From: Gordonia iterans
Lineage (GTDB): Bacteria > Actinomycetota > Actinomycetes > Mycobacteriales > Mycobacteriaceae
Assembly (NCBI RefSeq): GCF_002993285.1
Contig: NZ_CP027433.1
Coordinates: 1,426,001 to 1,490,000, forward strand
Direction of reading: 5' to 3'
DNA length: 64,000 nt
This document shows positions 1-64,000 of this stretch, piece after piece. Under the pieces are notes generated by a model. The model made no database searches. It worked only from the letters and a program-made list of their open reading frames with translations, and was not told the origin of the DNA. Positions within the stretch are counted from its first letter, which is position 1, and each line of letters begins with the position of its first letter. Made by a program: the position numbers and the translations under genes.

Positions 1-51
1 GCGTCGCGTCGAGAGGGTGCAGAATGCATGCATCGTGGCTATTCTAGCCGT

Positions 52-294
52 ATGAGCAGGGTGATCCAGGTTCGCGGGCTTGCGGACGAGACGCACGACG
101 CGCTGGTGCGCGCGGCGGGGGCGCGGGGAATGTCGCTCTCGCAGTACTTGCGGGGTGAGCTCGAGGCCATCGCCCGGCGAGCGGAGGTGAGCAGACGCAA
201 CCTCGAGGTGGTGCGAGTAACCCAGTCCGCGGTCGGAACCACGGTCAGTCGCGACGACATCTTGTCCGCTCTGACAGCAGGCCGGCGCGAGTGA
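52..294 (+). CDS. VapB-type ribbon-helix-helix antitoxin
   Basis: Small antitoxin (80 residues) expected to bind its own promoter and neutralise the PIN toxin encoded immediately downstream. The N-terminal part (IQVRGLADETHDALVRAA...GMSLSQYLRGEL) has the pattern of a ribbon-helix-helix/FitA-like DNA-binding module; the C-terminal tail would wrap the toxin. I chose the ATG at 52 over the one at 28 because the RHH strand begins right after it and a TATTCT -10-like hexamer (40-45) ends six bases before it, which fits a leaderless mRNA. The stop overlaps the toxin GTG (GTGA, 291-294), the usual translational coupling of vapBC operons. The family is clear from pattern and context; targets are unknown. 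Confidence 0.8.
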   Translation: MSRVIQVRGLADETHDALVRAAGARGMSLSQYLRGELEAIARRAEVSRRNLEVVRVTQSAVGTTVSRDDILSALTAGRRE

Positions 295-671
295 AGGTCG
301 TCGATGCAGGCGTCATTGTCGAATTGCTCCTGGGCGGCCTTTCCCCGGATGCCCTCGGAATCAACGAACTCGCCGTTCCGCACCTGATCGACTGCGAGGT
401 GCTCAGCGTGCTGCGGACGTTGGAGCGTCGGCAACGGATCACTGCGCTACAGGCCGACTATGCCGAACGCGGATTCACAGCGATGTCGCTGACGAGGTAT
501 CCGATGGACTGGTTGCGGTCACGAATCTGGGAACTACGTCACAATCTGTCTGCGTACGATGCCGCTTACGTGGCCCTGGCAGAGTTTCTCGATGCAGGGT
601 CGCTGCTGACGACCGACGCGCGGCTCGCACGTGCTCCAGGCGTTCGGTGTGGTGTCGAGCTCCTGTCGTGA
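291..671 (+). CDS. VapC-type PIN-domain ribonuclease toxin
   Basis: A 126-residue PIN-domain protein, predicted Mg2+-dependent endoribonuclease of a type II toxin-antitoxin system. The expected acidic active-site residues are present: D5 in the first strand (VVDAGVIVELL), E36 (CEVLSVL), D90 (SAYDAAYVALA) and D109 (LLTTDARLAR). Length is normal for VapC, so the toxin looks intact. It starts with GTG inside the antitoxin stop codon and needs the antitoxin for coupled translation. The RNA target cannot be deduced from sequence. Confidence 0.85.
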   Translation: MKVVDAGVIVELLLGGLSPDALGINELAVPHLIDCEVLSVLRTLERRQRITALQADYAERGFTAMSLTRYPMDWLRSRIWELRHNLSAYDAAYVALAEFLDAGSLLTTDARLARAPGVRCGVELLS

Positions 672-722
672 CATCGTCGCTTGCGTGGGGCGGTGCGGGG
701 TGCAGTGCGGGCGGGGACGACG

Positions 723-2219
723 ATGACTGGCAGCGAACCGGTGCGAGGCGTGCTTGCCTGCGACGGTGCGCACGTACAGTGCCACGAGTGCGGCGACTGG
801 TACCGGTCGCTGACCACTCACATCCGGCTCGCGCACGGCATGTCCGACGACGAGTACCGCTACGAGTGGGATCTTCCGGCGGCGACCAGGCTCGCCAGCG
901 ACGACGTCCGGAACACGGCTCGGGCCAACGCGATGCAGCGTGTCGATCGGGCTGGCCCGCTGGCGGTCCCGCGCTTCCTTCCCGGCACCTACGTCGAGGG
1001 CGGGGCGGTGGCCGCCGAGTACGATGACCGGGCGCGGAGGCTCTGGACGGAGCGGCTGCAAGCTGCCGGGTGGGCGTCGTGGGAGGCGGCGGTGGACTGG
1101 GCGGTGGAGCACGACAAGACGTGGTCCGACATCGCCGCGAGACTGGGCATCACCCATCAGCAGGCGAGGACGGTGGGCATGGCCCACGGCGTGGTGCTTC
1201 CCCCGTTGTGGCAGCGGATGGTCGTCGTCGCACGGGACCATGTCGACAGGTACGGCACGCTGCTGAATACGACGGGGCGGTTGTCGGCGTGGCTGAGCCG
1301 GACGCGGCACGAGTCGAAGACCAAACGCTTGCCACGGCGTGCGGTAGCTGCGCTCGACCGGCTCGACCCCGACTGGCGGCTCGATCGCGAAGCGCGTCGT
1401 GGGGCGATGCGGCGACGCAAGGTCGCCAACGGACACCAGGTGTCCTCGTTCCGCACGTTCGACGCTCAGGTGCGCGCAGCGGGCTTCGAGGGGGCGGCCG
1501 GGCTGTTGCGGCACGGCATCGTCGAGCATCTGGGGCCGTCGGAGCTCGGCGACCTGGTCGGGGTGCGCGGCGATTCGTTGCTGAAACGCATGACCGTCGG
1601 TAATCCGGAGAACCCGTTCGATGCGACAGAAGAACTGTGCAGCAGCGTCTTCGGCATGCTCGACGACGACGGCTCGCGTGTGCAGTGCCATGAGTGCGGG
1701 CTGTGGTTCGGGGTGCTCTATCGCCACCTGACCTGGCACACCGGCGACGACGGCGGTCCGCTGAGCGCGGAGGCGTACCGGAAGCGACACGGTCTGCCGG
1801 CGGATCTGCCGCTGCGGAGCGACGGCGCCCCCGAGACGCTGTCCGGCCAATGGGATGCGCACCTGCAGGAGGCGGGGTTCGCGTCGTGGGAGGACGCCCT
1901 CGCGGCGATGGCGCAGGACCATCTCGGTCTTTCCGAACTGGGCGAGCGGCTCGGTGTGCGCGGTGACGCGCTGCCCGCCGTGCTCGCGAGAGAGGCGCCC
2001 GGCGACCCGTGGGCTGCCACCGAGCCGTTCCGAGTGAGCCGGTTCGGACATCTGGAGGACGACGGCGAACGGTCGCAGTGTCACGAATGCGGACTCTGGT
2101 ACCGGCGAGTGGGCTCGCATGTCTCGGCGCACTCCGGTGACGACGGAGAACCGCTGACGTTCGACGAGTACCGGGCCCGGCCTCGAGGGCGAGCTGGGGC
2201 GGCGGCGCGGCGCGAGTGA
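723..2219 (+). CDS. Multi-zinc-finger MucR-like repeat protein, N-terminal part (frameshifted)
   Basis: First reading frame of a large protein carrying Ros/MucR-like zinc fingers. Three fingers are visible with Cys at residues about 20, 322 and 453, each C-x2-C-x9-H-x3/4-H (QCHECGLWF...RHL..H) followed by a helix ending EYR/AYRKRHGLP. The first finger plus its tail closely follows MucR (HIRLAHGMSDDEYRYEWDLP). Between fingers are helical segments (AGFASWEDALAAMAQDHLGLSELGERLGV style, split here) resembling helix-turn-helix units. The frame ends abruptly after FDEYRAR, where a parallel copy continues HGL; the homologous sequence resumes in the next frame at about 2182. The ATG at 723 is preferred; an in-frame ATG at 681 is possible. 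A DNA-binding role is inferred from the fingers; biological function is unknown. Confidence 0.7.
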   Translation: MTGSEPVRGVLACDGAHVQCHECGDWYRSLTTHIRLAHGMSDDEYRYEWDLPAATRLASDDVRNTARANAMQRVDRAGPLAVPRFLPGTYVEGGAVAAEYDDRARRLWTERLQAAGWASWEAAVDWAVEHDKTWSDIAARLGITHQQARTVGMAHGVVLPPLWQRMVVVARDHVDRYGTLLNTTGRLSAWLSRTRHESKTKRLPRRAVAALDRLDPDWRLDREARRGAMRRRKVANGHQVSSFRTFDAQVRAAGFEGAAGLLRHGIVEHLGPSELGDLVGVRGDSLLKRMTVGNPENPFDATEELCSSVFGMLDDDGSRVQCHECGLWFGVLYRHLTWHTGDDGGPLSAEAYRKRHGLPADLPLRSDGAPETLSGQWDAHLQEAGFASWEDALAAMAQDHLGLSELGERLGVRGDALPAVLAREAPGDPWAATEPFRVSRFGHLEDDGERSQCHECGLWYRRVGSHVSAHSGDDGEPLTFDEYRARPRGRAGAAARRE

Positions 2220-3330
2220 AACATGGACCCGGCGATTGTCGGAGGCCGGGTACGGCACGTGGGACGAGGTGCTCGCCGACCTGGCGCGGTCGCACCGGAA
2301 TCTGCGCGACTTCGCCGATCAGGTCGGAGTGAAGGACGCCTCCGTGGTGAAGGAACTGCTGAAGATTCGGCCCGAGGGCACGTGGGCGCCGACCGAACCG
2401 TTCCGGCTGAGTACATTCGGCCACCTGGAAGACGACGGTGAGCGCGTGCAATGTCACGAGTGCGGACTGTGGTTCGCGATGCTGATGCGCGGTCACGTCG
2501 GTGTGCACGTGGACGGCAAGGGACGGCCGCTCACCGCGGAGGCATACCGGAAGCGGCACGGCCTGGCCGCGGATGCCGCGTTGCGGAGCGTTCCGCGGAA
2601 CGCTCCGGCGGTCACCGAGGACTGGCGGCCGCGGCTCGCTCAGCTCGGGTACTCCTCGTGGGAGGAGGCGCTGGCCGGGCTCGCTCGGGGTCACCGGAAC
2701 CTGAAAGACCTCGCCGTCGACTGCGGACGGAAAGACACTGCGGCCGAGTCCCTCTTCCGGGATCGACCGGCGTCGGTGTGGGATGCGACTGCTCCTCATC
2801 GCTTGAGCGGCCCCGGGTATCTGGCGGACGACGGCTCGCGGACGCAGTGTCACGAGTGCGGTCTGTGGTTTGAGCACCTCGACCGGCATGTGTCGTCGCA
2901 CCGCGGCGACGACGGCCGCGCGCTGAGCGCCGAGTCGTACCGCGAGAAGTACGGCCTCCCCGCGGAATTCACGCTGCGGAGCGTGCCCCGTGCTGATGGC
3001 GAGGCCGACAGCCTGTGGGCGCGGAGGCTGGGGAAGGCCGGATTCGCGACGTGGGAGGAGGCGCTGGTGGATCTGGCGAAGAAGCACCGGAACCTGAAAG
3101 ACCTCGCTGACCGGATGGGCGTTGCCGTGAACCTCGTGACGAAGGCCCTGTTGCGCTCCCGACCGGTGGACACCTGGGCGCCGACCGAGCCGTACCGTCT
3201 CGGACAGTACGGCCACATCGAGGACGACGGCGCACAGTCGCAATGCCACGAGTGCGGTCTGTGGTTCGAGCGGCTCGGCCGTCATACCAAGGTGCATCTC
3301 GATACTGACGGGACACCTCTGACCTGGGAG
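1674..3330 (+). repeat. Tandem protein-coding modules, about 131-132 codons each, five copies
   Basis: Fingers 2 to 6 recur with first-Cys codons at 1686, 2079, 2452, 2848 and 3244. The spacings are 393, 373, 396 and 396 bp; the odd 373 becomes 378 (126 codons, in frame) if a 5-bp deletion near 2178 is restored. Each module is a Ros/MucR-like zinc finger (DDGxxxQCHECGLWF), a tail (GDDGxPLSAEAYRKRHGLP), and a helical segment containing SWEEAL and HRNLKDLA. Finger 1 (780) lies 906 bp upstream of finger 2 and is more divergent. Confidence 0.85.
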
Positions 3331-3444
3331 CGATACCAGGAGCGATACGGCGTGCAGCGTGCGCCGAACTGGAGTCGGGAGAAGGAGCGTCGAGCGAAGA
3401 AGCCGCTGATGGTGTCGGAGCCGGATGGGACGATCGGGGCATGA
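2236..3444 (+). CDS. Multi-zinc-finger MucR-like repeat protein, C-terminal part (frameshifted)
   Basis: Second half of the repeat protein, in a different frame from the first. The frame is open from about 2182 (LEGELGRRRGASETWTRR), before the only available start, a TTG at 2236 without a convincing ribosome site, so it is more likely the continuation of the upstream gene than an independent gene. It holds fingers 4, 5 and 6 (Cys codons at 2452, 2848 and 3244), spaced exactly 396 bp apart, and between them the module WxxRLxxAGFxSWEEALxxLAxxHRNLKDLADRxGV followed by DTWAPTEPYRL. The C-terminus is basic (SREKERRAKK). Its stop overlaps the NADAR start by 4 nt (ATGA), so the two are probably co-translated. 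Confidence 0.7.
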   Translation: MSEAGYGTWDEVLADLARSHRNLRDFADQVGVKDASVVKELLKIRPEGTWAPTEPFRLSTFGHLEDDGERVQCHECGLWFAMLMRGHVGVHVDGKGRPLTAEAYRKRHGLAADAALRSVPRNAPAVTEDWRPRLAQLGYSSWEEALAGLARGHRNLKDLAVDCGRKDTAAESLFRDRPASVWDATAPHRLSGPGYLADDGSRTQCHECGLWFEHLDRHVSSHRGDDGRALSAESYREKYGLPAEFTLRSVPRADGEADSLWARRLGKAGFATWEEALVDLAKKHRNLKDLADRMGVAVNLVTKALLRSRPVDTWAPTEPYRLGQYGHIEDDGAQSQCHECGLWFERLGRHTKVHLDTDGTPLTWERYQERYGVQRAPNWSREKERRAKKPLMVSEPDGTIGA

Positions 3445-3902
3445 GCGAACACGAGGCGATCAATCGGTTTCGCGGAGACCATTATTTCCTGTCCAACTTC
3501 TTCCAGGTGGACTTCGAGATGCCCGTTCTTGGTCGCGTACCCAGTGCCGAGCACGCCTACCAGGCGCTGAAGGCCGACGACGATCGCACGCGCCGGAAGA
3601 TCCTCGACGCCGAGTCACCCGGGGAGGCCAAACGACTCGGGCAGAGCGTGCCGGTGCGGAAGGATTGGCAGGTCGGAGGTCGCGTCGGCGCGATGATCCA
3701 GGTCCTGGCCGTCAAGTTCGAGGTTCCACAGATGGCGGAACGCCTGCAGGCCACCGGGTGCGCTCGACTGGTCGAGGGAAACGAGCACCACGACAACTTC
3801 TGGGGCGATTGCACGTGCGGCGCCGCGGCATGTGAAGAACGTGGTACCAACATGCTCGGGGAGTTGCTCATGTGGATCCGGGCCGACACAGGCGCCTGGT
3901 GA
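3441..3902 (+). CDS. NADAR (YbiA/RibX-like) domain protein
   Basis: A 153-residue single-domain protein of the NADAR superfamily. Visible family motifs are FRGDHYFLSNFF at the N-terminus, PSAEHAYQALKA, AKRLGQSVPVRKDW, then LVEGNEHHDNFWGDCTCG and GTNMLGELLMWIR. Known members hydrolyse N-glycosidic bonds: YbiA/RibX-type enzymes act on early riboflavin intermediates, and some NADAR proteins act as antitoxins that remove ADP-ribose from guanine in DarT2-NADAR systems. Here there is no DarT-like toxin next door; the gene instead overlaps the multi-zinc-finger gene by 4 nt. Whether it does metabolite clearance or nucleic-acid de-ADP-ribosylation cannot be told from sequence. Confidence 0.85.
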   Translation: MSEHEAINRFRGDHYFLSNFFQVDFEMPVLGRVPSAEHAYQALKADDDRTRRKILDAESPGEAKRLGQSVPVRKDWQVGGRVGAMIQVLAVKFEVPQMAERLQATGCARLVEGNEHHDNFWGDCTCGAAACEERGTNMLGELLMWIRADTGAW

Positions 3903-4002
3903 ACGCATAGGAAGTCGCGCCGTACTCGCACTCCTCACCGGTGCACCTACGCAGCGCTTCCGGGGACGCGGTCTGCTTGATCTGGTGCAAGTCGGTCCTG
4001 CG

Positions 4003-4275
4003 TCAGAAGTCTCCTGCGAGTCGCTCGATCGGCTGGTCGGCGACGCCGGCGATCAGTTCGAAATCCTTGTCGACGTGCAGCACGGTGAGGTCCGCGTACT
4101 CGGCGATCGCGGCGATCAGGAGGTCGGGGACTATTGCTGCGCGATGATGCCCGCGTTGCGCGAGCCGGTCCTGCACTTCGAGCGCTCGGCGGTCGACGTG
4201 TGCGGATGTCGGGGCGACGGGCATTTCAGAGATGGGCGGCATCGTCTGGAACCGCGTCCACTCGTTCGGGTCAAC
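4003..4275 (-). pseudogene. Truncated VapC PIN toxin lacking its N-terminal half
   Basis: The frame encodes only the C-terminal half of a VapC: RRALEVQDRLAQRG, then VPDLLIAAIAEYADLTVLH and DKDFELIAGVADQP, which carry the late PIN acidic residues. The usual first strand with the catalytic Asp (LLDTSA...) and the following Glu region, about 50 residues, are absent. The frame joins the antitoxin end almost directly at NEWTRFQ, as if an internal deletion removed the toxin start. The first ATG (4242) would give a 79-residue fragment unlikely to be nucleolytic. Confidence 0.7.
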
Positions 4276-4277
4276 TC

Positions 4278-4502
4278 TCAGCCCCAGGCCTGCTTCATCA
4301 GATCCTCGTCGAGGACGCCCTGCGCCAGGTCCACAGAGCGGCGGATGTCGTCGAGGGTGACCTGCTGCAGCGCATGCCGCCGCGCCAGGTCTTTGGTTTC
4401 CCTGCGCAAGAGTTCACTCCGGGAGATTCCCAGCTCTGCCGCCAGGGCGTCGATGTGTCTGAGATCGTCGTCGTCGATGTTGCGGATCAGGATGTCAGTC
4501 AC
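4278..4502 (-). CDS. VapB-type antitoxin of a degraded vapBC pair
   Basis: About 74 residues from the GTG at 4502 (an ATG at 4532 is also in frame). The start TDILIRNIDDDDLRHIDALAAELGISRSELLRRE is the typical VapB/RHH N-terminus; an AAGAGG ribosome-binding sequence lies about eight bases before the GTG. The gene looks intact while its toxin partner immediately downstream is truncated, so the antitoxin may persist without a functional toxin, or guard against a related VapC elsewhere in the genome. The latter is inference. Confidence 0.75.
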   Translation of the reverse strand: MTDILIRNIDDDDLRHIDALAAELGISRSELLRRETKDLARRHALQQVTLDDIRRSVDLAQGVLDEDLMKQAWG

Positions 4503-4670
4503 GGATATCGCCTCTTGCTCCGATGATATCAAGACCGGTCCCTAGGGCGGCGACGATTTCGATGGGTGGAAGGCACGCCGCTGACGACGACCCCACGGAC
4601 GGTCGGCGAAGCCTGGTGAGGTGGTTCGCCGAGCACTCGTCGAATACCTCGACGCCCGTGCGGCGTGCGG

Positions 4671-4745
4671 GTTCGGTCTCGATCTACCGGTCTCGACGCT
4701 TCGGTCGACCAGCGAGGGCGGGTCTCGAATGCGTTCGACCTGCCG
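4671..4745. repeat. Degenerate copies of the GGTCTCGA...CGACC dispersed repeat
   Basis: Between the antitoxin and guaA the sequence contains GGTCTCGATC, GGTCTCGACGCTTCGGTCGACC and GGGTCTCGAATGCG, degenerate relatives of the repeat at 6515, 49564 and 62437. The middle piece can form a small hairpin around CTTC. Nothing else coding is evident in 4533-4765. Confidence 0.5.
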
Positions 4746-4753
4746 GTGGCCGA

Positions 4754-4765
4754 TAGACTGACCCC

Positions 4766-4766
<1 letters not shown>
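4754..4766 (+). promoter_or_regulatory. Probable -10 box (TAGACT) for leaderless guaA mRNA
   Basis: TAGACT at 4754-4759 ends six bases before the guaA GTG. This is the spacing expected if transcription starts at the first base of the start codon, and no Shine-Dalgarno sequence is visible upstream. The same layout is seen at dnaE2. Confidence 0.5.
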
Positions 4767-6349
<1,583 letters not shown>

Positions 6350-6514
6350 CCTCCGGCTGAGTCGTGACGGTCAGGACGTGAAAGTGACGCGGACGGCGAC
6401 GTCGTACCAGCCGAGCATTCGCGGAACCGGACAGATTGCATCGGTCATGTTCATGGTCGGCACGATAGCGACTGCCGCCGACAGGACGGCGACTGCGCCT
6501 TCGACCGGAGCGTG

Positions 6515-6641
6515 TGGTCTCGATACGCCGACTCACTCCGTTCGCCGGCTACTCGACCAGCAAAAGGGGTCTCGATACGCCGACTCACTCCGTCTGCCGG
6601 TTACTCGACCAGCAAGTGGGGTCTCGACTTCGCTCGATCAG
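6515..6641. repeat. Two and a half copies of the TCTCGATACGCCG dispersed repeat
   Basis: The 303-bp gap after guaA (6350-6652) ends in two near-identical units starting GGTCTCGATACGCCG at about 6516 and 6568. Each continues with ACTCACTCCG, a GCCGG(C/T)TACTCGACCAGC end and a partial third copy (GGGGTCTCGACTTCGCTCGATCA). Each unit can fold as TCGA-N3-GCCG...CGGC-N3-TCGA. The first part of the gap (6371-6510, minus strand) holds an open frame of about 45 residues without a credible start, perhaps a gene remnant; I do not call it. Confidence 0.75.
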
Positions 6642-6652
6642 TGATGGGCGGG

Positions 6653-6862
6653 TCAGCGGGTGGTGCGGCGGAAACCACTCGCGATCAGGATGACGCCGGC
6701 GAGGGTGCCGACGCCGATCAGGATCCACGGCAGCAACTCCAGGTCGGGGAGGTCGGGCCCGCCGGTCAGGCCCCAGCCGGCGACCGCCAGGGCCAGCACA
6801 CCGACGACGGCGAGGACGGGGGCGCGGCGCACCTCGGGCAGGTTGTCGGTCGGATCGGTCAT
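6653..6862 (-). CDS. Small two-helix membrane protein
   Basis: A 69-residue protein with two predicted transmembrane helices (VLAVVGVLALAVAGWGL and LLPWILIGVGTLAGVILIAS) and a basic C-terminus. Its ATG overlaps the stop of the upstream PspC gene by 4 nt, so it is translated as part of that operon. No recognised family; a role in the PspC-type envelope-stress module is inferred only from position. Confidence 0.7.
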   Translation of the reverse strand: MTDPTDNLPEVRRAPVLAVVGVLALAVAGWGLTGGPDLPDLELLPWILIGVGTLAGVILIASGFRRTTR

Positions 6863-8193
6863 CGCTTCATCTCCACATTCCCCATGCCCACGCGGGCGTT
6901 GATGGTGAGTACCGGTCCGTCTTCGCCGCCGCCGACGACTCCTTGCGGGCAGTCGTAGTTGCCGACGGTCACGTCGCACACCGCGCGGACCCGGACCTTC
7001 TCGGGCAATTGCACGCTGATCTCGCCGATGCTCTGGTTCAGGGTGATCGTCTTGTCCTCGTCGAGCGAGCCGAGTTCGCGCAGATCGAGCTGGATGTTGC
7101 CGATCGAGAGATCGTACTGTTCCTGCAGCTCGGACTGCTGCGTGACCTGATACTTGCGCTCACCGATCCCGCCCGCGGTCGGCCGCCAATCCGACGCCTG
7201 CACCAGGGTGGATACGACGACGATCCCGGCACCCAGCGCCGCGAGCCAGATCAGGCCGGTCGAGTGCGTGCCTTCCGGGCGGCGCTGGAACGCCGCGATC
7301 ACCAGGCCGAGACCGAGGACGGCGAGCGACAGCGAAGCGATCCGCCCGACGGTGAACCACTCCGCACCGAGCAGGTGCGCCACGCTGCCGGCTGCTGCGG
7401 TCAGCACCGCCAGACCCAGGGTGATGGGGGTGAGCGGGGAGGACGGCACCTTGACCTCAGGCGGCTGGGGTGCGGGCGTCGGCTCGGGCAGGTCCCAGGC
7501 GAACGGTGCGACGCCGAGCGGATCCCAGGCCGGTGGCACCGGCTGATTGCGGTCGACCAGCGTGTCCGACGGGGACGTTGCCGCAACAGTGGGCGCGGTG
7601 CCCGCAGCCGGCGCATCGCTCGGCCGCTCCCCGGCGGCGTCCGGGGGTGCTGCACCCTCCGGATCTCCGGCACCGGTCGGCGCACTCGCATCGACGGGCA
7701 CGACGACGGGGCCTGCCGCCGGATAGGGCGCCGTCCAGGCGGGATCGTCGTGCATCTTGCTGAGAGTGTCGGCGCTGGTCCCGGGCGGCGGGACCGGCGT
7801 GCGCTGATAAAGCAGCCACCAGCCGACCCCCAGCAGGATGGTGCCGGCCACCCCGCCGCCGCTCCATACGCCTCCGCCGCCGAAACTCGACACCAGCACG
7901 ATCGCGATGATGCCCAGCAGCACCAGCTTTCCGAACGACATCCCGGCGACGTGGTCCGGTCGGGGAGTGCCGTCGGAACGTGTGCGGTCGGACGGCATCG
8001 CGACGACGGCCACCAGATAGGCGAGCACACCGCTGCCGCCGAACAGCGTCGCCACCACGAAAGCGACCCGGACCAGTGTCGGGTCGACGTTGTAGCGGGC
8101 GCCGATGCCGGAACAGACGCCTGCCACCTTGTGGCCCTTGCGGCGCCGGACCGGGCGCGTCGACCAGAGGTCGGACAGTGTCGAGGTGTTCAT
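6859..8193 (-). CDS. PspC-domain membrane protein
   Basis: A 444-residue protein with an N-terminal PspC domain (RRRKGHKVAGVCSGIGARYNVDPTLVRVAFV, then a membrane helix) and a second helix near GKLVLLGIIAIVLVSS. A long Pro/Ala-rich linker follows, then further helices (LGLAVLTAAAGSVAHLLG and onward) and a C-terminal soluble beta-rich domain (GEISVQLPEKVRV ... MGNVEMKR) of the LiaF/adhesin-like type. PspC proteins sense or buffer envelope stress. It is divergent from the PspC-histidine kinase gene at 8310, so the two probably share a regulated promoter region. The ATG at 8193 is chosen because MNTSTLSDLW directly precedes the PspC motif; the frame stays open further upstream. Confidence 0.85.
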   Translation of the reverse strand: MNTSTLSDLWSTRPVRRRKGHKVAGVCSGIGARYNVDPTLVRVAFVVATLFGGSGVLAYLVAVVAMPSDRTRSDGTPRPDHVAGMSFGKLVLLGIIAIVLVSSFGGGGVWSGGGVAGTILLGVGWWLLYQRTPVPPPGTSADTLSKMHDDPAWTAPYPAAGPVVVPVDASAPTGAGDPEGAAPPDAAGERPSDAPAAGTAPTVAATSPSDTLVDRNQPVPPAWDPLGVAPFAWDLPEPTPAPQPPEVKVPSSPLTPITLGLAVLTAAAGSVAHLLGAEWFTVGRIASLSLAVLGLGLVIAAFQRRPEGTHSTGLIWLAALGAGIVVVSTLVQASDWRPTAGGIGERKYQVTQQSELQEQYDLSIGNIQLDLRELGSLDEDKTITLNQSIGEISVQLPEKVRVRAVCDVTVGNYDCPQGVVGGGEDGPVLTINARVGMGNVEMKR

Positions 8194-8309
8194 GACTCCA
8201 TCCTGGCCGCGGCCGAACAGCGCGGGTATCGGGAAGCACCCTGAGATGTCCCCTGAACTCTGCCGCCGGACGGACTGATCGGGGTGCAGACGTGCCACTA
8301 TCGAAAGTG

Positions 8310-9665
8310 ATGAGAACACAGATCGCGCACGACGACGCGCAGGAGACGACGCCGAAGCTGGTGCGGCGTCACGGCGGCAAGGTGATCGCCGGGGTTGCCG
8401 GCGGCCTGGCCGACCACCTGGGCGTCGACGTCTTTCGCGTCCGCGTGGTCTTCGTGGTGCTCACCGCGCTCGCGGGTGCGGGAGCTTTCGCCTACGCCGC
8501 GCTCTGGTTCCTGTGCCCGGTCGGCACCGACACGCAGCGGCCGAGTCCGCGCGAACGGCGCCAGGCCTACGGGCTGGCCACGTTGGGCGTGATCGCGCTG
8601 ATCACGAGCGCGGCGCTGGCCGCGAACGCGCCCGCGCAGCAGACGGTCGCGGTGATCTTCGTTCTCGGCGGCGCGGCACTGGTCTGGCGCGAGGTGGATG
8701 TGACCGGCGTCGGAACGGGGTCGCACCGATCCACGTTCACCTGGTTGCGACTGGTCCTGGGCGCGGTCCTGGTGATCGGCGGACTGGTGGTGATGGTCCT
8801 CGCCGGCGGCTCGGCTCTGGGCGGCATCAATTCCACGGTGCTCGCGGTTCTCGCCACCCTGGTCGGCGTCGTGCTGCTGACCGTGCCCCTTTGGATGCGG
8901 CTTCTGCGGGCGCTCGACGCCGAGCGCGCCGAGCGGATCCGCAACGCCGAACGCGAGGAGATCGCCTCGCATCTGCACGACTCCGTGCTGCAGACCCTCG
9001 CGCTGATCCAGAAGCAGTCCGGCGACCCGGAGACCGTCGCGCGGCTGGCCCGGCGCCAGGAGCGCGAACTGAGGACCTGGCTGTTCGGCGATCCGGCCCA
9101 GCGCCGGGAGTCGTTCGCCGCCGCGGTCTCCGCGCTCGCCGCGGAAGTGGAGGAGACGTACGGGACCGAGATCGAGGCGGTGACCGTCGGCGACACCACC
9201 CGGGAGGAGTTGCGCGACGAGACCTGGGCGCGGTCGGCCAGCGCGCTGGTCGCCGCCACCCGCGAAGCGCTCGTCAACGCGGCCAAGCATTCCGGCGCAC
9301 AAAAGGTCGACGTGTACGCCGAGGTGCTCGACGACCAGGTGGAGGTCTTTGTCCGCGACCGCGGAAAGGGCTTCGACCCGGACCTGGTCGACGACGACCG
9401 GCAGGGGATCGCCAAGTCGATCCGGGCCCGGATGGAGCGGGCCGGCGGGACCGTCGAACTGCGCTCGGCGCCCGGGCGCGGCACCAATGTGACTCTCACA
9501 CTCCCGCGGGCCTCGACGCTTCGGCAGGGCGAAGGCCGTCAGAGCACGGCCGGCGAGGCGGATGCGGCTGGCGAGGCGGATGCGGCTGGCGAGGCGGATG
9601 CGGCCGGCGGACCGGACTCGGCGCGAAACCAAGAACGGCATCAACAGCACGAGGAGGCTTCATGA
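8310..9665 (+). CDS. PspC-domain sensor histidine kinase
   Basis: A 451-residue membrane kinase. Residues 15-75 form a PspC domain (LVRRHGGKVIAGVAGGLADHLGVD plus helix), followed by about four more helices up to residue 200. A HisKA_3-type dimerisation segment follows with phosphoacceptor H223 (ASHLHDSVLQTL), then an HATPase with N-box (TREALVNAAKHSGA), DRGKGFD and GRGTNVTLTL. The C-terminal tail contains three perfect repeats of GEADAA, encoded by an 18-bp tandem repeat (9549-9606). It overlaps the response regulator by 4 nt, so the two form one signalling pair, presumably responding to envelope stress like LiaSR/PspC systems. A GTG at 8292 is an alternative start. Confidence 0.88.
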   Translation: MRTQIAHDDAQETTPKLVRRHGGKVIAGVAGGLADHLGVDVFRVRVVFVVLTALAGAGAFAYAALWFLCPVGTDTQRPSPRERRQAYGLATLGVIALITSAALAANAPAQQTVAVIFVLGGAALVWREVDVTGVGTGSHRSTFTWLRLVLGAVLVIGGLVVMVLAGGSALGGINSTVLAVLATLVGVVLLTVPLWMRLLRALDAERAERIRNAEREEIASHLHDSVLQTLALIQKQSGDPETVARLARRQERELRTWLFGDPAQRRESFAAAVSALAAEVEETYGTEIEAVTVGDTTREELRDETWARSASALVAATREALVNAAKHSGAQKVDVYAEVLDDQVEVFVRDRGKGFDPDLVDDDRQGIAKSIRARMERAGGTVELRSAPGRGTNVTLTLPRASTLRQGEGRQSTAGEADAAGEADAAGEADAAGGPDSARNQERHQQHEEAS

Positions 9666-10318
9666 GGTATCGGGTGTTCCTGGTCGACGACCACGCGGTC
9701 TTCCGGTCCGGTGTCCGCGCCGAGCTGGCGTCGGAGAACCACATGGAGGTGGTCGGGGACGCCGGCACCGTGCCCGAGGCGGTGGCCGGGATCGTCGAAC
9801 AACGACCCGACGTCGTTCTGCTCGATGTGCACATGCCGGGCGGTGGTGGAGTGGCGGTGTTGCGCGGGGTGACCGATGCGCTGGGTTCGGACGCGCCGGT
9901 GTTCCTGGCGCTGTCGGTGTCGGACGCGGCCGCCGACGTGATCGCGACGATCCGGGCCGGCGCGCGCGGCTACGTGACCAAGACCATCAGCGGCGGTGAG
10001 CTGGCTGATGCGGTACGACGGGTCGCCGAGGGCGACGCCGTCTTCAGTCCGCGCCTGGCCGGGTTCGTGCTCGACTCGTTCACCGGACGCTCGCCGGTGC
10101 CCGAGCCGGCACTGGATCCCGAACTGGATTCGCTGACCAAGCGCGAGATGGAGGTGCTCCGGCTGCTCGCCCGCGGGTACACCTACCGGGAGATCGCCGA
10201 GGAGCTGTTCATCTCGGTCAAGACCGTCGAGACGCACGCATCGAACGTGCTGCGCAAGACGCAGCAGTCCAACCGGAACGCACTCACCCGCTGGGCGGTG
10301 AATCGCCAGATCGGGTGA
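9662..10318 (+). CDS. NarL/LuxR-family response regulator
   Basis: A 218-residue two-domain regulator. The receiver domain (1-120) has acidic pair D9/D10, phosphoacceptor D55 (VVLLDVHMPG) and K107 (YVTKT). The C-terminal LuxR-type helix-turn-helix (about 150-215) reads LTKREMEVLRLLARGYTYREIAEELFISVKTVETH. It is translationally coupled (ATGA) to the PspC-kinase. Likely targets include the divergent pspC gene; that is inference. Its last 35 bases overlap, antisense, the 3' end of the convergent membrane-protein gene at 10284. Confidence 0.93.
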   Translation: MRYRVFLVDDHAVFRSGVRAELASENHMEVVGDAGTVPEAVAGIVEQRPDVVLLDVHMPGGGGVAVLRGVTDALGSDAPVFLALSVSDAAADVIATIRAGARGYVTKTISGGELADAVRRVAEGDAVFSPRLAGFVLDSFTGRSPVPEPALDPELDSLTKREMEVLRLLARGYTYREIAEELFISVKTVETHASNVLRKTQQSNRNALTRWAVNRQIG

Positions 10319-11027
10319 CCGGGGGCGCGTTCTCGGTCTCGTCCTCGTCTGCCTGGTCGTCTGAGGCGTGATCCTCGTCGTCGACTGAGCCGTCGGTCTC
10401 GTCCTCGTCGGTCTCGGAGCCTGCGGTGTCGCCGACTTCGCGGTCCTGGTCATCAGTGTCGTCTTCGACGGTGTCCGGGGTGTCGGGGTCCTGTGCGTCG
10501 GAGTCCGATGCGTCGGTGCGGGTGATGGTGATCCGCCAGCGCAGCGGACTCACGGTGAGCGCGGTGGCTCCGCACAGGAGGGTCAGTACGATCATCGCTC
10601 CGGCGCAGAAACTCAGGACCGGAACGTTGAGCAGGTCGTAGCCGCGGTCGAGGTAGGCGACGGCACCCACCTCACGGAGCAGGCCGCCCAGGAACCAGTC
10701 CGGATCAGTCAGCACGACGATGGGCACCGCCGCCCCGCCGGCCGAGCAGAGGGCGGCCAGCCAGAGCGCGGGCGCGGTGCCCTTGGTGCTCGATCGCAGC
10801 AGCGTGCAGGCCGCGAGGACGGCGACGGCGCACGCGGCGATGACGTACCAGCCGCGGGCCGCGGGGGCGAAGCCGGACTCGGCCAGTCCGGTGTCGGAGG
10901 TACGACCGATACCGTTCCAACCGATCCCGAGCCCGGGCAGGGAGAGCCACGGCAGCATGACGACGGTGGCGAGGCCGAAGACGGCGACCAGCGTGATCGC
11001 GGAGAAGTAGAGGCGGCGCAGCTGCAT
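10284..11027 (-). CDS. Membrane protein with long acidic cytoplasmic tail
   Basis: A 247-residue protein with four predicted helices (SAITLVAVFGLATVVMLPWL, VIAACAVAVLAACTLL, LWLAALCSAGGAAVPIVVL, LSFCAGAMIVLTLLCGATAL). A tail of about 75 residues follows, dominated by Asp, Glu and Ser/Thr. It is paralogous to the next gene at 11109: both start MQ-R, share a WNG-GR motif after helix 1 and have an A-VPI-VL-DP segment. No known family or function. The acidic tail overlaps the response-regulator 3' end on the opposite strand. Confidence 0.75.
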   Translation of the reverse strand: MQLRRLYFSAITLVAVFGLATVVMLPWLSLPGLGIGWNGIGRTSDTGLAESGFAPAARGWYVIAACAVAVLAACTLLRSSTKGTAPALWLAALCSAGGAAVPIVVLTDPDWFLGGLLREVGAVAYLDRGYDLLNVPVLSFCAGAMIVLTLLCGATALTVSPLRWRITITRTDASDSDAQDPDTPDTVEDDTDDQDREVGDTAGSETDEDETDGSVDDEDHASDDQADEDETENAPPVTRSGDSPPSG

Positions 11028-11108
11028 GCCTCGAATCTACTCGGCGGGGTTTGCGCGCCTTCCTGTCCCTACTGTCGCGTATCCGGGACGAGAAGCGGGG
11101 GTGGAGGG

Positions 11109-11693
11109 CTAGTCGGATCGTTCTGACCTCGGGGTTTCTGATTCTGGTGGGTCGGTTGACGTCACAGTAGGGACACGCTTGACCTGCACCGCGGCGGCGA
11201 CACACGCGGCGGAAGTCAGGAACAGGACGACGATGAGCGCGATCAGGGTGCCGCTCTGCATGATCTGAGAGACGATCCCGGAGTAGTGATCGAGTCGGAG
11301 GATCGCTTCGCTGTCTGTGGCGCGGAACGGTCCCTCTAGGAATACGGCGGGATCGGCCAGGACGGTGATCGGGACTGCGGCGGCGACTGAGGTGCAGAGC
11401 GCAGCGACCCAGCGAAGCGGACCCGCTGGTCCGGCGAGGGCGGGGACCGCGGTGGCAGCGGCGGCCAGGAGCGCGACCACACAGGCGAGAAGAACCCACA
11501 ACCCCAGCGGGGCGACGGACAGGTCGTCGAGAGATCCGGAGGAGACGTCCTGACCGAGATACTCGGCCCTGCCGAATCCGTTCCATGCGAAGTCGAACCC
11601 GACGTCCCGGCCGTCTGCCCAGGGGAAATTCGTGAGGGCGAGGGCCACGATCGACAGGAGGGCGATCACCGCGGCATAGATCCGTTGTTGCAC
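11109..11693 (-). CDS. Membrane protein, paralogue of the upstream-facing 10284 gene
   Basis: A 194-residue protein with four predicted helices and a short polar C-terminus (TSTDPPESETPRSERSD). It shares topology and the WNGFGR and AAVPITVLADP motifs with the neighbouring gene, indicating tandem duplication. It starts with GTG at 11693. No functional assignment; the conserved WNG-GR between helices 1 and 2 might be an extracytoplasmic feature of this pair. Confidence 0.7.
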   Translation of the reverse strand: MQQRIYAAVIALLSIVALALTNFPWADGRDVGFDFAWNGFGRAEYLGQDVSSGSLDDLSVAPLGLWVLLACVVALLAAAATAVPALAGPAGPLRWVAALCTSVAAAVPITVLADPAVFLEGPFRATDSEAILRLDHYSGIVSQIMQSGTLIALIVVLFLTSAACVAAAVQVKRVPTVTSTDPPESETPRSERSD

Positions 11694-11762
11694 CCGGTGG
11701 AATCTACCTCTGAGAGCCGTGACCTGGGCCGTTGACGGCTGTCAGAGCCCGTCGCTACTATC

Positions 11763-11778
11763 TCGAACATAAGTTCTA
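11763..11778 (+). promoter_or_regulatory. LexA/SOS box upstream of imuA'-imuB
   Basis: TCGAACATAAGTTCTA matches the actinobacterial LexA operator pattern TCGAAC-N4-GTTCGA at 15 of 16 positions counting the spacer as free. A TATAGC -10-like hexamer begins inside its right edge (11777-11782), the same geometry as at dnaE2, so LexA binding would block RNA polymerase. imuA' starts 70 bp downstream. Confidence 0.88.
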
Positions 11779-11847
11779 TAGCGGTATCTTCCCTGCCGCC
11801 GGAACGAGTGGCAACCGGCCGAACGGCCGCCAGGTGAGGGGAAGCGC

Positions 11848-12687
11848 ATGCCGGATCGGGATCAGTCCGTTCACTCGGATGGGGGGAGGGTAGACGAGGC
11901 CGCAGACAGTGGTGTCGCCGGCAGGGACGGTGCAGTGAAGACTGCCACCGTGGCGGAGTTGCGGCGCAGACTGGCGACGATGTCGCTGGGCGCTTCGGTC
12001 GGTGGCACCGGCTGGAACCCGCAGGTGCTGCCGGTGCCCGAGCCGCTCGCGGAACTGCTTCCACGGCGGGGGCTGACTCCGGGCGGGGTGGTCGCGGTGA
12101 GCGGTGCGATGACGCTGCCGGTGGCATTGCTGGCGGCAGCCACCGCCTCGGGCGCCACCGCGGCGCTGGTGGGGCTGCCGCAGCTGAATCTGGCGATGGC
12201 GGCGGACTTGGGCGCCGATCTGGACCGGATTGCGGTGATCGGTCCGGATTCGGCGGGCTTGAACGACTGCGATCGGCAGTGGGATCGTCTGGAAGTGGCC
12301 GGAGTGCTGCTCGACGGGATCGATCTGGTGCTGGTCGGGGTCGAGCATGTCACTCCGTCGCGCGCGCGGGTGCTGGCCGGTCGTGCACGACGACAAGGCG
12401 CGACGCTGCTCGCCGTCGGTCCGCCCGACGCGTGGCCGGGCGCCGGGGTGCGCATGCACGCGCAGATCGCCGGGTACCGGCATCTTCCGCTGCGGCGCAA
12501 CGGGTACGGCCGGATCGGCGGACTGCAGGTGGACGTCCGGGCGGCCGGCAGCGGGATCTCCCCGCGCGGAGTCCGCTGCGAACTCGTCGTGCCCGGAATG
12601 GGGGAGGAAGGGGCTCTGCGGCTGGTCGGTGTCGAGCCGGAGGGCGGTCGTATCGCGACTCCGAATCGTCTGCGGGTGGCGAATTGA
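11848..12687 (+). CDS. imuA': ImuA' SOS mutagenesis accessory protein
   Basis: A 279-residue RecA-like-fold protein of the actinobacterial ImuA' family, partner of ImuB and DnaE2 in damage-induced mutagenesis. Visible features are the segment GLTPGGVVAVSGAMTLPVALLAAA in the position of a Walker A region but without a canonical GKT, and the later VGVEHVTPSRARVLAGRARRQGATLLAVG. The ribosome site AGGGGAAG precedes the ATG. It is preceded by an SOS box and overlaps imuB by four bases (TTGA), so the two form an operon. Confidence 0.88.
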   Translation: MPDRDQSVHSDGGRVDEAADSGVAGRDGAVKTATVAELRRRLATMSLGASVGGTGWNPQVLPVPEPLAELLPRRGLTPGGVVAVSGAMTLPVALLAAATASGATAALVGLPQLNLAMAADLGADLDRIAVIGPDSAGLNDCDRQWDRLEVAGVLLDGIDLVLVGVEHVTPSRARVLAGRARRQGATLLAVGPPDAWPGAGVRMHAQIAGYRHLPLRRNGYGRIGGLQVDVRAAGSGISPRGVRCELVVPGMGEEGALRLVGVEPEGGRIATPNRLRVAN

Positions 12688-14306
12688 ACGGGCGCGGTGG
12701 GAAGAGCAGTGCGCGGGTGCTCGCGCTGTGGTGTCCGGACTGGCCGGCGACGGCTGCCGCCCGGGGACTGAAGGTCGCGCCGACCGAGCCGATCGCGGTG
12801 CTCGCGAGTGGAAAGGTGATCGCCTGTTCGCGGGCGGCCCGGCAGACCGGAGTCCGGCGCGGCATGCGCAAGCGTCAGGCGCAGGCGGCGTGTCCAGGCC
12901 TGGTGGTGGCCCCCGACGATCCGAATCGGGACGGGCGTCTCTTCGACCCGGTGGTGACGGCGGTGACCGGCGTCGTGCCGATGACCGAGGTGCTGCGCCC
13001 CGGGCTGCTGGCGGTGGCTGCTGATCGGGCGGCGCGCTACTTCGGCGGCGAACCGGAGTTGGCCGAAGCGGTGATCACGGCGGTCGAAGGGCTCGACGTG
13101 GTTGCGCGGGTCGGGCTGGCCGACCAGTTGTTCACCGCGGTGCTGGCCGCGCGTTCGGGACTGGTGATTCCGCCGGGAGAAGGCCGGGCGTTTCTGTCCG
13201 GACGACCGATCGCCGATCTGGCGCTCGAGCCCTCGTTCTCCGCGCCGGGGCGGGAGGATCTGGTGAACCTGCTGTGGCGCTTGGGGATCCGTACACTCGG
13301 GGCGTTCTCCGAGCTCGACGTCGCCGACGTGGCTTCCCGGTTCTCCGCCGACGGCGTCGTCGCACATCGGCTGGCCGGGGCCGAGCCTGGGCGACGTCCG
13401 TCGCGCGCTCCCATCCCGCTCGGATTAGCGGTGGAGCACGAGTGCGAGCCGCCGGTGGACCGCATCGACACGGCGGCCTTTCTGGGACGCCGTCTTGCCG
13501 AAGAACTGCATCGTCGGCTGTCCTCGGCGTCTCTCGCGTGTACCCGGTTGACCGTGCACGCGGTCACCGAGAGCGGCCAGCGGTGCTCGAGGACCTGGCG
13601 CTGTGCTGAGCCGCTCACCCCGGCGGCCACGGCCGACCGGATCCGCTGGCAGTTGGAAGGGTGGCTCACGTCGGCGGGATCGGCCGTCGACGCTCCGGAC
13701 TCGCCGCTCGTGCGGCTGTTGCTGGAACCGACCGAACTGGTGAATCCCAGTGCTCTGCAGCATGCGCTGACCGGGGCCGGGCTGCCTGCGGACACCGGCG
13801 CCGGAGTCTTGGGTGACAGGGCGCGTCGGTGCCTGATCCGGGTGCAGGGGTTGCTCGGTGGTGATGCGGTCCGGGTCCCGGTGCGCAGCGGCGGCCGGGG
13901 ACCTGCCGAGCGGGTGTCGCTGGTGACCTACGGAGACGAGTCGGTGCCGGAGCGCTCACCCCGCGCCGCGTGGCCCGACGCCCTGGCTCGGCCGGTCCCG
14001 TCCCTGCTGTCCAGCGGGGAGGCCGAACTGCTCGGCGCCGACGGCGGCCCGGTCGCGGTGACTCCACGCGGTGCGTTCAGCGCAGAACCCGTCGAGATCA
14101 GACTGGGCCGTGCCGTGCACCCGATCGGATGGTGGGCAGGACCGTGGCCGTTCGGTCTCGACGGCCCCGGTGGATTCGCCTGTCCCCGCGTGGATGCGGT
14201 GAAGGCGCGCGCGCAGGTGCTGCTCGATTCGACGACTGGTCCGGCCCGTGCCCTGCTGCTTTGTTACCGAGACGCCCGCTGGAATATCGAAGGAGTGTAT
14301 GAGTGA
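12684..14306 (+). CDS. imuB: ImuB, catalytically inactive Y-family polymerase homologue
   Basis: A 540-residue Y-family-like protein that acts as hub of the mutasome, linking the beta clamp to ImuA' and DnaE2. The N-terminus reads RVLALWCPDWPATAAA, where active Y-family polymerases have an Asp in the first strand. The later SxDE catalytic region is replaced by LLAVAADRAARYFGG, consistent with loss of catalysis known for ImuB. The TTG at 12684 overlaps the imuA' stop (TTGA). Length and C-terminal OB-like region are normal for the family. Confidence 0.92.
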   Translation: MNGRGGKSSARVLALWCPDWPATAAARGLKVAPTEPIAVLASGKVIACSRAARQTGVRRGMRKRQAQAACPGLVVAPDDPNRDGRLFDPVVTAVTGVVPMTEVLRPGLLAVAADRAARYFGGEPELAEAVITAVEGLDVVARVGLADQLFTAVLAARSGLVIPPGEGRAFLSGRPIADLALEPSFSAPGREDLVNLLWRLGIRTLGAFSELDVADVASRFSADGVVAHRLAGAEPGRRPSRAPIPLGLAVEHECEPPVDRIDTAAFLGRRLAEELHRRLSSASLACTRLTVHAVTESGQRCSRTWRCAEPLTPAATADRIRWQLEGWLTSAGSAVDAPDSPLVRLLLEPTELVNPSALQHALTGAGLPADTGAGVLGDRARRCLIRVQGLLGGDAVRVPVRSGGRGPAERVSLVTYGDESVPERSPRAAWPDALARPVPSLLSSGEAELLGADGGPVAVTPRGAFSAEPVEIRLGRAVHPIGWWAGPWPFGLDGPGGFACPRVDAVKARAQVLLDSTTGPARALLLCYRDARWNIEGVYE

Positions 14307-14325
14307 AGGCGTGTATGGATAGGGC

Positions 14326-15637
14326 ATGCCGCGCTATGACAGGGTCCGATTCATCGGCTATGCCGTCCCGACGACACCCGCGGACATCGTGCCGGTCGGG
14401 GACCCGAACGGCGCAGGAAACGTCGCCGGCACCTACCGCGCGGCTCCGGATCTCGAAGCCGACGTCTATGGCCGCGCGCAGACCCTGAAAGCCGCCGTCG
14501 ACACTGCGCGGGCAGCGCTGCCGACCGGTGACGGGGTGCTCAACGTCTTTCTCGCGCCGGAGTTCTACTGGCACGGGCCGATGGGGCCGTACATGCACGG
14601 TCCCGGAGATCCTGACCCTGCCGACGTCATCCTGGACGAACTGCAGAAGCACTTTCCGGTAGATGAGTATCCCGACTTCCTGCTGGTCCTGGGCACCGCC
14701 ATCTCGGCGGAGGTCGCCGATCTCGGCGCGGTGATGCGGCAGTCCTCGACCATTGTGAGCAACGATGTCGTGCGGGCGCTCGGGGAAGGCTGGCAACAGG
14801 CAGACGGGCCGCTGGCCGTGGTGGTCTTCGATGCGCTGGTGAACTTCATCAAGAACTGTCATGCGTACGCACAGGTCGAAGTGCGCAATCGCGCGATCAT
14901 CCTGGGCCCGGCCGAGTTCGACGGCGTCGAGGTCGGGCTCGGGGTCCGGGCGATCACCACCGAGAAATACTTCGTCTCCAACGAGGACCTGCTCCTGTGG
15001 GATGTCACGGGCAAGCCCGTCATTACCGAACAGATGAGCGCCTACCCGATCCTGGACACGTCCGGCGGCGACTTCAAGTTCGAGCCGCGCGACCCGTACG
15101 CCATCTTCCGGGTGGCCGGGTCGGATCCGGTCACGGTCGGTGTGGAGATCTGTCTGGACCACTCCGATCACCGGATGCGCAAGAGCGTCGACCGCAGTCC
15201 GTGGCCCGCCCGGGGCGACGGGCTGGACCTGCATCTGATCCCCTCGTGCGGCATGCAACTGCATCGGCCGTCGGTCGCCGCGCGCGCCGGGGGATGGGCG
15301 TTCAACTGCGACGGTCAGTACGCCCTCGGGGATCCGAACAGGCCGGCACTGCTCAGCACGGCACGCTCCGCGCGTGTACTGCTCCTTTGCCGACTACGTG
15401 GCCGCAGCCGACTCTGCCTACGGAGCGCACACGCAGCTCGCCCGGATCACGACTGCTCCGCAGGGATCGAACGTTCGGGCGGTCGGCGCTCACGATGCCG
15501 GATTCGACGCCGCGCTGGAAGTTCAGGTCATGGTGCTCCCGGTGGCGCCGGTACCTGATTTCGACGGATTCTTCGCCGGCGGCCCGGGCGCCCTCCATCT
15601 CTATGGAGTCGACGAGCCGCTCCCGATCCGATCGTGA
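14326..15637 (+). pseudogene. Nitrilase-superfamily (CN hydrolase-like) gene with C-terminal frameshift
   Basis: The first frame, from the ATG at 14326, reads as a carbon-nitrogen hydrolase-like protein with a plausible Glu-Lys-Cys triad: E79 (FLAPEFYW), K214 (ITTEKYFV) and C276 (VGVEICLDHS). Around 15370 it runs into Arg/Ser-rich shadow sequence, while a sensible C-terminus (YCSFADYVAAADSAYGAH ... VDEPLPIRS) continues in the next frame to 15637. A one-base gain or two-base loss between about 15300 and 15377 would explain this. The catalytic part is intact, so a truncated product could still fold. It starts 19 bp after imuB; substrate unknown. Confidence 0.65.
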
Positions 15638-15641
15638 GGAC

Positions 15642-16178
15642 TCAGCCGGCGAGATCGTCCGGGCCGATCTCCGGATCGAACCCGGAGGTCACCGGCTGAG
15701 CGCTTTCCAGACGGGTGCGGAACCGGCCGTCGTGCAATTCGGCGGCGGCCTCGGCGATCACCTGTCGTGTCGACGACCCGCCGCTCGCGAACCTCTTGTC
15801 GACCAGCACGTCGCCGATCCGCACGTCGATGCACCAAGGCACGAGCCCGGCGGCGCGCGCCGCCAGGACCGCCGGGGTCGCCAGCAGCGCCGACAAACCG
15901 GAGAGCAGGTAGGCCGCGGTCAGCGCGATCGGCAGTAAGAAGGCCGCTGCGATGTAGTCCGGCAGATTCAGCATGGTGTCCAACCATCCGGCTCCGCCCT
16001 CGTCGTCTGTCTGGTCGGGCTTCAGTTCGGATTCGGGTTCCGGGACCGGGTCCGGCATGCGTTGATCGATCCAGTGCACCGAGCCGGTCAGTCCGGTGGT
16101 GCCCCAGACCGGCCGCCAGGCGAGAAGTCGCCGCCGCACCGTCCAGCGTTCGCCCCTGGCGGTTCGTCCGGTCTGCAT
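15642..16178 (-). CDS. Hypothetical membrane protein
   Basis: A 178-residue protein with a basic N-terminus (TARGERWTVRRRLLAWRP) and an acidic Pro/Glu stretch (PDPVPEPESELKPDQTDDE). A hydrophobic region (residues about 77-112, two helices) follows, then a soluble C-terminal part with WCIDVRIGDVLVDKRF. It ends 5 bp from the convergent nitrilase-like pseudogene. No known family recognised. Confidence 0.6.
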   Translation of the reverse strand: MQTGRTARGERWTVRRRLLAWRPVWGTTGLTGSVHWIDQRMPDPVPEPESELKPDQTDDEGGAGWLDTMLNLPDYIAAAFLLPIALTAAYLLSGLSALLATPAVLAARAAGLVPWCIDVRIGDVLVDKRFASGGSSTRQVIAEAAAELHDGRFRTRLESAQPVTSGFDPEIGPDDLAG

Positions 16179-16605
16179 GAGCGCCGATCCTACTGAAACG
16201 GCACTTCCGCCCCGTCAAGGCCGGTTCCCTCGACACCCTCCAAACATGAGAGGGAAAATTTGTACATTTACGATCATGTGTTCGAACGGTGAGTGATGTC
16301 ACAATAGGTCATGACTACTTCAGAGCGCTGTGTGGGTCAACTTCACTGTGGCCGTCCCGACCGCACCGGCAGGTCCCCGCCGCCATGAGCTGTTCTCGCG
16401 CTGCGCCACGTCATCGCCGTGAAGGCCCGATGACGTCAGTATCGCTCCGGTCGCCGACCGTTGTCCCGACCGGACAGCCACGACGCCGAGTGCAGCACTG
16501 TAGGCCCCGATCCCGGTCACCGGAAGGGCAGCTCTCTCCGTTCAGGGGAGGGTGCACGTTTTTTGACAAGTTCATATCGGGACCGCGATCGCACCGGGTC
16601 TGTTG
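16179..16605. other. Non-coding gap, no gene seen
   Basis: About 430 bp without a credible coding frame. It includes a locally AT-richer patch near 16250-16280 that may hold the promoter of the minus-strand gene at 15642, a small CCCTC...GAGGG inverted repeat near 16234-16253, and an isolated TTGACA at 16563 with no gene downstream on that strand. Confidence 0.5.
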
Positions 16606-17679
16606 TCAGCGGTTGGCGCCGCGGCCGATGATCGGCCAGTGTTCGGTGCCGTGGGCAGTGTCGGCGACGAGCTCGTCGGTCAGGTTCACCGCGGTGCAGA
16701 CGTGGTTCGGAATCGCACGCACGAGCTCGCCGAGGCCTGGAAGTGTCGTGCCGGAGGGGTGTTCGACGACGGCATGATGTTCGGACAGGGACACGATCCG
16801 CGCATCCGGGTAGTCGAGCAGCCGGCCGAAGCCGGTGGTCCACGGCGGCCGATCGGCACCGAGTGTCTTGCTCCCGGCATCGAGGACCGCTCTTCGCCGT
16901 CGTGCATCCACGCTCACCACGGTGGCCATCGCGACGAGGGCGATCTGGCCGGCGTCGCACGAGCCGAGCTCCCATTGCTGTGCGTCGTTGAAGGGGTACA
17001 CGCCGGGGCGGATCTCGGTGAGTCCTGCGGCGTCGGCGAACGCCACCGTCGGCGTCGACCCGCCGCTGATCACCCGGGGATCGATTCTGCTGCGGCGCAG
17101 GGATTCCGCTGCCTCGGACAGCGACTCGGCCTCCTGGCGCGCGGCCTCGGAGCGGGCCGGGCCGGGACCGTAGCCGTGGCCGGGAAAGGTGAAGACGCCG
17201 ATCGTCTGCAGCCCGCCGTCGCGGGCTGCAGCGGCGATCTCGCCGGCCTCGTCGGGTGCCACTCCGGTCCTGTGCATCCCGGAGTCGATCTCGATCAGGA
17301 CCTCGACCGGGGCGCCTCGCAGACCTGCGGCGAGACGCCGCGCGCCGTCGACGGAGTCGACGCCGACCCGCAGCGCGCAACGGCTGGCCAGAGCCCGCAA
17401 GCGGTCGGCCTTCGTGGGCGAGAGCCAGAGGGGGTACGCGATGAACAGGTCGGTGAAGCCTGCGTCGGCGAAGGCCTCGGCCTCGGCGATCGTCGCGACC
17501 GTGAGCCCCGCCGCGCCGGCGTCGATCTGGCGTTGCGCCACCTGTGTGCACTTGTGAGTCTTGGCGTGCGGCCGCAGCTGCAGTCCCTGTGTGGCGGCCC
17601 AGCCGGCCAGTCTCTCGATGTTGCGTCGGAGCCGGTCGTCGTCGACCAGTAGGTACGGCGTGTCGTCGCGCTCCTGCAC
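16606..17679 (-). CDS. DSD1-type PLP enzyme (D-threonine aldolase/D-serine dehydratase-like)
   Basis: A 357-residue fold-type III PLP enzyme. The N-terminus TPYLLVDDDRLRRNIERLAGWA leads to LRPHAKTHK, whose first Lys (K40) is the expected PLP lysine. Later motifs are EIDSGMHRTGV, FTFPGHGYG, VISGGSTPT, EIRPGVYPFND and IPNHVCTAVNL, all typical of the DSD1/D-threonine aldolase group. Activity would be on a D-amino acid; the exact substrate is not clear from sequence. The GTG at 17679 is chosen because family homology begins right there; the upstream open frame is low-complexity Arg/Ser. Confidence 0.85.
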   Translation of the reverse strand: MQERDDTPYLLVDDDRLRRNIERLAGWAATQGLQLRPHAKTHKCTQVAQRQIDAGAAGLTVATIAEAEAFADAGFTDLFIAYPLWLSPTKADRLRALASRCALRVGVDSVDGARRLAAGLRGAPVEVLIEIDSGMHRTGVAPDEAGEIAAAARDGGLQTIGVFTFPGHGYGPGPARSEAARQEAESLSEAAESLRRSRIDPRVISGGSTPTVAFADAAGLTEIRPGVYPFNDAQQWELGSCDAGQIALVAMATVVSVDARRRRAVLDAGSKTLGADRPPWTTGFGRLLDYPDARIVSLSEHHAVVEHPSGTTLPGLGELVRAIPNHVCTAVNLTDELVADTAHGTEHWPIIGRGANR

Positions 17680-17764
17680 GCGTCCAGCGTTCCACACTCC
17701 GGTGCGGCGTGCCGCTGCTGATCTCCGGCTCGATGCCGGGCCGGTAGATCGGCCGCGCTGCGAG

Positions 17765-18130
17765 CTACTCGCCGAACGCCGATCGGACGATCTCGCCGAC
17801 CCTGACTGCGGTCGCTTCATCGAACTCGTTCAGGTACCAGGCACACGGAAGCAGTGCGTCGGTCGCGGCCGGATCGCGCTGGACCTGTGCTTTCTCGGTG
17901 AGCCCGAAGGTCATCAGTTCGTCGTCGAGCCGGAAGAACACGATCACGGGGGTGCTGCGCCCGGTGGCGTAGCCGGGCATTCCGTACCAGAGTCGCGGCT
18001 TGAGTTTGGGCCCGGCGGACAGGATCGCCTCGTGCAGGCGGCGGCCGATGGAGCGGTAGGGCTCGGGCATGGAGTCGATCTTGTCGACGACGGCCTGCTG
18101 CTCTTTGGTGGCCTTGTCGGTGGTAGCCAT
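17765..18130 (-). CDS. DUF1801 (YdhG-like) protein
   Basis: A 121-residue protein with family motifs VVDKIDSMPEPYRSIGRRLHEAI, PRLWYGMPGYATG and PVIVFFRLDDELMTFGL. DUF1801 members are small cytosolic proteins of poorly defined function, some described as iron-chaperone-like. The ATG at 18130 is preceded by GAAAGGGCC as ribosome site. It is divergent from dnaE2, with 274 bp between the two starts. Confidence 0.8.
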   Translation of the reverse strand: MATTDKATKEQQAVVDKIDSMPEPYRSIGRRLHEAILSAGPKLKPRLWYGMPGYATGRSTPVIVFFRLDDELMTFGLTEKAQVQRDPAATDALLPCAWYLNEFDEATAVRVGEIVRSAFGE

Positions 18131-18378
18131 GATTCTGGCCCTTTCATTCGCGCCGCTGTCGCGGCATGGATACGACAATCCGCCCGCCGGTGACGGGTGG
18201 ATCGCACTATCTCCATTGCGGACATGTCCTGCCGGAGCCGGTAGTCCCCTCCGCGAATGTGTCAGGTGAGCACTTCACCATCGAGAGCGCGCGAGGCACG
18301 TGACCTCACTCCGTCAGAATAGGGGAACGCGGGCGCCGATCGCCACTGGAGCGGTGGTCTGCGGCCACATGGATGCCA

Positions 18379-18405
18379 TCGAACATACGTTCTATAATGG
18401 TCCGG
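18379..18405 (+). promoter_or_regulatory. LexA box and -10 element of dnaE2
   Basis: TCGAACATACGTTCTA (18379-18394) is a near-perfect LexA operator differing from the imuA' box at one spacer base. A consensus TATAAT (18393-18398) overlaps its right end, and the dnaE2 GTG follows after six bases. LexA bound here would cover the -10 element. The layout predicts a leaderless, SOS-induced transcript. Confidence 0.92.
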
Positions 18406-21400
18406 TGGGATGGAGTAACGGGCCGCCGAGCTGGTCGGAGATGGAGCGAGTGCTCTCCGGCCGGTCGCCTGCCGCGGGTGCCGACGGCGCGCAGCCATAT
18501 GTCCCGGGCGACGGCGGGGACTCCCCGGCTTGGTCGCGCAAGCGTGGCGCGTATCAGCCCGAGGAGGTGCGCTCCGTCGTCTCGGCGGTCCCGTACGCCG
18601 AACTCCACGCGCACAGCTCCTACAGCTTCCTCGACGGCGCCTCGCTGCCCGAAGAGATGGTCACCGAGGCGCAGCGGCTCGATCTGAAAGGTCTCGCGCT
18701 GACCGACCACGACGGCTTCTACGGCGTTGTTCGCTTCGCCGAGGCCGCCCGCGAGTACGGCATGCCGACGGTCTTCGGTGCAGAGCTCTCGCTGCAACGG
18801 GATTCTGCGCGTGCGGGAGCGGTGGATCCGCCAGGTGAGCACCTGCTGGTCCTCGCCCGAGATGCCGAGGGCTATCGGCGGCTGTCCCGGGTGATCGCCG
18901 ACGCGCACATGAGCGGCGACCCTTCGACGGGGCTCAGGGGCCGAAAGGGGCTGCTGAGTTACGACGCGGACCTCCTCACCTCGTCGGCGAGGGGACACTG
19001 GCTGATCTTGACCGGCTGTCGGAAGGGATCGGTGCGCCGGGCGCTGGCTGCCGGCGGTGCGGTGTCGGCACGAAAGACGCTGGGGGAGTTGACTGATCGC
19101 TTCGGTCGGGAGAACGTCGTCGTCGAGCTGACCGCTTCCGGCTGCAGCGACGACGACGAGCGCAACGAAGTGCTGACAGCGTTGGCCGGTGAGGCGCGAC
19201 TGCCGACCGTTGCCACCACGGGCGCGCATTTCTCGGGCCCGCAGCGACGACGGCTCGCCATGGCGGTGGCCGCGGTGCGGGCGCGCACCGACGTCGCCAC
19301 CATCGCCGAATGGCTGCCGGGCATCGGTGGGGCACATCTGCGCAGTGGAGACGAGATGGCCCGGCTGATGCCGGCGCACCGCGAGGCGATCGACAACGCT
19401 GCGGCGCTGGCCGCGGACTGCTCCTTCTCGCTGGGGCTGATCGCGCCGAATCTGCCGCCTTTCGACGTTCCCGAGGGACATACCGAGGCGAGTTGGCTGC
19501 GGGAGCTGACCGAGCGGGGTGCCCGCCGCCGCTACGGCACCCGCGTCGACCGCCCCGATGCCTATCGGCAGATCGATCACGAGCTGGACATCATCGAGAC
19601 GCTGATGTTCCCCGGGTACTTCCTCGTGGTGCACGACATCGTCGATTTCTGCAAACAGCACGACATCCTCTGCCAGGGCCGGGGGAGCGCCGCGAACTCG
19701 GCGGTCTGCTACGCGCTGGGCATCACCAACGTCGACCCGGTGGCGAACAAGCTGTTGTTCGAGCGGTTTCTGGCGCCCGAGCGAGACGGTCCGCCGGACA
19801 TCGACGTCGACATCGAGTCCGACCGCCGCGAAGAGGTGATCCAGTACGTCTACGCTCGTCACGGCCGCGAGTACAGCGCCCAGGTCGCGAACGTGATCAC
19901 CTACCGCGGACGGTCGGCAGTGCGCGACATGGCGCGAGCGCTCGGCTACGCCCCCGGGCAGCAGGATGCGTGGAGCAAGGTGCCCGACTCGGCACCCGAC
20001 GACGTGCGCGCCATGGCCGCGGAGATCGCCTCCATGCCAAGGCATCTCGGGATCCACTCCGGTGGAATGGTGATCTGTGACCGGCCGATCGCCGACGTCT
20101 GCCCCACCGAGTGGGCGCGCATGGAGGGGCGAAGCATCCTGCAGTGGGACAAGGACGACTGCGCCGCCGTCGGCCTGGTGAAGTTCGACCTCCTGGGCCT
20201 GGGGATGCTCTCTGCGCTGCACTATGCGATGGATCTGGTGAAGGCGCACAAGGGAATCGAGGTGAATCTGGCCGCGCTCGACCTCTCTGAGGAGGCCGTC
20301 TACGACATGCTCTGCCGCGCTGACACTGTCGGCGTGTTCCAAGTGGAGTCGCGGGCGCAGATGGCGACGCTGCCCCGACTCAAGCCGCGCAACTTCTACG
20401 ACCTCGTGGTGGAGGTCGCGCTGATCCGGCCCGGCCCCATCCAGGGCGGCTCGGTGCACCCGTACATCCGGCGACGCAACGAGCAGGAGGCGCCCACCGT
20501 CGAACATCCGTCGATGGAGAAGGCTCTCGAGCGGACTCTCGGCATCCCGCTGTTCCAGGAACAGCTGATGCAACTGGCGGTCGACGTCGCCGGGTTCGAT
20601 GCTTCCGAGGCCGATCAGCTCCGGCGGGCGATGGGTTCCAAGCGCTCGCCGGAGAAGATGGAGCGGCTGCGTTCCCGCTTCTATGAGGGGATGGAAAGGG
20701 TCAACGGCATCACCGGCGAGACGGCTGACCGGATCTACGAGAGGATGGCGGCTTTCGCCAATTTCGGCTTCCCGGAGAGTCATTCGCAGAGTTTCGCGTC
20801 GCTGGTCTTCTACTCGGCGTGGTTCAAGCTGCATCATCCGGCGGCGTTCTGTGCCGCACTGCTGCGGGCGCAGCCGATGGGCTTCTACTCGCCGCAATCG
20901 CTGGTTGCCGATGCTCGGAGACACGGCGTCACGGTGCATCGGCCGGACGTGAACGTCTCCGTCGCGCATGCGGAACTGGAGAACCGGGGTCTCGACGTGC
21001 GAATCGGTCTGGGGGCGGTCCGGGGACTGGGTGACGACGCGGCGCAGCGCATCGTCGACGATCGGCTCGCGCAAGGGGAGTACCGGAGCATCGCCGATCT
21101 CTCCCGGCGGACGGAACTGACCGCGGCACAACTGGAATCGCTGGCCACCGCGGGCGCCTTCGAGTCGCTGGGGCTGGATCGACGTGCTGCGCTGTGGGAA
21201 GCCGGGGCGGCAGCCGGGATCCGCGAGGACCAGCTCCCGGTGGTCTCCCCGCGGGAGGCGCCGACGCTGCCGGGGATGTCCGACGTCGAACTGGCGGCGG
21301 TGGATGCGATGTCGACTGGAATCACGCCACACGCCTATCCGACGCAGTACCTGCGCCCGCGGCTGGACGCGATGGGGGTGACGCCGGCCGACCGGCTGCT

Positions 21401-21689
21401 CTCGGTGCCCGACGGTTCGCGTGTGACCGTCGGCGGCGCGGTGACCCACCGTCAGCGCCCGGCGACAGCATCCGGGGTCACTTTCGTGAACCTGGAAGAC
21501 GAGACCGGGATGGTGAACGTGGTCTGCTCGGTCGGGCTGTGGACCCGCTACCGGAAGCTGGCGCAGACCGCGTCGGCACTGCTGATTCGCGGAAAGGTGC
21601 AGAACGCCGAGGGCGCGGTGACCGTCGTCGCCGATCGCATACAGCAGCTGGACCTGCGCGTGGGCACCCGTTCGCGCGACTGGTGCTGA
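18405..21689 (+). CDS. dnaE2: Error-prone DNA polymerase III alpha subunit DnaE2
   Basis: A 1094-residue C-family polymerase, the catalytic member of the ImuA'-ImuB-DnaE2 mutasome. The N-terminal MGWSNGPPSWSEMERVL matches the conserved start of mycobacterial DnaE2. The PHP domain begins at PYAELHAHSSYSFLDGAS. The polymerase core has SAANSAVCYALGIT and the acidic motif PDIDVDIESDRREEVIQYVYARHG, then KRSPEKMERLRSRF and the fingers region. The C-terminal OB-fold is GSRVTVGGAVTHRQRP...VNLEDETGMVNVV. The GTG at 18405 is chosen over an upstream ATG because the promoter -10 lies between them. Confidence 0.97.
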   Translation: MGWSNGPPSWSEMERVLSGRSPAAGADGAQPYVPGDGGDSPAWSRKRGAYQPEEVRSVVSAVPYAELHAHSSYSFLDGASLPEEMVTEAQRLDLKGLALTDHDGFYGVVRFAEAAREYGMPTVFGAELSLQRDSARAGAVDPPGEHLLVLARDAEGYRRLSRVIADAHMSGDPSTGLRGRKGLLSYDADLLTSSARGHWLILTGCRKGSVRRALAAGGAVSARKTLGELTDRFGRENVVVELTASGCSDDDERNEVLTALAGEARLPTVATTGAHFSGPQRRRLAMAVAAVRARTDVATIAEWLPGIGGAHLRSGDEMARLMPAHREAIDNAAALAADCSFSLGLIAPNLPPFDVPEGHTEASWLRELTERGARRRYGTRVDRPDAYRQIDHELDIIETLMFPGYFLVVHDIVDFCKQHDILCQGRGSAANSAVCYALGITNVDPVANKLLFERFLAPERDGPPDIDVDIESDRREEVIQYVYARHGREYSAQVANVITYRGRSAVRDMARALGYAPGQQDAWSKVPDSAPDDVRAMAAEIASMPRHLGIHSGGMVICDRPIADVCPTEWARMEGRSILQWDKDDCAAVGLVKFDLLGLGMLSALHYAMDLVKAHKGIEVNLAALDLSEEAVYDMLCRADTVGVFQVESRAQMATLPRLKPRNFYDLVVEVALIRPGPIQGGSVHPYIRRRNEQEAPTVEHPSMEKALERTLGIPLFQEQLMQLAVDVAGFDASEADQLRRAMGSKRSPEKMERLRSRFYEGMERVNGITGETADRIYERMAAFANFGFPESHSQSFASLVFYSAWFKLHHPAAFCAALLRAQPMGFYSPQSLVADARRHGVTVHRPDVNVSVAHAELENRGLDVRIGLGAVRGLGDDAAQRIVDDRLAQGEYRSIADLSRRTELTAAQLESLATAGAFESLGLDRRAALWEAGAAAGIREDQLPVVSPREAPTLPGMSDVELAAVDAMSTGITPHAYPTQYLRPRLDAMGVTPADRLLSVPDGSRVTVGGAVTHRQRPATASGVTFVNLEDETGMVNVVCSVGLWTRYRKLAQTASALLIRGKVQNAEGAVTVVADRIQQLDLRVGTRSRDWC

Positions 21690-21777
21690 CGGAAATGCGG
21701 CCGTGCGCCGATGCGGTACGACACGCCTTATGTCGCGAGTTGCTCCCGCGCCGCCGCCTGCCCTCCAGAATCGAAGC

Positions 21778-21927
21778 GGATGGACGGTGCGAGCGGGATC
21801 GCTGGATCCGTCTCAGGGGATACCCCTGGGTTCATGAACTGTTCTGCATAACGTCGCGCGCAGCACGGCACACTTCGTGTGCGCTTCTGCGCGCCGAAGA
21901 CGACAAGTCTGGTCGCGCCGTCCATCC
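21778..21927 (+). ncRNA. Candidate retron msr-msd RNA (a1/a2 inverted repeats with hairpins)
   Basis: A 15-nt arm GGATGGACGGTGCGA (21778-21792) is matched by TCGCGCCGTCCATCC (21913-21927); the arms pair over 15 positions with one G-U. Right after the first arm is an AGC (21792-21794), the usual context of the retron branching guanosine (G21793). Two short msr-like hairpins follow, GGATC-GCTG-GATCC (21796-21809) and CAGGGG-ATA-CCCCTG (21814-21828). A longer msd-like hairpin comes next, with GCGCGCAG (21856) pairing CTGCGCGC (21887) and GCACAC/GTGTGC inside. The order a1-msr-msd-a2-RT is that of retrons, and an RT gene begins 22 bp later. No folding program was run. Confidence 0.6.
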
Positions 21928-21948
21928 ATGAACAACGAAGGTGGAGTG

Positions 21949-22836
21949 ATGACGGGATCGGGCCTGCGGAGGTGGAACCGCTTCGACAGCGCGGATGGTC
22001 GCTTCGGTGGAATCGCTGATCAGCTCCGACGGCGACGATCCGGCGCAGGTCTGGACCAGCCGCGAGCTGAACGGCGCACTGATCACCGCCGTCGATCCGG
22101 TGATCGCGGACGACATCACCAGGCTGCTTCTCGACGCGTTCGCGCGACCGCCGGCCGCGCTGCGCGAGGAGCTCTCGGCGCTGCTTTCCGCCGTCCCCGC
22201 CGAGCCTCGTGTCTGGCCCACCGAAACACAGGTCTCGCGGCCGGTGTTCGACGTCCCGCCGCAGTGGCGACCTATCTGACGAGTCTGTGCACGACAGTGC
22301 TGGCCGTCGCCGACCGAGATCAGACCGACTGGTACCACGCTGCGCTGCTGCGCGAACGACACCTGCCGCAGGGTGCGCCGACGTCGCCCGCTCTGCTGAA
22401 CCTGGTGCTCCGTCGGCTCGACATCAGAATCAGCGGCTACGCGGCGAAGCACGGCATCACCTATACACGGTACGCAGACGACCTGGCCTTCTCCGGCGAC
22501 GGGATGGACACCGGACGACTGCACTGGTTCGTCGCCCGGGTCGTCGTCGCCGAAGGGTTCAGGCTGCACCCGGACAAGACCCGGGTGATGGGCGAACATC
22601 AGCGACAGCAACTCGCCGGCCTGGTGGTCAACCGCGGACTGCACGCGCGGCGATCCGAGTACGACGCACTGAAAGCGCTGCTGCACAACGCGGCTCGCGA
22701 GGGCGCAGCGTCTCAGAACCGGGTCGGGCATCAGGACTTCCGCGCTCACGTATACGGGCGGATCGATTGAGTGTCGACCGGATCTCCCCGTCGTCGCGAA
22801 CGCCTGCTGGCGATGGCGGCGCAGGTGGAGTGGTGA
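21949..22836 (+). pseudogene. Retron-type reverse transcriptase, degraded
   Basis: An ATG at 21949 with a good AGGTGGAG ribosome site begins MTGSGLRRWNRFDSADGR. Homology-like sequence then continues in another frame (VESLISSDGDD..., VWTSRELNGALI, DAFARPPAALREELSAL) to about 22260. It then jumps frame to YLTSLCTTVLAV, HLPQGAPTSPALLNLVLRRL, TYTRYADDLAFSGD and RQQLAGLVVN, the later RT motifs with catalytic YADD. About 110-130 residues, containing the earlier palm motifs and the first catalytic Asp, are missing at the junction. The frame then stops at TGA (22768-22770) where Trp would fit, and continues VSTGSPRRRERLLAMAAQVEW to 22836. At least three lesions make it non-functional as read. Confidence 0.75.
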
Positions 22837-23020
22837 GGTCTCGACTCCGCGGCGGTCGGGAGCTGCGTCCTGAATCGGCGGGAGACGCATCGGCGTCGTC
22901 GCGGGACACACTCGCGGTGGTGATGGGACGCGCTCGCGCGATCGGAGCACAGCCGTGCCGCGTGCGAGTTAGTGTCAGGCGAAACCGTCCACCGAACGAA
23001 GGAACCGGGAAGGGGCAGGC

Positions 23021-23788
23021 ATGGAGGTCGTGATCACCGACCACCCCGAGCAGGTGATGGCCGACATCATCGCCGGTGCTGTGACCGACGGTGCGACGAC
23101 GCTCGGTCTGGCTACCGGATCGTCGCCGCTGCCGACGTATCGAGAACTGATTCGGCGACACCGAGAAGACGGGCTATCCTTCGCCGGGGTGAAGGCGGTC
23201 CTGCTCGACGAGTACGTGGGCCTGCCGCCGACGCACCCGGAATCGTATGCGCGCTTCATCCGCGAGAACTTCACCGACCACGTCGACATCGGCGACGTGT
23301 ACTCGCCAGACGGCATGGACCCGGACTACCGCGCGGCCGCACTGAACTACGACGCGCTGATCAAGGAGGTCGGGCCGGTCGACGTGCAGATCCTCGGGAT
23401 CGGCAGCAACGGTCACATCGGGTTCAACGAGCCGTCGTCGGCACTCACCTCGCGGACCCGGATCAAGACCCTGACGGAGAAGACCCGGCAAGACAACGCG
23501 CGATTCTTCGACGACGACCTCGACCAGGTGCCCATGCACGTGATCACTCAGGGCCTGGGGACCATCTGCGAGGCGCGTCATCTGGCGCTCGTGGCCACTG
23601 GTGAGGGCAAAGCCGACGCGATCGCCGTGGCCGTCGAAGGACCGTTGTCCGCCGCATGCCCGGCGTCGATCCTGCAATGGCCCCCGCATGCCACCGTCGT
23701 GGTGGATCCGGCGGCGGCCTCCAAACTCCGCGACTACGACTACTACCGCTATGTGTATGAGAACAAGCCGGAGAACCAGCGGTCGTAG
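23021..23788 (+). CDS. nagB: Glucosamine-6-phosphate deaminase
   Basis: Converts glucosamine-6-phosphate to fructose-6-phosphate and ammonia in amino-sugar catabolism. The 255-residue protein has LGLATGSSPLPTYRELI for phosphate binding, LDEYVGLPPTHPESYARF with the catalytic acid region, and GIGSNGHIGFNEP followed by SRTRIKTLT. Asn replaces the Asp of enteric NagB in GxxDGHI, as in several Gram-positive enzymes. The AAGGGGCAGGC before the ATG is the ribosome site. No nagA or PTS gene is adjacent. Confidence 0.95.
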   Translation: MEVVITDHPEQVMADIIAGAVTDGATTLGLATGSSPLPTYRELIRRHREDGLSFAGVKAVLLDEYVGLPPTHPESYARFIRENFTDHVDIGDVYSPDGMDPDYRAAALNYDALIKEVGPVDVQILGIGSNGHIGFNEPSSALTSRTRIKTLTEKTRQDNARFFDDDLDQVPMHVITQGLGTICEARHLALVATGEGKADAIAVAVEGPLSAACPASILQWPPHATVVVDPAAASKLRDYDYYRYVYENKPENQRS

Positions 23789-23802
23789 CTGACGACGTCC
23801 CA

Positions 23803-23983
23803 ATGGACCTGCTGCCGTCTCGCGACGAACGGCTGCGGGTGAAGTTGGGATTCAGCATCTCGATCGGCTGGATGATGCAGTCGGTGATTGTACACGCAGG
23901 GAATGCTCACCGACACCGCCGTGTTCGACGACTACCTCGCTCACCTCGACGCGATGCCCGACGGCGGCGTCGACGACCGTTAG
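23803..23983 (+). pseudogene. Remnant of a TetR-family regulator C-terminal domain
   Basis: Short stretches read as the end of a TetR effector domain: [25 protein letters not shown] in one frame and [22 protein letters not shown] in the next. They join if one A is removed from GCAGGGAATGCTC near 23902. No DNA-binding N-terminus exists, since nagB ends 14 bp upstream. TetR regulators often sit beside ABC exporters, and an exporter follows here, so this is probably its lost repressor. Identification rests on pattern memory and is tentative. Confidence 0.45.
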
Positions 23984-23990
23984 GAACACC

Positions 23991-24902
23991 ATGACCAGTC
24001 CTGACCTCGCCATCGACATGGCCGGAGTCACCAAACGATTCGGCTCTTTCGCCGCCCTCGACGACCTGAATCTGACCGTAGAGACGGGAGAGGTGCACGG
24101 CTTCCTCGGGCCCAACGGTGCGGGCAAGTCCACCGCGATCCGGATCCTGCTCGGCGTGCTGCGCGCGACGTCCGGCCGGGTCCGGCTCCTCGGGGGAGAC
24201 CCCTGGCGGGACGCGGTCGGGCTGCATAGTCGCCTCGCCTATGTGCCCGGCGACGTCGAGCTGTGGCCCAATCTCACCGGCGGCACCGCGATCGACTTGT
24301 TCGCCCGACTGCGCGGCGGCGTCGACGAGGGCAAGCGGGACGACCTGATCGACCGCTTCGGTCTGGACCCCACGAAGAAGGGGCGCACCTACTCCAAGGG
24401 CAACCGGCAGAAGGTGGCTTTGATCTCCGCGCTCGCCTCGAACGTCGACCTGCTGCTGCTCGACGAGCCGACTGCGGGGCTGGATCCGCTGATGGAGGCC
24501 GAGTTCCAGCGCTGCATTCGGGAGGCGACGGACGCGGGAACCACGGTCTTGCTTTCCAGCCACATCCTGGCCCAGGTGGAGGTGCTCGCCGACCGGATTT
24601 CGATCATCCGGCAGGGGCGGATCGTCGAGACCGGAACCCTCGACGAGATGCGGCACCTGCGGCGCACCTCGGTCAGTGTGCGCAGCGTGCGGCCGCTTCC
24701 CGAACTGGCCGACGTCGATGGAGTGCACGACCTGCGAGTGGACGGCGAGCACGTGCGCTTCGACCTGGATGCGGCTGCGCTGCCGACCGTGCTGCAACTA
24801 CTCTCCGACCGCGAGGTGGCGGCGCTGACTGCCACGCCGCCGACTCTCGAGCAACTTCTGCTCAGCCACTACGGCGAGGTGGCGGCCGGGGCGTCGACGT
24901 GA
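23991..24902 (+). CDS. ABC exporter ATP-binding protein
   Basis: A 303-residue ABC ATPase. Walker A is GPNGAGKST, Walker B is [12 protein letters not shown], and the H-loop is LLSSHIL. The signature is YSKGNRQKV rather than LSGGQ, typical of the DrrA/CcmA-like drug-export group. A C-terminal extension of about 90 residues follows the nucleotide-binding domain. The stop overlaps the permease GTG (GTGA), so the two form one transporter. The substrate is unknown; tetronasin/antibiotic exporters have this two-gene design. Confidence 0.92.
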
Positions 24903-26545
24903 CCGCCCCGGCGACCGCCGCGCCTGCGGCGGCACCGGGCAACCGGCTGACCGGCACGATGACGCTGCTGCGATTCATGCTCCGGCGAGACCGCATCCGG
25001 CTGCCCGCATGGGTGTTGGGGTCGGCTCTGGCGATGGTCTACTTCACCACCGCACTCCAATCCGTGCTGGACGAGGACGGCCTCGCCGCGATGGCCTCGC
25101 TCTCCAGCAACCCGATCATGGCCCTCGTCTCGGGCCCGGCGTTCGGTTTCGAGGAGGGGGTCACTCTGCCCCGGGTGCTCGTCGGCGAGTACGGCTTGTA
25201 CCTCATGCTTGCTGCGGCGATCATGAGCATCCTGACCGTTTTCCGGCACACCCGAGCCGAGGAACAGGCCGGTCGAACCGAGTTGGTGCGCGCCGGCGTG
25301 GCGGGTCGTGACGCGCAGCTGACCGCGGCGCTGCTGTTGACCGCGCTGATGAACGTGCTGGTCGCCGTGTGCACGGGGCTGGTGGTCGTCGCCTCCGGTA
25401 TCGATCCGGCTCCCGGTGTCAACGGCTCGTTCCTCTTCGGCTTCGGCTTCGCCGCAGCCGGGTTGGTGTTCGCCGGTGTCGCTGCGATCACCGCGCAGCT
25501 CTCGGCGTTCTCGCGCGTGGGCTCGGCGATCGCCGGCGCGCTGTTGGGTGCGGCGTTCGTGGTCCGCGGGCTCGGCGACATGTCGGCGGTCGCCGGGGGC
25601 TCGCTGAGCTGGCTCTCGTGGCTGTCGCCCCTCGGCTGGTCGCAGCAGACGGCGCCGTTCACCTACGATCGCTGGTGGCCGCTCGCGATCTCGTCGGCCG
25701 CGGCCGCGGCGACGTGCGCGACGGGCTACGCACTGGCGGCACACCGCGACCTCGGCGCCGGCATGATCTCGGACCGACCGGGCCCGCCGCGCGCGCCGGG
25801 ATGGCTGACCGGACCGACGGGGCTGGCCTTCCGGTTGCAGCGCGGAGGCCTCGTCGGGTGGTCGATCGCGATGCTCGTCGCGGGCCTGGTCTTCGGCGCC
25901 TTCACCGCACCGATCGCCGACAGCGCCGACATGATGCCGGACGAGATCCTGGCGGTGATGGGAGGCGCCGACGGACTGATCGAGGGATACCTGGGCTTCA
26001 TGGGCCTGTTCTTCGCGATCCTGATCTCGGTCTTCGCCGTGCTGTCGGTGCAGTCGCTCCGGGCCGAGGAGCAGGCGGGTCGGACGGAGGCGATTCTGGC
26101 GACGGCCGTCGGGCGCGGAGGGTGGCTGTTCGCCTGGCTCGGGGTCGTCGCGCTCGGGTCCCTGTGGTTGCTGCTGCTGGCCGGGCTGGGCATGGGGCTG
26201 GGATCGGGACATCCCGAATTGGTCGGCTCGGTGCTGCTCGGCTACCTGGTGCAGACCGCCCCGGTCTGGCTGCTGCTCGGACTGGCAGTGGCGCTGTTCG
26301 GCTGGTTCCCACGGCTGGTGGCGGTGACCTGGGTCGCCGTCGTCGGCGGTGCGTTCGTGAACCTGTTCGGGCAGCTGTTGCAGATCGATCAGCTGTGGCT
26401 TGATCTCTCGCCCTTCGGCCATGTCGGGGAACATCCGTCCGGGCCGATCTCCTGGGTGGCGGTCGGGCTGCTCACCGCGATCGGGGTGGTTCTGGCAGCG
26501 GTGGGCGTCGTCGGCTTCGGCCACCGGGATCTCAGCACGGCCTAG
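24899..26545 (+). CDS. ABC exporter permease with internally duplicated halves
   Basis: A 548-residue membrane protein of about 12 predicted helices. The two halves are clearly related: [22 protein letters not shown] in the first and [22 protein letters not shown] in the second. Thus a single polypeptide supplies both membrane domains for the ATPase encoded upstream. The start is the GTG overlapping the ATPase stop. Family context is antibiotic or lipid export; no substrate can be named. Confidence 0.9.
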
Positions 26546-26585
26546 TGTCGGGACGCCAGAACACTGCACCCCGACGGGGCGGCAG

Positions 26586-27068
26586 TCAGACCGCGCCGGC
26601 GAAGCCCTGCTGGCGCCAAGCCTCGTAGAGGGCGACGCTGGTCGCATTGGCCAGATTCATCGAGCGGCGGTCGGGGAGCATCGGAATCCGCAGTTGCTCG
26701 GTGACGTGCGGATCGTCGAGCACCTCGTCGGGCAGACCGGTGGGCTCGGGGCCGAACAGGAGCACGTCGCCGGGCCGGTACTCGACGTCGGTGTAGAACG
26801 TCGTTGCATGCGCGGTGAAGGCGAAGACCCGTTCCGGTTGCAGCACGTCCCAGGCTGTGTCGAGGTCCGGATGCACCGTCACGTGTGCCATCTCGTGATA
26901 GTCCAGGCCAGCCCGGCGCACCTGCTGGTCGGTCATGGTGAAGCCGAGGGGCTCGATGAGGTGCAGCTGCGCACCGGTGTTGGCCGCGATACGGATCGCG
27001 TTGCCGGTGTTCGGCGGGATGCAGGGCTGGTAGTAGACGATTCGGCAATCGAACGGGGCGTCGGACAC
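26586..27068 (-). CDS. trmL: tRNA (cytidine(34)-2'-O)-methyltransferase TrmL
   Basis: A 160-residue SPOUT-family methyltransferase that modifies the wobble ribose of certain leucine tRNAs. Knot motifs are PNTGNAIRIAANTGAQLHLIEPLGF, LLFGPEPTGLP and IPMLPDRRSMNLANATSVALYE. Length matches the minimal TrmL/YibK form. It is convergent with the ABC permease, leaving about 40 bp between the ends. Confidence 0.93.
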   Translation of the reverse strand: MSDAPFDCRIVYYQPCIPPNTGNAIRIAANTGAQLHLIEPLGFTMTDQQVRRAGLDYHEMAHVTVHPDLDTAWDVLQPERVFAFTAHATTFYTDVEYRPGDVLLFGPEPTGLPDEVLDDPHVTEQLRIPMLPDRRSMNLANATSVALYEAWRQQGFAGAV

Positions 27069-27114
27069 CTCCCCATTCTCGCACTGCCGGTGTGCGGTGC
27101 TGCGATCGTGCGCG

Positions 27115-27351
27115 TCAGCGACGGCACACCGCGTATCTGCCCAGACCGAGCTTCTCCATGATCAGGGATGCGGGGCACCATCCGGCGTAGGCGTAGAAGG
27201 CGAGATTCAGGGCGACGAAGCCGGTGAGGAACAACCACCACGGTCCGAGTGCGGCTACCAGGGCGATGCTGACGAACAACATCACCGCGGCCAGCGCGGG
27301 CACCAGGCGGTCGACGGTGAGGGCGGTGTTCTCGTAGCGCGAGAGTGGCAT
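27115..27351 (-). CDS. DUF2892/YgaP-like small membrane protein
   Basis: A 78-residue protein with two adjacent helices (LVPALAAVMLFVSIALVAAL and WWLFLTGFVALNLAFYAYAG) followed by CPASLIMEKLGL. This matches the DUF2892 inner-membrane module that accompanies rhodanese domains in YgaP-type proteins. AAAGGA six bases before the ATG is the ribosome site. A CsoR-like palindrome lies 28 bp upstream, suggesting copper or sulfur-stress control. No rhodanese or CsoR gene is next to it in the window. Confidence 0.82.
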   Translation of the reverse strand: MPLSRYENTALTVDRLVPALAAVMLFVSIALVAALGPWWLFLTGFVALNLAFYAYAGWCPASLIMEKLGLGRYAVCRR

Positions 27352-27378
27352 GCGGGTCCTTTCAGTCCGATCTGAACA

Positions 27379-27394
27379 ATACCCTATGGGGTAT
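27379..27394 (-). promoter_or_regulatory. CsoR/CstR-like palindromic operator
   Basis: ATACCCTATGGGGTAT is a near-perfect palindrome of the ATACCC-N-GGGTAT type bound by CsoR-family repressors (Cu(I), persulfide or related sensors). It lies between the DUF2892 gene (minus strand, start 27351) and the lipoprotein gene (plus strand, start 27457). It is closer to the former, whose -10-like TATTGT (minus strand, 27382-27377) overlaps its edge. Confidence 0.6.
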
Positions 27395-27456
27395 ATGTTC
27401 GACGATCGTCCGCGCGGGAGGGCGCCGATCGGCAGCCGGCTGGTAGAAACGTCCGC

Positions 27457-27939
27457 ATGGTCACTGAATCCTTGCGCCGGACCTCCCTGCGCCGGGCGGG
27501 GCTGGTGCTCGGGGTCGCCGGGCTGCTGGCGCTCACCGGGTGCGGAACGTCGGACGACGCCGCGTCGACCGTGACGGTCACCGCATCGGCGAGCACGGTC
27601 ACCGTCACGCCCTCCGAGGACGACGCGAAGGATCCGGATGTCAGTGCGACGACGGCGCCGACCGAGGAACCCGACGACGACGGCCCGAACAACGCCGCGA
27701 GGGTGCGGATGCCCGACGTGGTGTGCATGAACCTGCAGGCCGCGCAGAACAAGATCCAGGAGGCCGGGGTCTTCCTCTCTCGCAGCGAGGACGCCACCGG
27801 CAAGGGCCGGCAGCAGATCTGGGACCGGAACTGGATCGTCGTCGCGCAGCGGCCCGCCGCGGGAGCGCCGATCGGGGAGGGCGATGCCGTCCTGTCCGCG
27901 GTCAAGTACGGCGAACCCCACGACTGCCCGGGCGGGTGA
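27457..27939 (+). CDS. Lipoprotein with PASTA-like domain
   Basis: A 160-residue exported lipoprotein. The signal peptide ([23 protein letters not shown]) ends in a lipobox with lipidated C29. A Thr/Ser/Asp-rich linker follows, then a PASTA-like domain from residue about 85 ([20 protein letters not shown] ... [18 protein letters not shown]). PASTA domains bind peptidoglycan fragments or beta-lactams, so a cell-wall-associated role is likely but unproven. folD starts 43 bp downstream. Confidence 0.8.
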
Positions 27940-27982
27940 CCCGGATGGGGAATCGCGCCCGATAGTGGAACAATGGGGTCTC

Positions 27983-28846
27983 GTGACGGCGATTCGACTG
28001 GACGGCAAGACCACCCGCGACGAGATCTTCGACGATCTGAAGAGGCGCGTCGACCGGCTGCGTGAGGCCGGAGTGCTGCCCGGACTGGGCACGATCCTGG
28101 TGGGCGACGACCCCGGCTCGCACTCGTACGTCAAGGGCAAGCACGGCGACTGCGCGAAGATCGGCGTCGCCTCGATCCGCAAGGACCTGCCCGCCGACGC
28201 GACGCAGGAAGAGCTCGACGCGGCGATCGACGAGCTCAACGCGGATCCGGCCTGCACGGGATACATCGTGCAGCTGCCGCTCCCGAAGCATCTCGACGAG
28301 AACGCCGCCCTGGAACGGATCGCCCCCGAGAAGGACGCCGACGGTCTGCACCCGATCAACCTCGGCCGTCTGGTGCTCGGCGAGGAGTCGACGCTGCCGT
28401 GCACTCCGCGCGGCGTGATTCATCTGCTGCGCCGGTACGACATCCCGCTCGACGGCGCTCACGTGACCGTGGTCGGCCGCGGCGTCACCATCGGCCGGCC
28501 GATCGGCCTGCTGCTGACCCGCCGCAGCGAGAACAGCACGGTGACGCTGTGCCACACCGGAACCCGTGACCTCGCCGCGGAGGTGCGCCGTGCCGACATC
28601 GTGGTGGGTGCCGCCGGAGTGCCGCATCTGATCACTGCGGACATGGTCAAACCCGGCGCGGCCGTGATCGACGTCGGCGTCAGCCGCACCGAGTCCGGTC
28701 TGACCGGCGACGTCCACCCCGACGTCTGGGAGGTGGCCGGTGCGGTCTCGCCCAATCCCGGCGGAGTCGGCCCGCTCACCCGGGCGTTCCTGCTGGTCAA
28801 CGTCGTCGAACGGGCCGAGGCGCAGTTGGCGGCGGCGGGCGGGTAG
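27983..28846 (+). CDS. folD: Methylenetetrahydrofolate dehydrogenase/cyclohydrolase
   Basis: A bifunctional one-carbon enzyme of 287 residues interconverting 5,10-methylene-, methenyl- and 10-formyl-tetrahydrofolate. Motifs are [20 protein letters not shown] (catalytic Tyr/Lys region), [27 protein letters not shown] and the NADP-binding [16 protein letters not shown], ending [16 protein letters not shown]. The GTG at 27983 (VTAIRLDG) matches the normal N-terminus. It is followed after 2 bp by the DUF3017 gene. Confidence 0.96.
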
Positions 28847-28848
28847 TC

Positions 28849-29172
28849 GTGGCCGCGTTCGAGGTCGAGACGATCCGGAGAGCCCGGCTGCGGCACCGCG
28901 TGGTGCGGCAGATCCCGTTCCTCGTCGTGCTCGGGGTGGTGGCCGTAGGCGCCGTCTTCGTCCTCGTAGACCGCTGGCGCCGGGGCAGCGTGATCTTCGG
29001 AGGCGCCTTCCTCCTCGGGGCCGTGCTGCGCACCGTGATGAAGACCGATGCGGTCGGTCTGCTGCAGGTGCGGAGCAAACCCTTCGACATCGCGTGGATG
29101 ACGTCTACGGGACTTCTCGTGATCTGGCTGGCGATGTCCATCGACTCGCTGGGCACCGGGGATCAGCTGTAG
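28849..29172 (+). CDS. DUF3017 membrane protein
   Basis: A 107-residue actinobacterial protein with three predicted helices (FLVVLGVVAVGAVFVLVDRW, VIFGGAFLLGAVLRTVM, WMTSTGLLVIWLAMSI). DUF3017 genes typically sit directly after folD in this lineage, as here with a 2-bp gap and a GTG start. Function unknown; co-expression with folD is likely. Confidence 0.85.
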   Translation: MAAFEVETIRRARLRHRVVRQIPFLVVLGVVAVGAVFVLVDRWRRGSVIFGGAFLLGAVLRTVMKTDAVGLLQVRSKPFDIAWMTSTGLLVIWLAMSIDSLGTGDQL

Positions 29173-29189
29173 ACGACCGTCCGACGGGT

Positions 29190-30350
29190 TCAGCGGGTCG
29201 TGCGCGCGGTGCGGGCCAGCGCCATCGTCTGGTCGAGCAGACCGGCGATCGGCTCGGTCTCGGTGAGGAAGCCGTCGTGGCCGGCGCCCGAGTGCACCAC
29301 GTGCAGACCTCCGACGCAGTTGCCGAGTTCGGCGGCGATCTCGGCCTGCTGGTACAGCGGGTACAGGCGGTCGGAGTCGATGCCGCCGACGATCGTCGGC
29401 ACCTCGCACGCGGCCAGCGCGGCGGCGATGCCGCCGCGTCCGCGTCCGACGTCGTGGCTGTTGAGCACGTGGGTCAGGGCGACGTAGCTGCCCGGGTCGA
29501 ACCGATGAGCGAGCTTCTTCGCCTGATAGTCGAGGTAGCTCTGGACGGAGTAGCGGCCGTCGACCAGCGGGTTCTCCTCGCCCTGCGGGAGATTCTCGAA
29601 GCGGTCGTCGAGCTCGCGGTCGTACCGGTAGCTGAGATGCGCGATGCGGCGAGCGACGCCCATGCCCGCAGTCGGGGCGCGCCCGGTGCCGTAGTAGTCG
29701 CCGTCCTGCCAGTCGGCGTCGGAGGTGATGGCGGCGATCTGGGTGGACTGCGTGCCGATCTGATCGGCGGACGCTCGTGCGCCGACGGCCAGCACCAGCC
29801 CGGCGTCGACCTTGTCCGGGTGCGTGACCAGCCACTCCAGCGCCCGTGCACCGCCCATCGACCCGCCGGCCACCGCGGCGAAGCGGGTCACCCCGAGGGA
29901 GGCGAAGGCACGACGCTCCGACTCGACCAGATCGCGCACGGTGAGCCGGGGGAACCGGCTGCCCCAGGCCCGTCCGTCCGGAGCGAGGGTGCCGGGTCCG
30001 GTGGATCCGTAGCAGCCGCCGATCGCGTTCGGGGCCACGACGCACCACTCGCCGGTGTCGACGGCGCAGCCGGGCCCGATCAGGCCGTCCCACCATCCGC
30101 CCATCGAGAACCGTTCGTCGGGCGGCCCGGTGACGTGCGAGTTGCCGGTCAGGGCGTGCAGCGCGAGGACGATGTTGCTCCGGTCGGCGTCGGGAGTGCC
30201 CCAACGCTGAAAATTGACCGTCACGTCCTCGAGCCGCCGCCCCGAATCCAGCTCCAGATCACCGATCGGCACGGCGACGGAGACGCCGTCCGGACCGGAG
30301 GTCCAGTCGGCGCCGCTGAGCGTCGCGGTCGCGTCGCAGCTCACTGACAC
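29190..30350 (-). CDS. metX: Homoserine O-acetyltransferase
   Basis: An alpha/beta-hydrolase-fold enzyme (386 residues) that acetylates homoserine from acetyl-CoA, first committed step of methionine synthesis. Signature stretches are [26 protein letters not shown] and [13 protein letters not shown], the nucleophile elbow [15 protein letters not shown], and the Asp/His partners near GIDSDRLYP and GAGHDGFL. It lies 70 bp downstream of metY on the same strand, so both should respond to the SAM-IV riboswitch upstream of metY. Confidence 0.95.
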
Positions 30351-30420
30351 GTGAGCACTCCGTCCTCCGTGCCGTCCGACAGGTGAGTCATCGTCGTATC
30401 CCGGGCTTCTTCGGTGCGCC

Positions 30421-31728
30421 TCAGGCCTTCGCCGCGGCGAAGCCCTTGTCCAGGTCGGCCAGGATGTCGTCGATGTTCTCGATACCGACGGCCAGGCGCA
30501 CCAGTCCGGGAGTGACCCCGGACGCGAGCTGCTCCTCGGGGGAGAGCTGGCTGTGGGTGGTCGACGCCGGGTGGATCACCAGCGACCGGACGTCGCCGAT
30601 GTTCGCCACGTGGCTGTGCAGCTCGAGCGCATTGACGAACTTCTTGCCGGCCTCGACACCGCCCGCGATCTCGAAGCCGATCACGGCGCCCTGTCCCTTC
30701 GGCAGCAGCTTCTGGCCGATCTCGTAGTACGGCGAGGACTTCAGGCCGGCGTACGAGACGGATTCGACCTGGGGGTGCGCCTCCAGGAACTCGGCGACCT
30801 TCTGCGCATTCGCGACGTGCCGCTCCACCCGCAGGCTCAGGGTCTCGATGCCCTGTGCCAGCAGGAAGGCGTTGAACGGCGAGATCGCCGAGCCGGTGTC
30901 GCGCAGCAGCTGGATCCGGGCCTTGAGAGCGTAGGCGGGGGCGCCGAGGTCGGCGATCACCACGCCGCCGTAACTGGGGTCCGGGGTGGTGAAGCCGGGG
31001 AACAGGTCCTCGCCGTCGCGCTGGACGCGCCAGTCGAAGTTGCCGCCGTCGATGATCACACCGCCGATCGCGGTGCCGTGGCCGCCGATGTACTTGGTGG
31101 CCGAGTGCACGACGACGTCGGCGCCGTGGGCGATCGGGTTCAGCAGGTACGGGGTGGCGACGGTGTTGTCGACGATCAGCGGGAGCCCGGCATCGTGGGC
31201 GACGCCGGCGACGCCTTCGATGTCCAGGATCTGGTTGTGCGGGTTGGCGATGGTCTCGCCGAAGAGCGCGCGTGTGTTCGGGCGGATGGCCGCTTTCCAC
31301 GACTCGAGGTCGTCGGGGTCGTCGACGAAGGACACCTCGATGCCGAACTTCGGCAGCGTGTAGTGGAAGAGGTTGTAGGTGCCGCCGTAGAGGCGGGGGC
31401 TGGACACCACGTGGCCGCCGGCCTCGACGATGTTCTGGATCGCGTAGGTGGTGGCGGCCTGGCCGGAGGAGACCAGCAGCGCCGCGACGCCCCCGCCGAG
31501 GGCGGCGAGGCGATTCTCCACGGTGTCCTGCGTCGGATTCATGATCCGGGTGTAGATGTTGCCGGGCTCGGCCAGCGCGAACAGGTTCGCCGCGTGGTCG
31601 GTGTCGTCGAAGACATACGACGTGGTCTGGTAGATCGGGAGGGCTCGGGACTTGGTGTCGCCGACCACTTGGCCGGCGTGCACCTGCAGGGTCTCGAAAC
31701 TCCAGTCGTTGTCGGTGGCGTCAGACAT
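30421..31728 (-). CDS. metY: O-acetylhomoserine sulfhydrylase
   Basis: A 435-residue fold-type I PLP enzyme of the Cys/Met metabolism family that makes homocysteine from O-acetylhomoserine and sulfide. It shows [30 protein letters not shown] at the N-terminus (here in pieces), [26 protein letters not shown], the PLP Lys in [11 protein letters not shown], and a C-terminal [18 protein letters not shown]. It is the first gene of metY-metX and has a SAM-sensing leader. Confidence 0.95.
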
Positions 31729-31799
31729 GGATGAGGCGATCTCTTTCTTCTCGGTCGGCCGGGCCGCTCGGCCCGGTCTGGGTCCGACCTTCGGACCCG

Positions 31800-31922
31800 C
31801 GCTTGTCGATACTGTTCGCGCTTGTTCAGTGCGGTAAAGACCAGGTCATCACCCGGAGCACCCCACCGCGGTTGGAGGGTTGCCGTTCAGCGAGCCGGGG
31901 CTTGGCGCTGACACTCATGACC
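31800..31922 (-). ncRNA. SAM-IV riboswitch upstream of metY
   Basis: On the minus strand the leader begins GGTCATGAGTGTCAGCG and continues CAAGCCCCGGCTCGCTG, CGGCAACCCTCCAACCGCGG and TGGGGTGCTCCGGGTGATGACC. P1 is formed by GGTCAT/ATGACC and the binding core CGGCAACCCTCCAACC is intact. The 3' part (TTTACCGCACTGAACAAGCGC) supplies the extra stem/pseudoknot that separates SAM-IV from SAM-I. Between the aptamer and the metY ATG are two strong hairpins, GGTCCGA...TCGGACC (31781-31797) and CCGGGCC...GGCCCGG (31759-31776), the likely expression platform. High SAM should lower metY-metX expression. Confidence 0.9.
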
Positions 31923-32141
31923 TGTCCTTGAGGATATCGCACCGGTGTGTCGGTGCTGGAAACACTCTTCTCGCCGTGCGCTAAACCCCTTTCGAGCCGG
32001 CTCCGGTGTGCTACTGCGTGCGATTCGGACAACACCCGTGTCCCTCATTCTGGGACTTACTCCCAGTGTGACAGGCGTCTCACAATGGTCGGGCTCGGGG
32101 CTCGTGGGGATCCCCGGCAGCAGCCCAGGGGGATCGCCGCC

Positions 32142-33779
32142 ATGAAGTTCTCGCGTGCACGTGTCGTCCGCGCCGTCGTTCTCGTCTCCGCGATCGCCGT
32201 GGTCGGCGCGCTCGGCCTCCCCGGCGGGGTGGGGGTCGCGTCCGCCGGCGGACCGGACTACGACTGCAAGGCCGGCGCCGTCGTGATCGTGGCAGGCACC
32301 AACGACGACGGCGCGGCGTCGCAGATCGGCGTCGAGCAGCGCTACACCGGTAAGCACCCGAACGGCACCGCCAACCCGAACAGCCCGTATCACGGAGCGA
32401 ACGAGTACAAGGTGATCAAGCCGGAGTACCCGACGACGCTGTGGCCGCTCGGCACCGTCGGCTACAACGCCGACGTCGCGCTCGGAACGGCCGCGACCAA
32501 GCAGGCGATCGCGGAGTACCAGACGAACTGTCCGGAGAAGGAAGTCGTGGTGGTCGGGTACTCGCAGGGTGCCCGGGTGGCCGGCGACGTGCTCTCCGAC
32601 CTCGCCAACGGCAGGCTCGACGACGAGGAGTTCACCGTCGACGGCCACCCGGGCTCGCACAAGCTGTCCAAGGAGAAGGTGCGGGGCGAGCTCTACTCCG
32701 ATCCGCGTCAGGAGGGATCGATGGCTGGCCGCGGCATCGAACTGGCGCTGGTCGGCGTGATTCCGGGACTGACGATGACGGGACCGCGCGAGGGCGGCTT
32801 CGGCGACATCCCGGTGATCTCGTACTGCTACAAGGGCGACCCGATCTGCGATCTGCCCGACCTGCTGCACGATCCGTTCGGGGTGATCGACGGCTTCGTC
32901 GGCTACTTCACCAAGCACGGGTACTACCCGTGGCGGATGTGGGCGCCGGTCACCAACGGCAACCAGTGGGACTGCATCGGCGGACCGGCGCCGGAGGACG
33001 CGTCGAGTTCGTATCACTGCCTCGTCGGTGCGCCGTCGGCGATGTCCGGCGTGCGCGGAGACCTGGTCGACACGGTGCGCGAGCTCGTCGGGCTGCCGGC
33101 GCGCGAGGTCGTCGACTTCTGGGGGATGATCCCGAACCTCAACCGGATCTTCCCGCACGCGACGCTCTCGGACCTGCAGCCGTACCTCGTTCCCGTGATG
33201 AACCTGTTCCCGCCGCTGCCGCAGCTCGGCTACGGGGCGTACCTTCCGGACCTGTTCGTGTTCGCCGGCTTCCTGGAAGGGCTGGCCTCACTCGACCTGA
33301 AGAAGATGGGCGCTTCCGTCGAGGACTTCGCGAAGAGCCTGGTGTCGATCGGGCTGCTGCCGGTGAACTTCGCCGAGCACTGGGCCGGGCGCGCGATCGC
33401 GCTCACCGGTCGCGACGGGCCGATCGGCAGCTCGACGACGTCGGGAGACGACGCCGCGGCCTTCGCGGTCGCCGGAACGGCCGGAGCCGCCGACGCCCAC
33501 CGCTCCGGAGGCCCCGCAGACCTCGTGCCGACCGCGCCGGAGCCTCGCGGTCGCGGCCCGGAGATCGCGCCCGCGGCGCCTGCCCGGCCGGACGGGGAGG
33601 ACGGGGTCGTCGTGCCTGCGCCCTCCGCCCCGACGACCGAACCGGTCACGGACGACGCGGAGACGGACGATCCCGTGCCGGGCACCGCGCCGGAGGGAGA
33701 CTCCGCGCCGACCGCCGAGCCGGCCCGGGAGACGGAGTCGGCTTCCGTGGACGAGCCGGAACCGGCCGCCGTCGGCTGA
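32142..33779 (+). CDS. Secreted PE-PPE/cutinase-like alpha/beta hydrolase
   Basis: A 545-residue exported hydrolase. The signal peptide covers residues 1-35 (MKFSRARVVRAVVLVSAIAV ... GVASA). The catalytic domain carries the Ser elbow GYSQG with S141, LWPLGTVGYNADVALG, LYSDPRQEGSMAGRG, CYKGDPICDLP and YFTKHGYYP, the last His being a candidate triad member. After residue about 430 comes a Pro/Ala/Thr/Asp-rich tail, probably a disordered cell-wall extension. The ATG follows AGGGGGA. A close relative lies next door (34037). Lipid-ester or mycolate-related substrates are plausible but unproven. Confidence 0.85.
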   Translation: MKFSRARVVRAVVLVSAIAVVGALGLPGGVGVASAGGPDYDCKAGAVVIVAGTNDDGAASQIGVEQRYTGKHPNGTANPNSPYHGANEYKVIKPEYPTTLWPLGTVGYNADVALGTAATKQAIAEYQTNCPEKEVVVVGYSQGARVAGDVLSDLANGRLDDEEFTVDGHPGSHKLSKEKVRGELYSDPRQEGSMAGRGIELALVGVIPGLTMTGPREGGFGDIPVISYCYKGDPICDLPDLLHDPFGVIDGFVGYFTKHGYYPWRMWAPVTNGNQWDCIGGPAPEDASSSYHCLVGAPSAMSGVRGDLVDTVRELVGLPAREVVDFWGMIPNLNRIFPHATLSDLQPYLVPVMNLFPPLPQLGYGAYLPDLFVFAGFLEGLASLDLKKMGASVEDFAKSLVSIGLLPVNFAEHWAGRAIALTGRDGPIGSSTTSGDDAAAFAVAGTAGAADAHRSGGPADLVPTAPEPRGRGPEIAPAAPARPDGEDGVVVPAPSAPTTEPVTDDAETDDPVPGTAPEGDSAPTAEPARETESASVDEPEPAAVG

Positions 33780-34036
33780 CGTCCGCGCGGCGGTCGGCAG
33801 GCGGGGTCGGCGGCGGTCGGACGAGGGTGCCGGAAACGGTAGTGCGAGAGCGGATTTCGCCACTGTGGACCGCGGTGAGTCGGACATCACAAAGCGGGTG
33901 CCGGTGTGCGGTCTCGTTCACCGGCATGTGACGAACGGCAGCGCGTGAGACGCATTCGCGTGACAGTCTCTTGAACGATGTCCGTAAGCGGTGTCCTCCG
34001 GTTGCGGGACGCCCCGGCGCGGGATTCCTTCTCTCC

Positions 34037-35227
34037 ATGCAGAGAAGATTCAGCACAGGGTCGGGGATCGGCGCGGTGGTCGCCGGCGTGGTGGCGACGG
34101 TGGTCGCGGGATTCGGGGCGCCCCCGGCGTCCGCGATTCCGCGCGACTGCGGGAACGGGGCGGCCGTGATCGTGGCCGGGACCAACGCGCCGCGCAACGC
34201 GGAGGGGTTGCCGACCGGAGGCGTCACCGGCATCGGCAAGCGCTACGCCGCGCAGGGCTATCAGGTGACCTACGTCGACTATCCGACGCACCTGTGGCCG
34301 CTCGGGCCCACGCCGTACGACGAGGACGTCGCGATCGGCAAAGCCGCCACCGAGAAGGCGGTCGCCGGATACCAGCGCCGCTGTCCCGGCAAGCCGGTCG
34401 TCGTCGCGGGGTACTCGCAAGGGGCACGCATCGCCGGCGACGTGCTCGCCGAGGCCGGCACCGGCAAGGCGCGGCGCGGGATATCCGCTGACGGCCTGTC
34501 CGGCGAGCTGTACTCCGACCCGCGCCGGGACGGAAACGACGACGGGCGCGGCATCGAGAACGTGCTCATCGGCCTGATTCCCGGACTGACCATGTCCGGC
34601 CCGCGGCCGGGCGGCTTCGGGCGGGTTCCGGTGACCCAGTACTGCCTGGAGGGCGATCCGATCTGCGATCTCCCGTCGCCGGTCCGCCGTCCGGTGAGTG
34701 CGCTCGACGGAGTCGTCGGGTACTTCACCAAGCACGGGTATTACCCGGCCCGCATGCACAAGCCGGTGCACGACGATCGGTCGTGGGAGTGCACGCCCGA
34801 CACGGTCGGTCACACGTCGGACTGCGTCGTGGCTGCGCCGCCGGCCACGGTGAGCGCCGCGCACGAGCACCTCGATCCGAGGCTCGCGGCCGCCGGACTG
34901 CCGGGACTGCCGCGGGTCGTCGAACCGGCGCTGGAGTCCGTGCACCGCGCCACGTCGCCCGGCGTTCCGCTTCCGGACGTTCAGGTTCCCGGCACGCAGG
35001 TTCCGGTGGCGCCGGTCGCCGGTCTGGAGATCACCGTGACCCCGTCGGTGTCGGTGCTCGATCCGGTGCCGCCGCCGGGTGACACCGAGCCTGCCCTGCT
35101 GACAGTCGGGCTGAGCGTCGACGTCGTCGTGGCCCCGCCGGTCCGCGAGCTCGTGGTCGCGGCCGCTGCCGCTCTGGAATCGGGACGGCGCGCGGCTCCG
35201 GCCGAGATCGGGCCGGCGGCACTGTGA
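34037..35227 (+). CDS. Secreted PE-PPE/cutinase-like hydrolase, second copy
   Basis: A 396-residue paralogue of the preceding gene. The signal peptide ends near ASA (residues 31-33); the nucleophile is S127 in GYSQGARIAGDV. LYSDPRRDGNDDGRGIENVLIG, CLEGDPICDLP and YFTKHGYYPARM repeat the motifs of the first copy. The C-terminal tail is shorter and Val/Pro-rich. The 257-bp gap between the copies has no gene. Tandem duplication is the simplest origin. Confidence 0.85.
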   Translation: MQRRFSTGSGIGAVVAGVVATVVAGFGAPPASAIPRDCGNGAAVIVAGTNAPRNAEGLPTGGVTGIGKRYAAQGYQVTYVDYPTHLWPLGPTPYDEDVAIGKAATEKAVAGYQRRCPGKPVVVAGYSQGARIAGDVLAEAGTGKARRGISADGLSGELYSDPRRDGNDDGRGIENVLIGLIPGLTMSGPRPGGFGRVPVTQYCLEGDPICDLPSPVRRPVSALDGVVGYFTKHGYYPARMHKPVHDDRSWECTPDTVGHTSDCVVAAPPATVSAAHEHLDPRLAAAGLPGLPRVVEPALESVHRATSPGVPLPDVQVPGTQVPVAPVAGLEITVTPSVSVLDPVPPPGDTEPALLTVGLSVDVVVAPPVRELVVAAAAALESGRRAAPAEIGPAAL

Positions 35228-35283
35228 GGGGCGTCATGACGAATCCCGGAATCATTGTGCGAGCGCGACACGTTGAGCCCTGA

Positions 35284-36597
35284 GTGGACGAACTCACGAC
35301 GCGCTCCGGCGCCCCCGAACCCGCCGACCGACTCGCTGCGGCGCCCGCCGCCGCGCGGTCGGCGCGCACCGGCTGGGTGATCCTGGCGCTGGCGCTGGGC
35401 GGGTTCGGGATCGGCACCACCGAGTTCGTCGCGATGGGCCTGCTGCCGAACATCGCCTCGTCGCTCGAGGTCAGCGAGCCCACCGCGGGCAACCTGATCT
35501 CGGCGTACGCGCTTGGCGTGGTGGTCGGCGCCCCGCTGATCACCGCGCTCGCCGCGCGGGTTCCGCGGCGGCGTCTCCTGATCTGGCTGATGGCCGCGTT
35601 CACGCTCGGCAACGGCCTGAGCGTCGTCGCGCCCGACTACACCACCCTGCTGGCCGCTCGCTTCGTCGCCGGACTGCCCCACGGCGCGTACTTCGGCGTC
35701 GCGGCGCTGGTCGCGGCGCACTTGGCCGCGCCCGGCAGACGGGCCCAGGCGGTCGGTCACGTGATGCTCGGTCTTTCGGTGGCGAACGTGCTCGGCGTGC
35801 CCGCCGCCACCTGGATCGGGCAGGCTCTGGGCTGGCGGTCGGCGCTGGCCCTGGTCGTCGTGATCGGAGCGGTGACCGTGCTCGCGCTCATCCGGGTGGT
35901 GCCCGATCTGCGGGACATGCCGACCAGCGACATGCGTTCGGAGCTCGGCGCCCTCAGGAACTCCCAGGTGTTGCTGACGCTGGCGGTCGGCATGATCGGC
36001 TTCGGCGGCCTCTTCGCCTTCTACAGCTACCTGAACACCGCGCTGACCTCGGTCGGCGGCGTGAGCGAGGCGATCGTCCCGGTGGCGCTCATGCTGTTCG
36101 GCCTCGGCATGGTGGCCGGCAACCTCGCCGGCGGGCGGCTGGCGGACCGCAACGTCGACCTGGGAGTGTTCGCCGGGTTGTCGTCGGTCGGCGTGGCGCT
36201 GGGCGCGTTCGCCCTGATCCTGGGCGTCGGCTGGCTGGCGGTGCCGTTCGCGTTCGTCGTCGGCGCGACCGGCAGCATGGCGATCCCGGCCCTGCAGACG
36301 CGGCTGATGGACGTCGCTCGGGACGGGCAGACGGTCGCCGCGGCGATGAATCACTCGGCGCTGAACATCGCCAACGCTCTCGGGGCCTGGCTGGGCGGCC
36401 TGGTGATCGCCGGGGGCTTCGGCTACCGGGCGCCCTCGGCGGTGGGCGCGGTGCTCGCGCTGGCCGGTGTCGCGATGTTCGCGGCGGCCGTCGTGCACGG
36501 CCGACGCCGGGGAATCGACACCGGCGGCCGCCGGGAACAGACCGTCGACCTGGCGGCGGCCGACGAGCCCGTGGCCGCCGGTGCGCGCTCGGGGTAG
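35284..36597 (+). CDS. MFS transporter, DHA1/AraJ-like drug:H+ antiporter
   Basis: A 437-residue, 12-helix major facilitator protein. The start region ILALALGGFGIGTTEFVAMGLLPNIA is characteristic of the AraJ/YdhP-like DHA1 group; motif A-like ARVPRRRLLIWLMAAFTLGN and PHGAYFGVAALVAAHLA follow. The GTG at 35284 gives a short Ala-rich N-terminal tail. No regulator is adjacent; substrate unknown. Confidence 0.88.
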   Translation: MDELTTRSGAPEPADRLAAAPAAARSARTGWVILALALGGFGIGTTEFVAMGLLPNIASSLEVSEPTAGNLISAYALGVVVGAPLITALAARVPRRRLLIWLMAAFTLGNGLSVVAPDYTTLLAARFVAGLPHGAYFGVAALVAAHLAAPGRRAQAVGHVMLGLSVANVLGVPAATWIGQALGWRSALALVVVIGAVTVLALIRVVPDLRDMPTSDMRSELGALRNSQVLLTLAVGMIGFGGLFAFYSYLNTALTSVGGVSEAIVPVALMLFGLGMVAGNLAGGRLADRNVDLGVFAGLSSVGVALGAFALILGVGWLAVPFAFVVGATGSMAIPALQTRLMDVARDGQTVAAAMNHSALNIANALGAWLGGLVIAGGFGYRAPSAVGAVLALAGVAMFAAAVVHGRRRGIDTGGRREQTVDLAAADEPVAAGARSG

Positions 36598-36733
36598 CCG
36601 CGAAGCACGGTCACGTCGGACCGGGTCGTGGTGTGCGTCAGTCCAGTTCGGCGGCCTGTGCCACTAGAACGGGTGACCGTACGGCGCGGGCCCCGCGGCC
36701 GTCGTGTCGGCACCCGTCGCTACCGTGGTCACC

Positions 36734-37576
36734 GTGCCCGATTTGAAGATCACGTCCGTCAACGTCAACGGCATCCGTGCCGCGGTGAAGCAACGCAACG
36801 CGAACAATCCCGGCATGCTGCCGTGGCTCGCCGAGACGAGCCCGGACGTGGTGCTGCTGCAGGAGATCAGGGCCACCGAGAAGGTCGCCCGGACCGCCCT
36901 GGCTCCGGTGCTCGACGCCGGCTGGCACCTGTCCATGGCCGAGTCCGCGGTGGCCGGGCGGTCCGGGGTGGGCGTGCTCTCGCGTGCCGAGCCGTCCGGC
37001 GTCCGCATCGGCTACGGCAGCGACGAGTTCGATCCGCTCGGCCGCTACCTGGAGGCCGACTTCGGCTCCGGCGACGACGCGCTGACCGTCGCCAGCGTGT
37101 ACGTCCCCTCCGGAGCGGCCCGCACCGAGGACCCCAAGGACGTGGAGAAGCACGACGAGAAGGTCCGCTTCCTGGACTCCTTCGGTCCGCATCTCGACGC
37201 TCTGCTCGGCTCCGGGCGCGACGTGCTGGTGGCGGGGGACTGGAACATCGCGCCCGACGAGCGCGACATCAAGAACTGGAAGGGCAACCGCAAGAACGCG
37301 GGCTTCCTGCCCCACGAGCGGGAGTGGGTGGCGCGGCGGCTGGCGAGCGGCTGGGTCGACGTCGTGCGCGATCAGCACGGCGACGTGGCCGGGCCGTACG
37401 CCTGGTGGTCGTGGCGGGGCAAGGCCTTCGACAACGACGCCGGCTGGCGCATCGACTACCACCTGACCACGCCCGCGCTGGCGGCGCAGGTGCGCAAGAC
37501 CTGGGTCGACCGGGCCGCGGCCTACGACCGCCGCTGGTCCGATCACGCGCCGGTCACCGTCGTCGTCGCACGCTGA
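36734..37576 (+). CDS. xthA: Exodeoxyribonuclease III
   Basis: A 280-residue AP endonuclease/exonuclease of the EEP fold acting in base-excision repair. Motifs are SVNVNGIRAAVKQ, LLQEIRATE (metal-binding Glu), YVPSGAARTEDPK, VAGDWNIAPDERDIKNWKGN (Asp/Asn), WWSWRGKAFDNDAGWRIDYHL and SDHAPVTV (catalytic His). I prefer the GTG at 36734 to one at 36704 because a TACCGT -10-like hexamer ends seven bases before it. It is followed by trpS after 43 bp. Confidence 0.94.
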   Translation: MPDLKITSVNVNGIRAAVKQRNANNPGMLPWLAETSPDVVLLQEIRATEKVARTALAPVLDAGWHLSMAESAVAGRSGVGVLSRAEPSGVRIGYGSDEFDPLGRYLEADFGSGDDALTVASVYVPSGAARTEDPKDVEKHDEKVRFLDSFGPHLDALLGSGRDVLVAGDWNIAPDERDIKNWKGNRKNAGFLPHEREWVARRLASGWVDVVRDQHGDVAGPYAWWSWRGKAFDNDAGWRIDYHLTTPALAAQVRKTWVDRAAAYDRRWSDHAPVTVVVAR

Positions 37577-37607
37577 CCGTGCCGTCGGGCCGGCCGGCGC
37601 CGTTTGA

Positions 37608-38645
<1,038 letters not shown>

Positions 38646-38690
38646 CCCGCACCGCCCCGGGCCGGACCGCGAGGTAGCGTGAGGGACCTG

Positions 38691-39755
38691 ATGGGCTCAC
38701 TGGTAGAGAAGATCAAGCAGCTGATCGCGCGCCTCACGGCGCTGTACGAGGACGTCCGGACGCGGTGGCGGTGGTTGGCGCATCTGCTCGACACCCTGGA
38801 GAGGTACACCGATCGCCGGGGCAACGTCTACGCCGCAGCGATCACCTTCTCCGGAATCCTGTCGCTGGTGCCGATTCTGATGGTCACCTTCGCCGTCGCC
38901 GGCTTCGTGCTCGCCAGCCGGCCCGATCTGGTGGACCAGATGGTCGACGCCGTCCTCGCGGAGTTCCCGGGCCAGATGGGCGAGACGCTCGGCGGCGTCA
39001 TCGAGTCGGCGATCGACTCGCGCGCGACCGTGGGCGTCATCGGCCTGATCAGTGCTGCCCTGACCGGCATCGGATGGATGTCGCTGGTCCGCACCGGACT
39101 CAGCGAGATGTGGGGCGGCCGGATCAAGCGCAACGCCGTCATGTCCAAGGTCTCCGATCTGGGGACCTTCGTCGGGCTGGGCATCATGTTCGTGCTGACC
39201 TTTGCGCTGACCGCCCTCGCGTCGGGCCCGGTCGCCACCAAGGTGCTCGACTGGATGGACTGGGAGTTCCTGAGCAACCAGGTCACGCTGCTGCGTCTGG
39301 CCACCAACCTGATCGCGGTCCTGGGCACCTGGTGGATCTTCTCGATCATCCTGGCCCGGCTTCCGCTGCGTCCGGTTCCCATGCGCGCGGTGCGCTGGAC
39401 GGCGCTGACCACCGCGATCGTGTTCACGATCCTGAAGGAGGTGGGCGGGCTGTACCTGCAGTCGGTGCTGAACAGCCCGGCCGGCGTGGCCTTCGGGCCG
39501 CTCCTGGGCGTGATGGTCTTCGCCTACCTCGCCTCCCGGATCGTGCTCTACGCGTCGGCGTGGACGGCCGCGAACCCCGACAACGCGCAGTACCTCACGG
39601 TCGACGAACTCGACGGCGCCGCCCCCGAACCGGATCGGGTGGTGCTGGCGCCGGTGTACGAGACGTCCGAGGCGCCCAAGGCCCGTGCGCTGCTCACCGC
39701 AGCCGGCATCGGCGCCGCGGCGGCCGGGATCTACGGCTGGATCCGCCGGGGCTGA
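38691..39755 (+). CDS. YihY/BrkB (YhjD-like) inner-membrane protein
   Basis: A 354-residue membrane protein with about six helices. The family pattern includes RRGNVYAAAITFSGILSLVPILMVTFAVAG near the N-terminus and FGPLLGVMVFAYLASRIVLYASAWTAAN near the C-terminus. GAGGGA precedes the ATG at 38691; a GTG at 38679 is also possible. YhjD-type proteins have been linked to envelope lipid transport in other bacteria; here function is unproven. The trpS-yhjD-dacB order matches mycobacteria. Confidence 0.88.
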   Translation: MGSLVEKIKQLIARLTALYEDVRTRWRWLAHLLDTLERYTDRRGNVYAAAITFSGILSLVPILMVTFAVAGFVLASRPDLVDQMVDAVLAEFPGQMGETLGGVIESAIDSRATVGVIGLISAALTGIGWMSLVRTGLSEMWGGRIKRNAVMSKVSDLGTFVGLGIMFVLTFALTALASGPVATKVLDWMDWEFLSNQVTLLRLATNLIAVLGTWWIFSIILARLPLRPVPMRAVRWTALTTAIVFTILKEVGGLYLQSVLNSPAGVAFGPLLGVMVFAYLASRIVLYASAWTAANPDNAQYLTVDELDGAAPEPDRVVLAPVYETSEAPKARALLTAAGIGAAAAGIYGWIRRG

Positions 39756-39767
39756 ACGCCGCCGAGA

Positions 39768-41072
39768 TCAGCGGCGGTAGCCGCCGGTACGACGGCGCCG
39801 ACGACGGAACCACAGCACGATCATGGACGCGCCGGTCAGCGCGGCCACGACGATGAGGATCAGCGGCAGCGCCCCGATCGCCAGCGAGTCCGCGCCGGAC
39901 GCGGGGTCGCGGGAGATCGCCGCGCGGTCGTCGCCGGCCCGCCCGGTGTCGAGCGTGCCGACCGAGATCGACGGACTCGCGGCGAACCCGTACTGGTACA
40001 TCCGCACGGCCTGCTGGTGGTAGCTGTTGTCTGCCTCGTTGAGTCCGAACATCTGCACGATCACGATCGACCGGCCGCCGGACTCGGCGGCGCCCACGAA
40101 GGTTTTCAGCGAATCGTCGGTGAAGCCGGTCTTGCCGCCCAGGATCGTCATGCCGGGGACGCCGTCGCGCAGCAGCGTGTTCGACGTGCCCATCAGGTAC
40201 GGCGGATGATCCGTGTCCCCGGGCACGTCCTTGCGCGCCGGGTAGCCGGGGAACTCGTAGGTCTTCAGACCGATCATCCGGCGGAACTCGTCGTTGGCCA
40301 TGGCGGCCCGGAAGATGACGGCGAGGTCGTACGGCGATGTCGACATGCCGGCCGAGTCCAGGCCCGACGGTGTCGCGGCGCGGGTGTCCAGGGCGCCCAG
40401 CGACTTCGCCTCGGCGTTCATCTTCGCCAGCGTCTCGTCGTAACCGCCGAGCTCGCGCGCCAGCATGTTCGCGCAGTCGTTGCCGGAGACGACGAGCAGT
40501 CCGGTGACGATGTCGCGGACGGTGTACTGGCCGCCGGGGCCGACCCCGCAGGCGTCGCCCTCCATCGACCAGTCGTTGACGGTTGCCTTGACCGGCGCGT
40601 CCAGGTCGAGCTCGTTCAGCGCGACCAGAGCGAGCAGGACCTTTATGGTCGACGCCGGGCGGAATCGGCCGTGCGGGTCCTTGGCCGCGATCACGTTGCC
40701 GCTCTCCAGGTCGGCGATCAGCCAGCCCTGGGAGGTGAGCTTGTCCGGAACGGGGCCGGCGGCGGGATCGGCGACGACGCCGCACGCGGCGAGCTTCTCC
40801 CCGCCGACGGGAGGCTCCGGGACCGGCAGGGGAGTGGGGGTGGTCTTGCCGGGGGCGACCACTTCGGAGTCGTCGACCGGCGGCGGCGTGTGCACGCGGT
40901 ACGGACAGTGCTCGTCGCCGGGGACCGGGGTGTCGGTGAGTGTCACCGTGCCGGACGCCGGCGACGGATCTGCGTTCGCCGGGACCAGCGGCGCCACCGA
41001 CAGGGCCAGAGCCGTGCAGAGGGCGGCGAGCAGGGGGCGCCGTGCTGAGCGGCGGGCGGAAGAGGTGCGCAT
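39768..41072 (-). CDS. D-alanyl-D-alanine carboxypeptidase (DacB-like, S11)
   Basis: A 434-residue exported penicillin-binding protein trimming peptidoglycan stem peptides. The signal peptide spans about 1-35 (ALALSVAPLVPANA). A Pro-rich linker leads to the S11 domain, with SxxK in PASTIKVL, SxN in VVSGNDCANML and KTG in ILGGKTGFT. A C-terminal helix (LPLILIVVAALTGASMIVLW) followed by poly-Arg anchors it in the membrane. It is convergent with the YihY gene, with only 12 bp between. Confidence 0.93.
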   Translation of the reverse strand: MRTSSARRSARRPLLAALCTALALSVAPLVPANADPSPASGTVTLTDTPVPGDEHCPYRVHTPPPVDDSEVVAPGKTTPTPLPVPEPPVGGEKLAACGVVADPAAGPVPDKLTSQGWLIADLESGNVIAAKDPHGRFRPASTIKVLLALVALNELDLDAPVKATVNDWSMEGDACGVGPGGQYTVRDIVTGLLVVSGNDCANMLARELGGYDETLAKMNAEAKSLGALDTRAATPSGLDSAGMSTSPYDLAVIFRAAMANDEFRRMIGLKTYEFPGYPARKDVPGDTDHPPYLMGTSNTLLRDGVPGMTILGGKTGFTDDSLKTFVGAAESGGRSIVIVQMFGLNEADNSYHQQAVRMYQYGFAASPSISVGTLDTGRAGDDRAAISRDPASGADSLAIGALPLILIVVAALTGASMIVLWFRRRRRRTGGYRR

Positions 41073-41118
41073 CGAGGTGTGAGTCTACCCAGCGCCCGGG
41101 CCCGGCCGGCTTCGGGAG

Positions 41119-41161
41119 ACGAAAGACGCCCCGACCGGAAACCGGTGGGGGCGTCTTTCGG
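41119..41161 (-). terminator. Strong hairpin, putative terminator of the sdh operon
   Basis: CGAAAGACGCCCC (41120-41132) pairs with GGGGGCGTCTTTCG (41147-41160), and an inner CCGG-AAA-CCGG forms the loop stem. It lies 25 bp beyond the sdhB stop and 47 bp upstream of dacB. The stem ends in CTTTC/GAAAG rather than a long U-tract, as usual for high-GC actinobacterial terminators. Confidence 0.7.
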
Positions 41162-41184
41162 GGCTGCAGAGAGGGTCTGATGCG

Positions 41185-41967
41185 TCAGCGCGAGAACATG
41201 AGTGCGCGCTTGACTTCCTGGATCGCCTGCGTCACCTGGATGCCGCGCGGGCAGGCGTCGGTGCAGTTGAAGGTGGTGCGGCACCGCCACACGCCGTCGG
41301 CGTCGTTCAGGATGTCCAGGCGCTCGATGGTGCCGGTGTCGCGGCTGTCGAAGATGAAGCGGTGGGCGTTCACGATCGCGGCCGGGCCGTAGTACGAGCC
41401 CTCGGTCCAGAACACCGGGCAGCTGGTGGTGCAGCACGCGCACAGGATGCACTTGGTGGTGTCGTCGAACCGGGCACGATCGGTCTGCGACTGGATGTAC
41501 TCGCGGGTGGGCTCGTTGCCGTCGGTGATCAGGAACGGCTTGATCGCGCGGTAGGCGTCGAAGAACGGCTCCATGTCGACCACGAGATCCTTCTCCACCG
41601 GCAGGCCCTTGATGGGCTCGATGGTGATGGTGATCTCCTTGGACGAGTCCTTCGGCAGCAGATCCTTCATCAGGAGCTTGCAGGCCAGCCGATTGACGCC
41701 GTTGATGCGCATCGCGTCGCTGCCGCAGATGCCGTGCGCGCAACTGCGCCGGAAGGTCAGCGTGCCGTCCAGGTAGCCCTTCACGTAGAGGAGCAGGTTG
41801 AGCAGCCGGTCCGACGGGAGGGCCGGGACGCGGAAGCTCTCGAAGCCCTGCGCATCCGGGTTCTCCGGGTTGAAGCGGTAGATCTTCAGCGTGACCATGA
41901 CCGCCTCGTCCGGAACCGGAGGCAGCGGCGGCTGGTCAGCGACCGTGTTTTCGAGGGTGGCAGTCAT
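41185..41967 (-). CDS. sdhB: Succinate dehydrogenase iron-sulfur subunit
   Basis: A 260-residue subunit carrying the [2Fe-2S], [4Fe-4S] and [3Fe-4S] clusters that move electrons from SdhA to quinone. Cluster ligands are visible in RRSCAHGICGSDAMRINGV with a later C (RLAC), CILCACCTTSCPVFW, and CRTTFNCTDACPRGIQV. CGSD with Asp in the third position is also found in E. coli. It overlaps the sdhA stop by one base (TGATG). Last gene of sdhCDAB. Confidence 0.96.
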   Translation of the reverse strand: MTATLENTVADQPPLPPVPDEAVMVTLKIYRFNPENPDAQGFESFRVPALPSDRLLNLLLYVKGYLDGTLTFRRSCAHGICGSDAMRINGVNRLACKLLMKDLLPKDSSKEITITIEPIKGLPVEKDLVVDMEPFFDAYRAIKPFLITDGNEPTREYIQSQTDRARFDDTTKCILCACCTTSCPVFWTEGSYYGPAAIVNAHRFIFDSRDTGTIERLDILNDADGVWRCRTTFNCTDACPRGIQVTQAIQEVKRALMFSR

Positions 41968-43721
41968 CAGTACTTCCGCTCCATCGGCTCGTAACGGGTC
42001 TGGACCACGGGCTTGGTGTCGAGTTCGATCTCGGCGATCAGCCCGTCGCCCTTCTTGTACGCCATGGTGTGCACCATGAAGTTCTCGTCGTCGCGGTTCG
42101 GGTAGTCCTCGCGAGCGTGGCCGCCGCGGGTCTCCTTGCGGTTGAGGGCGCCCAGGACGGTCACCTCGGCCAGCTCCAGCAGGAAGCCCAGCTCGATCGC
42201 TTCGAGCAGGTCGCTGTTGAACCGCTTGCCCTTGTCGGTGACGGTGACGTGGGCGTACCGCTCCTTGAGCACCCGGACGTCGGCGAGGGCGCGGGAGAGG
42301 GTCTCCTCGGTGCGGAACACCGCGGCGTTGTCGTTCATCGTCTGCTGCAGCTCGGTGCGGATGTCGGCGACGCGCTCGTTGCCGTGGTCGCTGAGCATCA
42401 GGGCGATCCACTCCTCGACCATCGCCGAGGGGTTCTCCGGCAGCGGGGCGAAATCGTGGGAGTTGGCGTACTCGGCGGCGGCGATGCCGGAGCGGCGGCC
42501 GAACACGTTGATGTCCAGCAGCGAGTTGGTGCCCAGGCGGTTGGCGCCGTGCACCGAGACGCACGCGCACTCGCCGGCCGCGTACAGCCCGTGGACGACC
42601 TGGTCGTTGTTGGCCAGCACCTGTCCGTTGACGTTGGTCGGGATGCCGCCCATCACGTAGTGGCAGGTCGGGTACACCGGCACCAGCTCGGTCACCGGGT
42701 CGACGCCGAGGTAGGTGCGCGAGAACTCCATGATGTCCGGCAGCTTGGCCATCAGGGTCTCCTCCGGGATGTGGGTCACATCGAGGAGGACGTAGTCCTT
42801 GTTCGGACCGGCGCCGCGGCCTTCGAGCACCTCGAGGACCATCGAACGGGCGACGATGTCGCGGGGCGCGAGGTCTTTGATGGTGGGGGCGTAGCGCTCC
42901 ATGAAGCGCTCGCCGTCGGCGTTGCGCAGGATGCCGCCTTCGCCGCGCACGCCCTCGGTGATGAGGATGCCCAGGCCGGCCAGACCCGTCGGGTGGAACT
43001 GGTGGAACTCCATGTCCTCCAGGGGCAGGCCCTTGCGGAACACGATGCCCATGCCGTCGCCGGTGAGGGTGTGGGCGTTGGAGGTCACCTTGTACATGCG
43101 GCCCGAGCCGCCGGTGGCGAAGACGATCGACTTGGCGTGGAAGACGTGGATGTCGCCGGTGGCCAACTCATAGGCGACGACGCCGCTGGCGACGGGCTCG
43201 CCGTTCTCGTCCTCGGTCAGGTTCAGGTCGAGGGCGTAGAACTCGTTGAAGAACTGGACGTTGTGCTTGACGCAGTTCTGGTAGAGGGTTTGCAGGATCA
43301 TGTGGCCCGTGCGGTCGGCGGCGTAACAGGCGCGGCGCACCGGCGCCTTGCCGTGATCACGGGTGTGCCCGCCGAAGCGGCGCTGGTCGATACGGCCCTC
43401 GGGGGTGCGGTTGAACGGCAGACCCATCTTCTCCAGGTCGAGCACCGCGTCGATGGCCTCCTTGGCCATCAGTTCTGCGGCATCCTGGTCGACGATGTAG
43501 TCGCCGCCCTTGACGGTGTCGAAGGTGTGCCACTCCCAGTTGTCCTCTTCGACGTTGGCGAGCGCGGCGCACATGCCGCCCTGGGCCGCGCCGGTGTGGC
43601 TGCGCGTGGGGTAGACCTTGGTCAGCACGGCGGTGCGGGCGCGCGGAGCGGCCTCGATGGCCGCGCGCATCCCGGCGCCGCCGGCGCCCACGATGACCAC
43701 GTCATAGCGGTGTTCCTGCAT
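41967..43721 (-). CDS. sdhA: Succinate dehydrogenase flavoprotein subunit
   Basis: A 584-residue FAD-binding catalytic subunit oxidising succinate to fumarate. The FAD motif is DVVIVGAGGAGMRAAIEAA. The covalent-FAD histidine region is RSHTGAAQGGMCAAL. Catalytic elements are FHPTGLAGLGILITEGVRGEGG (in pieces) and YPTCHYVMGGIPTN, and the C-terminus is RYEPMERKY. Complete length. It sits 15 bp downstream of sdhD. Confidence 0.97.
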   Translation of the reverse strand: MQEHRYDVVIVGAGGAGMRAAIEAAPRARTAVLTKVYPTRSHTGAAQGGMCAALANVEEDNWEWHTFDTVKGGDYIVDQDAAELMAKEAIDAVLDLEKMGLPFNRTPEGRIDQRRFGGHTRDHGKAPVRRACYAADRTGHMILQTLYQNCVKHNVQFFNEFYALDLNLTEDENGEPVASGVVAYELATGDIHVFHAKSIVFATGGSGRMYKVTSNAHTLTGDGMGIVFRKGLPLEDMEFHQFHPTGLAGLGILITEGVRGEGGILRNADGERFMERYAPTIKDLAPRDIVARSMVLEVLEGRGAGPNKDYVLLDVTHIPEETLMAKLPDIMEFSRTYLGVDPVTELVPVYPTCHYVMGGIPTNVNGQVLANNDQVVHGLYAAGECACVSVHGANRLGTNSLLDINVFGRRSGIAAAEYANSHDFAPLPENPSAMVEEWIALMLSDHGNERVADIRTELQQTMNDNAAVFRTEETLSRALADVRVLKERYAHVTVTDKGKRFNSDLLEAIELGFLLELAEVTVLGALNRKETRGGHAREDYPNRDDENFMVHTMAYKKGDGLIAEIELDTKPVVQTRYEPMERKY

Positions 43722-43736
43722 GAGGGTGGTAACTCC

Positions 43737-44165
43737 TTATTCGCCGAAGGTGAGAAGCGCGTAGGTGCCGAGGACGAGCACCACGATCACCGAGATGAGC
43801 AGTAGGGCGTTGAGCCAGAACCGGGTGCGGTCGCTGCGCGTGTAGTCGGCGATCACCGTGCGCAGACCGTTGGCGCCGTGCAGCTCGGCGAGCCAGAGCA
43901 TGGTGAGGTCCCACACCTGCCAGAACGGCTGGCTCCAGCGGGCGGCCACGAACGAGGCGTCGATGCGGTGCACGCCCTCGTCCCACGCGAGCATGATGAA
44001 CATGTGGCCGATGGCCAGGATCACCAGGAGCATGCCGGAGAAGCGCATGAAGAGCCATGCCCACTTCTCGAAGTTGGTGCGGCTGCCGGCGCGCGGGGCA
44101 CGGGGGGCGTCGAGGCTGGCCGGACGGTCGTAGTCCGTCTGGATCGTCTTTGCTTCCAAAGTCAT
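43737..44165 (-). CDS. sdhD: Succinate dehydrogenase membrane anchor subunit
   Basis: A 142-residue subunit with three predicted helices: FMRFSGMLLVILAIGHMFIML, TMLWLAELHGANGLRTVIADY and LNALLLISVIVVLVLGTYALL. His in GHMFI and in ELHGANGLR are candidate heme ligands. With SdhC it anchors SdhAB and binds quinone/heme b. Confidence 0.9.
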   Translation of the reverse strand: MTLEAKTIQTDYDRPASLDAPRAPRAGSRTNFEKWAWLFMRFSGMLLVILAIGHMFIMLAWDEGVHRIDASFVAARWSQPFWQVWDLTMLWLAELHGANGLRTVIADYTRSDRTRFWLNALLLISVIVVLVLGTYALLTFGE

Positions 44166-44181
44166 GGTTCTCTCTGCTCCC

Positions 44182-44589
44182 TTAGAACGCGTGGCTGACG
44201 AGGAGCTGCAGCAGGCGGACGGCCGCGGCGATGAACAGGACGGAGAAGACGACGCCGACCACCCACAGCATCTGGCGCTGGTACTTGGGGCCGTTGCCCC
44301 AGAAGTCGATGAGGATGACGCGGATGCCGTTGATTGCGTGGAACAGCACGCAGAAGACCAGGCCGATCTCCATCAGACCGATCAGCGGGGTCTTGTAGGT
44401 GTCGATGATCTCGGTGTACGTGTTCGGGTTGATGCGGATGACCGCGGTGTCGAGCACGTGCACGAAGAGGAAGAAGAAGACGGTGACGCCGGTGATGCGC
44501 TGAAGCACCCAGGCCCACATGCCGGGATCTCCGCGGTAGAGGGAGCGTTTGCGCACCGGATCCGGTGCGACCTCGGTGGGGGTGCTCAT
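44182..44589 (-). CDS. sdhC: Succinate dehydrogenase cytochrome b556 subunit
   Basis: A 135-residue membrane subunit. The core RGDPGMWAWVLQRITGVTVFFFLFVHVLDTAVIR contains the SdhC signature with the heme-ligand His in FVHVLD (shown as overlapping pieces RITGVTVFFF and FVHVLD). LFHAINGIRVILIDFW follows. I chose ATG 44589 (MSTPTEVAPDPVRKR); the frame is open to 44715, so a longer N-terminus is possible. First gene of sdhCDAB, facing cdd across an iron-box-like site. Confidence 0.9.
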   Translation of the reverse strand: MSTPTEVAPDPVRKRSLYRGDPGMWAWVLQRITGVTVFFFLFVHVLDTAVIRINPNTYTEIIDTYKTPLIGLMEIGLVFCVLFHAINGIRVILIDFWGNGPKYQRQMLWVVGVVFSVLFIAAAVRLLQLLVSHAF

Positions 44590-44739
44590 CGCGTTGTACG
44601 CCTCCAGAGTGTCGACTTGTTGCGTGGGCCAGACCATGCGCAGCGCGTCGTCGACCGGCCCAATGACTCCTGACTTTAAACCCATGCTGAGGGTTGTCAT
44701 AAATCTCCGGAACAATGTGACCTAGAACAGATCCGGATA

Positions 44740-44758
44740 TTAGGTATGCCTTACCTTT
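44740..44758. promoter_or_regulatory. IdeR/DtxR-type iron box between sdhC and cdd
   Basis: TTAGGTATGCCTTACCTTT fits the 19-bp DtxR/IdeR consensus TWAGGTWAGSCTWACCTWA at 17 of 19 positions by my count, with perfect AGGTA/TACCT arms. SdhB needs three Fe-S clusters and SdhCD heme, so iron-dependent control of sdh would make sense and has precedent in Corynebacterium. It also lies about 26 bp before the cdd start. Confidence 0.6.
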
Positions 44759-44784
44759 TAGTTTCTCGTGATAAAGGAGAACCG

Positions 44785-45195
44785 ATGTCGTCGGAAATCG
44801 ACTTCGCCGCCTTGCGGCAGGCCGCTCAACGCGTGATGACCAGGGCGTATGCTCCGTACTCGGGGTTCGCGGTCGGTGCCGCCGGAGTGAGTGAAGAGGG
44901 CCACATCGTCGCCGGATGCAATGTGGAGAATGTCTCATACGGCCTAGGCGTGTGCGCGGAAGTCGCCCTGGTCGCCGGAGCGGTGTCATCGGGTGTACGA
45001 CGACTCCGCGCGGTCTCGGTGTGCGACGCCGACGGGCGGATCCTGACTCCGTGCGGGCGGTGCCGGCAGGTGTTGCTCGAGTTCGGCGGAGAGGGCCTCC
45101 TCGTCGACTCCGCCCGCGGTCCGCGTGCCCTCGCCGAGCTGCTGCCCGAGGCCTTCGGTCCCGGCGATCTCGCCCGGGTCGAGGGCGGCCGATGA
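44785..45195 (+). CDS. cdd: Cytidine deaminase
   Basis: A 136-residue zinc-dependent homotetrameric-type cytidine deaminase producing uridine or deoxyuridine for pyrimidine salvage. Zn ligands are C57 with catalytic E59 (GVCAEV), plus C90 and C93 (PCGRCRQVL). AYAPYSGFAVGAA and GCNVENVSYGLG bind substrate. AAAGGAGA precedes the ATG. It overlaps deoA by ATGA. Confidence 0.96.
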   Translation: MSSEIDFAALRQAAQRVMTRAYAPYSGFAVGAAGVSEEGHIVAGCNVENVSYGLGVCAEVALVAGAVSSGVRRLRAVSVCDADGRILTPCGRCRQVLLEFGGEGLLVDSARGPRALAELLPEAFGPGDLARVEGGR

Positions 45196-46499
45196 GCGCC
45201 GTCGACCCGGTCAGCGTGATCGGTGCCAAACGCGACGGCCGAGAGCTCACCACCGCGCAGATCGACGCCGTGGTGCACGGCTTCACATCCGGCACCGTGG
45301 CGCCGGAACAGATGTCGTCGTTGCTGATGGCGATCGTGTGGCGGGGCATGAGCCGGCGCGAAACCGCCGACTGGACGGCCGCGATGATCGCCTCCGGGAT
45401 CACCGTGGACCTGTCCGGACTCGAGCGCGGCGGGCGCCCGCTGACCACGGTCGACAAGCACTCCACCGGTGGCGTCGGCGACAAGATCACGCTGCCGCTG
45501 ACTCCGCTGATCGCCTCCTACGGGCTCGCGGTGCCGCAGCTCTCGGGGCGGGGGCTCGGGCACACCGGCGGCACGCTCGACAAGCTGGAGTCGATTCCGG
45601 GCTGGTCGGCGCAGGTCTCGCCCGAACGGCTGCGCTCGCAACTGTCGCGGGTGGGAGCGGTGATCTGTGCGGCCTCCGATCAGCTCGCCCCGGCGGACCG
45701 CGCGCTGTACGCGCTGCGCGACGTGACCGGCACGGTGGCCTCGATCCCGCTGATCGCCGCCTCGATCATGAGCAAGAAGATCGCCGAGGGCACCGAGGCG
45801 CTGGTGCTCGACGTCAAGGTCGGGTCGGGGGCGTTCATGAGGACGTACGACGACGCCGCCGACCTCGCGCGTGCCATGGTCGAACTCGGCACCGACGCCG
45901 GCGTGCGGACCAGCGCACTGCTCACCGACATGTCGGCGCCGCTCGGGCGCAGCGCGGGCAATGCTCTCGAGGTGGCCGAGGCGGTGGAGGTGCTCGCCGG
46001 CGGGGGACCGCGCGACGTCGTCGAGCTGACGCTTGCGCTGGCGCGGGAGATGCTCGACGCCGCCGGCTTGCGGGACGTCGATCCCGCCGAACACCTCGCC
46101 GGCGGGCAGGCGATGGACACCTGGCGCGCGATGATCGCGGCGCAGGGCGGCGATCCGGCCGCGTCGCTGCCGGAGGCGGTGCACCGGGAGGTCGCGGTCG
46201 TCTCCGAATCCGGGTATCTGGCGCGGCTGGATGCCCTGGCCGTGGGCCTGGCCGCGTGGGAACTCGGGGCCGGACGGTCGGCGCCGGGGGCCGCGGTGTC
46301 GGCGGGCGCGGGCGTGACGTGGCATGCGGCCGTGGGGGAGCCGGTGGTCGCCGGCGCTCCGCTGCTGACCCTGCACGCCGACGATCCGGCCCGGTTCGAT
46401 GCCGCGCTCGCCCGGCTCGAGGGCGCCTACGAGGTGACCGCGACGGCGCCGACGGACGTCCCGCCCCTTGATCGGGTGCTCGGGCGCATCGGTCCGTAG
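45192..46499 (+). CDS. deoA: Thymidine phosphorylase
   Basis: A 435-residue pyrimidine nucleoside phosphorylase. It shows KRDGRELTTAQIDAVVHGF at the N-terminus, the phosphate-binding TTVDKHSTGGVGDKITLPL (split here: VDKHSTGGVGDK), SGRGLGHTGGTLDKLESIPG, MSKKIAEGTEALVLDVKVGSGAF in pieces, and a C-terminal PYNP domain. Translationally coupled to cdd, so cytidine and thymidine breakdown are co-expressed. Confidence 0.96.
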   Translation: MSAVDPVSVIGAKRDGRELTTAQIDAVVHGFTSGTVAPEQMSSLLMAIVWRGMSRRETADWTAAMIASGITVDLSGLERGGRPLTTVDKHSTGGVGDKITLPLTPLIASYGLAVPQLSGRGLGHTGGTLDKLESIPGWSAQVSPERLRSQLSRVGAVICAASDQLAPADRALYALRDVTGTVASIPLIAASIMSKKIAEGTEALVLDVKVGSGAFMRTYDDAADLARAMVELGTDAGVRTSALLTDMSAPLGRSAGNALEVAEAVEVLAGGGPRDVVELTLALAREMLDAAGLRDVDPAEHLAGGQAMDTWRAMIAAQGGDPAASLPEAVHREVAVVSESGYLARLDALAVGLAAWELGAGRSAPGAAVSAGAGVTWHAAVGEPVVAGAPLLTLHADDPARFDAALARLEGAYEVTATAPTDVPPLDRVLGRIGP

Positions 46500-46527
46500 C
46501 GGAACGCGGCGACCGAGCGCGGACGTC

Positions 46528-47289
46528 CTACGGGGCGAGCGACCGGCCGGTGAGGGTGCGAAAGTAGTAGATCGCCAGGAACTCCGTCAGTGGGAGGGCC
46601 ACCAGGAGACCGACGCCGAGAAAGAGAACGCCGACGGCGAGGACGACGAGGGTGACGGTCAGCATCACGATCGTCGCTCCGGGTCTGGCGCACAGCAGGG
46701 TGAATCCCTCGGCGACGCCGGCGCGCAGTGACGCCCTCGGGCAATCGGCTGCGGCGAGGTACATCCAGGTGGCCGGAATCTCCACGGCGGCCACGCACAC
46801 GAGGTAAGTCCAGCTGAATCCGGCTTCTTCGACGAAGAGCGCCTCGAGCCCGGCGGTGAGCAAGCCGGTGACGGCGACGATCGACAGCACCGGCGCCAGG
46901 GCCGTCGGCCGGAAGAAGTCGGTGAACACTGGACGCCGCCCGTCGGCGATGACGATCGCGCCGTTCAGCCAGCAAGCGATGGAAAGGCTTACGGGAACCA
47001 GCCAGAGTGCGCTCTCCAGGTAGCCCTGAGCGTCCTGCACCGCGATCGTCGCATCGAGCGCTCCCCGTGCGTCGGTGCTGGTGCGGAGGATGTGCGTGAC
47101 GATCGAACCGACGATCCAGTCCGCCGTCAGGAAGACGCCGAGCAAGCCGGCCAGCAGGATCAGTGTCCACGTCGCGCTCGCACCGATGATCGTGCCGGGG
47201 GTGGCGCGGAGCCGGCCCCAGGACCATCGCAGAGCGCTGGTCGGGCGTGGCGCCCGAGACCGGCGACGGGTGCTCGTGTCGCTGTCCAC
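46528..47289 (-). CDS. Polytopic membrane protein (paralogue of 47297 gene)
   Basis: A 253-residue protein with about six helices. Its central ACWLNGAIVIADGRRPVFTDFFRPTALAP and C-terminal LPLTEFLAIYYFRTLTGRSLAP closely parallel [29 protein letters not shown] and [14 protein letters not shown] of the next gene. The two are tandem duplicates, 7 bp apart on the same strand. Function unknown; integral-membrane glycerophosphodiester phosphodiesterase-like/DUF975-like proteins have comparable layouts, but I cannot assign a family. Confidence 0.75.
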   Translation of the reverse strand: MDSDTSTRRRSRAPRPTSALRWSWGRLRATPGTIIGASATWTLILLAGLLGVFLTADWIVGSIVTHILRTSTDARGALDATIAVQDAQGYLESALWLVPVSLSIACWLNGAIVIADGRRPVFTDFFRPTALAPVLSIVAVTGLLTAGLEALFVEEAGFSWTYLVCVAAVEIPATWMYLAAADCPRASLRAGVAEGFTLLCARPGATIVMLTVTLVVLAVGVLFLGVGLLVALPLTEFLAIYYFRTLTGRSLAP

Positions 47290-47296
47290 CCGCCGG

Positions 47297-48331
47297 CTAC
47301 TGCGCGATCGGGCGGCGGGTGAGAGCCCGGAAATAGTAGAGAGTCAGCAGACCGGCGAAGGGCATCGCGAAGAGCAGGCCGACGAGCAGGGCCAGGGCGC
47401 CGGCGATCGTGATCAGCAACGCGATCAGCAGCACCACGAGGGTCGGCCCCGCGCGCCCGGCCGAGAGATTGAGGCCGTTGCTGAGGGACGGACCGACCCC
47501 GGCGCCGGTGTCGGCGGCGAAGTACACCATCCAGATCGTCAGGAAGGTGAGGGCCAGGGAGACCAGGAGGGAGATCCATTCCAGGCCGAGGTACTGGGAC
47601 AGGAGCAGATCGGCGACGGTCGAGACCGCCGAGACGATGAGCGTGACCAGCAGGATCGGGCCCAGTGCCACCGGGCGGAAGAAGTCGCCGATATCCGCTC
47701 GCTTGCCGTCGGCGATGGTGATCAGGCCGTTCAGCCAGCACGACGTCGCCAACCCGGTGATCGCGGCGACGGCTATTCCGGCGATCACCCCGCTGGTGAT
47801 CGCCGCGCCGATCGACACCGATTCGTCCACGTCGACGGCGAAGCCGCTCACGGCGAGAACGACCAGGCCGATGACGACGCCCGCCAGCAGCGCCGCGCCG
47901 ATGATGATGGCGGCCCACAACGCTGCGGCGCCGACCAGCACGCCGATGTTGGCCGAGAATCGACTTCCTGCCCAGCTGAACGCCGCGCCCAGCCGCGGCG
48001 GATCGGGGGCGGTCTGCATCGGGGCCGCGGGCGGGAACGCGCCGAACGGATCGGCGCCGAACTGGTTCGCCTCGTAGGGCGCGCCATAGTAGGGAGTGCC
48101 GTACTGGGGAGTGCCGTACTGGGGAGTGCCGTACTGGGGAGTGCCGTACTGCGGAGTGCCGTAGGGGTTGCCTGGAAGCGTCTGCGCGTCGAAGGGATCG
48201 GCGGACGGCTGGAACTCGGTCACCTCGTCCTGCACGTCGGGTTCGCGCGCCTCATCGGCCGGCGATTCGGCGGGTGGGACGGAGTGTGCGTCGTCGTTCG
48301 CGGCCGGCCGCTGGTCGTCGGATTCGCTCAT
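47297..48331 (-). CDS. Polytopic membrane protein with YGTPQ repeats
   Basis: A 344-residue paralogue of the 46528 gene with a cytoplasmic acidic N-terminus. Five consecutive copies of a [10 protein letters not shown] pentapeptide, encoded by 15-bp DNA repeats at about 48090-48170, precede the six-helix domain. Such Pro/Gly/Tyr-rich tracts are common in front of actinobacterial membrane domains. The repeat number may vary between strains. ATGs at 48340 and 48343 are alternative starts. Divergent from add, 112 bp away. Confidence 0.75.
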
Positions 48332-48443
48332 GACTCCCATCATGCCGTTTCGCCGGATTCGCCTGTCCTCGACCCCAACCCCGACCCCGACCCCGATCGA
48401 CGCTCGGCCAGCCGAGCGGCCACGGGTTGCCTACGGTGGGGGC

Positions 48444-49562
48444 ATGGGCATTCCCGAGACGATCACCATCGACAGTTGCCGGCTCGCTCCCAAGGTCCTC
48501 TTGCACGATCACCTCGACGGCGGGCTGCGGCCGGCGACGGTGCTGGACCTGGCGCGCGAGAACGGGTACGACAAGCTGCCCGCCGACACCGCCGAGGAAC
48601 TCGGGGAGTGGTTCGCCACCGCCGCCGACTCCGGGTCGCTGGAGACCTACCTGGAGACCTTCGCGCACACCGTCGGCGTGATGCAGACCGCGCCGGCGCT
48701 CACCCGCGTGGCGCGCGAATGCGCCGAAGACCTGTTCGAGGACGGCGTCGTGTACGCCGAGGTGCGCTTCGCGCCGGAGTTGCACACCGAGCAGGGGCTC
48801 TCGCTGGACGAGGTCGTGGAGGCGGTGCTGGCTGGCTTCGCGGAGGGGGAGGACCTGTCCCGGGCGGCGGGCAGGCCCATCGTCGTACGGTGCCTGCTGA
48901 CCGCGATGCGGCATGCGGCGCGGTCGCTGGAGATCGCCGAGCTGGCCACGCGCTTCGAGGGGCGCGGGGTGGTCGGATTCGACATCGCCGGCGCCGAGGC
49001 CGGGAACCCGCCCACGCGGCACCAGGCTGCGTTCGACTACATGCGCGAACAGTGCTCGCACTTCACCATCCACGCCGGCGAGGCGTTCGGACTGCCGTCG
49101 ATCCACGAGGCGCTCTCGTTCTGCGGGACCGACCGGCTGGGCCACGGGGTCCGGGTGATCGACGACATCGTGCTGCCTCCGGACGCACGGCCGGACCAGC
49201 GCGAGTACCCGGGGGCGGAGCTTGGCACGATCGCGAACTACGTGCGGGACAAGCGGATTCCGCTCGAACTGTGCCCCAGCAGCAATGTTCAGACCGGGGC
49301 CGTCGACTCGATCGCCGAGCACCCGTTCAACGTGCTCGCCAAACTCCGGTTCCGGGTGACCGTCAACACCGACAACCGGCTGATGAGCAACACGACCATG
49401 AGCCGCGAGTTCATGGTGCTGCACGAGGCGTTCGACTACGGGTGGGCCGACTTCGAGCGGTTCACCGTGAACGCGATGAAGTCGGCGTTCCTGCACTTCG
49501 ACAAGCGCCTGGAGCTGATCGACGACGTGATCAAGCCGGGGTACGCGGTGCTGCTCGGCTGA
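48444..49562 (+). CDS. add: Adenosine deaminase
   Basis: A 372-residue zinc amidohydrolase converting (deoxy)adenosine to (deoxy)inosine. Metal and catalytic motifs are [38 protein letters not shown] and [11 protein letters not shown] with the catalytic Asp. The last motif (TDNR) is the actinobacterial form of TDDP. A TACGGT hexamer ends six bases before the ATG, consistent with a leaderless start. It belongs with cdd-deoA, upp and the purine phosphorylase in nucleoside salvage. Confidence 0.95.
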
Positions 49563-49563
49563 G

Positions 49564-49842
49564 ATCTCGATACGCCGCTCACTCCGTTCGCGGCTACTCG
49601 ATCACCACCTCGACTGCGATACGCCGGGCGCTCCGTTCGCGGCTACTCGATCACCACCTCGACAGCGATACGCCGGGCGCTCCGTTCGCGGCTACTCGAT
49701 CACCACCTCGACAGCGATACGCCGGGCGCTCCGTTCGCGGCTACTCGATCACCACCTCGACAGCGATACGCCGGGCGCTCCGTTCGCGGCTGCTCGATCA
49801 CCATCTCGACAGCGATACGCCGGGCGCTCCGTTCGCGGCTGG
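49564..49842. repeat. Six-copy 49-bp tandem repeat between convergent genes
   Basis: GATACGCC recurs at 49569, 49618, 49667, 49716, 49765 and 49814, an exact 49-bp period. Each unit reads CTCGACAGCGATACGCCG then GGCGCTCCGTTCGCGG and CTACTCGATCACCAC with few changes; the first unit is the most divergent (CTCACTCCG) and closest to the dispersed copies. Stems of the type GCCG...CGGC can form in each. The array fills the whole gap between add and the convergent gene at 49847 and may act in transcription termination; that is inference. Confidence 0.9.
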
Positions 49843-49846
49843 GTCG

Positions 49847-51127
49847 TCAGCCGCGGCGGATGAGGCGCTCCTCGAAGTCGTTCACCAGCGCGCGCCAGGC
49901 CTCGGACTCGTTGTCGTACGGACCGGACGGCGCCAGGCGATCGGGGTCCGGGTTGATCGCGTAATCGACCAGCCAGCCGAGCGGCGTGGTCTTGCCCAGG
50001 GCCTCGTCGACGGTGTCGATCCCGGCGAAATCAGCGGCGTCGGTCAGCAGTTCGACGGCGAGGTCGAGCTGGCGCCCGTCGACGGCGCGCGGGCCGTCGA
50101 GCAGGTCCTCGGTCAGGCCCGGGAGCGCGTACACGTTCTCCTCGAGGACGTCGTACTCCAGTTCGCCCCCGTTCGCCATCGATTGGACCTCGTCGTAGGT
50201 CGACACCTTGCCGAGCGCGTGATCGTTGTTCTCGGCGAGGTAACGAGTCAGGGCGCGCTCGGAGCTGAAGCCGTAGATGTTGCCCTTGGCGCCGAGGAAG
50301 ACCGGCTCGTCGCGCAGGTAGCAGCGCAGGGTCAGGAACTCGCCCTCGTCGGTGTAGATCCGGATCGGGTCGATGCCGACCTGGGACCAGAAGTCGTCCT
50401 CCTCCTCGTCGTCGGAGTCGTCGTCGTCGGAGTCGTCGTCGTCGGAGTCCTCGTCCGTCTCGTCGTCGGCGTCGTCGTCGAGCGGGTCCACCGGATCGAA
50501 CTCCGGCTCGTCCTCGTCCTCGGCGGACGCGGCGGCGTCGAGCTCGTCCTCGGCGATCGTGAGGGCCTCGGCGTCCACGTCCGGGGTGCTCACGACCTCG
50601 TCGAGCGCGTCGATCACGTCGTCCCAGTGCTTGGCGATCAGGCGGCCGATGCGGACCCAGAGGTCCACGCCCTCGCGGCCGCGGAAGTTGTCGGTGCCGA
50701 CGGTCACCGCCGACAGGATCTGGTTGGCGGTGAAGAACTTGGTGACCGGGGTCAGGTCGCAGACCTCGCCGATGATCCGGGTGATCTCCAGCGCGTTCTC
50801 GAGCTCGGCGATCACCTCGCCGCGGGGGTCCTCGGCGGCCAGCTCAGGGACGCCGATGAGGTCGTAGCTGTGCTTGTCGTCCGGGATGAGCTCCTCGGCC
50901 TGGAGCTTCTTCACCGTCTCCCATTGGGGATGGTCGGCGAGGTCGTTGTCGTCGTCGGTCCGCACGAATGCGGCCAGCGCGGCGACCGAGTCGAATCCGT
51001 ACAGGTCCTCGTCGAGACCGAGGAAGGCCTCCCACTCGTCCTCGCCCTCGCGCCAGCGGGGCGCCCACAGGGTGAAGAGGTTTCCATCGGTGAGTCCGAG
51101 TTCAATGGGGACGATGTCTCCGGCCAT
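49847..51127 (-). CDS. Rv3311-like conserved actinobacterial protein with poly-acidic segment
   Basis: A 426-residue soluble protein. Two related halves show similar text: GDIVPIELGLTDGNLFTLWAPRW with LGLDEDLYGFDSVAALAAFV, and IDPIRIYTDEGEFLTLRCYL with LGAKGNIYGFSSERALTRYL. They are separated by an Asp/Glu stretch (about residues 205-255). Position between add and upp equals that of Rv3311 in M. tuberculosis. No enzymatic motif recognised. The ATG at 51127 is chosen for the AGDIVPIELG start. Confidence 0.8.
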   Translation of the reverse strand: MAGDIVPIELGLTDGNLFTLWAPRWREGEDEWEAFLGLDEDLYGFDSVAALAAFVRTDDDNDLADHPQWETVKKLQAEELIPDDKHSYDLIGVPELAAEDPRGEVIAELENALEITRIIGEVCDLTPVTKFFTANQILSAVTVGTDNFRGREGVDLWVRIGRLIAKHWDDVIDALDEVVSTPDVDAEALTIAEDELDAAASAEDEDEPEFDPVDPLDDDADDETDEDSDDDDSDDDDSDDEEEDDFWSQVGIDPIRIYTDEGEFLTLRCYLRDEPVFLGAKGNIYGFSSERALTRYLAENNDHALGKVSTYDEVQSMANGGELEYDVLEENVYALPGLTEDLLDGPRAVDGRQLDLAVELLTDAADFAGIDTVDEALGKTTPLGWLVDYAINPDPDRLAPSGPYDNESEAWRALVNDFEERLIRRG

Positions 51128-51156
51128 GCGCACGACACTACCGGGGTGGAGCGAGC

Positions 51157-51801
51157 TCACATGTTGCGGGGACCGAACTGCCGGTCCCCGGCGTCACCGA
51201 GCCCGGGGACGATGTACGACGATGTGTTCAGGCACTCGTCGATCGCGCCGACCACCAGCCGCACCCGTTGCCGCGTCGTGCGGAGCGCAGCGACCCCCTC
51301 CGGCGCCGCGACCACGCACACGGCGGTGACGTCGGTGGCGCCGCGGCCGGCGAGGACGTCCAGCGTGTGGATCAGCGAACCTCCGGTGGCGAGCATGGGG
51401 TCGAGCACGTAGACCCGGCGCCCGGCCAGGTCCTCGGGCAGCGAGACCAGATACTCGTGAGGCTCGGCGGTCGCTTCGTCGCGGGCCACGCCGACGAACC
51501 CGGCCTGCGCGTCGGGGACCAGGCCGAGTGCGGCGTCGAGCATCCCGAGACCGGCCCGGAGCACCGGCACGAACAGTGGCCGCCCGGCCAGCTCCACGCA
51601 CTCTGCGGGTCCGACGGGCGTCTGCACCGCGACCGGCGTGGTCGGCTCCGCAGCGAGTGCCTCGTAGGTGAGCATGGCGGTGATCTTGGTCAGCTGTGCG
51701 CGGAAGTCGGCGTTCGACGTCCCCTCGTCGCGCAGCAGCGTCATCCGGGACTGCACCAACGGGTGCGTGACCACGTGCACATCCACCGAACCGCTGCTCA
51801 T
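51157..51801 (-). CDS. upp: Uracil phosphoribosyltransferase
   Basis: A 214-residue type I PRTase converting uracil and PRPP to UMP. HPLVQSRMTLLRDEGTSNADFR at the start is the UPRT signature (in pieces), the PRPP loop is VYVLDPMLATGGSLIHTL, and the uracil-binding tail is YIVPGLGDAGDRQFG. Completes the pyrimidine salvage set in this region. Confidence 0.96.
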   Translation of the reverse strand: MSSGSVDVHVVTHPLVQSRMTLLRDEGTSNADFRAQLTKITAMLTYEALAAEPTTPVAVQTPVGPAECVELAGRPLFVPVLRAGLGMLDAALGLVPDAQAGFVGVARDEATAEPHEYLVSLPEDLAGRRVYVLDPMLATGGSLIHTLDVLAGRGATDVTAVCVVAAPEGVAALRTTRQRVRLVVGAIDECLNTSSYIVPGLGDAGDRQFGPRNM

Positions 51802-51852
51802 GCCCGGAAAGCCTACGTGCCGTGGAACCGAACGCACCGCCGCTGCGTCTAA

Positions 51853-52158
51853 ATGACCATGAAGCCTCTCACCGTGAACGACACGTCCTTGTCCGCCATC
51901 GTCGGCCGGCAGAGCGCCGCCGCCGGCATCGTCGCCGAACGCGCCCTGGCCGAACGCTTCGACGCCGCCGCCTACGCGCCCGCCTTCGGGCTGATCGGTG
52001 CACCGTTCCTGTCGGCTCTCGCGGCCGCGATGAGTGCCCGAGCCGCCCGGCTCGACTCACTGTCCGCCGCCCACACCGGTCAAGCCGCGGCGACCACCGT
52101 CGCGGGCCTGGCGTACCGCGGCACCGACGCGGCCGGCGCGACGGAGATGACGGCATGA
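51853..52158 (+). CDS. EspC-like/WXG100-superfamily type VII secretion-associated protein
   Basis: A 101-residue helical protein with an Ala-rich composition and no signal peptide. It reads as two long helices (LSAIVGRQSAAAGIVAERALAERF and IGAPFLSALAAAMSARAARLDSL) with a short turn, the fold expected for EspC-like or WXG100-like small T7SS partners. It overlaps the NlpC/P60 gene by ATGA, suggesting both products form a heterodimer for export. Assignment is by pattern and context. Confidence 0.6.
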   Translation: MTMKPLTVNDTSLSAIVGRQSAAAGIVAERALAERFDAAAYAPAFGLIGAPFLSALAAAMSARAARLDSLSAAHTGQAAATTVAGLAYRGTDAAGATEMTA

Positions 52159-53063
52159 GCGTCGAGTTCCTGATCGCACCGCTGCGGATGCTCATCGCGG
52201 CGCTCGGCACCGGAGACCTGCCCGCGGGTGGCCCGGTCGGCACGCTGACCGCCTCCCGGAACGCGCTCGACCAGGCCGGCGACCTCGCCCGCAAAGCCGC
52301 CGCGGAGACGACGACCGGCTGGCAGGGCGACGGCGGCCGGGCTGCCGCCGGACGGGCTATCAGGTCGGTGCGTGAGGACGCCGACACCGGTGGCGACGGA
52401 GCGGACATCGCGACGCTGGTCCAGACCGCCGCCGGTCGGGTGAAGCAGGCCAACACCGAACTCAACGCGCTCGCCGACTCGTTCGTCAGCGCGGCCGCCG
52501 CGGCGGCGCCGACGCTCACGCCGGCGGCGCTGCTGGTGTTGGTGCCGATCGCCGCCGATCACCTCGGGCGCGGCCTGGCCGTGGTGAACCGGACCCAGGC
52601 CGAGCTGGCCACCGACGCGAAGGGACTCGGCCGGCATCAGGCGCCGGCCGAGAGCGTGTCCGTGTCGCCGGGAAAGGTGCCGATCACCCTGCCCGACGGT
52701 TCCGTGGCGTACGCGCCCAATGCACGCGCCGCCGCCGCGGTCCGCGCTGCGCTCAGCCAGCGGGGCGTGCCGTACGTCTGGGGCGGGACGACGCCCGACG
52801 GCTTCGACTGCAGCGGCCTGACCCAGTGGGCGTACCGCCAGGCCGGTCTGGAGCTGCCCCGCCTTGCTCAGGATCAGGACACCGCAGGCTTCCCGGTCTC
52901 CCAGTCGCAGCTGCAACCCGGCGACCTGGCAGTGTGGAGCGGCCACGTCGCGATGTACATCGGCAACGGCCAGATGGTGGAAGCCGGCAACCCGGTCCAG
53001 GTGAACCCGGTCCGCACCACCAACCTGGACCAGACGTTCGAGGGCTTCTACCGGCCGAGGTAG
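52155..53063 (+). CDS. NlpC/P60 peptidoglycan hydrolase with WXG100-like N-terminal domain
   Basis: A 302-residue protein. The N-terminal 110 residues are helical with a GWQGDGG turn (W56-x-G58) as in WXG100 proteins. Residues 190-302 form an NlpC/P60 domain with nucleophile C219 (GFDCSGLTQWAY) and H264 (WSGHVAMYIG), preceded by YVWGGTTPDG. There is no Sec/Tat signal, so export as a folded pair with the upstream EspC-like protein through a type VII route is a reasonable inference. It would cleave D-Glu-mDAP-type stem bonds if it behaves like other P60 domains. Confidence 0.82.
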   Translation: MSVEFLIAPLRMLIAALGTGDLPAGGPVGTLTASRNALDQAGDLARKAAAETTTGWQGDGGRAAAGRAIRSVREDADTGGDGADIATLVQTAAGRVKQANTELNALADSFVSAAAAAAPTLTPAALLVLVPIAADHLGRGLAVVNRTQAELATDAKGLGRHQAPAESVSVSPGKVPITLPDGSVAYAPNARAAAAVRAALSQRGVPYVWGGTTPDGFDCSGLTQWAYRQAGLELPRLAQDQDTAGFPVSQSQLQPGDLAVWSGHVAMYIGNGQMVEAGNPVQVNPVRTTNLDQTFEGFYRPR

Positions 53064-53067
53064 TCGG

Positions 53068-53667
53068 TCAGCGCACCCACGACTGCACCATCGGCTCAGT
53101 GGCCACAGTCGCGCTGTTCTGGGTGATGACCAGCGACGACGGCGACACGATGTATCGGGTGGCGCCGTTGACCGCGGTGAACGTCGAGCCCGAGCGCGTC
53201 GGATAGCCCACCTCGATGGTCTTCCCACCGGCGTAGCCCAGGTAGTAGTACCGCCCGGTCTGTGCGCCCACCTGACAGATCACCACACGCGAGCGGGCCG
53301 TCTGCCCGATGAACATCGCCGGATCGGCGGCGTCGTGGCAGCGCGGCCCGGACAGGAAGCCCCGGTCGTCGGCCCCGGCGACCGGCACCGACTCGGGTCC
53401 GGGCGCAACGGTCGTGGTCACGGTCGGAGGCACCACCGTGGTGGTCTCGCCGGGCGACGGCGACGACTGCTCCTGCTCGATCACCGTGACCACACCGGGT
53501 GTCTGGGCCACGGGTTCGTCGTCGTTGTCCGAGCCCCTCAGGAACAGGAAGCCGACGACTCCGGCCGCGACCAGCGCCACCACGATCGCGACGATCGCCA
53601 GGATCTGCGGTGTGCGGTTCGGCGGCTGCGGCGCCGGATAGCCGGGCTGTGGATAGCCGTAGCTCAT
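53068..53667 (-). CDS. Single-pass membrane protein with extracytoplasmic domain
   Basis: A 199-residue protein with a Pro/Tyr/Gln-rich cytoplasmic N-terminus ([18 protein letters not shown]), one helix (ILAIVAIVVALVAAGVVGFLF), and a Thr/Pro linker. A C-terminal domain containing two Cys (PRCHDA, VVICQVG) and YYYLGYAGGKTIEVGYP follows. It overlaps the pmmB stop... on the same strand its ATG overlaps the pmmB 3' end by 4 nt, so it is the last gene of the punA-pmmB operon. Function unknown. Confidence 0.75.
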   Translation of the reverse strand: MSYGYPQPGYPAPQPPNRTPQILAIVAIVVALVAAGVVGFLFLRGSDNDDEPVAQTPGVVTVIEQEQSSPSPGETTTVVPPTVTTTVAPGPESVPVAGADDRGFLSGPRCHDAADPAMFIGQTARSRVVICQVGAQTGRYYYLGYAGGKTIEVGYPTRSGSTFTAVNGATRYIVSPSSLVITQNSATVATEPMVQSWVR

Positions 53668-55235
53668 GGTGCGCTCCTCGTGCGGGGTCGGTCCGGCAAT
53701 TCTCGCAGGACGCGCGCGAGTTCTGCACGCAGATCGTCTGCGGACCGCGGGTCCCCGGGCTCGGCGGCGAGCTCGCCGTAGTACTTGAGTTTGGGCTCGG
53801 TGCCGCTGGGTCGGGCCGTCACCCGCAGTGTCGTGCCGTCTGGGCGCGAACCGGCCAGTTCGACGGCGTCGGTGTGCGGCCCCGGACCGTCGTGCAGCAG
53901 ATCGACGGCGGCGACCGGGAGTCCGGCCAGTTCGGGCGGCGGCGCGGTGCGCAGGCGGCGCATCAGCGCGCCGATGTCGGCGAGCTGCTCCACGCGGAGG
54001 CTGCGCTGGGCGGTGACATGCCGGCCGTACCGCGTCGTCAGATCGTCCAGGGCCTCGGCCGGGGTCACGCCGCGGTCGGCGTACTCCTGGGCGATCAGCG
54101 CCACGGCCACCGCGGCGCTGATCCCGTCCTTGTCCCGGACCGCCACGGGATCGACGCAGTGGCCGAGCGCCTCCTCGTAGGCGTAGGCCAACGGTTCGCC
54201 CGCGCGGACCAGCCACTTGAAGCCGGTCAGGGTGCGGCGGGCATCGGCGCCCCGGGCGAGTGCGATCCGGTGCAGCAGCGTGCCCGACACCAGCGACGAG
54301 GCGATCACCGGGGCCCGGTCGCCGTCCCAGTGGTCCAGGATCCACGAGCCGAGCAGCGCACCGGTCTCGTCGCCGGTGAGCATCCGCCAGCGTCCCGCGG
54401 CATCGGGGACACCGATCGCGCACCGATCGGCGTCCGGATCGAGCGCCAGGGCCAGGTCGGCATTCCGTTCGGCGGCCAGTGCCAGCAGCAGGTCGGTGGC
54501 GCCGGGCTCCTCGGGATTCGGAAAGCGGACGGTCGGAAAGTCCGGATCGGGGTCGAACTGCTCGGCGACGACGTGGACGTCGGTGAAACCACTGCGCGCC
54601 AGCGCTTCGCGGGCCAGCGCCCCGCCGACCCCGTGCATCGGCGTCAGTGCGATGGTCAGGGCGGCGGGCACGGGCGGCCCGAACCGCTCGTCGAGCCGGT
54701 CGAGGTAGTCGTCGCGAACGGTCAGCGCCCGCCGGTCCGGCGCAACCGGCGTCCGTGCGACGGCGGCGGCCGGGGGAGCGGCGTCGATCGCCGCCTCGAT
54801 CTCGCGGTCGGCGGGCGCGATCAGCTGTGCGCCGCCCTGCACGTAGACCTTGTAACCGTTGTCTCCGGGGGGATTGTGCGAGGCGGTGATCATCACTCCG
54901 GCCACCGCGCCGAGCCGGCGGGTGGCGAAGGCGACCAGCGGCGTCGGACCGGGGTCGGGGAGGGCGACGACGTCGAAGCCGGCGGCGGCGAGCACCTGCG
55001 TGGTCGCGGCGAAGAACTCCTCCGAACCGTGCCGCGCGTCCCGCCCGACGACGACGAGTCCGCCGCCCCGGCCGGTGCTCGTCAGCCAGGCCGCCAGCCC
55101 CGCCGTCGCCCGCGTGACCGTGTCGACGTTCATGCCGCCCGGGCCGTCGCGGAGCGGGCCGCGCAGCCCTGCGGTGCCGAACCGCAGCGGCGCCTCCGCC
55201 GTCGTTCGGTCCCCGTTCGCGGGCCCGGGGTTCAT
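53664..55235 (-). CDS. pmmB: Phosphoglucomutase/phosphomannomutase (PmmB-like)
   Basis: A 523-residue alpha-D-phosphohexomutase, possibly acting on pentose phosphates from nucleoside breakdown. [19 protein letters not shown] at the N-terminus, the phosphoserine loop [15 protein letters not shown], the metal loop LDPDADRC, the sugar loop [12 protein letters not shown] and the phosphate-binding [12 protein letters not shown] are all intact. Its GTG/ATG overlaps the punA stop region by 4 nt. Neighbourhood (PNP, upp, add, deoA) supports a role in ribose-1-phosphate or deoxyribose-1-phosphate recycling; substrate is inferred. Confidence 0.92.
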
Positions 55236-56044
55236 CGCTCACTCACCGCGGCGACCACCTCCACCAGCAGCGCGCCCATCCGCGCCGCGGAGTCGCGGCC
55301 CACGGCGAGCACCTCGCTGTGATCGAGCGACTCGCCGGTGATCCCGGCGGCAAGATTGGTCACCAGCGAGAATCCGAGGACGTCGAGGCCGGCGGCGCGG
55401 GCCGCGATGGTCTCGTGCACGGTCGACATCCCGACCAGGTCGGCGCCCATCGCGGCGAGCATCCGGATCTCCGCGGGCGTCTCGTACTGCGGGCCCGGCA
55501 GACCCGCGTACACGCCCTCGGCGAGATCCGGGTCGACGCTGCGGGCCGCGGCGCGCAGACGCGGCGAGTAGGCGTCGACCATGTCGACGAACTGCGCACC
55601 GGCCAGCGGGGAGCGGCCGGTGAAGTTGAGCTGATCGGCGATGAGCACCGGCTGCCCGACCCGCAGGCCCTCCCGGATGCCGCCCGCGGCGTTGGTGAGC
55701 ACCACGGTGTGCACCCCGGCCGCTGCCGCGGTCCGCACCGGGTGCACCACGCGGGCCAGAGCGTGACCCTCGTACGCGTGCACGCGGCCCAGCAGTACCA
55801 GGACCCGGGCGGTGCCGACCCGGACGGACAGCACCCGGCCCCCGTGTCCGCGCGCAGACGGCGTACTGAATCCCGGGAGCGAGGTCATGGCGACCTCGGC
55901 GACCGGAGCCCCGAACGCCGCCGCGGCCGGCGCCCAGCCGGAACCCAGCACGATGGCGACATCGTGTCTGCGGCAGTCGGTTTCGGCGGCGATCGTCGCA
56001 GCGGCAGCAATCGCCGCGGCGTCCGGTTCGTGCGTGGGGTCCAT
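55232..56044 (-). CDS. punA: Purine nucleoside phosphorylase
   Basis: A 270-residue trimeric-type PNP splitting (deoxy)inosine/guanosine with phosphate. Motifs are [62 protein letters not shown] (substrate-binding Met/Glu) and [10 protein letters not shown]. Overlaps pmmB by 4 nt. Divergent from the enoyl-CoA hydratase-like gene 53 bp away. Confidence 0.94.
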
Positions 56045-56097
56045 GGGGACAACCCTAAGGGGCGGGGCGGAGCGGGTGCAGCGATAGAGTCTCTGCC

Positions 56098-56793
56098 ATG
56101 CCTTACGTGAATGTCACCGATGATGCCGCCGTCGTCTTCCTCGGTTCGCCCGGCGTCGAACTGGATGAGGGAAACCCGGAGAACCGGTTCGGCCTGGAGT
56201 GGCTCGACCAGGTCACCGGGGCGCTCGACGAGGCGGTGGCCGCCGACAAGCCGATCGTGCTGACGGCCACCGGTAAGTTCTTCACCAACGGTCTGGACAC
56301 CGACTACGTCGCCGCGCACTACGCCGAGCTGCCGGCCTACCTGGACAGAGTGCACGAGCTGTACGCCACGGTGCTGACGCTGCCGGCCCCGACGATCGCG
56401 GCGATCAACGGCCACGCCTTCGGCGCCGGCGCCATGCTCGCCCTGTGCGCCGATCACCGGATCATGCGGACCGGGCGCGGCTTCTGGTCGCTGCCCGAGG
56501 CCGCGCTCAGCATGCCCTTCACCCGCGGGATGGCGGCGCTGGTGCGCACCCGCGTCCCCGATGCCGTCGCCACCGAGGCCATGCTGACCAGCCGCCGCTA
56601 CGGCGCCGAAGAGGCTGCCCTGGTCGGCATCGTCGACGAGGCCGTGCCCGCGGAGGTGCTGATCGACCGGGCCGCGGAGGTGGCGCGTGCGCGAGCCGGC
56701 CTGGTCAACCCGAATCAGGCGGTCATCAAGCGGGGCCTCCGTCAGCCGCTGCTCGCCGATCTGAACGTTCCGACACCCGCCACCCTGCTCTGA
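56098..56793 (+). CDS. Enoyl-CoA hydratase/isomerase family protein
   Basis: A 231-residue crotonase-fold protein. It shows [19 protein letters not shown], the oxyanion-hole motif [21 protein letters not shown] and [15 protein letters not shown]. The usual catalytic Glu after GADLK/E regions is not obvious, so the activity could be isomerase- or hydrolase-like. A TAGAGT hexamer ends seven bases before the ATG. Its stop overlaps the next start (TGATG). Confidence 0.85.
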
Positions 56794-57986
56794 TGACCGG
56801 TGGTCCGTACCCCGCCGCGCGTCCGGAGATCAGCGCCTGGCTGGAGCAGAACCTGGACCAGGTGATCTCCTGGCGCCGGGAGATCCACGCCGCGCCGGAG
56901 TTGTCGCGGGCCGAGTTCGCGACCACGGCGAAGGTGGTGGACGTGCTGAGCGGCGCCGGACTGAACCCGGTGGTGCTCCCGGCCGGCACCGGGGTGGTGT
57001 GCGACTTGGGACCGGCCGACCGCCCGCGCATCGGGTTGCGGGCCGACCTCGACGCGCTGCCGGTGCCCGAGCAGACCGGACTGCCCTTCTCCTCGCGCGT
57101 CGAGGGCGTCTCGCACTCGTGCGGGCACGACGCCCACGCCGCGATCCTGATGGGCGTCGGCTGTCTGCTGGCCGGGGTGGAACACGAGCTCCCGTTCAGC
57201 GCCAGGCTGATCTTCCAAGCCGCGGAGGAGGTGATGCCGGGCGGCGCGCTCGACGCGATCGACGCCGGCGTGACCGACGGTCTGGCCCGCATCTACGCGC
57301 TGCATTGTGATCCGCACCTGCAGGTGGGCACCGTGGGCCTGCGGGCCGGCGCGCTCACCTCCGCCGCCGACCGGATCGAGGTGCACCTGCACGGCCCGGG
57401 CGGGCACACTTCCCGCCCGCATCTCACCTCGGACCTGGTGTACGCGATGGGAGTGCTGATCACCGGGCTTCCGGGCATCCTCGCGCGGCGCGTCGACCCG
57501 CGCTCGGGCACCGTGATGAGCTGGGGCGCCGTCCATTCCGGCGATGCGCCCAACGCCATCCCGCAGGAGGGCCGGATGCGCGGCACCGTCCGCACCGGCG
57601 ACCACGCAGTCTGGGAGGAGCTCGAACCCCTGGTCCGCAGCATCGTCGGCGAACTGGTCGCGCCGCTCGGGGTGAGCTACGACCTCACGTACGTGCGCGG
57701 CGTGCCGCCGGTGGTGAACGACGATCTGAGCATCGGGCTGTTACGCCGGTCGGTCGCCGCGATCGATCCGGCCGCCGAGGTCGACACCCCGCAGTCGCCG
57801 GGCGGCGAGGACTTCGCGTGGTATCTCGAGCACGTTCCGGGCGCGATGGCGCGGCTGGGCGTGTGGCCGGGTGTCGGGCCGCAGTGTGACCTGCACCAGC
57901 CGAACTTCGACGTCGACGAGCGTGCGTTGGGCATCGGCGTCGCCACCCTCGCCGGCGTGATCCTGGACGGAGACCTGGGCGGCTGA
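56793..57986 (+). CDS. M20D amidohydrolase (AmiA1/AmiB1-like)
   Basis: A 397-residue metallo-amidohydrolase of the aminoacylase-1/IAA-amino-acid hydrolase group. It shows WRREIHAAPELSRAEF, IGLRADLDALPVPEQTG, the metal ligands in HSCGHDAHAAILMG, QAAEEVMPGGALDAI, ALHCDPHLQVG, GPGGHTSRPH in the dimerisation domain, and GGEDFAWYLEHVPGAM. Gene order resembles amiA1/amiB1 next to deoD in M. tuberculosis. Substrate unknown. Confidence 0.9.
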   Translation: MTGGPYPAARPEISAWLEQNLDQVISWRREIHAAPELSRAEFATTAKVVDVLSGAGLNPVVLPAGTGVVCDLGPADRPRIGLRADLDALPVPEQTGLPFSSRVEGVSHSCGHDAHAAILMGVGCLLAGVEHELPFSARLIFQAAEEVMPGGALDAIDAGVTDGLARIYALHCDPHLQVGTVGLRAGALTSAADRIEVHLHGPGGHTSRPHLTSDLVYAMGVLITGLPGILARRVDPRSGTVMSWGAVHSGDAPNAIPQEGRMRGTVRTGDHAVWEELEPLVRSIVGELVAPLGVSYDLTYVRGVPPVVNDDLSIGLLRRSVAAIDPAAEVDTPQSPGGEDFAWYLEHVPGAMARLGVWPGVGPQCDLHQPNFDVDERALGIGVATLAGVILDGDLGG

Positions 57987-57999
57987 CCGTCCCCGCGGG

Positions 58000-58491
58000 T
58001 CAGCCCTGGTTGTCCATCGGCTCGTCGGGGCCGGGCCCGACGTTGCGGGCCTCGTGCAGCCGCAGCCGCTGGACGTAGTCGGCGGGGGCACCCGCGATCT
58101 CCGCGGCGTCGGCCATCACGCCGAGGTAGCGCGCCGACGGCAGGCCGCCCTCGTAGCCGTCGATCACGTACAGCCACGCCAATACCGGTCCGTCCGCGGT
58201 CTCGACTCGGGCGCGGATCTTCCGGTGCACCCCGAGTTCGGTGCCCTCCCAGCGGTCCAGGTTCGCCTCGTCCTCGGGCGGGACGTCGTACAGCACGACG
58301 AAGACCTTCGAGTCGGGACATTCGCGGTCCTCGGTGACGGTGGCCAGCGAGCCCTCCCAGCCGATGTCGTCGCCGGCGAACGTCAACCGCCACCCGTGCA
58401 GCCAGCCGGTGGACGACATCGGCGAGTGCGGCGCCCGCTGCAGCATCTGAGCGGGATCCATGTTCGACGCGTAGGCGGCATAGAGAGGCAC
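58000..58491 (-). CDS. Gamma-glutamylcyclotransferase-like protein (Rv3304-like)
   Basis: A 163-residue protein. The N-terminal YAAYASNMDPAQMLQRAPHSP is the YGSNL-type signature of the GGCT fold, followed by GWRLTFAGDDIGWEGSLATV, VVLYDVPPEDEANLDRWEG and YLGVMADAAEIAGAPADYV. The GTG at 58491 is needed to include the signature; an ATG at 58458 would truncate it. Position between the amidohydrolase and lpdA matches Rv3304. Substrate unknown. Confidence 0.85.
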   Translation of the reverse strand: MPLYAAYASNMDPAQMLQRAPHSPMSSTGWLHGWRLTFAGDDIGWEGSLATVTEDRECPDSKVFVVLYDVPPEDEANLDRWEGTELGVHRKIRARVETADGPVLAWLYVIDGYEGGLPSARYLGVMADAAEIAGAPADYVQRLRLHEARNVGPGPDEPMDNQG

Positions 58492-58644
58492 GGCGCAAAG
58501 CCTATGCCCTTGCTGCGACGGAGGAAACCGGCGAGTGGGCGAACCGCCCGCGCGGCGCGGCGACCCGATAGGTTTGGAGGCGACAGCCCGCGCGCGCGTC
58601 AGCTCCGCCGTCGCGAGGCCCAGTGACGACGAGGAGACGACGAA

Positions 58645-60048
58645 GTGGCACGGATCGTGATCATCGGCGGCGGTCCCGCCGGCTACGAGGCGGCGCTGGC
58701 CGGTGCGGCCTACGGCGCCGACATCACCCTCATCGACAGCGACGGCGTCGGCGGCGCCTGTGTGCTGTGGGACTGCGTGCCCAGCAAGACGTTCATCGCG
58801 TCGACCGGCATCCGCACCGAGGTTCGCAAGGCATCCGACCTCGGCATCGACATCGACTTGTCCGCGGCGACGGTCACCCTGCCGACGATTCACCAGCGCG
58901 TCCGGGATCTCGCGTTCGCGCAGTCGGCCGACATCCGGTCACGGCTCGTCAGTGAGGGAATCCGGATCGTCAACGGCCGGGCGGCGCTGTCGGAGGTACA
59001 GCCGGGGGTCGGCGCCCACCGGGTGATCGCGACCCTCCCGGACGGCGGCACAGAAACCCTGGAGGGCGACGTCGTGTTGATCGCGACGGGCGCCTCGCCG
59101 CGCGAACTGCCCTCGGCCAAGCCCGACGGCGAACGGATCCTCAGCTGGCGGCAGCTGATCGACCTCGACGAACTCCCCGAGCATCTGGTGGTGGTCGGCT
59201 CCGGTGTGACCGGCGCGGAGTTCGTCCACGCCTACACCGAGTTGGGCGTCAAGGTGACTCTCGTGTCCAGTCGCGACCGGGTGCTGCCGCACGAGGACGA
59301 GGACGCCGCACTGGTGCTGGAGGAGGCATTCGCCGAGCGGGGCGTCTCGCTGATCAAGCATGCGCGCGCCGAGCGCGTGACCCGCCGCGGCGACGAGGTG
59401 ACCGTCGACCTGGCCGACGGCCAGACCGTGACCGGCTCGCACGTGCTCATGACGGTCGGTTCCACTCCCAACACCGCGAACCTGGGGCTCGATGCAGCCG
59501 GGGTCAAGGTGGACCGGGGCGGCTACATCACCGTCGATCGGGTGTCGCGCACCTCCGTGCCGGGCATCTACGCCGCGGGCGACTGCACCGGGGTGCTGCC
59601 GCTGGCCTCGGTGGCGGCCATGCAGGGGCGTGTCGCCATGTACCACTCGCTGGGCGAGGGGGTGAGCCCGATCCGCTTGAAGACGGTCTCGTCGGCGATC
59701 TTCACTCGCCCGGAGATCGCGACCGTCGGCGTCTCGCAGAAGGCGATCGACGCGGGGGAGTACCCGGCGCGCACCGTGATGCTTCCGCTCGCCACCAACC
59801 CGCGCGGCAAGATGAGCGGGCTGCGGCGCGGCTTCGTCAAGATCTTCTGCCGTCCGGCGACCGGTGTGGTGATCGGGGGCGTGATCGTCGCACCGAACGC
59901 CTCCGAACTGATCCTGCCCATCGCTCTCGCGGTGGAGAACAAGCTTCAAGTGTCCGACCTGGCGAACACCTTCTCGGTGTACCCGTCGCTGTCCGGGTCG
60001 ATCACCGAGGCGGCGCGACAGCTTGTGCGGCACGACGACCTCGACTGA
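58645..60048 (+). CDS. lpdA: LpdA-type NAD(P)H quinone reductase (flavoprotein disulfide reductase family)
   Basis: A 467-residue FAD enzyme of the dihydrolipoamide-dehydrogenase fold: IVIIGGGPAGYEAALA (FAD), VVVGSGVTGAEFVHAY (NAD(P)) and GIYAAGDCTG. The redox-motif region reads GGACVLWDCVPSKT with C39 and C44, a CX4C spacing, whereas mycobacterial LpdA has lost the first Cys. The C-terminal His-Glu dyad of true LPDs (HAHPTxxE) is replaced by VYPSLSGS. It therefore probably works as an NAD(P)H:quinone reductase rather than a lipoamide dehydrogenase. GTG start with GAGGAG upstream. Confidence 0.88.
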   Translation: MARIVIIGGGPAGYEAALAGAAYGADITLIDSDGVGGACVLWDCVPSKTFIASTGIRTEVRKASDLGIDIDLSAATVTLPTIHQRVRDLAFAQSADIRSRLVSEGIRIVNGRAALSEVQPGVGAHRVIATLPDGGTETLEGDVVLIATGASPRELPSAKPDGERILSWRQLIDLDELPEHLVVVGSGVTGAEFVHAYTELGVKVTLVSSRDRVLPHEDEDAALVLEEAFAERGVSLIKHARAERVTRRGDEVTVDLADGQTVTGSHVLMTVGSTPNTANLGLDAAGVKVDRGGYITVDRVSRTSVPGIYAAGDCTGVLPLASVAAMQGRVAMYHSLGEGVSPIRLKTVSSAIFTRPEIATVGVSQKAIDAGEYPARTVMLPLATNPRGKMSGLRRGFVKIFCRPATGVVIGGVIVAPNASELILPIALAVENKLQVSDLANTFSVYPSLSGSITEAARQLVRHDDLD

Positions 60049-61480
60049 CGGTCGCGTCGGGCGCTGGCGCGAGCTGTTCGACCACGACCATCGCGCACCG
60101 GTGGTGGTGCTGGCCGGCGGCATCGGGTTGTTCGCCACCAACACCTATGTGACGGTGAGCCTGCTGCCCAGCGCGGTCCGCGAGATCGGCGGCGAGCGGC
60201 TGTACGCGTGGACGATGACGATCTTCGTCGTCGCCGCGGTGGTCAGCTCGATGCTGGTGAGCCGGGCGCTCGGCCGGTGGGGCGGCCGGGCGGCGTATCT
60301 GGCGGGGTTCGGCGTATTCGCGGCGGGCACCGCGGTGGCCGCCGCGGCGCCCAGCATGCCGGTGATGCTGGTAGGCCGGGGCATTCAGGGTCTGGCAGCC
60401 GGTCTGCTGGCCGGGCTGGGCTTCGCGGTGCTCCGGCTGGTGCTGCCCGAGCGCCTGTGGCAGCGCGCCATCGCGTTGATGTCGGCGATGTGGGGCGTGG
60501 GCAATCTGCTGGGGCCGATCATCGGCGGCGCGTTCGCGCAGTTCGGCATCTGGCGGGGCGCGTTCGTGCTGATGTCGGTGATCGCGGCCGGACTGGCCGC
60601 GCTGACTGTGCGTGCGCTGCCGGCGCGCACTCGCGACCCGGACGACGGCGGCGGCGTCCCGTGGCTCGCGCTGCTGCTGCTCGCGGCCGCCACACTGTTG
60701 GTGAGCGTGGCGTCGATCGCCTCGGCGCGGGCCGCGATCGCCCTGCTCCTGGTCGCGGCGCTGGGGCTGGCGGTCCTGTTCGTCGTGCGCGAGCGGACGG
60801 GACCGCGTGCGCGGGCGCGGGTGTTGCCGCTGTCGGTGTACCGCGGGCCTTCGCCGCTGCGGTGGATCTACCTGGCGATCGGGGTGATGACCCTCGCGTC
60901 GACCATCGAGACCTTTGTGCCGCTCTTCGGTCAGGAGCTCGGAGGGATGTCGCCGCTGGCGGCCGGACTGCTCGGGGCGGCGATCTCGTGGGGCTGGACG
61001 GTCGCCTCGATCGGCAGCTCCAGCATCGTCGGGGAACGGGGCAGGCGGGCGGTCCAGGTGGCCGGCCCGGTGTGCGTGTCGGCCGGGTTCGTCGGGTACG
61101 GCGCCCTGCAGCTCGCCGGACCGTCGGGGCCGGTGCTCTACGGGTGGTTCGCGGCCCTGTTCGTGGCCGGATGCGGCATCGGCATGGCGATGGCGCACTG
61201 GCTCACGTCGGGACTGCGGCTCTCGGAGGGCGGGGCCGGCCGGTCGCAGGTGCCCGCCGGGATGAACACCGTGCAGCTGATCGCGACGGCGTTCGGTTCG
61301 GCGCTGGCCGGACTGCTGGTCGCGCTCGGCGGTCCGGACTTGCTCGGCTCGGCCCGCGTGCTCAGCTTCGGCTACGCGCTGATCGGGGTGGCGGGGGTGG
61401 CGATCGCCCTCCGCGAGTTCACGGTGGCGCGGCGATATCGGGCACGACTCGCGGCAGAGCAGAGCGGCCCCCGGTCGTGA
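60023..61480 (+). CDS. MFS transporter, 14-helix-like drug efflux family
   Basis: A 485-residue major facilitator. It shows TNTYVTVSLLPSAVREIGG, YAWTMTIFVVAAVVSSMLVSRALGRWGGR (motif A region, in pieces), GRGIQGLAAGLLAGLG and GNLLGPIIGGAFAQFGIWRGAF (motif C-like). The only start candidate near the first helix is a TTG at 60023, which overlaps the lpdA end by 26 bp. Substrate unknown; co-transcription with lpdA is likely. Confidence 0.85.
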   Translation: MCGTTTSTDGRVGRWRELFDHDHRAPVVVLAGGIGLFATNTYVTVSLLPSAVREIGGERLYAWTMTIFVVAAVVSSMLVSRALGRWGGRAAYLAGFGVFAAGTAVAAAAPSMPVMLVGRGIQGLAAGLLAGLGFAVLRLVLPERLWQRAIALMSAMWGVGNLLGPIIGGAFAQFGIWRGAFVLMSVIAAGLAALTVRALPARTRDPDDGGGVPWLALLLLAAATLLVSVASIASARAAIALLLVAALGLAVLFVVRERTGPRARARVLPLSVYRGPSPLRWIYLAIGVMTLASTIETFVPLFGQELGGMSPLAAGLLGAAISWGWTVASIGSSSIVGERGRRAVQVAGPVCVSAGFVGYGALQLAGPSGPVLYGWFAALFVAGCGIGMAMAHWLTSGLRLSEGGAGRSQVPAGMNTVQLIATAFGSALAGLLVALGGPDLLGSARVLSFGYALIGVAGVAIALREFTVARRYRARLAAEQSGPRS

Positions 61481-61501
61481 AGGCGTACGCGGACCGGCGC
61501 C

Positions 61502-61987
61502 TCAGGCGGCCAGGAGCGCGTCGATCTGGTTGATCGCGGCGCTGGCGCCCTCGACGACGCCCATGTCGAGTACCTGCTGCAGGCCCGCGGCGTCGGCGTA
61601 GGTGGAGGTGAACACGGCGCGGGTGACGCCGTCGTTCTCGGTGAAGGCGTACACGTTCTTCGAGACCGGCATGTCGGCGACCGGATTGAGGTCCGCGTCG
61701 GCGAAGCCGTCGTCGAACTCGAACGAGCGGGGCGCGTCGACGGCGGTGATCTGCCACCAGCCGCCGAACTTCTCGCCGTCGGGTCCGGTCATGTAGTACG
61801 TGCAGCGCGAGCCGGGGGGCAGCGAGTGCTCGACGAACGTGGCCGGGTATCCGGGCGGGCCCCAGATGCGCTCCAGCTTGCGCGGGTCGGCGTAGACGTC
61901 CCAGACCCGGTCGACCGGGGCGGCGAACTCCGCGGTGATGGTCAGGGTGAGGGCGTCGAGATCGGGGGTGGCGGCGATGACGGGCAT
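61502..61987 (-). CDS. SRPBCC/AHSA1-family protein
   Basis: A 161-residue START-like protein. It shows TITAEFAAPVDRVWDVYADPRKLERIWGPPG at the start (split: FAAPVDRVWDVYADP, RIWGPPGYPATF), GGWWQITAVDAPRSFEFDDGF and VFTSTYADAAGLQQVLDMG. Proteins of this type are usually co-transcribed with a small ArsR regulator, as here (48-bp gap). Ligand or partner unknown. Confidence 0.88.
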   Translation of the reverse strand: MPVIAATPDLDALTLTITAEFAAPVDRVWDVYADPRKLERIWGPPGYPATFVEHSLPPGSRCTYYMTGPDGEKFGGWWQITAVDAPRSFEFDDGFADADLNPVADMPVSKNVYAFTENDGVTRAVFTSTYADAAGLQQVLDMGVVEGASAAINQIDALLAA

Positions 61988-62035
61988 GGCGTGCTCCTTG
62001 GTGGTGTCGGGTGGGGCGGGTTCGAGGGGGTCGGG

Positions 62036-62374
62036 TCAGCGATCGGGTGATTCGACGGCCAGTAACTCGTCGACCCGGGCGATCCGGCCGCGCCAGATCT
62101 GTTCCAGGTCGCCGAGCATCGTCTGTACCGAACGCACAGCGGCGACGTCTCCGGAGGCCAGTTGCTGCCGGCCGCTGCGACGTTTGGTCAGCAGTCCGGC
62201 CTTCTCCAGCACGGCGACGTGCTTCTGTACCGCTGCGAAGCTCATGTCGTACTTCTCCGCCAGCGCGGTGACCGAGTGCTCGCCGGCCAGGACGCGCCGC
62301 AGGATGTCGCGGCGGGTCCGGTCGGAGAGGGCGTGGAACAGTGCGTCCGCTCTGTCCTCGTCGTCCTCGGTCAC
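62036..62374 (-). CDS. ArsR-family transcriptional repressor
   Basis: About 112 residues. The winged helix reads ADALFHALSDRTRRDILRRVLAGEHSVTALAEKYDMSFAAVQKHVAVLEKAGLLTKRR (in pieces), typical of ArsR regulators paired with AHSA1 proteins. There is no Cys-rich metal site. I chose GTG 62374 (VTEDDED); a TTG at 62389 is also in frame, but it lies inside the operator palindrome. Stops 48 bp before the SRPBCC gene it likely co-regulates. Confidence 0.88.
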   Translation of the reverse strand: MTEDDEDRADALFHALSDRTRRDILRRVLAGEHSVTALAEKYDMSFAAVQKHVAVLEKAGLLTKRRSGRQQLASGDVAAVRSVQTMLGDLEQIWRGRIARVDELLAVESPDR

Positions 62375-62383
62375 CTCTTCAAT

Positions 62384-62403
62384 ATACAACCATTTAGTTG
62401 TAT
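62384..62403. promoter_or_regulatory. Palindromic operator of the ArsR-AHSA1 operon
   Basis: ATACAAC-CATTTA-GTTGTAT: perfect 7-bp arms with a 6-bp spacer, in an AT-rich island just before the ArsR start. This fits autoregulation by the dimeric ArsR protein. Confidence 0.75.
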
Positions 62404-62436
62404 GTTAACGGATATCTCGCTGGTCGGCGTGCGGGT

Positions 62437-62486
62437 GGTCTCGATACGCCGGCACTCACGTCGTTCGCGCCGGCCATTCGACCAGC
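62437..62486. repeat. Diverged copy of the TCTCGATACGCCG dispersed repeat
   Basis: GGTCTCGATACGCCGGC...GCGCCGGCCATTCGACCAGC. Same outer sequence as the copies at 6515, but the stem is GCCGGC/GCCGGC rather than GCCG/CGGC, so pairing is kept despite sequence change. Lies between ArsR and glpK. Confidence 0.75.
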
Positions 62487-62508
62487 GCGGAGCGGCGGTC
62501 GTACGAGT

Positions 62509-64000
62509 TCAGGCGAGGTCGAAGGAATGGGTGACGGCGCGATTCCAGCCGGCGAAGAGGCGCTCGCGCTCGTCGTCGGGCATCGTCGGCGTCCAGCGCT
62601 TGCCCTCGGCCCAGTTGGTGCGGATGTCCTCCGGGCTCTCCCAGAAGCCGACGGCCAGCCCGGCGGCGTAGGCCGCGCCGAGGGCGGTGGTCTCGGTGAC
62701 TTGCGGGCGGACCACCGGGACGCCGAGGACGTCGGACTGAAACTGCATGAGCAGGTCGTTCATCACCATGCCGCCGTCCACCTTGAGCGTGGTCAGCGCG
62801 ACGCCGGAGTCGGCCTCCATCGCCTCGATCACCTCTCGGGTCTGGTAGGCGCTGGCTTCCAGGACGGCGCGGGCGATGTGCCGCTTGTCGGCGAATCGGG
62901 TCAGGCCGACGATCACGCCACGGGCGTCCGGTCGCCACCGCGGAGCGAAGAGACCCGAGAAGGCGGGGACGAAGTACACCCCGCCGTTGTCCTCGGCCTG
63001 GGCGGCGAGTGCTTCGACGTCGGCGGCGCGGCCGATCAACCCCAGATTGTCGCGCAGCCATTGCACCAGGGATCCGGTGACCGCGATCGAGCCCTCGAGT
63101 GCGTAGCGGGCCGGCTCGTCGCCCAACCGGTAGCAGACGGTGGTGAGCAGGCCGTGATCGCTGAAGACGGGCTCGGTGCCGGTGTTCAGGAGCAGGAAGT
63201 TTCCGGTCCCGTAGGTGTTCTTGGCCTCGCCGGGGGACAGGCACGCCTGGCCGAAGGTGGCGGCCTGCTGATCGCCCAGGATTCCGCCGAGCGGGACGTC
63301 CGGGAACGAACCGCGGGTCCGCAGGGAGGCGAGCACCGCGGAACTGGAGGTGATCTGCGGAAGCATCGACATCGGGATGCCGATCGCGTCGCAGAGTTCG
63401 GGATCCCAGTCCAGTGTGTGCAGGTTCATCAGGAGCGTGCGCGAGGCGTTGGTGACGTCGGTCAGATGCTTGCCGCCGTCGACCCCGCCGGTCATGTTCC
63501 AGGCCAGCCAGCTGTCGATGGTGCCGAACGCGAGATCGCCGCGCTCGGCGCGCTCGCGGGCCCCGTCGACGTGGTCGAGGATCCAGCGCGCCTTCGGGCC
63601 GGCGAAGTACGTGGACAGCGGCAGCCCGGTCTTCGCGCGGAAGCGATCGGGTCCCTCGCCGCCGCCCAGTTCCTCACACAACTCGGCGGTGCGGGTGTCC
63701 TGCCAGACGATCGCGTGGTAGACCGGTTCGCCGGTCGTGCGGTCCCAGACGACCGTGGTCTCGCGCTGGTTGGTGATGCCGCAGGCGGCGATCTCGCCCG
63801 TGGTCACCTGCGCCGACGCGAGCACGGAGGCCGACACTCGCCGGGTGTTGCGCCAGATCTCCATCGGGTCGTGCTCCACCCAGCCCGCGCGGGGAAAGAT
63901 CTGCCTGTGCTCCACCTGCTCGCTGGCGACGGCTTGCCCCCGGTGGTCGAACAGGATGGCGCGGGTCGAGGTGGTTCCCTGGTCGATGGCGGCGACGTAG
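62509..64000 (-). CDS. glpK: Glycerol kinase, 5' end cut by the window edge
   Basis: FGGY-family kinase phosphorylating glycerol. The minus-strand frame runs to the last base, starting with [18 protein letters not shown] (the ATP-binding phosphate loop), so only a few N-terminal residues are missing. Other motifs are [27 protein letters not shown] in pieces, [60 protein letters not shown] in pieces and [19 protein letters not shown] in pieces. Complete C-terminus. Confidence 0.96.

Follow-up and report, generated by a model that had tools for sequence, protein, structure and literature searches.

A broken retron of an untyped class beside dnaE2 in Gordonia iterans and the RNA family to which it belongs

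The locus and the state of its parts

The analysed stretch of DNA (i.e. the window) comprises 64,000 nucleotides from Gordonia iterans, whose genome is a single contig of 4.0 Mb. Gene order in the window is dnaE2, retron, nagB, ABC transporter, trmL and folD. A preliminary description had proposed a decayed retron beside the gene for an SOS polymerase; both a retron-type RNA and a broken reverse transcriptase (RT) gene were found, with dnaE2 upstream (Table 1). The 15-nt inverted repeat bounding the RNA is present and pairs at every position (14 Watson-Crick pairs, i.e. 93%, and a final G-U pair), the AGC at the end of its first arm was verified in the letters, and two short hairpins follow. 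The longer two-tier hairpin was also recovered, in a narrower extent than the 21853-21902 first given. The proposed end point of the unit is the last base of the old RT stop codon.

Table 1. Positions of the retron parts and neighbouring genes in the window
Feature	Position	Strand	Evidence
dnaE2, error-prone DNA polymerase (neighbour)	18300..21689	+	NCBIfam NF004225, 1520 bits
Retron-type RNA (msr-msd)	21771..21931	+	model R1, end-to-end match, 95.7 bits, E 9.6e-17
Retron-type RNA, R2 extent	21776-21929	+	model R2, 73.6 bits, E 7e-12
a1 arm	21778..21792	+	pairs with a2; changes on both sides as compared to relatives
Presumed branch (priming) G	21793	+	inside AGC 21792-21794; priming presumed by analogy with known retrons (PMC6868368, in part)
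msr hairpin 1	21796..21809	+	fold; helix 3 of the 54-row alignment, 98.8% of cells paired
msr hairpin 2	21812..21830	+	helix 4 of the 54-row alignment, 100% of cells paired; GGGG-loop-CCCC core
msd two-tier hairpin	21856..21894	+	fold; helices 5 and 6, 96.7% and 98.9% of cells paired
a2 arm	21913..21927	+	fold, inverted-repeat search, pairing with a1
Broken RT gene, ATG and first codons	21949..21990	+	letters checked; similar to starts of intact relatives
RT N-terminal piece, other frame	21995..22276	+	PADLOC RT_other 2.9e-4, RT_outgroup 9.5e-4; tblastn against intact relatives
RT C-terminal piece (PQGAPTSP, YADD)	22252..22836	+	nonsense codon 22768-22770; old stop 22834-22836
nagB, glucosamine-6-phosphate deaminase (neighbour)	23021..23788	+	NCBIfam TIGR00502, above cut-off

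Folding of positions 21770-21935 gave -84.8 kcal/mol as compared to -61.05 +/- 3.98 kcal/mol for 200 shuffled sequences (z = -5.97), none of which was as low. The same layout was observed upstream of intact homologous RT genes, where the arm sequences differ. An alignment of 44 such RNAs with the window left out (A1) has a consensus of 26 pairs, 15 of which show changes on both sides. The covariance model built from A1 (R1) matched the window RNA, with the runner-up within the 64 kb at 15 bits (E = 0.19), and produced a single match across the whole host genome.

As compared to intact relatives, the RT gene of the window begins with the ATG at 21949, shifts frame near 21990, continues in the next frame as far as about 22276 and then lacks about 130 codons. 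After this gap the first frame resumes and is interrupted by a nonsense codon before the old stop codon. The remnant keeps the PQGAPTSP and YADD motifs and is devoid of the earlier finger and palm motifs. The two kept motifs and the loss of palm motifs had been described; the frameshift, the N-terminal piece in another frame and the nonsense codon are additions to that description. By our reading, 14 of the 46 columns that do not vary among 49 intact RTs fall in the missing part, as does the motif A aspartate. No complete RT gene is present at the window locus and, judged from the frameshift, the missing codons and the nonsense codon, the RT gene is a pseudogene. Only one RVT_1 match was obtained in the host genome.

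The RNA retains 46 of 50 conserved columns (46-48 in five intact relatives) and 24 of 25 invariant columns. Its earlier designation as a fossil is therefore too strong: the RT has decayed, and the RNA exhibits no visible decay. Pairwise dN/dS for the C-terminal part of the RT was 0.21-0.24 in comparisons that include the window and 0.08-0.27 between members of a set of six intact copies, with dS near saturation. Together, the conserved RNA columns and the dN/dS values like those of intact copies speak for a recent inactivation of the RT. In the RT tree, the window has a branch of 0.31, longer than the 0.08 and 0.18 of its sisters, which fits some time under relaxed constraint. An RNA that serves some function in this strain independently of the RT, and is kept by selection, would likewise be expected to retain its conserved columns and its 15 paired a1/a2 positions, but recent RT loss accounts for these observations too, constraint is still apparent in the RT piece and the window RNA has the lowest R1 score of 54 (95.7 bits versus 96.7 and 101.9 bits for the intact loci L005 and L003, and 100.2 bits for L095). 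We consider such an independent use improbable and prefer recent loss of the RT.

Class of the reverse transcriptase

A phylogenetic position outside the retrons had been named as an outcome that would contradict the retron proposal; profile, sequence and fold rankings all put retrons first. Comparison to PADLOC models gave RT_other (1.2e-80), RT_outgroup (4.3e-76) and type XIII (2e-49) for the C-terminal piece of the window, and 545 bits (3.6e-164), 512 bits and 313 bits, respectively, for an intact relative. Intact relatives match RT_other (PDLC02949) and RT_outgroup (PDLC03740) over nearly their full length and the window pieces match as well, the window copy differing from these classes, when compared by RT profile, in being broken. 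Amongst NCBIfam models, retron models scored 132-159 bits (best 158.9 bits) as compared to 45.2 bits for the group II model TIGR04416 and 30 bits for Drt2. A search of the PDB with a family profile placed retron Ec86 first (5.2e-54) and other retrons next, with group II enzymes (from about 5e-13) and Drt2 (6.8e-9) far below. All of the 18 best fold matches to an AlphaFold model of an intact relative (mean pLDDT 90.2, pTM 0.71) were retron RTs, with modest TM-scores of 0.42-0.50 by query length. Retron Ec86 (Eco1) is both the nearest solved relative and the best fold match. The order a1-msr-msd-a2-RT of Ec86 is the same as observed here.

Intact RTs are 385-479 aa in length by our start rule and have an N-terminal helical region. 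In 49 rows, region X reads H-x-A-A-[HR]-G-F without NAxxH; this region is deleted in the window. For region Y, L-[AT]-G predominates over an exact VTG (of the 49 rows, 44 have L, 30 A, 17 T and 48 G at the respective positions). These departures from the exact retron signatures in both regions count against the retron reading. Retron-like RTs carry NAXXH in 59% and VTG in 47% of cases, according to extracts of PMC4244168. The missing NAxxH, together with a best PADLOC class that has no type number, could point to an origin from a group II intron or a different defence RT (DRT, Abi), but the NCBIfam scores, the ranking of retrons first in both PDB profile and fold matches and the a1/a2 RNA upstream make this very improbable. 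The RT is, on these sequence and fold comparisons, a member of the untyped PADLOC retron class RT_other/RT_outgroup.

Matches to the RT were obtained in 12 phage records, none covering 80%, and in 11 plasmid records, one covering 80%; the plasmid relatives imply that the RT class is not only chromosomal. Identities of 49.4% and 47.8% were found for the plasmid sequences NZ_LR134447.1 (Tsukamurella) and NZ_CP046569.1 (Dietzia), respectively.

The RNA family and its linkage to the reverse transcriptase

Absence of conserved a1/a2 pairing or hairpins upstream of intact homologous RT genes had likewise been set against the proposal. These genes carry the same a1/a2-bounded hairpin RNA directly upstream, with covariation. 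In 54 aligned R1 matches including the window (alignment A5, which is fitted to the R1 structure), 97.2% of cells were paired as compared to 86.7% after shuffling and 135 cells changed on both sides as compared to 27.8, with none of 500 shuffles reaching either value. Sliding the partners by 1-3 columns reduced pairing to 33-52%. For the a1/a2 pairing test, the arms that paired best were chosen from a few anchor pairs, a choice biased towards pairing, and a small number of rows are clearly mis-anchored. When R1 was applied to 58 loci, 20 matched at E 1e-16 or better; eight of these are second copies of training sequences and two come from genomes that repeat each other, so that 10 distinct loci were new.

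RNAs outside Mycobacteriales are matched weakly by R1, which counts against the retron reading. A second model (R2) was built from an alignment of 25 RNAs (A3), all from outside Mycobacteriales, i.e. Burkholderia and Paraburkholderia (10), Micromonosporaceae (7), Hyphomicrobium (2) and one each from an alphaproteobacterium, a gammaproteobacterium, an acidobacterium, a planctomycete, a myxobacterium and Curtobacterium. Up to E 10, R2 matched the 64-kb window once, at the retron RNA (Table 1). Of the 44 Mycobacteriales loci, it recovered 43 where the RNA was expected (E <= 0.0028), missing L065. Since a model built outside Mycobacteriales finds these RNAs, we read the RNAs upstream of the RTs as one family across phyla. 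Searches of Rfam 15 gave no match to window positions 21000-23500 up to E 5, nor to nine intact loci up to E 0.1.

The GGGG-loop-CCCC core of msr hairpin 2 consists of invariant columns and is conserved across phyla in A3. The context of the presumed priming G is AGC in the window and in 21 of the 25 RNAs from elsewhere, and AGA in 40 of 54 Mycobacteriales rows; CAGA, CAGC and GAGC are amongst the contexts described for known retrons in parts of PMC6868368. Many relatives have a motif like TGGCANNNT directly upstream of a1, and the window equivalent at about 21764-21772 looks altered. A pattern chosen after inspection, [CT]ANNNT, occurs upstream of a1 in 44/44 A1 loci as compared to 17.7 by shuffling, and a motif of this type may be a promoter element. 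A TANNNT box at this place was unsupported (11/44 versus 8.2 by shuffling).

Linkage of RNA and RT was examined in two sets of genomes, using stricter filters for the R1 scan of 59 Gordonia genomes and for the R1 and R2 scans of 298 Mycobacteriales genomes. R1 matched 22 Gordonia genomes, identical to the 22 with a strong match to the window RT; 18 of these RNAs were training sequences, and those of G000, G021, G023 and G047 were new to the model. Open RT frames of 435-552 aa were found in 21 of the 22 carriers, the window being the exception. In two further Gordonia genomes the RT matches were weak (E = 1.7e-5 and 1.6e-4) and the RNA was absent. Their RTs (L024, i.e. G024, and L025, i.e. G032) are of another kind, with 35-39% identity over about 80 residues.

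Amongst the 298 Mycobacteriales genomes, 67 matched PADLOC RT_other with an E-value of 1e-60 or lower. Split or short RT_other matches were obtained in G199, G335, G346, G312, G284 and G140. R1 matched 24 genomes, all of them RT carriers, and R2 matched 50, of which 49 were RT carriers; the remaining match, in G112, lies at a contig end. By our distance rule, the RNA is directly upstream on the same strand in 54 of the 67 carriers. The other 13 count against the retron reading: the RNA lies just beyond the rule in G133 and G199, a partial match is 3.9 kb away in G178 and 10 have none. Broken copies of the retron RT seem to be carried by other Mycobacteriales genomes also. Chance GC-rich hairpins, or a dnaE2 terminator or attenuator, beside an unrelated RT fragment might be suspected in a GC-rich region that follows the dnaE2 stop and has frequent 10-18 nt inverted repeats (21 pairs in 1601 bases), but an RNA that is found by two models built without the window, goes with the RT, covaries and in many relatives has other genes upstream (most loci have no dnaE2 match) leaves this explanation with next to no credit.

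History, effector and mode of action

The RT tree groups the window with six Gordonia copies (G029, G042, G016, G023, G044 and G007; support 100/99). At all six sister loci trmL follows the RT and at five dnaE2 lies upstream within the fetched stretch, the contig of G042 ending there. Seven Williamsia-type loci have the order dnaE2, retron, trmL. This order, common to the Gordonia sisters and the Williamsia-type loci, speaks for descent of the retron at one place in Gordonia and Williamsia. In the RT tree, the Williamsia copies and the window clade do not form an exclusive pair of sisters. Other loci among the best 80 of 528 RT matches have neither dnaE2 nor trmL within 4 kb, except for L026, which is the G023 copy already counted. 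Two observations count against the retron reading: the window retron lies between dnaE2 and nagB and does not adjoin trmL as in its sisters, and G048, the nearest relative by dnaE2 (91%), has no retron in the approximately 360 bp between dnaE2 and nagB. A residual retron in G048 was rejected, as good alignment is confined to the dnaE2 end and the nagB side. One locus (L033), on a contig titled Kitasatospora arboriphila, has an RT that groups with Williamsia muralis and Williamsia-like neighbours, and the record is, for these reasons, probably mislabelled or contaminated.

Clustering of ORFs of at least 90 aa within at most 4 kb on each side did not detect a partner recurring across genera. Shared neighbours were rejected as effectors, the 14 largest clusters being confined to Burkholderia or to Williamsia and near kin, or comprising eight mixed loci with no position in common. 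In Williamsia herbipolensis (L046), 17 nt separate the end of dnaE2 from the RNA, and the end of trmL lies 131 nt beyond the RT; the corresponding gaps in G007 are about 334 nt and about 30 nt. Neither of these two closed loci leaves space for a separate effector gene. At the remaining six loci of Williamsia type the gaps are 80-597 nt upstream and 490-526 nt downstream, and a small or upstream partner is possible there and in other Gordonia, which have room upstream. With no effector linked in the two closed loci, we infer that either the N-terminal region of the RT would itself be the effector, or the partner would be unlinked or missing.

We consider it highly likely that the window carries a chromosomal retron of the untyped RT_other/RT_outgroup class which recently lost its function through lesions in its RT gene. 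In intact relatives the unit consists of one RNA (a1, G, two msr hairpins, msd with a two-tier hairpin, and a2) followed by the RT. Parts of PMC6868368 outline how known retrons work: 2'-5' priming starts from a G that the a1/a2 stem exposes, and the msd serves as template for the RT. The anatomy observed here agrees with this scheme. By this established biochemistry, the a1/a2 stem would present G 21793 as a 2'-OH primer, and the RT would copy the msd from next to a2, producing a branched RNA-DNA molecule (msDNA). No msDNA would be expected in the window strain unless an RT acted in trans and, since the host genome has no second RVT_1 match, the RNA would be an orphan template. For intact copies the most likely use would be phage defence, as in other retrons.

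Several known systems resemble this unit in part. Extracts of PMC6868368 describe the myxobacterial retrons Mxa1 (Mx162), Mxa2 (Mx65), Sau1 (Sa163) and Nex2 as vertically inherited, with an extended RT N-terminus and a priming G in CAGC or GAGC. By comparison with this description, all three traits are present here in some form; the msDNAs of these retrons are proven, whereas the present class is known from sequence alone. The same source reports for Retron-Nex1 (Ne160) of Nannocystis msr-msd copies without a working RT close by, as in the window, but these are repeated copies away from an RT whereas the window has a single copy adjoining its broken RT. A linked effector accompanies Ec86 (the title of 7v9x includes 'in complex with its effector'), in contrast to the present class, which has none in the two closed loci. 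Literature searches that included PMC6868368, PMC4244168, PMC9252829, PMC8934634, PMC8989520, PMC12262390, PMC6498646, PMC7276702 and PMC12548924, partly as excerpts, and whose scope excluded the main retron surveys, found no report of the present RNA among the matches listed, which does not prove it unpublished. Surveys list retrons in Actinobacteria and, in the excerpts available, name their RTs and not their RNAs.

The locus is, as far as sequence comparison goes, a retron of an untyped class that was broken recently, and its RNA belongs to a family without an Rfam 15 match in the loci searched. A tentative, rather doubtful extension is that such units are widespread solo retrons (one RNA and one RT with an N-terminal helical region, without an effector gene), retained through vertical inheritance beside dnaE2-trmL in both Gordonia and Williamsia, with one deeply conserved RNA that also occurs in Pseudomonadota, Acidobacteriota, Planctomycetota and Myxococcota; the RT N-terminal region would then be a sensor or effector, and the window would represent the unit just after RT loss with its template RNA whole. 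The two models tie the RNA to the RT in an untyped retron class across several phyla and can be used to annotate copies, predict msDNA and recognise broken copies, whilst a layout without a linked effector would make the mode of action directly testable.
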